32,053 bases of DNA, taken from contig QHPE01000169.1 in NCBI GenBank assembly GCA_003218945.1, forward strand, positions 1-32,053. The letters are read 5' to 3'. The notes below the pieces were generated by a model. It did not search any database. It was not told where the DNA came from and was given only the letters and a program-made list of their open reading frames with translations. The number at the start of each line of letters is the position of its first letter. Position 1 is the first letter of the stretch. This DNA comes from Verrucomicrobiota bacterium (GTDB lineage Bacteria; Verrucomicrobiota; Verrucomicrobiia; Chthoniobacterales; UBA10450). Positions 1-32,053 of the stretch are shown here, piece after piece. Position numbers and translations under genes: made by a program.

Positions 1-1
1 C

Positions 2-154
2 AAATATAACGCCCCACTGCGCCACTTCGCTTCCCGACTCCGCGCCGCTGGCAAACCAAAAATGAGCATCGTCTGCGCCATCATGCGCAAACTCATCCAC
101 ATCGCCTTCGGTGTGCTCAAACACCAAAAGCCTTTTAATCCCTCACTCGCATGA
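2..154 (+). mobile_element. IS110-family transposase, C-terminal fragment (gene continues upstream of window)
   Basis: Frame from nt 2 reads KYNAPLRHFASRLRAAGKPKMSIVCAIMRKLIHIAFGVLKHQKPFNPSLA*, resembling the C-terminus of IS110/IS116/IS902 transposases (MRKL.H.a.GVLK...pF.P). The ORF track misses it because it starts outside the window. Confidence 0.8.
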
Positions 155-202
155 CTACACAACTGACTTGCACTTCAAGATCGTATCTACAGCCGGTGCA
201 AA

Positions 203-490
203 TTACATGCCCTCCACCAGGATCATGTTCGTCCTGGCCGTGCGGTGGCGCATCTTGCGCGGCTCGCGGTAGTCCTCGCAGTTCAACCACTCTTTCGCGC
301 GCTGTGTTGATTCAAATTCCAGCACAACGATGCGCTTCGGTTGCCAATCGCCTTCGAGCACTTCGGTTTTACCGCCGCGCACGATGTATTTGCCGCCGTA
401 CTTTTCCACAGTTGCGCCCGCGAGCTTCTTGTATTCTTCGTAGCCGGCCGGATCGAGGATCTCGATTTCAACAATGATATAAGCGGGCAT
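203..490 (-). CDS. DUF1330 domain-containing protein
   Basis: MPAYIIVEIEILDPAGYEEYKKLAGATVEKYGGKYIVRGG... with LEF.s...A..W is typical of DUF1330. Confidence 0.88.
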   Translation of the reverse strand: MPAYIIVEIEILDPAGYEEYKKLAGATVEKYGGKYIVRGGKTEVLEGDWQPKRIVVLEFESTQRAKEWLNCEDYREPRKMRHRTARTNMILVEGM

Positions 491-565
491 GGCCTATCGG
501 ATCGTTAAACCGTTGAATCGTTAAACCGGTGATATTGCCCGCAGTCTGTGATTACTTGTCACAAT

Positions 566-1294
566 CTAGTGGCCGTTATGGCTCCGATCTTTTGCGGCGA
601 GCTCGGGAATTTTCCGTCGGCGGCGCAGTCGTAACCAGTTGTTCCACGTTTTGCGCAAGCTGTCGCGCGGAGTTTGGTATTGCTGATTCAATTCGTTGCT
701 TTTGACGATCTGGGCGAGAATTCCTCTCACCGAAACATCGTCCGTGTTGATGATCGTGTAGGCCGTCCCAACAGCAGCGGCGTGATGCGCATCGCTGGCG
801 GCAGTCATGGGCAGACCGCGGATCTGTGCGTATTTGAAAGCGTAGCGGTTGTAACGCCGCAGCGTGGTTGCGGCGTTAAAAACCTCGATCGCATCCACTG
901 GCAGCGTCTCCAGCGTGGCGAACCGGATTCCGGCGCGGAATAAATCGTACGGATGCGGAGGAATAGCGAGACCGCCACGCTCGTGGATGATATCGCAGAC
1001 TTCGCGCGCCGGCTTTCCTTTCAGGTAAGGCAATTCAGCGCCAATACACAGAAGATGTCCGTCGGCGGTGGTGACTTCGACTCCGGGCAGAACGAGAAAA
1101 TCGTTGACTGGCAAACCATCGAGCCGCATCAGGCCTTTCTCGAGGAGGTAATTGACCGCATCGCAAGTATTGTGATCCGTGATAGCGATGCCACTCAAAC
1201 CTTTGGCGCGCGCGGCTGCGATCAAATCTTCCGGGCTGGAAACGCCGTCACCGGAAAAGAACGAATGCGTGTGCAGATCGACATTAAGAGACAT
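566..1294 (-). CDS. PHP domain metal-dependent phosphoesterase
   Basis: N-terminal DLHTHSFFSGD, ITDHNT, and later SDAHH motifs. Confidence 0.88.
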   Translation of the reverse strand: MSLNVDLHTHSFFSGDGVSSPEDLIAAARAKGLSGIAITDHNTCDAVNYLLEKGLMRLDGLPVNDFLVLPGVEVTTADGHLLCIGAELPYLKGKPAREVCDIIHERGGLAIPPHPYDLFRAGIRFATLETLPVDAIEVFNAATTLRRYNRYAFKYAQIRGLPMTAASDAHHAAAVGTAYTIINTDDVSVRGILAQIVKSNELNQQYQTPRDSLRKTWNNWLRLRRRRKIPELAAKDRSHNGH

Positions 1295-1308
1295 GGCTGC
1301 GCCGATGT

Positions 1309-1391
1309 TAAATCGTTACGAGAGTTACAACGTTACAACGTTCGAAAAGAATCGTCCAAGTCGCACCATGTAGCTTTGTAACTGTTTTAAC
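1309..1391. repeat. Short GTTACAACGTTACAACGTT-type repeat with degenerate inverted arm (TTTGTAACTGTTTTAAC)
   Basis: Direct repeats of GTTACAAC, with GTAAC-type complements downstream; fills the 1295-1397 gap. Confidence 0.5.
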
Positions 1392-1397
1392 TCCGGT

Positions 1398-3275
1398 TCA
1401 AACCAGCTCTTCCACAAGAATACCTGCTTCGGCGTCGCTTTCCTTGTGAACACGATTGAACTGGTGGTCGTACAGGCGGCGATAGTATCCGGATTTGTCC
1501 AGCAATTCCGCGTGTGTCCCGATCTCCTTAATCCGGCCGGAATCCATCACGATAATTTGATCGGCGGACAGAACAGTGGAGAGCCGATGTGCGATGGCGA
1601 TTACCGTCCGGCCAGTCGCCAGTTCTGCGAGGGCCCTTTGAATTTGTTGTTCCGATTCGGAATCGAGCGATGAAGTGGCTTCATCCAGCAAAAGAATCGG
1701 CGCGTTCTTCAGAACAGCGCGCGCGATGGCAAGACGCTGCTGCTGGCCGCCGGAAAGAAGGCATCCTTTGTCGCCAATGACAGTTTGGTAGCCCTTTGGC
1801 TGGGCCATAATAAAGTCGTGCGCATAGGCCGCTCGCGCTGCTTCGCGAACTTCTTCCGGCGTCGCATCGAGCCGGCCGAATTGGATATTGCTGAAGATCG
1901 TATCGTGAAACAGGAAGGTCTCCTGAGTGACGAGCCCAATCTGTTCGCGCAACGATTTCTGCGTCACCGAGCGCAGATTTCGACCATCGATCTTTATACC
2001 TCCGGAAGTCGGATCATATAAGCGTAGGATCAGCGAGAGAATAGTGCTCTTTCCTGCGCCGCTGGCGCCGACAAGCGCGTAGCTCTTTCCTGGTTCGATT
2101 TGCAGGTTTAGACTACCGACTGCGTCGGCGACAGTATTGGCGTAACGGAACGTCACATTTTGAAAGTCGATGCGCCCGGTTGCGGAGGTCAGCTTCGTGG
2201 CATCCGGTGAATCTTGTACAGTTGGCTCGGTGTCGAGGAGAGCGAAAATCGCCGTTGTCGCGGTGATTGACTGCTGCATCACAATTTGAAGCTTACTGAG
2301 CGTCTTGATCGGATCGTAGAGAATGAAAATTCCTGAGATCAGTCCGAAAAATCGTCCCGCGCTCAGGTTTGCAGCGTAAACATAGAGCAACGCCAAGCCT
2401 ATCCCGAGGGCAGCGATGGTTTCGACCAGTGGGCCAGTAGCCTCCATCGACCGGATAATGCGCATCATCTGCGAGAATTGCATTTGATTGCTGCGCTTGA
2501 ATTCCTTTTCCTGGTGGGCTTCGCGCGCGAACGACTTGATCACCCGAATGCCAGCGAACGTCTCCTGCATCGTCACTACCATTTCGCCCATGCCTTCAAA
2601 CTGACCTCGGAGCGCTTTTCGCGCGCGACGCCCATAGATGCGAAGCGGCAGCAAACAGGTTGGAAAAAGAATCAATGTAATCAGCGTGAATTTCCAATCC
2701 ATCAGAAATAGAACGCTGATTGCGCCCACGATCAGTACCGGTTGCTTAAAAATATCGCTGCTGACGGCGGTCAAAGCCATTTGCACGACGCGGGTCTCGT
2801 TGGTAATGCGCGAGATTAAGAGGCCCGAACGCATCTTGTTAAAGAAGTCCATCGAAAGGCGTACCATCTTGTTGAAGAGCTGACCCCGAATATCGGTGAC
2901 CACCTTGTTGCTCACCCATTGCATGCAGTAGGTATTTCCGTACGAGCAAAGGCTGCGCACGGTCATGATCGCTGGAATGGCGAGGCAGATCAGAACGATC
3001 GAATTGATCTTTGGCCCTGTATCCAAGGCTCCTAAATTGGAGCGCAGAGCCGTTGGATTGGGAGCAGCCCCATGGAAAATCGTGCCTGTTACCCGGGAAA
3101 TGGCGAGCGGCAAAAGCGCACTGACTCCGCCGTACGCAAAGCCCAAAAGCAAACCCACGATAAAACGGACCTTGTACGGTTTAACGTAGCCGAGGAGCCG
3201 CCGGTAGGGACCGGAGGCTGCGCGTAACGTTTGCCAAAGGGACTGCTTTTTCTTAGCCGATTTAGCGCCGCTCAT
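1398..3275 (-). CDS. MsbA-like lipid/multidrug ABC exporter (TM domain fused to ATPase)
   Basis: Walker A GASGAGKST, signature LSGGQQQRLAIARA, Walker B ILLLDEATSSLD. Start set at MSGAKSAKKK (ATG at 3275), overlapping the upstream stop as ATGA; the 3443 start in the track is an over-extension. Confidence 0.9.
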   Translation of the reverse strand: MSGAKSAKKKQSLWQTLRAASGPYRRLLGYVKPYKVRFIVGLLLGFAYGGVSALLPLAISRVTGTIFHGAAPNPTALRSNLGALDTGPKINSIVLICLAIPAIMTVRSLCSYGNTYCMQWVSNKVVTDIRGQLFNKMVRLSMDFFNKMRSGLLISRITNETRVVQMALTAVSSDIFKQPVLIVGAISVLFLMDWKFTLITLILFPTCLLPLRIYGRRARKALRGQFEGMGEMVVTMQETFAGIRVIKSFAREAHQEKEFKRSNQMQFSQMMRIIRSMEATGPLVETIAALGIGLALLYVYAANLSAGRFFGLISGIFILYDPIKTLSKLQIVMQQSITATTAIFALLDTEPTVQDSPDATKLTSATGRIDFQNVTFRYANTVADAVGSLNLQIEPGKSYALVGASGAGKSTILSLILRLYDPTSGGIKIDGRNLRSVTQKSLREQIGLVTQETFLFHDTIFSNIQFGRLDATPEEVREAARAAYAHDFIMAQPKGYQTVIGDKGCLLSGGQQQRLAIARAVLKNAPILLLDEATSSLDSESEQQIQRALAELATGRTVIAIAHRLSTVLSADQIIVMDSGRIKEIGTHAELLDKSGYYRRLYDHQFNRVHKESDAEAGILVEELV

Positions 3276-4291
3276 GAAATGTGCGCCGCCGCGCGATGCG
3301 ACAGCAGGGAATCCATAGCACTGATCACCGATCCCGTCGAGATTTCGCTCATCGCAAAGCGTGGCCGAAGCGGCACGAAATCGGTCATCGGTACGCCTGA
3401 TTTGCCTTGCAAAATTAGGGCGGGACTTTCCCTGGGCCGCCAATGAAACGGGTTTGTTGGCCCGAACAGGATCACCTGCGGCGTATGCGTAGCGGCCGCG
3501 AGATGCATTGGAGCCGAATCGACTGTCACCAGGAGTTCCGCCCGCGCAATCAACGCTGCCAAGGTCAGCAAATCCGTTTTTGCGGAGAGGTCGATTGTCT
3601 GTTTCCGCGTAAGCTTTGTAATCGCTGCGACGTGCGCTTGCTCGTCGGCGGATGGGCCGCTGGTCAAGACAAGATCGAAGTCCTTGTTTTTGAAGCCGTC
3701 AACGACTTCGGCCCAGCGCTCGGGTTCCCAGAGCTTTTCGCGGCGAGCCGAGCCGGGATGCAAAATCAGGTAGGGTCGCGTGATTTTCGAATCGCGACGA
3801 AGCGCATCGGCATTTTCGTGTGCGGCTTGTGGCAGGTTTAATTCCGGACTGGTTGGAGCAGCGTGGACGCCGAGCGGCTCCAACAATGCCAGATCATAAT
3901 CAATGGTGTGCCTGTCTCGCACGCGAACGCCGACAAGCTCGGTGTAAAGACGAGCGCATGTCTTCGATTGGTCACGGACGCGATAGGAAGCGATGCGTCT
4001 CCGCGCACCGGATAGAAGCGTCAGAAAAGCCGAGCGATCATTTCGGGTGAAATCAACGCAGTAATCGAATTTCTTGCAGGCGATAGAAGAAAACACACCC
4101 AGATCGCGCAAATTGCGTCGTGCGATCAAAATTCGATCGACATTCGAGATCGCCGGCAGCAGCTGAGCGCATTCGTTTGACACTACAAGCGTGAGGTGAG
4201 CATCTGGAAAACTCTGGCTCAAAGCAGCAATCGCAGGCGTCGTCAAAATCAGATCGCCGATTCGCTTGAGTTGCAGAAGAAGAATTTTCAC
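3272..4291 (-). CDS. Glycosyltransferase family 9 (ADP-heptose:LPS heptosyltransferase-like)
   Basis: KILLLQLKRIGDLILTTPAIAAL..., LHPGSARREKLWEPERWAEV, VTVDSAPMHLAAA, LFGPTNPFHWRP. Likely GTG start at 4291; the track start at 4330 (TTG) lies inside a repeat. Confidence 0.9.
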   Translation of the reverse strand: MKILLLQLKRIGDLILTTPAIAALSQSFPDAHLTLVVSNECAQLLPAISNVDRILIARRNLRDLGVFSSIACKKFDYCVDFTRNDRSAFLTLLSGARRRIASYRVRDQSKTCARLYTELVGVRVRDRHTIDYDLALLEPLGVHAAPTSPELNLPQAAHENADALRRDSKITRPYLILHPGSARREKLWEPERWAEVVDGFKNKDFDLVLTSGPSADEQAHVAAITKLTRKQTIDLSAKTDLLTLAALIARAELLVTVDSAPMHLAAATHTPQVILFGPTNPFHWRPRESPALILQGKSGVPMTDFVPLRPRFAMSEISTGSVISAMDSLLSHRAAAHIS

Positions 4292-4297
4292 TGAGCC

Positions 4298-4363
4298 TAC
4301 TGTAGCGGCGCTCTGTGAGCGCCGAAACAAGGGAATCGGCGGTCACAGACCACCGGTACAGTA
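4298..4363. repeat. Short palindromic element with 27-bp imperfect inverted ends
   Basis: Left TACTGTAGCGGCGCTCTGTGAGCGCCG; reverse complement of right TACTGTACCGGTGGTCTGTGACCGCCG (23/27 identical), spacer AAACAAGGGAAT. Confidence 0.85.
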
Positions 4364-4365
4364 AA

Positions 4366-5622
4366 CTATCGCGCCATGCGCATTGCAGTTTCATAGGCTT
4401 CGAGCAATCGCGTTCGAAAATGGTCCCAGGTGAAGTTCTCGACTACGCGACGTCGCGCTGCGCTGCTCATTCGCTCCACAATTTCCGGATGCCGATACAA
4501 ATGCTCCAGCGCAGTCGCAACTGCGTCCACATCTCCCGGTTTCACGATGATTCCCTCAATTCCGTTACGAACCACATCACCCGCTTCACGCGTGGTGATC
4601 TGCGGCAATCCGCACGCCGCCGCTTCATACGTGACTTTCGCGCTGCCTTCCCATTGCGAGGGGAAAATGTGGAGCGTTCCCTGGTTGAGATAATTCTCCG
4701 GGTCACGCACAAAGCCGACGACGCGAATGTTATCACGCCAGAACTGGTTTAGAAATGGTTTCGCTTCGTCATGCACAAACCCAATTAACCACAATTCGGC
4801 ATCGGGCAGATTGAGGCGGTGCCATGCTTCGAGAACATGTTGAATTCCTTTTCGTTTGATCAATGCACCGGCGAACACGGCACGAAATTTTGCCGGACGC
4901 GCGACCGGCTTGAAGCGGTCCACGTCCACTCCGCGCGGCAGATAGAACAGCTTTTCCTCTGGAAATCCGCGGACACGAAACGTCTTCGCCGCCTTTTCGG
5001 ATAACACCAGTAAAAGATCAGCAAGTTCATATTCTCGAATGAAACGCTTCCGCTGGAGCAATAGTCGGTTCTTCCACTTTTCAAAGGTCGACGCATGCTC
5101 TGGTGGCGCAGGCATTTTCGGCCGGATCACCTTCTCTTTGCCACCGTCGCGGTGCCAGGTCGGGATCTCAACGATTGACGGAATGCGATGTTGTTTTGCA
5201 ACTTTCAATGACCGCAAGCAATCGCCTGACCAGCTATGAAACAGATCGTAACGTCCAGTCGCCAGATGCCGGGAAACGATCCAATCGAGATATTTCTTCT
5301 TGGCACCGTAATAGTAAGGGCGATCAAGAAATGAGATCAGGCGAACTGGATGCCAGCGCAGAGAATGGATGAATGAACCGGGAATCTCCTGCTGCCGGTT
5401 ATCGTATGCGATTGCTTTGCCGAGGAATCCTCCGCGATAGGATGCGCGCAACGTTTCAAATGCATCTGTATCAAGCCCGGAACCGCCGATTCGGGCGAAG
5501 ATCGAGTACAACAAACGCCGCGGTAAGGTACGTGCCACAGGCGGGGGGCGAACTACTGGAGCGGGAGCATTTAGGGTTTCACCCAGCATTGGCTTACAAG
5601 TATTCTGGCGAACATTAACCAA
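4366..5622 (-). CDS. Glycosyltransferase family 4
   Basis: FAGALIKRKGIQHVLEAWHRL, LHIFPSQWEGSAKVTYEAAACGLPQITT, typical GT4 C-terminal motifs. Confidence 0.88.
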   Translation of the reverse strand: MVNVRQNTCKPMLGETLNAPAPVVRPPPVARTLPRRLLYSIFARIGGSGLDTDAFETLRASYRGGFLGKAIAYDNRQQEIPGSFIHSLRWHPVRLISFLDRPYYYGAKKKYLDWIVSRHLATGRYDLFHSWSGDCLRSLKVAKQHRIPSIVEIPTWHRDGGKEKVIRPKMPAPPEHASTFEKWKNRLLLQRKRFIREYELADLLLVLSEKAAKTFRVRGFPEEKLFYLPRGVDVDRFKPVARPAKFRAVFAGALIKRKGIQHVLEAWHRLNLPDAELWLIGFVHDEAKPFLNQFWRDNIRVVGFVRDPENYLNQGTLHIFPSQWEGSAKVTYEAAACGLPQITTREAGDVVRNGIEGIIVKPGDVDAVATALEHLYRHPEIVERMSSAARRRVVENFTWDHFRTRLLEAYETAMRMAR

Positions 5623-5630
5623 GTAAAGTT

Positions 5631-5759
5631 GTCATTCCGAGCGAGGCCAAGGCTTCAACGCAGTCCCGAAAGCTTTCGGGGCGATGCCAAGCTTTCAATC
5701 CTCTGACATGACCTGAAAAGTGAGTGCGAGAGCATTCCTCAGACGTCGCTCGGGATGAC
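5631..5759. repeat. GTCATTCCGAGCGA-ended palindromic intergenic repeat
   Basis: GTCATTCCGAGCGA at 5631-5644 pairs with TCGCTCGGGATGAC at 5746-5759 (13/14 identical after reverse complement). Internal perfect 16-bp palindrome CCCGAAAGCTTTCGGG at 5665-5680. Confidence 0.8.
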
Positions 5760-6876
5760 GAACAAACTGAGCATTGTTTTGGTTCGCCGCGGGTATTCCC
5801 CGACCGGCGGAGCAGAAGCCTACTTAAGACGACTTGCGGATGGGATCATAAAAGCGGGCCACGACCTTCAACTTATTGGTACCGAGGACTGGCCTCAGGA
5901 CCAATGGTCATTTGGATCAAAAAAACGCCTGAGCGCGAAATCCGCAATTGGGTTTGCCGATGAATTGGAACAAATTCAGCCACAGCTTCGCTGCGATGTT
6001 TTGTTTAGTTTCGAGCGTGTGTGGCGCTGCGACGTTTACCGGGCTGGCGATGGAGTACATCAAGCCTGGCTGGCGCGCAGGAGAAAATTTGAAATCCCGT
6101 TAAAACAATTTGTCCGCGCGGTCAGCCGAAAGCACCGCGATTTGTTGCGCTTGGAGGAATCACTTCTTGCTGCGCGCAAGGCCGGGCGCGTGATTGTGGC
6201 CTCACAAATGGTCAGAAATGAAATCACCGAAGTTTACGGCTACCCCACGGACAAGATTGACCTCGTGCGTAATGGCGTTCCACTTGATCGATTTCGATTC
6301 GATCCCGAGCTTCGCGAGAAATCGCGCGCGCAGTTAAACCTTAAGCAGGATCAAATTGCGCTGTTGTTTGCAGGGTCAGGGTGGGAGCGCAAAGGCCTGC
6401 TGTTCGCAATCGAAGCCATGGCGCTCTGCCAGGACCGCAAGTTGCGGCTGCTCGTTGCAGGTCGAGGAAATGCGAGGCCGTACAAAACAACGCCCCTTTG
6501 TTTTTGGCGCGAGAAACCAGTGCAATTTCTTGGCGAAGTTGCAGACCTTGTGCCGATTTACGCGGCTGCGGACATCTTCATTTTACCCACGATTTATGAT
6601 CCATTCTCGAATGCCTGCCTGGAAGCACTGGCCTGCGGGTTACCGGTGATCACAACTCGTTCCAACGGATTTAGCGAAATCATCGAGGGCGGGGTTCACG
6701 GCTCAATTGTGGCGGATGCCGGAAGTCTTATTGATTTGCGTGACGCCATTCGCTTCTGGTCCGATCCCTCGCGGCGCCGGGTGGCGCGCACGACGAATAT
6801 CGACCGTGCATCGCAGTTCGATATTTCAAAAAACGTGGCGCAAACGCTGGACATTTTGATGCGCGCATCTGGGTAG
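5755..6876 (+). CDS. Glycosyltransferase family 4 (WaaG-like)
   Basis: MTNKLSIVLVRRGYSPTGGAEAYLRRLADG..., LFAGSGWERKGLLFAIEAM, FILPTIYDPFSNACLEALACGLPVITT. Confidence 0.9.
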   Translation: MTNKLSIVLVRRGYSPTGGAEAYLRRLADGIIKAGHDLQLIGTEDWPQDQWSFGSKKRLSAKSAIGFADELEQIQPQLRCDVLFSFERVWRCDVYRAGDGVHQAWLARRRKFEIPLKQFVRAVSRKHRDLLRLEESLLAARKAGRVIVASQMVRNEITEVYGYPTDKIDLVRNGVPLDRFRFDPELREKSRAQLNLKQDQIALLFAGSGWERKGLLFAIEAMALCQDRKLRLLVAGRGNARPYKTTPLCFWREKPVQFLGEVADLVPIYAAADIFILPTIYDPFSNACLEALACGLPVITTRSNGFSEIIEGGVHGSIVADAGSLIDLRDAIRFWSDPSRRRVARTTNIDRASQFDISKNVAQTLDILMRASG

Positions 6877-7020
6877 CGCACGCGTCTCGCGTGTTGGTTT
6901 TGGCGTCGCGCCGAAACAGACTTTCCTTTGACGATTTCGCGCTGGATGCTGGCGAATTACAATGAAAGTACGCGATCGCGAGGACGCCCTCGCCAGGCAC
7001 GCGTGACGCTTGCGCTACCC
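6871..7020. repeat. REP/MITE-like element with GGGTAGCGC inverted ends, spanning a convergent gene junction
   Basis: GGGTAGCGCACGCGTCTCGCGTG at 6871-6893; reverse complement of 6998-7020 is GGGTAGCGCAAGCGTCACGCGTG (21/23 identical). Confidence 0.88.
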
Positions 7021-7362
7021 AGCTAGGGCCGCATCCGCATCGGGGAAGATCTGAAAAACTTGATCGAGCCGAGAGATTTCGAAGATGGACCGCACGGTTT
7101 CCTGTAAACCCGCCAGCATGAATTTGCCTCCGTAGCCTTCCACTTTTTGCATCGCTTCGATCAATGCAGCCAGCCCAGCGCTGTCGATGTAACTTACGTC
7201 CGAAAGATCGACGACCATACGCTCCGGCTTTTTATTAATCATCTCGTTGAGCGACGCGGTGACTGAAGGGGAGACGTGCAGGTCGATTTCGCCCTTCAGC
7301 GGCAGAACATTAGAGCGGCTTTGGCGCGGGCTCGTACTTGATGAAGCGGGGTCTTTCGTCAT
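7015..7362 (-). CDS. STAS-domain anti-sigma factor antagonist
   Basis: LKGEIDLHVSPSVTASLNEMINKKPERMVVDLSDVSYIDSAGLAALIEAMQ. Confidence 0.92.
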   Translation of the reverse strand: MTKDPASSSTSPRQSRSNVLPLKGEIDLHVSPSVTASLNEMINKKPERMVVDLSDVSYIDSAGLAALIEAMQKVEGYGGKFMLAGLQETVRSIFEISRLDQVFQIFPDADAALAG

Positions 7363-7385
7363 TTCATCGTGGATTCGTTAATGGA

Positions 7386-8078
7386 TCACCATCCGAGCGT
7401 GTCCACAATACTTTCCACGTCCGAGAGATCATCAATTAGAAAATCGGGTTGATGCTTTGCAAGCTCGTCGCGGCTCGATCTGCCGGTGGCGACCGCGATC
7501 GTTCGCGCGCCAAGCGCTTTTCCACAGGCGATGTCGCGCGGCGTGTCGCCGATAATGTCGATCTCATACGAGGCGAACTCGCGGCCGTGTTTTTCTTTTG
7601 CCCGGGCGCGAGCGAATCGGCCAAGCTCGTTGCGGTCGCGGTGATCGTCAGCAAACGCGCCAAATTCAAAAAAATGCCAGACCCCATAATGCTCCAGTTT
7701 CAAGCGCGCGCCGCGCGAGACATTTCCCGTGAGCAGGGCGAGCACTACATGCGGCCGCGACTTGAGCCGTTCAAGCAACTCGAGCACGCCGGGAAGTAGT
7801 TTGCCCTTCCGGCGCGGCAGTTCCAGCGACAGGAAATGCACGTAGCTGTCCAGGAACGCGCTGACGTTTTCGTGAGTCACGGGAATTTTGTGCTTTTTCA
7901 AAATGCTCAGAACGATTCCCGAATCGGTCATGCCCGCGATTTCAATGTCGTGCAGATCATCATCGATCCCGAAGCGCTCTTTGAAAGCCAACTTGAGCGC
8001 CTGCACACCCGCTCCGCCCGAATGAATCAACGTGCCGTCAATGTCGAAAAGGAGAAGCCGTTTTTGCGTCTTTGTCAT
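7386..8078 (-). CDS. HAD-superfamily hydrolase (phosphoglycolate-phosphatase-like)
   Basis: LLFDIDGTLIHSGGAG, LLTGN, IIGDTPRDIACGKALGARTIAVATG. Start at MTKTQKRLLLF (8078); the upstream extension in the track translates a repeat. Confidence 0.9.
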   Translation of the reverse strand: MTKTQKRLLLFDIDGTLIHSGGAGVQALKLAFKERFGIDDDLHDIEIAGMTDSGIVLSILKKHKIPVTHENVSAFLDSYVHFLSLELPRRKGKLLPGVLELLERLKSRPHVVLALLTGNVSRGARLKLEHYGVWHFFEFGAFADDHRDRNELGRFARARAKEKHGREFASYEIDIIGDTPRDIACGKALGARTIAVATGRSSRDELAKHQPDFLIDDLSDVESIVDTLGW

Positions 8079-8084
8079 ACGAAA

Positions 8085-8218
8085 AATGACGAAATCCGAA
8101 TGACGAATGACGAAGGAATGACGAAGGTCAAATGACGAAATTTTTCGCTGGCAGATGCGCAGCATTTCAGGTTTGTCATTCTGTTTGTTTCGGCATTCGT
8201 CATTCGTGCTTCGTCATT
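8085..8218. repeat. AATGACGAA-type imperfect hairpin repeat, copy 1
   Basis: Left arm AATGACGAAATCCGAATGACGAATGACGAA; reverse complement of right arm AATGACGAAGCACGAATGACGAATGCCGAA. Confidence 0.85.
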
Positions 8219-8275
8219 AGCCTTTGAGAGGTCTCGACTTCACCGTATTCCGGTGGGTGCAACAGCTCAAAGGCT
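8219..8275. repeat. Inverted repeat AGCCTTTGAG...CTCAAAGGCT overlapping the 3' end of the FHA gene; possible terminator-like structure
   Basis: Perfect 10-bp arms at 8219-8228 and 8266-8275, with internal CACCG/CGGTG arms. No clear U-tract. Confidence 0.5.
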
Positions 8276-8761
8276 CGGCGCGTGCATCATCAGCACCGCA
8301 ATCATGCTCCCAAAAAAGACAAGCAGTGCAATCCCAACTCCGATCATGATTCCGGTGCGCACCATGTCGTTCTGCTCTTCCTGTCGTCGAAACAAAGATG
8401 CGCTGGTGAAATGAGACTGTGCTGCGCTGTCCGCTGTGAATTGAGTGCTAATTTCCTCAGGGATGGGCAGCGGCTTTAATCTGGTAGCTTCCGAGGATTC
8501 GTACAGCGCTTCTGCTTCCCCAAACCGAATCCGATCATCAAACCGCAACACAGCTTCCGTAACAAGCTTGCTGTTGACCCGTGTGCCATTAGTGGAATTG
8601 AGGTCTTTCAACCGATACGTATCGCCTTCCAGCAGCAACTGCGCGTGATGTGTGGAGATGGACTGATCGTTTACGACTATCGTGTTATCCGGTCCCCGCC
8701 CGATTGTGATCGCCAGGTCCACCAGTTCATGCGTAACATCTGAAATGGTGAGCTTTGGCAT
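8267..8761 (-). CDS. FHA-domain protein with C-terminal transmembrane helix
   Basis: ITIGRGPDNTIVVNDQSISTHHAQLLLEGDTYRLKDLNSTNGTRVN is a canonical FHA domain; C-terminal hydrophobic segment MIGVGIALLVFFGSMIAVLMM. Start at MPKLTISD. Confidence 0.92.
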   Translation of the reverse strand: MPKLTISDVTHELVDLAITIGRGPDNTIVVNDQSISTHHAQLLLEGDTYRLKDLNSTNGTRVNSKLVTEAVLRFDDRIRFGEAEALYESSEATRLKPLPIPEEISTQFTADSAAQSHFTSASLFRRQEEQNDMVRTGIMIGVGIALLVFFGSMIAVLMMHAPSL

Positions 8762-8852
8762 GCTGCTGATCTTAACCGAATGAGTCAAATCGGACAAACC
8801 GGGTGGCATACCGATTGACCGGCTGCAGCCACACCCGGATAGTGCCGCTTTC

Positions 8853-10649
8853 ATGGCCATTGAGTTGACGCGCAATTTTTGCATCATCGCGCACATCGAT
8901 CACGGCAAGACGACATTGTCCGATCGGTTGTTGGAGCGCACTGGCACGATCCAGGAGCGCGAGAGGCAGGACCAGCTTCTTGATTCGATGGACTTGGAGC
9001 GGGAGCGGGGGATAACGATCAAGGCGCATCCAGTGGCGATGCGTTACAGCAGTAAAGACGGCGAAACATATCGGCTGAATCTGCTCGACACGCCCGGACA
9101 CGTCGATTTCGCCTATGAAGTTTCCCGTAGTCTCGCGGCTTGCGAGGGCGCGCTACTGGTAATTGATGCGGCACAGGGCGTAGAAGCGCAAACCGTGGCA
9201 AACGTCCATCTCGCGCACAAACAAGGACTCACCATTATTCCGGTTATCAACAAGATCGACTTGCCGAACGCCGACGTGGCTTCGGTTCAACGGCAGTTGG
9301 AAGAAATCCTCGCCATTCCCGCGGAGGAAGCGATCCAGGCGAGCGCGAAAATGGGGATCGGCATTGATGAAATTCTCGAAGCGATTGTGAAGCGGATCCC
9401 GCCGCCGCAATCATCGCCTGACAACACGTTGCGCGCGCTCGTGTTTGATTCGGTGTTTGATGTTTATCGCGGCGTGATCGGATATGTGCGCGTTGTTTCC
9501 GGAACAATGGAAGCGAATCACGCGATTATGTTGATGAGCAACAACTCGCGATATGAGATCAAGGAAGTAGGCGTCTTTACCCCGAAAATGCGCGTCCAGG
9601 AGCAGCTGAATCCCGGTGATGTCGGGTATTTCATCGCGAACATCAAATCAACTGCCGACATAAAGATCGGCGACACGATCACCGACCAGAGGCATCCCGC
9701 ACGCGAACCGCTGCTCGGTTTCCAGGAAATTCATCCAATGGTCTTCAGCGGGATTTACCCGATTAACACGGGTGACTTCGAACACTTGAAGACTGCGATC
9801 GGCAAGCTGCGTCTGAATGATTCCGCCTTTGTTTACCAGCCGGAAAGCTCGGTTGCGCTGGGTTTCGGATTTCGTTGCGGATTCCTTGGTTTGCTTCACA
9901 TGGAAATCATCCAGGAACGGCTCCGGCGCGAGTACAACATGGACATCATCGCGACGAGTCCAAGTGTGGTTTATGAAGTGGTGACCACGGGCGATGAAAA
10001 ATCATTGATCGATAACCCCGCGCATCTTCCAAACCCGAGCATAATTCGGGAAATCCGTGAGCCGATCGTAAGTGCATATGTGCTTTGTCCGAATGAAAAT
10101 ATCGGCGACATCCTGCAATTGATTTTGGAGAAACGCGGACAGATGGAGCGCACTGAGTCGCTTGATACGCGTAGAGTGATGTTGCATTGCGAATTGCCGC
10201 TCAACGAAATTCTGGTCGATTTCAATGATAAGATTAAGAGCATCACCCGCGGTTATGGATCCATGGATTACGAGCACGCCGGTTACCGAGCGGCGAAACT
10301 GGTGAAACTGGATGTGCTCGTGAACGGCGAGCCAGTGGATGCGTTTTCGACCATCGTGCACCAGGACCGCGCAGAGGCGCGCGGGCGGCAGTTGGCGGCC
10401 AAACTGAAGGAAGTAATCCCGCGGCAGCTTTATGCGGTGGCCATTCAAGCGGCGATCGGCGGGAAAATTATTGCGCGCGAGACTGTTTCCGCTTTACGAA
10501 AAAATGTGACCGCGAAATGCTACGGCGGCGACATCACCCGCAAACGCAAATTGCTGGAGAAACAAAAGGAAGGAAAAAAACGGATGAAAAGCATCGGGAA
10601 AATCAATATTCCTCAGGAGGCGTTTATCGAGGTACTGAAAGCACAATGA
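8853..10649 (+). CDS. lepA: Elongation factor 4 (LepA)
   Basis: [53 protein letters not shown]-terminal [22 protein letters not shown]. Confidence 0.98.
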
Positions 10650-10783
10650 CGAATGTCGAATCTCGGATGACGAAGGAATGTCGAATGACGACGCCCGAAT
10701 TCGTGGCGCAGCGTGACCGAACTCTGTTTTCGTCATTCAGACTTCGTCATTATTTCGTCATTCGTCCTTCGGATTTCGTCATT
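10645..10783. repeat. AATGACGAA-type imperfect hairpin repeat, copy 2
   Basis: Reverse complement of right arm reads AATGACGAAATCCGAAGGACGAATGACGAA, near-identical to the left arm of copy 1 at 8085. Left arm AATGACGAATGTCGAATCTCGGATGACGAAGG. Confidence 0.85.
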
Positions 10784-10791
10784 TTCTAGCC

Positions 10792-11883
10792 ATGTTTACA
10801 TCGCGCCAGATTAAGCACAGCCGGTTGCTCCTGCGGCACGCTCGGAAATACCTGCGTTACAAGCACGATTTGCTTAGTGATGCCGACCGGCAACAAATCG
10901 TCGCGGAAATGCAGGCGCTCCGCACTGCGTTACGCGGAAGAGACCGCCAGAGAATTCACAGCGCAGCCGAGACACTTGATAAGACGCTGCACAGGCTCAC
11001 CCCTGTAACGTGGGAATCGCATTGGCGGGAGAACTGCGAAGTAATCCTAGTGGCGATCGTCATTGCGGTGGGAATTCGCTCGTATTTTCTCCAGCCGTTC
11101 AAAATTCCCACCGGGTCGATGCAACCAACGTTAAACGGGATCATCGGTCACCCGAGCGCCGAGCCGCCGCCGAATTTGCTGCGACAAATTGCGGAGTTTG
11201 TTATTCAGGGCCGCAACTACATCAACGTGGTATCCAACGAGGACGACCAGCTTTTGGAAATAGTGCCGAGAAAAGTCGGCTTCTTTTTTGCTTTTTCGCG
11301 ATTGGTCTTTGAGCGGCAAAGCTTTCTGGTATACGCGGCGCCGGACACCCTGCGCCAGGACTTCAACATCTTCCCTGGTCGACTTTTTCATCGCGGCGAA
11401 ATCATTGCCAGAGGTGCAATCGACACGGGCGACCAGGTGTTTGTGGATAAGTTCAGCTACAACTTTGTTAAGCCACATAATGGTGATGTTTTCGTGTTCA
11501 GGACAAACAATATTCCGGCGATTCGGCCAGACCCAGTGGGGGGGTCTCCGTTTTACATCAAACGTTTGGCCGGTTTACCCGGCGACGTGTTGCGTATCGA
11601 TCCACCGTTTCTTTATATCAACGGCCAAAAAGCGAAAGGGTATGGGTTTGAGCGGGTGATGTCGGCGAGGCCGCCCTATCGCGGATATGCGTTCGGCCAT
11701 GAATATCTGTCGAAACCTGATCAGAAGTATACCGTGCCGCGCAAGGGATATTTTGCCTTGGGTGATAACAGTTATAACAGCTTCGACAGCCGTTACTGGG
11801 GACCGGTTCCGTTGGAAAACCTGGTCGGCCGAGGGTTGTTTGTTTATTGGCCGTTTTACCCGCACTGGGGAGTTATTCGTTAG
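10792..11883 (+). CDS. lepB: Signal peptidase I
   Basis: FLQPFKIPTGSMQPTL (catalytic Ser), FYIKRLAGLPGDVLRI (catalytic Lys), YFALGDNSYNSFDSRYWGPVP. Confidence 0.95.
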   Translation: MFTSRQIKHSRLLLRHARKYLRYKHDLLSDADRQQIVAEMQALRTALRGRDRQRIHSAAETLDKTLHRLTPVTWESHWRENCEVILVAIVIAVGIRSYFLQPFKIPTGSMQPTLNGIIGHPSAEPPPNLLRQIAEFVIQGRNYINVVSNEDDQLLEIVPRKVGFFFAFSRLVFERQSFLVYAAPDTLRQDFNIFPGRLFHRGEIIARGAIDTGDQVFVDKFSYNFVKPHNGDVFVFRTNNIPAIRPDPVGGSPFYIKRLAGLPGDVLRIDPPFLYINGQKAKGYGFERVMSARPPYRGYAFGHEYLSKPDQKYTVPRKGYFALGDNSYNSFDSRYWGPVPLENLVGRGLFVYWPFYPHWGVIR

Positions 11884-11892
11884 GCCCATGAC

Positions 11893-11969
11893 GGGGTGAT
11901 GGGGCAATGGATTATTGGAGTGATGTTTTAAGTCGCATTACTCCGGTACTCCACTGCTCCATTCCTCCC
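11893..11969. repeat. TGGAGTAATGG-type imperfect hairpin repeat, copy 1
   Basis: GGGGTGATGGGGCAATGGATTATTGGAGTGATG versus reverse complement of CATTACTCCGGTACTCCACTGCTCCATTCCTCC (about 24/33 identical). Confidence 0.7.
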
Positions 11970-13166
11970 GTTTCGGTGCTTGCTGCGGCATGGCAAACTG
12001 TGCCAAGCGCGTACGGTTGGCTGGGGCTTTGCGGTGGTTACGCGCTGGTGATGCTTTTCACACCAGTGCGCCAGGCGCTGGGTGATGGTCTTCACTGTCT
12101 CCGGCGTTACCAACGCATCTGGATCGCGTTCGCCATCCTCGGGTTTGGCTATTTCCTCTTTCAGTTCGTTACTTTTACGCCAATCCGGAACTTGGAGGAC
12201 TTGGAGCCAAGCCAGATCACTTCCTTGCCGCAATGGGCTTGGCCGCGCTTGAGCGAGGTTTGGAGGGAGACGCCGTTACCTGCGCTCGAAGGCGTGGCCG
12301 GAATTTTCGACAACGCCACTACCACCTATCCGCTCTCGGCCATTGCTGCAGTCCTCATGATTGTGAACTGGCGCGGATTACACAGTGCGTTGGTGCGCGC
12401 CCTGCGGAAACGGTACGGCTTCTGGGGTTGTCTGGTTTATTTGATTCTGTTGCTGAGTGCGCTGGCGTCACTCCTGAAGCCGATCGTGTTCTGGAGGTTG
12501 CCTGAATGGAGTGGGCTTGTTCCCGCAGCCGGTCTGATGCGGATCTCGGCCGCGGTAGATGGCACGGCTTTTATCTTCGAATATCTACTGGGGGTCTACA
12601 TCCAAGTCTATCTCATTATAGTCTGCCTGGCATGGACCAAAGGCGTTAGCTTTGAACAGGGCGAACTGTTCCGGTTCGCGATGCGGCGCTTCAGCTACGT
12701 GTTGGAATGGGCTGGCATTGTGGTTGCAGTCAGCACGTTAATCCTCCGGCTGCCGCTGGTTCTTTCCTACTTCGTAAATATTCCCGGCGTGCTCGATTAC
12801 CTGCCGATTGCGCGGCTGCTCATCAGCGGGTTGATTATAGCGTTTTGCTCGGTCCAAATCTCCCTGGCACTGCACAACGAGACGTTATTCGAAGCTATGA
12901 GCGCTCACGTTTATTTTGTCCAAAAAAATGCCGGCCGGCTCGCGTGGTTTCTATTGATTTGCGGGATTCATTTTTATGGCATCACGCTTTGCGACGCCAT
13001 TCTGCGCGGCGCAATCGGCGATAGACTGGGTGCGCTTTTCCTGTGGAAATTCAGTTTTGCTTCTGTTCGAGGAATAGTCACGGGCTGGTTGTTGGCGTCG
13101 TGGGTGTGCCTGTTTCGCCAATGCGAGACGGGCCGTATTCATCAGGAGAAATGGATTCAGTATTGA
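11907..13166 (+). CDS. Hypothetical multi-pass membrane protein
   Basis: 419-aa ORF with many hydrophobic segments; no family recognised. The N-terminus overlaps a repeat, so the true start may be downstream. Confidence 0.75.
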   Translation: MDYWSDVLSRITPVLHCSIPPVSVLAAAWQTVPSAYGWLGLCGGYALVMLFTPVRQALGDGLHCLRRYQRIWIAFAILGFGYFLFQFVTFTPIRNLEDLEPSQITSLPQWAWPRLSEVWRETPLPALEGVAGIFDNATTTYPLSAIAAVLMIVNWRGLHSALVRALRKRYGFWGCLVYLILLLSALASLLKPIVFWRLPEWSGLVPAAGLMRISAAVDGTAFIFEYLLGVYIQVYLIIVCLAWTKGVSFEQGELFRFAMRRFSYVLEWAGIVVAVSTLILRLPLVLSYFVNIPGVLDYLPIARLLISGLIIAFCSVQISLALHNETLFEAMSAHVYFVQKNAGRLAWFLLICGIHFYGITLCDAILRGAIGDRLGALFLWKFSFASVRGIVTGWLLASWVCLFRQCETGRIHQEKWIQY

Positions 13167-13191
13167 TTCGGCAGCCTTCAGGAAGGCGAAT

Positions 13192-14040
13192 GTGAATGCG
13201 GCGACAATCACGCGTCAGAGCCAATCGAATTTAGCCCTGGCTTTCATTTCCTTAGGCGCCGAGCGCAAACGAGACATCACGGTTTTCTATGCCTTCTGCC
13301 GTGTGGTCGATGACATTGCAGACTCTAGGGAACTGAGCGTGGGAGACAAACGAGTGCGTTTGGCGAAATGGCGCCACATGCTGCGGACCGCTGCTTCAGA
13401 CGAGCCGTCGCTTGCTCGTGACGTCAGACAGCTGATGCAGAAATATTCATTGTCCCCGGAGATGCTGGAGGAAATTATTGCGGGAGTGGAAATGGATTTG
13501 AGCATCCTGAGATATTCCACCTTCAAAGAGCTTCGCATCTATTGTTATCGCGTCGCCAGCGCAGTTGGCCTGGTGAGCATCGAGATTTTCGGGTATGAAA
13601 ATCCGCGCTGCCGAGAGTACGCGATCGACCTTGGGCTCGCCTTGCAGATGACAAATATTATTCGTGATGTTTGGAAGGATTTTCAGGCTGGCCGCGTTTA
13701 TCTACCGCAGGAAGATCTGGCGAGGTTCGGGTATAGTGAGGGCGAACTAGCGCAACGCCAATACAACCAACAGTTCCTCCAGTTGATGCAGTTCGAAGCA
13801 GCGCGCGCGAGAGAATTCTTCACCCGCGCGGCAGCCGCGCTTCCGGCTGAAGATCGCCGCGCGATGGCGCCTGCAGAGATAATGGGCTCCATTTACCGCG
13901 GCCTGCTTGGGAGGATTGAACTGGACAAGTTTCGAGTTTTCGAAAAAGAATATGCCCTGAGCAAGCTGGAGAAAGCAGGCAGGATTACGGCGCAATTATT
14001 CAAATCTTTTTTGAATTTGCCGCACCGAGCATCCGTCTGA
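13192..14040 (+). CDS. Squalene/phytoene synthase family protein
   Basis: FYAFCRVVDDIADS and LQMTNIIRDVWKDFQAGRVYLPQEDLARFG, the two Asp-rich substrate-binding motifs. Confidence 0.93.
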   Translation: MNAATITRQSQSNLALAFISLGAERKRDITVFYAFCRVVDDIADSRELSVGDKRVRLAKWRHMLRTAASDEPSLARDVRQLMQKYSLSPEMLEEIIAGVEMDLSILRYSTFKELRIYCYRVASAVGLVSIEIFGYENPRCREYAIDLGLALQMTNIIRDVWKDFQAGRVYLPQEDLARFGYSEGELAQRQYNQQFLQLMQFEAARAREFFTRAAAALPAEDRRAMAPAEIMGSIYRGLLGRIELDKFRVFEKEYALSKLEKAGRITAQLFKSFLNLPHRASV

Positions 14041-14075
14041 GTTCCTGGCTTCGAAACCTTTACCGAGGATAAAAT

Positions 14076-14417
14076 ATGAAAATGAAATCTGTGAAAATTG
14101 TGTTGGCAATCGCGGTTACATTCTTTGTGTTCGGCACACCGCTTTACGCGCAAGGCACTGACTCCCGTATAGGGAGTATTGCGCGCGAACGGAACGAACA
14201 CGCCGCCGCTCCAGCTACGGCGATCTCGAAAGAAGAGGCTCAAAAAAAATATCCGGCGCGGGGTGGCGCTTATCCCACCGCTCAGCGCGATGCTCATGAT
14301 CCAGCCGGTGTCGTCGTCAGTCCATATCCGCCGCATGAAAGGTATGATTGCTCGAAAGTTGCACACGGCGGATTGGTTGTGGACACAAAGGTCAACAAAG
14401 TCTTTGTAAGGCCGTAA
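14076..14417 (+). CDS. Hypothetical exported protein
   Basis: Signal-peptide-like N-terminus MKMKSVKIVLAIAVTFFVFGTPLYAQ; small, no family recognised. Confidence 0.6.
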   Translation: MKMKSVKIVLAIAVTFFVFGTPLYAQGTDSRIGSIARERNEHAAAPATAISKEEAQKKYPARGGAYPTAQRDAHDPAGVVVSPYPPHERYDCSKVAHGGLVVDTKVNKVFVRP

Positions 14418-14517
14418 GTCGCCACACATCTAGACTACGCAGCGCTCGGCCGGAGTGGCAGATTGATGCGCAACAATTGTGCCTGCGCGCGGTTGATCGT
14501 TGATGACGGTCCACTCG

Positions 14518-14907
14518 ATGAATACAAATGTTCTTCTGATAGCTTCAGGAATTTCGCTGAGTGCTCTTTTTCTGAGCTCGTGTGATACGCCTGTTGGCCA
14601 GGGTGCCGCGTGGGGCGCTGCGACCGGCGCAATTATTGGTGGCGCGGCGACTGGCCATGTTCGCGGCGCATCCCTCGGCGCAGCCGCAGGGGCCGCAGCC
14701 GGAGCGTTGACGGGCGCGGCCATCCAGCAGAACCAGGTCGCGCTGTATGGTCCGCCGCCGCCGGGCGGTTATCCTTATGCCCATTGGGCGGGGCGGCCGG
14801 GATTTTACTATAGCCCTTATACCGGGCGCGTTTACGATCTTCGTGGCGTTCCACCCGGTGGACTTACTCGCGATATCGATACAGGTCGCTTGTTCCGGAG
14901 GCCATAG
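14518..14907 (+). CDS. Glycine-zipper lipoprotein
   Basis: Lipobox LSALFLSSC, then GAAWGAATGAIIGGAATGHVRGASLGAAAGAAAGALTGAAI glycine zipper. Start could be 14500 or 14518. Confidence 0.78.
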   Translation: MNTNVLLIASGISLSALFLSSCDTPVGQGAAWGAATGAIIGGAATGHVRGASLGAAAGAAAGALTGAAIQQNQVALYGPPPPGGYPYAHWAGRPGFYYSPYTGRVYDLRGVPPGGLTRDIDTGRLFRRP

Positions 14908-14989
14908 CCGTTTAAGGAACGATGGCTCTCCGAGCCGTAATGTTTATTCGACGGCTGCCGAAGCAGTCCTTCCTTGCGGGTGCATCGAT

Positions 14990-16471
14990 TTAGCTTTTCG
15001 CGGCTTCGGTTTTTCGCTGCAGTGCGTTTACGATCGCGCGCGCTTCGTCTGTCATCTTGATCAACTCCGGCCAGGGACGGTGATAATTTTCGCCCGGCAA
15101 TTTGCGCGTGGCGTCGAATCCCATGTGTGAGCCGATATTTTGTTGGCTCGGCGCGTGATCGAGCGAGTCGCTTGGATTTTTAATTATCGTCGTATCCCGA
15201 GCAGGATCGGTGTTTGCGCACAATCGAAACAGCACATCGCTCGTGTTGTGTACATCGCAATCTTCGTCCACAGCGACGATGTACTTGCTGAACATCATCT
15301 GGCCCATGCCCCAGAGGCCATGCATCACTTTGAAAGCTTGATAGGGGTATTGCTTTCGGATGCTGACGAAAACCAGATTGTGAAAAACGCCTTCGGCCGG
15401 CAAGGTCATGTCGACGATTTCCGGAAAATTCATCTTGAAGACCGGCAAAAGAATTCGGACACAGGCGTCGCCGATGTAGAAATCTTCCATCGGGGGTTTG
15501 CCGACGATGGTTGTAGGGTAAATCGCGTCGTGTCGGTGTGTGATCGCGGTCAAATGGAAAACGGGATAATCTTCGACCGCAGTGTAAAAACCCGTGTGAT
15601 CACCAAACGGTCCTTCCGGTTGCATCTCGCCCGGTTGAACATAGCCTTCCAGAACGAAATCAACGTCTGCCGGCACATCCAGGTCGACCGTTTTGCACCG
15701 AATCAGCTCGATTGATTTCCGTCGCAGGAATCCGGCAAACAACAGTTCGTCCAAGCCGTCGGGCAAGGGCGCGGTCGCCGCGAACGTATAAACCGGATCG
15801 CCACCCAGAGTAACAGCGACCGGCATGCGCTCACCGCGTTCGTAGTAGCGCTTGCCGTGGCGCGCTCCGACTTTATGAACTTGCCAGTGCATTCCGGTGG
15901 TGCGCTCGTCATAGATTTGCATCCTGTAAATGCCCACATTGCGCGCGCCTGTTTCCGGATCGTCCGTGTGCACATTCGGTAGGGTAATGAAACGCCCGCC
16001 GTCTTTTGGCCAGCATTTAAGGATCGGAAGATCGCCGAGCGAAAAACCTTCACCACCCTCGATCGTATGCACTACTTCCTGACATGGCGCATCACGCACT
16101 GATTTCGGGCGGGCATGGAGCAAATGAATTCCCTGTTTCAATAGGTTCCAGCCTTCTCGCAGATCGTTCGGCGGTTTTGCCTTCAGGATGAGCTGAATTT
16201 CGCGCGCGACGTCCTGGATATCCGGAACTTGTAACGCCATGGCCATGCGGCGCCGCGATCCCATGGTGTTAATAGCAACCGGAAATTCGGATGGCTTTCC
16301 ATCTACGATCGGATGCTCGAACAACAGCGCTTTGCCGCCGCCGGGCGATTTCATCTCGCGATCGGCCCATTCGGCGATCAGCAATTCGGTATCGACCGGG
16401 ACGGCGATGCGTTTCAGTTCGCCAGCTTGTTCCAGAGCATCGAGGAAATGTGTAAATGAGCGATAAGCCAT
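14990..16471 (-). CDS. UbiD-family decarboxylase
   Basis: YRSFTHFLDALEQAGELKRI, EGPFGDHTGFYT, HNTSDVLFRLCANTDPARDT, FDATRKLPGE are UbiD-like. Confidence 0.92.
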   Translation of the reverse strand: MAYRSFTHFLDALEQAGELKRIAVPVDTELLIAEWADREMKSPGGGKALLFEHPIVDGKPSEFPVAINTMGSRRRMAMALQVPDIQDVAREIQLILKAKPPNDLREGWNLLKQGIHLLHARPKSVRDAPCQEVVHTIEGGEGFSLGDLPILKCWPKDGGRFITLPNVHTDDPETGARNVGIYRMQIYDERTTGMHWQVHKVGARHGKRYYERGERMPVAVTLGGDPVYTFAATAPLPDGLDELLFAGFLRRKSIELIRCKTVDLDVPADVDFVLEGYVQPGEMQPEGPFGDHTGFYTAVEDYPVFHLTAITHRHDAIYPTTIVGKPPMEDFYIGDACVRILLPVFKMNFPEIVDMTLPAEGVFHNLVFVSIRKQYPYQAFKVMHGLWGMGQMMFSKYIVAVDEDCDVHNTSDVLFRLCANTDPARDTTIIKNPSDSLDHAPSQQNIGSHMGFDATRKLPGENYHRPWPELIKMTDEARAIVNALQRKTEAAKS

Positions 16472-16535
16472 TGATTAGACCCGCCTAAATATTCATGTGT
16501 CACGTGCAATAGTGCGACAGAATTTTTGATCGGCT

Positions 16536-16976
16536 CTAGCGCGAAGCGATGTATTGGAAGGACACAACTCTGCGGTTGGCGAAAGTAACTACTTTGCCAG
16601 GATAAGGGACGCTTGGCGGGAAACAGGAATCACAAAACGGTTGATACAAAGGCGCTCCGAAATATGGGTCCCACGGGCCGCAATATGGATACGGGTAAGT
16701 AGCGTAGTAAGTATAAAGCCAGGTTTCTATCGGATTGCCGCCCACGTTCCCCATAATTTTTCGATCAGGCGAACCCCAGGCCAGCCACGCAGCGGTTCGC
16801 GACATCCCGGCGCGAATTTTTCCCTGACTCACTAGCGCCTGGTCTCGGTGCGAAAGACTCTGGTAAAGGTCTGGATGCTCAGAAATTCGCGTTTCGGGCG
16901 TTGAGCAATTCGTGAGAATGAGCGCGCCCGCCAAGAGGCCGAGGATCGAGATACGAAGGAAAAACCGACGCTTCAT
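16536..16976 (-). CDS. Small lipoprotein, paralogue A
   Basis: Lipobox ILTNC. SHRDQALVSQGKIRAGMSRTAAWLAWGSPDRKI shared with the upstream paralogue; BamE/SmpA-like G.P pattern. Confidence 0.75.
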   Translation of the reverse strand: MKRRFFLRISILGLLAGALILTNCSTPETRISEHPDLYQSLSHRDQALVSQGKIRAGMSRTAAWLAWGSPDRKIMGNVGGNPIETWLYTYYATYPYPYCGPWDPYFGAPLYQPFCDSCFPPSVPYPGKVVTFANRRVVSFQYIASR

Positions 16977-17025
16977 GTTCCGAGCAAATCACACCTCGCA
17001 CCAGCTTGGCAAGCCAAACGCGGCG

Positions 17026-17451
17026 TTAAAGCGGCGGTGGCGATGGCAGGTAGCGGTAGAATACAACTCTGCCGTTTGAGAAAGTGACTCCTCTGGATGG
17101 ATACACGAACTTTGGCGGGATATAGGACGAGTCGAATGGCCCATAGTAGTACGGTCCGCCGTAGCTGGGCGGTGTTTCGTAACGCAGATAGACCCACGTC
17201 TCGTCATGACTATCGCCCACGTTGGCAGGAATCTTTTGATCTGGCGTACCCCAGGCCAGCCACACGGCGTCCGTGATCATACCCAGACGAATCTGGCCTT
17301 GACTGACCAGGGACTGGTCTCTCGACGAGAGACGATGATATATTTCAGGATGTTGCGAAATCCGCGCTTCCGTGGTTGCGCAACCGGTGAAAATCAACGT
17401 CCCGGCAGCTATCCCGAATGTCAGCGCGAGGAGGAGAATTCGACGCTGCAT
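17026..17451 (-). CDS. Small lipoprotein, paralogue B
   Basis: Start at MQRRILLLAL; lipobox IFTGC; SSRDQSLVSQGQIRLGMITDAVWLAWGTPDQKI. Confidence 0.75.
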   Translation of the reverse strand: MQRRILLLALTFGIAAGTLIFTGCATTEARISQHPEIYHRLSSRDQSLVSQGQIRLGMITDAVWLAWGTPDQKIPANVGDSHDETWVYLRYETPPSYGGPYYYGPFDSSYIPPKFVYPSRGVTFSNGRVVFYRYLPSPPPL

Positions 17452-17536
17452 ACGGTGACGATCATATGTTCGCCACACTGAGTCAATGAATGCCGGTGGT
17501 TGATTCAGCATTCCGTTCCCAGTAACGTGTCGCTGG

Positions 17537-18538
17537 ATGCAGGACCATTACGGCCATCGGATTTCGTATCTCCGCGTGTCGATCACCGATCGTTGCAATG
17601 AGCGCTGCACTTATTGCATGCCACAGGAATTGCAGGAGTGGTTGCCACGTCACGAAATTTTAAGCTACGAAGAAATGCTGCGGCTCATTCGCGTCGCCGC
17701 ACAGTTGGGCGTCTCGAAACTGCGAATTACCGGTGGCGAACCGCTGACGCGCCGCAACGTGATCGATTTCGTTAGGCGTCTTCCTGATATCGATGGAATC
17801 AGGAGTATCGGTCTGTCGACCAATGGGACATTGCTTGTACGCGAAATCACGCCAGGGCAGACTATGGCGCAAGCGCTGAACGAGGCCGGCGTTCAATCGA
17901 TTAATGTCTCGCTGGATACTCTTGATCCAACCGTTTATTCGCAGATCACCGGGCGGGATTTCCATGGCCAGGTGCTTGGTGGAATCGACGCGGCCATCGA
18001 CGCGGGCTTCGATCAGATTAAATTGAATACAGTCCTCATGCGGGGCTGTAACGAGGATCAACTGTTGCCGTTGATCGAATTTGCCGCGGCGCGAAACCTG
18101 GTTCTTCGATTCATAGAAATGATGCCGGTGAGCACCAGAGAAGTTCTGAACGAGAGCAATTTCATGTCGGTACTGGAAGCAAAAAGGTTCATCGAATCAG
18201 CCTACGGAAGTCTGATTCCGGAGAGGGAATTTCGCACAAATGGTCCCGCCACTTACTATCAAGTTCCAGGACGCGCGCAGCGCATTGGTTTCATCGGCGC
18301 AATGACGAACCTGCATTTCTGCGAGAGCTGCAACAAGCTGCGGCTTACGTGCGATGGAAAGCTACGCCCGTGTCTTGGCAGCTATCTGGAGTTCGATATC
18401 ATGCGACCGCTGCGTGCAGGTGCGAATGATCAACAGTTAAAGCAGTTCTTTCTCGATGTGGTCGAACGAAAGCCGCGGGAACATGAGTTCCGAAATAACT
18501 ACCAGCCGAATCGCAAAATGATTGCCATTGGCGGGTGA
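17537..18538 (+). CDS. moaA: GTP 3',8-cyclase MoaA (radical SAM)
   Basis: YLRVSITDRCNERCTYCMP radical SAM CxxxCxxC, LRITGGEPL, C-terminal FCESCNKLRLTCDGKLRPCL. Confidence 0.97.
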   Translation: MQDHYGHRISYLRVSITDRCNERCTYCMPQELQEWLPRHEILSYEEMLRLIRVAAQLGVSKLRITGGEPLTRRNVIDFVRRLPDIDGIRSIGLSTNGTLLVREITPGQTMAQALNEAGVQSINVSLDTLDPTVYSQITGRDFHGQVLGGIDAAIDAGFDQIKLNTVLMRGCNEDQLLPLIEFAAARNLVLRFIEMMPVSTREVLNESNFMSVLEAKRFIESAYGSLIPEREFRTNGPATYYQVPGRAQRIGFIGAMTNLHFCESCNKLRLTCDGKLRPCLGSYLEFDIMRPLRAGANDQQLKQFFLDVVERKPREHEFRNNYQPNRKMIAIGG

Positions 18539-18547
18539 ACTATCCGC

Positions 18548-18638
18548 GTCATGTCGAGCGAAGTCGAGACATCCCGTTGCGTTAAGGTCCGTGCCGCCGC
18601 GGGGTTCCTCGACTTCGCTTCACTCCGCTCGGAATGAC
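18548..18638. repeat. GTCATTCCGAGCG(GAGTGAAGC)GAAGTCGAG-type palindromic intergenic repeat
   Basis: GTCATGTCGAGCGAAGTCGAGACATCCC versus reverse complement of right arm GTCATTCCGAGCGGAGTGAAGCGAAGTCGAGGAACCCC. Confidence 0.85.
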
Positions 18639-19122
18639 GAAAATGAAACGACTCAGTCACATCAGTTCGGATGGTCGCGTCCAAATGGTTGATGTTTCGG
18701 CGAAGCCGCTGAGCAAGCGAATAGCTGTTGCCTGTGGCAAGATCCGGCTCCAGCGCGAGACGCTCGACTTGATCGCGAAAGAAGAGATCGCGAAAGGCAA
18801 CGTGTTCGCCACCGCCCGCATTGCCGGGATTCAGGCTGCCAAGCAAACCGCGCAACTGATCCCGCTTTGTCACACTCTGCCGCTGGGTGAGGTGAAGATC
18901 GAGATTGTTACATCAAACAGAGGTGCGGAGGTGAAATGCACCGCGCGCACAATTGCGCAGACGGGAGTGGAAATGGAGGCTCTTGTCGGCGTCACCGCTG
19001 CGCTGCTCACGATTTACGACATGTGTAAAGCGATGGACAGACAGATGAGCATTTCCGATGTCCGTTTGTTGCAAAAAACGAAAAAACCCGCGCGATCGAA
19101 CACGAGTGAAGTTTTGGAGTAA
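18634..19122 (+). CDS. moaC: Cyclic pyranopterin monophosphate synthase MoaC
   Basis: MVDVSAKPLSKRIAVA, QLIPLCHTLPL, GVEMEALVGVTAALLTIYDMCKAMD. Start 18634 or 18643. Confidence 0.97.
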   Translation: MTKMKRLSHISSDGRVQMVDVSAKPLSKRIAVACGKIRLQRETLDLIAKEEIAKGNVFATARIAGIQAAKQTAQLIPLCHTLPLGEVKIEIVTSNRGAEVKCTARTIAQTGVEMEALVGVTAALLTIYDMCKAMDRQMSISDVRLLQKTKKPARSNTSEVLE

Positions 19123-19129
19123 CGGAGGA

Positions 19130-19657
19130 ATGAGCAGTAAGCACGACTCCAGCACTCCGATAAGCGAAGGCTCCAATCATATAACCGTTGGCATCATCAC
19201 CATCTCCGATCGCGCCAGTGCGGGAGATTATGATGATCTGGGCGGACCAGCTGTGAAAAAAGCCGCGCAGAAGGCGGGCTGGCAAGTGTTGGCGGAAGCG
19301 ATTGTGCCGGATGACGCGGCCCGAATCCAAGAGACCATTCGATCATTTGGCAAACAAGGCTGCGGGTTAATCCTGACGACGGGCGGAACCGGTATCGGCC
19401 CACGGGATGTTACGCCGGAAGCAATTCGCGCCATGATGCGTGTGGAATTACCGGGATTTGGAGAAGTGATGCGCGCGGAGTCGATGAAAATTACGCCCAA
19501 CGCCATTCTCTCACGCAACTTGGCCGCGGTTGTCGATCACGCTCTGGTGATCGCACTTCCGGGTAAACCCAGCGGAGCTGTGGAGTGCCTCAGTTTTGTA
19601 CAAAGCGCAATCCCACATGGCGTCGCGGTAGCGCAAGGCACGCCGACATCGTGCTGA
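19130..19657 (+). CDS. MogA/MoaB family molybdenum cofactor biosynthesis protein
   Basis: VGIITISDRASAGDYDDLGGPAV, LILTTGGTGIGPRDVTPEAI, ALPGKPSGAVECL. Start at MSSKHDS. Confidence 0.93.
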   Translation: MSSKHDSSTPISEGSNHITVGIITISDRASAGDYDDLGGPAVKKAAQKAGWQVLAEAIVPDDAARIQETIRSFGKQGCGLILTTGGTGIGPRDVTPEAIRAMMRVELPGFGEVMRAESMKITPNAILSRNLAAVVDHALVIALPGKPSGAVECLSFVQSAIPHGVAVAQGTPTSC

Positions 19658-19672
19658 AATTTTCAGCGAAAC

Positions 19673-20674
19673 TCAATCGGGCCAAATCAGCAATCGCATG
19701 AGCTGCGCGCCATAGTTTGTGAGGTGCGCGTTGCCTTGATGGCCGGCAACGATGTCGCGAGTCAAATAGGAATATTCGGTGGGAGTCTTCCTGACAAAGC
19801 TTAGCTCGGGCTGTGCCGAGGCCGCGAACGAGACTTCCCACGATCCACCGTTTCGTTTTGCTGCTGGAAGCATCCACGGATAAAGCTGTGATAAATCGAA
19901 GTGCCGCGCCTTTGGCAAGGCGACTTTGTAGAACGTCTCTTCGTGGTTGAGAAATTCGGGGATGGTGAGCGCCGGATTGCTTCTGAGCGTCAAATAAAGC
20001 CGTGCGACATCGAGGCCTGCGAGGTTCATGCCGTTATAGATGCCGTGGCGATTGGGATCATTTCGAAAAAATGTGTCGTACCAGGCTTCGAATTGACGGC
20101 TGAACATCAGGCACAATTCCAGATGGAGGTGCGCGCGCTCGCGGTTTATGCCTGTTCCGGTGTAACCCATCACGCCGATGCGCTGTGCGCGCCTCACCGG
20201 TTCGCCAGGTTTCACCGCGATCGAACTGAGATGTCCGTACAGACTGTAATAATTCGAGCCGTCCCAAGGATGCTCAATCACGACGTATTTCCTGTAGTTT
20301 GAGTAGCCCGGCACGACATTGACGTGCGCGACTTTGCCATCGGCGACTGCGCGCACTTCGTCGAGCGGTTCGCCGTTTGCATCGCGATGCAGGCAGCGAA
20401 TGTCGATTCCTTCGTGAAAGCGAGTGTAAACGACGCCGGCCGCAGTGTCTTTGGGATCACGTACAAACCCGTATTGGCCACCCTCCCACGGCGTCGATTT
20501 CACGCCCTGGTAATCGCGCTCGATGTATTGGTAAAAGGCCGGGCCGTCTCCCGAAAACAGGGCGTCGTTGTCCGTTGGCAGAACAAGATCGAGACCGTGG
20601 TTTTGGGCAGTCTGAACGCTCATCGAAGCTGACAAATAATAAGCGAACACAATCGCTGCGAATAACAGTCGCAT
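19673..20674 (-). CDS. M23-family (LytM-type) metallopeptidase
   Basis: HEGIDIRCL, VRAVADGKVAHV, YVVIEHPWDGSNYYSLYGHLSSIAVKPGEPVRRAQRIGVMGYTGTGINRERAHLHLEL. Secretion signal at the N-terminus. Confidence 0.85.
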   Translation of the reverse strand: MRLLFAAIVFAYYLSASMSVQTAQNHGLDLVLPTDNDALFSGDGPAFYQYIERDYQGVKSTPWEGGQYGFVRDPKDTAAGVVYTRFHEGIDIRCLHRDANGEPLDEVRAVADGKVAHVNVVPGYSNYRKYVVIEHPWDGSNYYSLYGHLSSIAVKPGEPVRRAQRIGVMGYTGTGINRERAHLHLELCLMFSRQFEAWYDTFFRNDPNRHGIYNGMNLAGLDVARLYLTLRSNPALTIPEFLNHEETFYKVALPKARHFDLSQLYPWMLPAAKRNGGSWEVSFAASAQPELSFVRKTPTEYSYLTRDIVAGHQGNAHLTNYGAQLMRLLIWPD

Positions 20675-20688
20675 GGAGGATCAACCGG

Positions 20689-21189
20689 TTAGCGTTTTCG
20701 TCGACCGATGAAGCGCCAATCTTTTTTCATTACTTCAATGTCCGCGGCAGCCAGCCCGGAAGGGATGTAAATCTTGCCGTCCGATACGCGCTTGTCGATT
20801 TGCAGTTCGGTAATTAGTCGGCCGTTGATCAAAACGAAAAGAAAACCGCCGCGGCGCTCAAGGCTTAAGGTATCGAGCACGACGCGCCCGTGCTCGTCGA
20901 GCTGAAACAGTGCGCCGAATGTTCCATCCGGCGCCGGGTACGGTGCAAACGCGACGACGTCGTGCTCGGTTATCCATGGTAACTTTTGGATGGCGACATC
21001 CTTACCGGAAGATCGCGCGCGCGTGGACATTGAGAACACATCCGTATCGTGAGGGTTTGCCTGTGCGTGTACGCGAAATGTGCAATGTCGTTGTTTCGCG
21101 ATGGCCAAAGTCAGCGCAACCGTCAGGCAAAGCGCCAGCACGCCGAGAGTTCTCATAGAGGTTGACGGCCAAACCATTCGCGAGTTCAT
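20689..21189 (-). CDS. Hypothetical secreted/membrane-anchored protein
   Basis: 166-aa ORF with N-terminal hydrophobic segment; same strand as and adjacent to the M23 peptidase gene. Confidence 0.6.
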   Translation of the reverse strand: MNSRMVWPSTSMRTLGVLALCLTVALTLAIAKQRHCTFRVHAQANPHDTDVFSMSTRARSSGKDVAIQKLPWITEHDVVAFAPYPAPDGTFGALFQLDEHGRVVLDTLSLERRGGFLFVLINGRLITELQIDKRVSDGKIYIPSGLAAADIEVMKKDWRFIGRRKR

Positions 21190-21246
21190 AAAGGGTTTGA
21201 CAGGAATTTTGCAACCCAGAAAAGTTTCGGCGCTGTTTAGGCCTTC

Positions 21247-21780
21247 ATGAAGCGCCGCATTGTTTTCCTCGCAGTGGTAGTCTTTGTGGCTGCCGGCATG
21301 TTCGGTCAGGACGTCGCGCCGACGCCCACGCCGGCGCGAAAACGAGGTTGGTTAAGCCGCATTCTGCATCCGTTTTCTCCAAACGTCGTCCCGCAATACA
21401 AAGATCCGCGGCTGCGTGGACTCGCTCTCGATTTACAAATCACGCCGCAAACCGTGAAGCTATCCGAAGTCCGCCAACTCAGCGTGAAACTGACGCTCGC
21501 AAATCTCTCCAAGCGCCCCGTGGGGCTCGATTTTCCGACCAGCCAGCGGATCGAAATCTATCTGATGAATTCCGCGGGCGAGGTTTTGACAAAGTGGTCT
21601 GAGAATCATGCGATCGTGGAGAAGCCTGCGACAATATTAATCAATCCGTCCGAGCGGATCGAGTACAATGAAACAATCTCAACTCGCGAGCTTACGCCCA
21701 ACAAGGTGTTTATCGCCGAGGTTTTCTTCCCTCAATATCTGGAGCTGCGAATTCGGCAAAAGTTCCTGGCGGTGCCGTGA
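21247..21780 (+). CDS. Exported protein with BsuPI-like (intracellular proteinase inhibitor-like) domain
   Basis: Signal peptide. LTLANLSKRPVGLDFPTSQRIEIYLMNSAGEVLTKWSENHA resembles BsuPI. Confidence 0.65.
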   Translation: MKRRIVFLAVVVFVAAGMFGQDVAPTPTPARKRGWLSRILHPFSPNVVPQYKDPRLRGLALDLQITPQTVKLSEVRQLSVKLTLANLSKRPVGLDFPTSQRIEIYLMNSAGEVLTKWSENHAIVEKPATILINPSERIEYNETISTRELTPNKVFIAEVFFPQYLELRIRQKFLAVP

Positions 21781-21840
21781 TGGAGTAATGGAGTACCTGA
21801 GTCGTGGCTTCTGAACTTCAACGCCCCAAGACTCCATTAC
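21779..21840. repeat. TGGAGTAATGGAGTA-type repeat, copy 2
   Basis: GTAATGGAGT at 21785-21794 is perfectly inverted as ACTCCATTAC at 21831-21840; same word family as 11893-11969. Confidence 0.65.
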
Positions 21841-22625
21841 CGCTGTTTTCCGACTACCACACCCACCCACAGGGCCATCGGGTACAGCGGTACACACAGG
21901 CGCTGCTTCAGCCCTGGGCGGATTCGGCGCGCAGAGTAGGGCTCAAGGATATCGCGTTTACCGATCACGACCGTTACCACGCAGGAATTGAGTTCGATGA
22001 AATCGATCAGTTGCGGGAACGAAATCAGGACTTACGAATCCGCGCCGGGATCGAGTTGGATAACGATCCGATCCATTCAGCGGCGGGCCGTAAATGGATC
22101 GAACAGCATTGGGACAAGCTCGACTTTGTTTTGGGCTCCGTGCATTTTCTGGATCGTGCCGATCAGATGTTCGACAGCGTGCCGGAGGGTGCCGCGCAAT
22201 TCGACGGCCGGGATATTGACGCGATGTATGCCGATTACTTCCGACGTATTCGCGAACTAGTAGAGACAGGGCTGGTCGATTGCCTTGCCCATTTGGATTT
22301 AATCAAGATCCACGGTCATCGCCCGAACGCGGACATAGCCAGTTTGATCGGCGAGACACTTGAAATTGTTCGTCGGCGCAACATCGCGATTGAGCTTTCC
22401 ACCGCCGGCTGGCGCAAGCCAATAAACGAACTCTATCCCAGCGATCCAATTATCGAGCTGGCAATAGGCAAGCGAATTCCGCTCACGACCGCCTCCGACG
22501 CACACTCGCATGTTCAGTTGGGTGAAAACTTTGCGAGGCTCGCGCGCAAGATCAGTGCTTTCGGCGTCCGCCACGTCTGCATTTTCCAAAAGCACAAGCG
22601 CGCCGAGCTACCGCTACAGGTCTAG
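21804..22625 (+). CDS. PHP domain protein, histidinol-phosphatase-like
   Basis: FSDYHTHPQGH, IAFTDHDRYH, LGSVHFLD, HLDLIK, TTASDAHSHVQLGENF. Confidence 0.88.
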   Translation: MASELQRPKTPLPLFSDYHTHPQGHRVQRYTQALLQPWADSARRVGLKDIAFTDHDRYHAGIEFDEIDQLRERNQDLRIRAGIELDNDPIHSAAGRKWIEQHWDKLDFVLGSVHFLDRADQMFDSVPEGAAQFDGRDIDAMYADYFRRIRELVETGLVDCLAHLDLIKIHGHRPNADIASLIGETLEIVRRRNIAIELSTAGWRKPINELYPSDPIIELAIGKRIPLTTASDAHSHVQLGENFARLARKISAFGVRHVCIFQKHKRAELPLQV

Positions 22626-23492
22626 ATCAAGCTGCGACCGTGTGTCTGCCGAAAATGCCTGCTGGCATTGGGAAGGTAGCGCAAGATCAAAGCCAAGGCG
22701 CTGGGCAAGACGTTGGCAGGTCTCGGGCGCGAATCCTTCGAAGTGATTGCCGGCAAATGCCCACACGCTGCGCACGTCTGGAAAATGCCGCTGAATTTTC
22801 AGAGACCAGCTTTCCAATGCTGCCTCGCGTTTCCAAAGTAATTTTCCGTAACGATGGACGTGGCCACCATCGACGTCGTACTTGGTTGCGTAGTCACCAA
22901 GCAGTCGCAAGTAAACAAAATCGGCGGTGCAAGGCAAAAACTCGAAGGGAGCAAGATTTCGCTCGTTGAGCGGGGTCGTGTCGGTCCAAACCCAACAGAT
23001 GCGATACTTTTCCAGCAAACGGATAAACTGCGGCCGATGCCACCCGGCATGTCGAAATTCGATTGCAAATCGGAGATCCCGCGGCAATTGCACAAGAAAT
23101 TTGCGCAATGCCTGTTTGCCATCATCCGGAGTCAGAGAAGGCGGGAGCTGAATGAGGATCACCTGGAGCTTTTGTCCAAGTGGTTCGATGGCGCGGAAAA
23201 AGGAATTCAACTCCGTTGCGCAATCGCGCAGACGGCAGATGTGGGTGATCTGCCGGGGAAGCTTGCAGGTAAACCGAAAACTAGCGGGAGTCGCTTCGGC
23301 CCAACGACGAACGCTGTTTTCCGCAGGAGCAGCGTGAAACGTCGAGTCCACTTCAATGGTGGGGAAATACTGGGCATAAAATTGCAGCCAATGTGACTCC
23401 GGCAAATCGTGTGGATAAAAGACACCGCGCCAGTCGTCGAAGCTCCAGGCGCACGAGCCGATGCGGATTTTTTGCTGGTCGATGAGATTCAA
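22614..23492 (-). CDS. DUF72 domain-containing protein
   Basis: IRIGSCAWSFDDWRGVFYP...FPTIEVDSTFHAAP, FAIEFRHAGWHRP, WAFAGNHFEGFAPETCQRL. Confidence 0.92.
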   Translation of the reverse strand: MNLIDQQKIRIGSCAWSFDDWRGVFYPHDLPESHWLQFYAQYFPTIEVDSTFHAAPAENSVRRWAEATPASFRFTCKLPRQITHICRLRDCATELNSFFRAIEPLGQKLQVILIQLPPSLTPDDGKQALRKFLVQLPRDLRFAIEFRHAGWHRPQFIRLLEKYRICWVWTDTTPLNERNLAPFEFLPCTADFVYLRLLGDYATKYDVDGGHVHRYGKLLWKREAALESWSLKIQRHFPDVRSVWAFAGNHFEGFAPETCQRLAQRLGFDLALPSQCQQAFSADTRSQLDLDL

Positions 23493-23605
23493 ACGGATCG
23501 AGAAATTATTCGGTTTTGTCCGGCGGAAAAGATCTCACATCAGGAGGCGAAGACAGTGCTGAAAACTTGACGGGCTGGATAACTTAACTACCCTGCCACA
23601 CCTGG

Positions 23606-24862
23606 ATGCAACCGCTGATTCGCGCCATTTTGGTTATCGCTGTCACACTGCTGGTTTTACCCGAACTGGGCATCGCTTCCATCATCTTTGAACCGGGCAA
23701 AAAAGCGAAGTACGTGGCTCCGGGCGAAGAAGAGATGAGCGGCGATGCAGCGGAGCTGTATCAAGTCGGACAGAACGCGGAAAAAGGCGGCGATCTTAAA
23801 CGGGCGATCCGGGCTTACAAGAGCCTGGTCAAACGTCATCCCAAAGACGCGCTGGCTCCGACGGCTCTTTATCGCGCCGCTCAATTGCAGGAACAGACCC
23901 GCCAATACACTCCGGCCGCTAATTCATATCTTCAGTTGGTGGAAAGATATCCGAGCAGCGCGCATTTTGATGAAGCTATCGAGGGGCAATTCCGCGCAGG
24001 TGAAATTTATCTGAATGGAAAAAAATTGAAGGTCTTGGGGATCCCAGTCGCGTCTGCGCTGGATCGTGCGGTGACTATTTTCGCGGATGTTGTCCGCACA
24101 GCCCCGTATGGAAAGTACACGGCGCGAGCGCAATTTGATATTGGCCTTGCGCGTGAGAAGCAGGGAGCTAACGATGCAGCTATCCAAGCCTACCAGGCGG
24201 TGGTAGACAAGTTTCCGAACGAGCCGATAGCCGTCGATGCCCAATATCAAATCGGCTACATCTGGTTTGCGGCCGCGCAACTAGGCACAAACGACGCTGC
24301 TGCCGCAGGCAATGCGAAAACAGCTTTCCAAGATTTCCTTTTCCACTATCCCAAAAGCGAGAAAGCGCCGCAGGCGCGCAAGGATCTCGATATCCTTGAG
24401 CACAAACAGACAAGCAATTCCTACAAGGTCGCAAAATTTTACGACAAGCAAAAATACTATCGCGCTGCCGTCATTTACTACAACGAAGTGATCCGTCAGC
24501 AGCCGGGCTCAAAGGAAAGCAGCGAGGCGAAGAAACGGATCGATCAGCTTCGCGCAAAATTCGGCGATGCTAGACTTCAGCCGGCGATTCCCGTGTCACA
24601 AAACGTTAAGAAGAAAACCGATGCGCAGGAAGCGCGTAGCGCAGGAACCGGGAACGCCAGGCCCAGCGCACCGAATAATGAGGCGCCTTTGCCTTCGTCA
24701 GAATCGGACAGCTCACTTCCCCCGCCGGCTTCGCTCGCGCCCGATACCACTACTGCCCCTGAACCTCTTTTGCCTTTGCCCGGGACGAGCACAAGCTCTG
24801 ATCCTTCCAACGCGTCCGGAGCATCGGCTTCCCCCGAATCGTCCGCCTCACCGGCGCCTTGA
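23606..24862 (+). CDS. BamD-like tetratricopeptide outer-membrane assembly protein
   Basis: N-terminal signal; TPRs such as AIRAYKSLVKRHPKDALAPTALYRAAQLQEQTRQYTPAANSYLQLVERYP; Ser/Pro-rich tail. Confidence 0.82.
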   Translation: MQPLIRAILVIAVTLLVLPELGIASIIFEPGKKAKYVAPGEEEMSGDAAELYQVGQNAEKGGDLKRAIRAYKSLVKRHPKDALAPTALYRAAQLQEQTRQYTPAANSYLQLVERYPSSAHFDEAIEGQFRAGEIYLNGKKLKVLGIPVASALDRAVTIFADVVRTAPYGKYTARAQFDIGLAREKQGANDAAIQAYQAVVDKFPNEPIAVDAQYQIGYIWFAAAQLGTNDAAAAGNAKTAFQDFLFHYPKSEKAPQARKDLDILEHKQTSNSYKVAKFYDKQKYYRAAVIYYNEVIRQQPGSKESSEAKKRIDQLRAKFGDARLQPAIPVSQNVKKKTDAQEARSAGTGNARPSAPNNEAPLPSSESDSSLPPPASLAPDTTTAPEPLLPLPGTSTSSDPSNASGASASPESSASPAP

Positions 24863-25362
24863 AAGCCTCACTTGCGACAATCTGCTGCCTCGCGGTTTCT
24901 GGTTGCCTTGGCTACCACGTAGGGCCGGTAAAGCCATACTATCTGCGCGACGTCCACACGATTGCGGTGCCCACGTTTAAGAATCGCACGCTTGTGCCAC
25001 GCATTGAGGTTTTGGTCACTGATACAGTGATCAAGCAACTCCAACAGGATGGCACTTTTCAGATTACAAGTGACGACAAGGCAGACGCTACCTTGACCGG
25101 TGAAATAGCTCGTATCACGCGACTGCCCGCGCGCTCGGTGCGCGGTAATGTGCTCGCCACAACTGAGTTTAATTTGGCGCTTACCGTAAAGTATTCGTTG
25201 ACTACGCGAGACGGCAAACAGCTGGCTGGCCCTGTTGAAACAGTCGGTACCACCAGCTTTTTCGTCAGCAGCGATGTAACGACTGACGAACGACAAGCCC
25301 TGCCGCTCGCCACTGAGGATCTCGCCACCCGATTAGTTTCTCAACTAAGCGAGGGGTGGTGA
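24859..25362 (+). CDS. LptE-like LPS-assembly lipoprotein
   Basis: TTG start overlapping the upstream stop. Lipobox LAVSGC, then LGYHVGP...VHTIAVPTFKNRTLVPRIEVLVTDTVIKQLQQDGTFQI. Confidence 0.82.
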   Translation: MKASLATICCLAVSGCLGYHVGPVKPYYLRDVHTIAVPTFKNRTLVPRIEVLVTDTVIKQLQQDGTFQITSDDKADATLTGEIARITRLPARSVRGNVLATTEFNLALTVKYSLTTRDGKQLAGPVETVGTTSFFVSSDVTTDERQALPLATEDLATRLVSQLSEGW

Positions 25363-25366
25363 TGAG

Positions 25367-26245
25367 ATGAAGGGTGAAGAGAAGCTTTGGGCCATCCTCA
25401 ACGATAAGCTTGATAACCTCCGCGCGACAAACCGTCTCCCGCAGGCAATTCGCGTCGCCGAGACCGCCCTTGAAGTCGCCAGACGCGCGTTTAAAGACAA
25501 CCAGGCTGCACTAGCCACCAGTTTTGAGAAATTAGGCCAGCTCCTCGAACAAAAAGGAGATCACGCGGGAGCCGAAGCGTATTTACTCAAGGCGCACGTG
25601 ATCTTGGAGAAGGCAAACCCACCAGATCAGCGCGCAGTCTACCGCTCGGCGCGACGACTTGCCTTGTTGTTCGACAGTCTTGGTCAATCTGAAGAAGCGA
25701 TTGATTTCTACCAGAAAGCAATCGCCGCCGGAACCGAAGTCGAAGACGTTCCGTATTCAGACATCGGGACCATGCTAAACAATGTTGCTCTTATTCTGCG
25801 CAAGTCCGGCCGGCAAAAGGCGGCAGAGCCATGTTACCTCCGCGCTTTGGAGATTTATGAGAAGCAACTCGGAACCGACCACGCCGATGTAGCATCGGTG
25901 CTTAACAACCTCGCGGTGTTTTATACGAACGAACGGCGATACACCGAAGCGGAGAAATTACATCTGCGCGCATTGGCGATCCGAGAGAAACTGCATCCGG
26001 CGCCGATCGCCGACATCGCGCAATCGAAATGCAACCTGGCAGTAGTCTATCATTCACGCGGCGATTACGCCAAGGCGGCGGAGCTGTATCAATCCTCGCT
26101 CAAGGGCTGGGAACAGGTGGAAGATAAGCCGTCCAAAGATTATGACATTGTCGTGTCTAATTATGCTGATCTCTTGCGTTCCCTAGGTCAGGTGCGCAAA
26201 GCGCATCAATTGGAAGTGCGCGCTCGCAAAAAGCGATCAAGTTGA
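25367..26245 (+). CDS. Tetratricopeptide repeat protein
   Basis: Kinesin-light-chain-type TPRs: AEPCYLRALEIYEKQLGTDHADVASVLNNLAVFYTNERRYTEAEKLHLRALAIREK. Confidence 0.9.
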   Translation: MKGEEKLWAILNDKLDNLRATNRLPQAIRVAETALEVARRAFKDNQAALATSFEKLGQLLEQKGDHAGAEAYLLKAHVILEKANPPDQRAVYRSARRLALLFDSLGQSEEAIDFYQKAIAAGTEVEDVPYSDIGTMLNNVALILRKSGRQKAAEPCYLRALEIYEKQLGTDHADVASVLNNLAVFYTNERRYTEAEKLHLRALAIREKLHPAPIADIAQSKCNLAVVYHSRGDYAKAAELYQSSLKGWEQVEDKPSKDYDIVVSNYADLLRSLGQVRKAHQLEVRARKKRSS

Positions 26246-26321
26246 CTGAAACCGGCAATCTCTCTGGTTTTGACCTTGCAGGCACACTGCCACGCGCGCA
26301 TTGTAAGACCCCGCTGCTTTT

Positions 26322-26403
26322 GCTCGCGTGGCGGAACCGGCAGACGCGTACGGCTCAGGACCGTATGGGGAAACCCGTGGAGGTTCGACTCCTCTCGCGA
26401 GCA
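26322..26403 (+). tRNA. tRNA-Leu (anticodon CAG)
   Basis: Acceptor GCTCGCG/CGCGAGC plus discriminator A; anticodon arm ACGG-CTCAGGA-CCGT; long variable arm; T-arm GGAGGTTCGACTCCTC. No encoded CCA. Confidence 0.93.
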
Positions 26404-26454
26404 GTTCGGGCCGCCAAAAGGGCTACCAGCAACTACTGGGCTCGATCGCAGTCG

Positions 26455-26883
26455 CTATTTCGCGCTGGATTTTCTTCTCGCTGCCCAGCGTGCCTTCATC
26501 AGGTCTGAGAGCCTCTTACGGCCGGCGGCTGTAAGTGCGCCTCTTTTCTTCGCTGGGGCCTTTTTCGTTCCTCCTGCCTTCCTTCTTGCCGCCCAGCGAG
26601 CTTTCATCAGCTGGGAAAGCTTCCTCCGCCCGGCGGGCGTCAGTTGACCCTTTCTTCCGGCAGGCGTTGCTGCTCCCACGCTTCGCGTCCTTGCCCAACG
26701 AGCTTTAGCAGCTGCCGCAAGCTTTGCTCGTGTGGCAGGCGAGAAGTAGCGTCCGCGGGCTGTGGGAGTGGCTGGCCTTTGAGGAGGGGCGCCTCGCAAA
26801 AGAGAGGAAAGGCGTCGTTGCAGGTTATCGATTTGCTGGCGAATTGAGATCGCTTCCTGTAGATCTTTAACAGATATGTCCAT
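26455..26883 (-). CDS. Basic histone H1-like protein with three KARWA motifs
   Basis: Lys/Arg/Ala-rich; repeats FSPATRAKLAAAAKARWARTR, LTPAGRRKLSQLMKARWAARRK, LTAAGRKRLSDLMKARWAARRK. Confidence 0.78.
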   Translation of the reverse strand: MDISVKDLQEAISIRQQIDNLQRRLSSLLRGAPPQRPATPTARGRYFSPATRAKLAAAAKARWARTRSVGAATPAGRKGQLTPAGRRKLSQLMKARWAARRKAGGTKKAPAKKRGALTAAGRKRLSDLMKARWAARRKSSAK

Positions 26884-27038
26884 CCCCGTAGATAGCTGTT
26901 GTTGGCGAATATGGCAATCAGTAATTTTGCGGCTAGTTGTGGACTTTGTTCCTCACTGTTAGCTCGTTAGGTATCCCATGAGTCATAAGTTGAATTTTGG
27001 CGGAATCCTTCGAATTGCTGTTTTGCCGAAACGCTGAG

Positions 27039-27719
27039 ATGAATAGCAAACCCGCTTATGTCCGTGAAATGTTCGGGTCGATTGCGAGACGCTATGATCT
27101 CGCCAACCACGTGCTTAGCTGTGGCATCGACTTCTACTGGCGCGCGCGTGCGGCTGACATCGTTGCCAGTTGGCAGCCGGATAGGATTGCTGATCTTGCC
27201 ACCGGCACGGGAGATTTGGCGCTGGCTCTGCAAAAAAAATTGCCCGACGCCGAAATCACGGGTGTTGATTTCCTGCCGGAGATGCTAGAGCTTGCGCGCC
27301 ACAAAGGGGTGCAACACGTCGTATTAGCCGATGCGATGAGGCTCCCGTTTGCCGACGGCTCGTTCGACTGCGTCACTATTGCATTTGGCTTGCGCAACTT
27401 GGAAAACTACTCAGCCGGGCTTACTGAAATCTGCCGCGTACTTAATACCAACGGTCACCTGCTCGTGCTCGAATTCTCATTGCCACGCATGCCGATATTG
27501 CGCGCGGCGTATCGTTTCTATTTGCATCGCTGCCTGCCTATGATCGGCTCGTGTTTAACACAAAGGAGGAGCGCGTACGATTACCTTGGCAAGTCAATCG
27601 AACAATTTCCAAGTGGCAACGCGATGTGCGAGTTAATGCGAGAAAAGGGGTACGATTCACCGAGCTTCAAACGTTTAACTGGAGGCATCGTAACGATTTA
27701 TACTGCTGCAAGGCGTTAG
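27039..27719 (+). CDS. ubiE: UbiE/MenG C-methyltransferase
   Basis: VREMFGSIARRYDLANHVLSCGIDFYWR, DLATGTGDLALAL, VTIAFGLRNL, LLVLEFSLP, GGIVTIYTA. Confidence 0.93.
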   Translation: MNSKPAYVREMFGSIARRYDLANHVLSCGIDFYWRARAADIVASWQPDRIADLATGTGDLALALQKKLPDAEITGVDFLPEMLELARHKGVQHVVLADAMRLPFADGSFDCVTIAFGLRNLENYSAGLTEICRVLNTNGHLLVLEFSLPRMPILRAAYRFYLHRCLPMIGSCLTQRRSAYDYLGKSIEQFPSGNAMCELMREKGYDSPSFKRLTGGIVTIYTAARR

Positions 27720-27793
27720 GCGCGCCGCGAGAAGCCTCAAAGAGGGGAAAGTCCCTTGCCACAGCCGGGAAAGAGAGCTACAAAAAAGTTCGT

Positions 27794-28474
27794 GTGATTG
27801 ATTACATCCAAAAAGGCGGATTATTGATGTGGCCCATTCTGGCCTGCAGTATCATCTCCATTGCTGTATTCGCGGAGCGCCTTTTTTATTTTCATCGCGC
27901 GACGATTCATGTGGGCGAATTCCTGAAAGGCCTCTGGAATTTGATTCGACGGCGGAATTTCGCTGAAGCGCTGCACGAATCGGCTGGTACGCCCGGGCCA
28001 GTAGCGCGAGTCATTCATGCCGCGATTATTCGGCACGATGCGCCTCGAGCGGAATTGCGCAACATTGTGAAGGAGGCCGCGCAGCTCGAAGTGCCAAAAC
28101 TGGAGCGATTTCTTCCCGTCCTTGCTACTATTGCTTTCCTCACTCCGTTATTGGGACTGCTCGGAACGGTTGCAGGAATGATCGATGCCTTTGGCACAAT
28201 CGCCTCCAGCGGTGGTTATGCCACGGTCACCGAGCTTTCCGGTGGCGTTTACAAGAGTTTGCTGACGACTGCGGCCGGGCTCGTAGTAGCAACACCGACG
28301 TTTGTCGCCTACAGCTATCTGTCTTCTCGCGTCAACACGATGATGCATGACATGGAGCGGGCAGGGATCGAGATTGTCCACATGTTGACTGAAAGCCGCC
28401 CGGTCAGCGGCATCATCAGTTTCCAACAACCTGACGACGCGGCGCGCGAAATTGAAGCACGCCAGGACCTTTGA
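27794..28474 (+). CDS. MotA/TolQ/ExbB proton channel family protein
   Basis: YIQKGGLLMWPILACSIISIAVFAERLFYFHRA, FLTPLLGLLGTVAGMIDAF, GGVYKSLLTTAAGLVVATPTFVAYSYLSSRV. Start GTG 27794 or ATG 27827. Confidence 0.92.
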   Translation: MIDYIQKGGLLMWPILACSIISIAVFAERLFYFHRATIHVGEFLKGLWNLIRRRNFAEALHESAGTPGPVARVIHAAIIRHDAPRAELRNIVKEAAQLEVPKLERFLPVLATIAFLTPLLGLLGTVAGMIDAFGTIASSGGYATVTELSGGVYKSLLTTAAGLVVATPTFVAYSYLSSRVNTMMHDMERAGIEIVHMLTESRPVSGIISFQQPDDAAREIEARQDL

Positions 28475-28527
28475 CCGCGAACAGTTCCGTGGGTTGCCGC
28501 TGGACGGAGTTGAAGCGCTAAATATTA

Positions 28528-28935
28528 ATGATGAAGCTCGATCGAACGATAAACTATAACTTCGGATGGGTTTTGTTTATCGGGCTAGTTGACCTTGTTT
28601 TCCTGTTCTTGTTTTTCCTGTTGCTGAGCTCGAATTTAATCCTGCAACATGGAATCTCGATTTCGATTCCAGTCTCGCGCTTTACGCTCGGACCGCAGAG
28701 CAACCAGCAAATTATCAGTATCACCGGCGGCGCAGTTCCGGCGATTTATTTTCAGGACCAGCGAGTTAGCTTGGAGCAGCTCGGACAATTACTCGATGCA
28801 GCTAAGAGGAAGGACCAATCTATTATTATTAAGGCTGATCGTTCCGCTTCTTACGAAACAGTTGCCAGAGTGACAAATGCTGTGCTGGAACATGGCATCA
28901 CTTCGGTGGCGCTCGCTGCGACTCCGCCACAATGA
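28528..28935 (+). CDS. ExbD/TolR family protein
   Basis: Single N-terminal TM, then ISISIPVS..., IYFQDQRVSLEQLGQLLDAAKRKDQSIIIKADRSASYETVARVTNAVLEHGI. Confidence 0.88.
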   Translation: MMKLDRTINYNFGWVLFIGLVDLVFLFLFFLLLSSNLILQHGISISIPVSRFTLGPQSNQQIISITGGAVPAIYFQDQRVSLEQLGQLLDAAKRKDQSIIIKADRSASYETVARVTNAVLEHGITSVALAATPPQ

Positions 28936-29732
28936 GCAGTGGTGCCTCCTCCGAGACTGTCATGGAGCCACTCCTCTTTAGTTGGGATTCACCCCGGCAG
29001 CACAAGGCGGTGTTTGCGATTTTCGTGGTGATGTCGCTGGTCGGGCACGCGTTCTGTTTTTATGTTTTTCAAATTGTTTATCCGACGCCGGTGGCGCTGC
29101 TGCCGCCGCCGGCCGGCGTTACATTTATTGCGCCCGATTCTGAACAGGGCAGAACCCTGCTTCGTTGGATCGATGCAGAGGATCCTGCGCTTGCTTTCAC
29201 CACCCATGCGCCGCCACAGACAAAGCTTGACGCGATCTCAAAAGCAGAGCATGTGCCATCCTATTTCGCGTTAGATCCTCCTCTAAAGAAAATTCCGGCG
29301 TTCAAGCCCGATCTGCGGATTCCAAGTTCTCGGCCACCCGGCGCGGTACCCATTCTCTCGCGGAAAACCGTTTCTGCCGGAGCCACGGGCAGAACGTATA
29401 TTTCGTTTTCCAAGGAACTGAAGCAGTTTGGCGTTGCGAGCATCCCTCAATCGCGCTTCGCCGCGTCTCACGAGGAAACACCTGAAACGCTCCGGTTTCG
29501 CATCGCCGTAAGCGATTTAGGGGAAATCCGGTATTGTTTTCCCGTCAACTCGTCAGGTGACCCGGCGCTGGATGAACAAGGTCGGTTGCAGCTCGTCCGC
29601 AGCCGTTTTTCACCTTCCAGAATCACCTCCGACAGGCCCGGTTTATCTCTCGTTTGGGGCACAGCCACAATCCAATGGGGTAGCGACGTGGCGCGCCAGC
29701 TGCAAGCACCTGCCGCCACTGTCACGCCGTGA
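28932..29732 (+). CDS. Divergent TonB-like protein (single TM, periplasmic C-terminal domain)
   Basis: Overlaps the exbD-like stop as ATGA. TM then Pro-rich segment; C-terminal VSDLGEIRYCFPVNSSGDPALDEQGRLQLVRSRFSP resembles the TonB C-terminal SSG...LD...F.P signature. Confidence 0.6.
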   Translation: MSSGASSETVMEPLLFSWDSPRQHKAVFAIFVVMSLVGHAFCFYVFQIVYPTPVALLPPPAGVTFIAPDSEQGRTLLRWIDAEDPALAFTTHAPPQTKLDAISKAEHVPSYFALDPPLKKIPAFKPDLRIPSSRPPGAVPILSRKTVSAGATGRTYISFSKELKQFGVASIPQSRFAASHEETPETLRFRIAVSDLGEIRYCFPVNSSGDPALDEQGRLQLVRSRFSPSRITSDRPGLSLVWGTATIQWGSDVARQLQAPAATVTP

Positions 29733-29968
29733 TTCGCGTCAGCCTTGCTACTCTCATTACGATTTATCTGCTGCTTTTTCTTGCGGCGGTGTTTCTATTC
29801 TGGATAATTGGAGAATGGAATCGCCGGCGGCGAGAGCGACGGGCTCTTCAGCACCGGCTGCGTTGCGTGATTTGCGCGTTCGAATTTGAAGATCGGACCG
29901 ATGCGCTGCTTCCCCGGTGCCCGCACTGCGGAAGTTTAAACGAACGATTCAGGATGGAAAATATTTAA
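29729..29968 (+). CDS. Small membrane-anchored zinc-ribbon protein
   Basis: One N-terminal TM, then CVIC...CPHC (two CxxC). GTG start overlaps the previous stop. Confidence 0.72.
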   Translation: MIRVSLATLITIYLLLFLAAVFLFWIIGEWNRRRRERRALQHRLRCVICAFEFEDRTDALLPRCPHCGSLNERFRMENI

Positions 29969-29969
29969 C

Positions 29970-31148
29970 ATGGGAATGTGGATAGGCCGAAATCGCAAAG
30001 CGCGCGTGACGTATGGCTTCGACGAGATCGCGCTCGTGCCCGGGCGCGTAACGATCAATCCGAACGAAGTGGACATCGCGTTTCGTTTGCCCCGCAAAGA
30101 AACGCAACCGCTCGAATTTAAGATTCCGATCCTCGCCAGCGCCATGGATGGCGTTGTCGACGTGGCCTTCGCGGTCGCAATGAATAAACTCGGCGGGCTC
30201 GCGGTTTTGAACCTGGAAGGAGTGCAAACACGCTACAAGAACCCACAGGAAGTTTTGCAAAAAGTCGTCGACGCGACCAAGTCCGAGATTACGGCGCTGC
30301 TCCAGCGTATCTATCAGGAACCGATCCAACAGGACCTCATTGCCGCGCGTGTTCGTCAGATTAAAGATGCAGGTGTTATAGCAGCGGTCAGCTCAATTCC
30401 TCAACGCGCCGCGGAATTTGGCAGGATTGCACAAGAAGCTGGCGCAGATGTTTTCGTGGTGCAGAGCACGGTTTCTACCGTACGGCATATTTCATCGGAA
30501 TATAAGTCGCTTGATCTTGAAAAATTTTGCCGTGAAATGCGCATTCCTGTTATCGTCGGAAACACAGTCGGCTACGATGTGACTCTCGAAATCATGGAAT
30601 GCGGGCCGGCTGCGGTTTTGGTCGGCGTGGGGCCGGGCGCTGCCTGCACCTCCCGCGGTGTTCTCGGACTCGGTGTGCCGCAGGTAACTGCGACCGTGGA
30701 TTGCGCGGCCGCGCGCGATGCTTACTTCAAGAAAACATCGCGTTATGTGCCGATTGTCACTGACGGCGGGATGAGCAGAGGAGGCGACGTGTGCAAAGCG
30801 CTGGCTTGCGGCGCCGATGCGGTCATGGTGGGCAGCGCGTTTGCCAAGGCTCACGAAGCACCCGGACGCGGATACCATTGGGGCATGGCCACTCCGCATG
30901 CAAACCTTCCCCGTGGCACGCGCATCAAGGTGGGCAGCACCGGTTCACTTAAACAAATCCTCTTCGGCCCCGCCGAAGTGGACGACGGCAGCCAAAATCT
31001 CGTTGGTGCAATCACGACTTGCATGGGCAACGTAGGAGCACACAATATTCCTGAGTTCCAGCAGACCGAAATCATCATTGCGCCTTCCATTCGGACCGAA
31101 GGAAAACTCTTCCAGACGGTACAAAACGTCGGCATGGGAACCAGTTGA
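29970..31148 (+). CDS. IMP dehydrogenase family protein, GuaB3-like (no CBS domains)
   Basis: TYGFDEIALVPGR, PILASAMDGVVD, GPGAACTSRGVLGLGVPQVTA, VTDGGMSRGGDVCKALACGADAVMVGSAFA. Confidence 0.88.
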   Translation: MGMWIGRNRKARVTYGFDEIALVPGRVTINPNEVDIAFRLPRKETQPLEFKIPILASAMDGVVDVAFAVAMNKLGGLAVLNLEGVQTRYKNPQEVLQKVVDATKSEITALLQRIYQEPIQQDLIAARVRQIKDAGVIAAVSSIPQRAAEFGRIAQEAGADVFVVQSTVSTVRHISSEYKSLDLEKFCREMRIPVIVGNTVGYDVTLEIMECGPAAVLVGVGPGAACTSRGVLGLGVPQVTATVDCAAARDAYFKKTSRYVPIVTDGGMSRGGDVCKALACGADAVMVGSAFAKAHEAPGRGYHWGMATPHANLPRGTRIKVGSTGSLKQILFGPAEVDDGSQNLVGAITTCMGNVGAHNIPEFQQTEIIIAPSIRTEGKLFQTVQNVGMGTS

Positions 31149-31181
31149 CCGTCGCACGCTTCCACGCTTTAAGGCTATAAC

Positions 31182-32053
31182 ATGGCTGAGCGCAGAGTAG
31201 TTATCACTGGTATGGGTGTTGTCACGCCGGTTGGCAACGATCTCGAAACCTTTTGGTCGAATCTGAGAAACGGCGTAAGCGGCATTCGTACGATCGATGC
31301 ATTTGATACCAGCGGGTACGATTGCAAAATCGGTGGACAAGTCCGCGATTTCGATCCCAAGCCGTTCTTCAACAATCCAAAGGACGTGCGGCGTACCGAC
31401 CGGTTTACGCATCTTGCAATGGCCGCAGCAAAAAAGGCGATGGCGGATAGCGGAATCGATATAAGCAACCTAAAACAACGCGACCGCTTCGGCGTAATCG
31501 TTAGCACCGGAATAGGCGGCCTGAAAACGTTGCAGGATCAGTTGAAGATCCTGCTGACCAAGGGACCGGGGCGAAACTCGCCGTTCACAATCCCCATGCT
31601 GATCAGCAACATGGCCGGCGGCGTCATCTCGATGGAGTTTGGCTTGCGCGGGCCGAATCTTTGTATCGTTACTGCTTGTGCCACGTCGAATAATGCCATC
31701 GGTGAGTCGTGGCGAATCATCAAATCCGGCGACGCCGACATTTTTCTCGCTGGTGGCGCCGAGGCATCCATTGTCGAAATCGGCGTCGCAGGATTTTCAG
31801 CGATGAAGGCGCTCAGCACGCGCAACGATGAGCCGGAACGCGCGTCGCGGCCGTTCGATCGCGACCGCGACGGTTTCGTCATGAGCGAAGGCTCTGGAGT
31901 TGTCGTCGTCGAGGAGCTGGAACATGCCAGGGAGCGCGGTGCAAAGATTTATTGTGAAATCACGGGATACGGCGTGTCCGCCGATGCCTACCACATGACT
32001 GCGCCGCCCCCAGATGGCGAAGGCGCTGCCCGAGCGATGAAACTGGCGCTGGA
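31182..32053 (+). CDS. fabF: Beta-ketoacyl-ACP synthase II, partial (runs off the window)
   Basis: MAERRVVITGMGVVTPVGNDLETFW..., active-site LCIVTACATSNNAIGE, RPFDRDRDGFVMSEGSGVVVVEELEHA. Confidence 0.93.
   Translation, partial: MAERRVVITGMGVVTPVGNDLETFWSNLRNGVSGIRTIDAFDTSGYDCKIGGQVRDFDPKPFFNNPKDVRRTDRFTHLAMAAAKKAMADSGIDISNLKQRDRFGVIVSTGIGGLKTLQDQLKILLTKGPGRNSPFTIPMLISNMAGGVISMEFGLRGPNLCIVTACATSNNAIGESWRIIKSGDADIFLAGGAEASIVEIGVAGFSAMKALSTRNDEPERASRPFDRDRDGFVMSEGSGVVVVEELEHARERGAKIYCEITGYGVSADAYHMTAPPPDGEGAARAMKLAL

Follow-up and report, generated by a model that had tools for sequence, protein, structure and literature searches.

A probable REPIN provides the stop codons of both genes of a convergent pair in a soil Chthoniobacterales genome

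The gap between two convergent genes of a Verrucomicrobiota bacterium (Chthoniobacterales; UBA10450; assembly GCA_003218945.1, contig QHPE01000169.1) is filled by one repeat element, which also contains the stop codons of both genes. This element (6871–7020) is very probably a REPIN, i.e. a non-autonomous inverted doublet of GTAG-class REPs that was derived from the ends of a REP-RAYT-REP unit, was probably moved by the RAYT transposase and replaced both stops. The window, by which we mean the whole stretch of DNA analysed, comprises 32,053 nt (positions 1–32,053 of the forward strand) of a 2.8-Mb soil Chthoniobacterales genome (G000). The relatives named below are soil Chthoniobacterales and Verrucomicrobia metagenome bins, and copies of the repeat were studied locus by locus (extracted loci, L numbers).

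The left REP (6871–6893, plus strand) reads GGGTAG CG CACGCG-TCT-CGCGTG and has the REP layout, with GTAG followed by two bases and a 6-bp palindrome (stem 6879–6884/6888–6893) with a 3-nt loop. The right REP (6998–7020, minus strand), GGGTAGCGCAAGCGTCACGCGTG, forms an imperfect stem, and the spacer between them occupies 6894–6997. Between the two 23-mers there are 2 mismatches, in agreement with the 21/23 identity reported in the preliminary description; counted together with the CT preceding each GGGTAG, the inverted arms (6869–6893 and 6998–7022) are 25 nt each, 92% complementary and 104 nt apart. The glycosyltransferase gene (family 4/group 1; 5755–6876, plus strand) enters the element and ends in the codons GCA TCT GGG TAG, its stop being the TAG of the left GTAG (6874–6876). 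From the opposite side enters the STAS-domain gene (7362–7015, minus strand), ending GCT GGG TAG at the TAG of the right GTAG (7015–7017, minus strand). Both open reading frames thus bear out that the TAGs of the two ends terminate the entering genes, the 138 nt between the stops belong entirely to the element, and gene annotation (glycosyl transferase group 1 and STAS) agrees with the identities first assigned. The RNA of the element folds as a single hairpin (−82.1 kcal/mol, z = −6.75). An Rfam search with it gave only chance-level matches to MIR918, far below the gathering score.

That the element belongs to a multicopy REP/MITE-like family, as had been proposed, was confirmed by a search for its end motif: allowing up to 3 mismatches, 30 matches were found in the whole G000 genome and none in a reversed-pattern control, so that the motif is not unique to this locus. 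The family was present in 24 of the 24 congeners first sampled, with the largest count (122 ends) in congener G002. The 84 non-redundant inverted doublets were 111–174 bp long (mode 145 bp), and among 230 collected ends 178 carried GTAG and 28 GGAG. Both arms of a given doublet are of one REP subtype, so that matching changes in them would not count as independent evidence of covariation. In shuffles of the window the motif had 0 matches, against 2 observed. These figures refute the reading of the element as an inverted repeat arisen by chance at one locus with coincidental stops, a vanishingly improbable one, for which nothing speaks beyond the one-in-three odds of any GTAG being in frame. 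A second, shorter type of repeat of approximately 60 bp with related ends, GGTAGCGCATGCGTCTCGCTTG ... CAAGCCGGAGGCTCGCGCTACT, also occurs in G000 (L014, L018, L020, L023, L024, L026, L028), and a few of its copies likewise give TAG stops.

The assignment to REPINs follows from the match of both halves of the element to the ends of RAYT units. A Y1/HUH transposase gene (G000:C9:32951–33564) is flanked on one side by a plus and on the other by a minus copy of the window element's ends. The left 60 nt of the element correspond to the right end of this unit at 88% identity (93% with the unit of G002), and the right 56 nt to its left end at 84%; over the RAYT units compared, the right 56–61 nt match at 80–84%. 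The outer parts of the spacer thereby match subterminal DNA of the RAYT unit, and the window REPIN looks like an internal deletion derivative of such a unit. Against the NCBIfam model for REP-associated tyrosine transposases (REP_Tyr_transpos, cut-off 80) the C9 transposase scored 75.8 bits, below the cut-off, and the standalone RAYT copy of a congener 82.5 bits, above it; a PDB sequence search with the RAYT returned nothing at 1e-3. Three features that define REPINs, namely an inverted doublet with spacer, a single-hairpin fold and a cognate RAYT with these REPs on either side, are present, as are those of GTAG-class REPs (GTAG or GGAG 5′ of a short palindrome, high copy number, and a mostly extragenic location near 3′ ends).

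A comparison across 30 genomes covered the STAS gene together with the glycosyltransferase gene convergent to it. Among the closest relatives lacking the element, the STAS gene ends ALAG-TAA or ALAG-TGA and the glycosyltransferase gene TRVAL-TAG, with a gap of 18–65 bp between the genes in most of them; in the window the ends are ALAG-TAG and MRASG-TAG, that is, at the same residues. Elements giving both stops occupy this junction in G000, G011, G016 and G042, and G048 has a remnant. A single origin of these insertions is not favoured, because the genomes bearing them are scattered on the tree of both proteins (5 changes) and the spacer is oriented in opposite directions in G000 and G011; losses together with inversion in place may be another account of the same pattern. 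In the G048 remnant (L100, contig C123), the REP-derived TAG still ends the STAS gene, the rest of the element is lost and the glycosyltransferase frame enters the STAS gene in antisense; such a structure would fit a deletion spanning a short TGCGC match.

At the 3′ end of the transketolase gene, empty sites read AAKSL-stop and occupied ones KSLG-TAG or RSLG-TAG (G011, G002, G013), and G007 and G003 retain remnants; the TAA used before insertion is still found directly after the element in G011, and the insertion adds at most one Gly here. Since orthologues without the element end at the same residue (STAS and glycosyltransferase) or one residue earlier (transketolase), an outcome named in advance as speaking against a module that sets the gene end, the element does not define where these genes end and has replaced a stop that was there. 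As judged from these aligned gene ends, the element is shown to have replaced existing stops in place, and to have done so repeatedly, and its presence and absence at orthologous sites are consistent with mobilisation by RAYT. No clear target-site duplication was seen on comparison of occupied and empty transketolase sites, few in number. Absence of such a duplication is the expectation for HUH elements.

The coding upstream frame was called at 178 distinct GTAG ends, which yielded 74 well-scored forward genes. Of these, 25 stop exactly at the TAG of the GTAG end, 34 stop 5–30 nt before it and 15 read on past it, so that 59 of the 74 entering genes terminate at the end or no more than 30 nt upstream. 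Forty genes reach a GTAG end, and 25 of them do so in the TAG frame, against 13.3 expected from a one-third chance (p = 1.5e-4, an optimistic value because some of the pooled loci are orthologous). When frame and distance to the stops were tabulated, as the preliminary description had suggested, the ends were thus found to give stops at several loci above frame-chance, and a lack of enrichment was not what emerged. None of 8 genes used a GGAG end as a stop, as must be. In G026, GGAG dominates the genomic REPs among the matches listed and also forms the ends of the RecG-borne RAYT unit; this genome represents a natural control for stop donation, as REPs of the GGAG type cannot give a TAG stop. 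By frame scoring, both ends of one doublet serve as stops in the window, at the STAS junction of G011 and at G005:C24 (L057).

Part of this pattern could reflect a transposase that targets stop codons or a gene-end motif (e.g. the CT before the end), in which case stops would be captured by target preference instead of by filtering. Two stop codons have been hit precisely and repeatedly by insertions, CT precedes both window ends as in the known cleavage site of TnpA-REP (PMC8266576), and the sequence before GTAG has the consensus T-C-Y-GG (TCTGG at 33 and TCCGG at 22 of 178 ends), although this consensus may be partly the element's own sequence. As the 34 genes that end shortly before the REP do not fit such targeting, and such ends are also found in frame well within genes, we regard it as an unlikely explanation. 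The preferred reading, insertion followed by filtering, follows from the end itself. The GTAG needed by such transposases contains TAG, and therefore a gene entering in the TAG frame must stop. Read from the sequence, a REP end has a stop in one of six frames only, so that copies landing at a gene end persist best with the TAG in frame and copies landing within a gene only with it out of frame; correspondingly, the ends of within-gene RAYT copies are passed in a frame other than that of the TAG. We infer that RAYT mobilises the REPIN and that tolerance at 3′ ends, not positive selection, is the main filter behind the frame bias. In the proposed course of events, RAYT proteins (HUH tyrosine transposases) would probably move the REPIN in trans as single-stranded DNA, the REPIN would insert into the short gap between convergent genes, and each of its ends would become a new stop where the old one stood, at almost no cost to the protein.

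The suggestion that a palindrome at gene 3′ ends is selected for or tolerated there therefore probably holds in its second part; selection is not supported, because insertion at gene ends and tolerance explain the data and because, inside genes, a non-TAG frame passes through these ends without stopping. A functional bidirectional stop or terminator module, selected at convergent gene ends, would account for the strong hairpin, for the occupation of the same STAS/glycosyltransferase junction and transketolase 3′ end in several species, and for the excess of convergent (11) over divergent (2) settings among the 40 doublets with both sides assigned. However, the remaining 27 of these 40 are unidirectional, most relatives lack the element at these junctions, its remnants decay (G048, G007, G003), and tolerance also predicts placement close to 3′ ends. 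Nor did the supposed role as an intrinsic terminator find support: a scan for the GC-rich stem followed by a U-run that marks such terminators gave one weak consensus hit, against 0.6 in shuffles, and a promoter scan likewise gave nothing above shuffles. Taken with this missing terminator signal, selection for such a module appears highly improbable.

The C9 RAYT, complete and bounded by REPs (insert approximately C9:32952–33563), forms an in-frame part of a RecG open reading frame of 925 codons without a stop (L001:326–3022), between the helicase motifs GDVGSGKT and DEQH. Of some 50 RecG genes of relatives, about 20 carry a RAYT at this one position, between ...GPLPLF and PQIIVGTHALL (L216–L221, L223, L225–L231, L235, L246, L247), the carriers spanning several families, and most of the remaining RecG frames are of about 690–750 codons. 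An assembly error as the source of the RecG fusion is unlikely, because many independent genomes share it. The distribution is intein-like. RAYT genes are also in frame in MetH (G000:C140, L083/L249; G007, L233), at a recurrent site in AlaRS (G043, G038, G120, G135, G210) and in CarB (G003), and more distant Y1 proteins in ValRS (G030) and CarB (G019); further loci with nested RAYT or Y1 genes in these MetH, AlaRS, CarB and ValRS frames are L234, L236–L238, L240 and L243–L245. Most nested copies keep the HUH motif and the tyrosine of YI.RNP. It should be noted that in the RecG-borne RAYT of G000 a His replaces the presumed catalytic Tyr (EKFHHILRNP against EKFHYILRNP in relatives), whereas the MetH-borne copy keeps it; the RecG-borne RAYT may be inactive, and the active transposase may accordingly be another copy or one now lost. 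On the RAYT tree the host gene switches several times, with at least 4 changes forced for RecG, and copies thus appear to move between hosts and yet to return to the same sites. No paper describing RAYT in frame inside RecG, MetH, AlaRS or CarB was found in the open-licence literature. Tentatively, the RAYT/REPIN family may have adapted to coding DNA: with a stop in a single frame and all other frames open, the ends would let short copies replace stops in place, with the full RAYT persisting in frame within these host proteins in an intein-like manner and returning to its sites.

Donation of TAG stops by GTAG REPs is already described, and the habit as such is not new. Di Nocera, De Gregorio and Rocco (2013; PMC3733652) reported that GTAG REPs often provide TAG stops, in a survey that includes Verrucomicrobia (O. 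terrae); their GTAG tag, small palindrome, inverted dimers, 3′-end location and TAG stops are all found here. The present case differs in lineage and sequence, in that one doublet supplies both stops of a convergent pair, and in that empty orthologous sites reveal replacement in place. REPINs as defined by Bertels and Rainey (2011; PMC3116915), compared by their description, share the inverted REP doublet with spacer, the hairpin fold and the link to RAYT, whereas in the present element the spacer can be seen to descend from the two RAYT unit ends. The REPtron of S. maltophilia (TnpA-REP group 3; PMC8266576) likewise has an HUH/Tyr transposase and, after GTAG, a short palindrome whose loop is 3 nt, the stem being of 8 bp there and 6 bp here; CT forms the cleavage sites in the REPtron and would be the putative counterpart here, and RAYT here frequently sits in frame within a housekeeping gene. 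PMC12306157 cites an effect on translation in E. coli for REPs lying no more than 15 nt from a stop codon.

With empty and occupied orthologous junctions at hand, the element provides a well-resolved natural case of a mobile repeat taking over stop codons and leaving the protein unchanged, in what are mostly uncultured soil bacteria. If confirmed, a RAYT lineage residing in frame inside housekeeping genes would itself need explaining.
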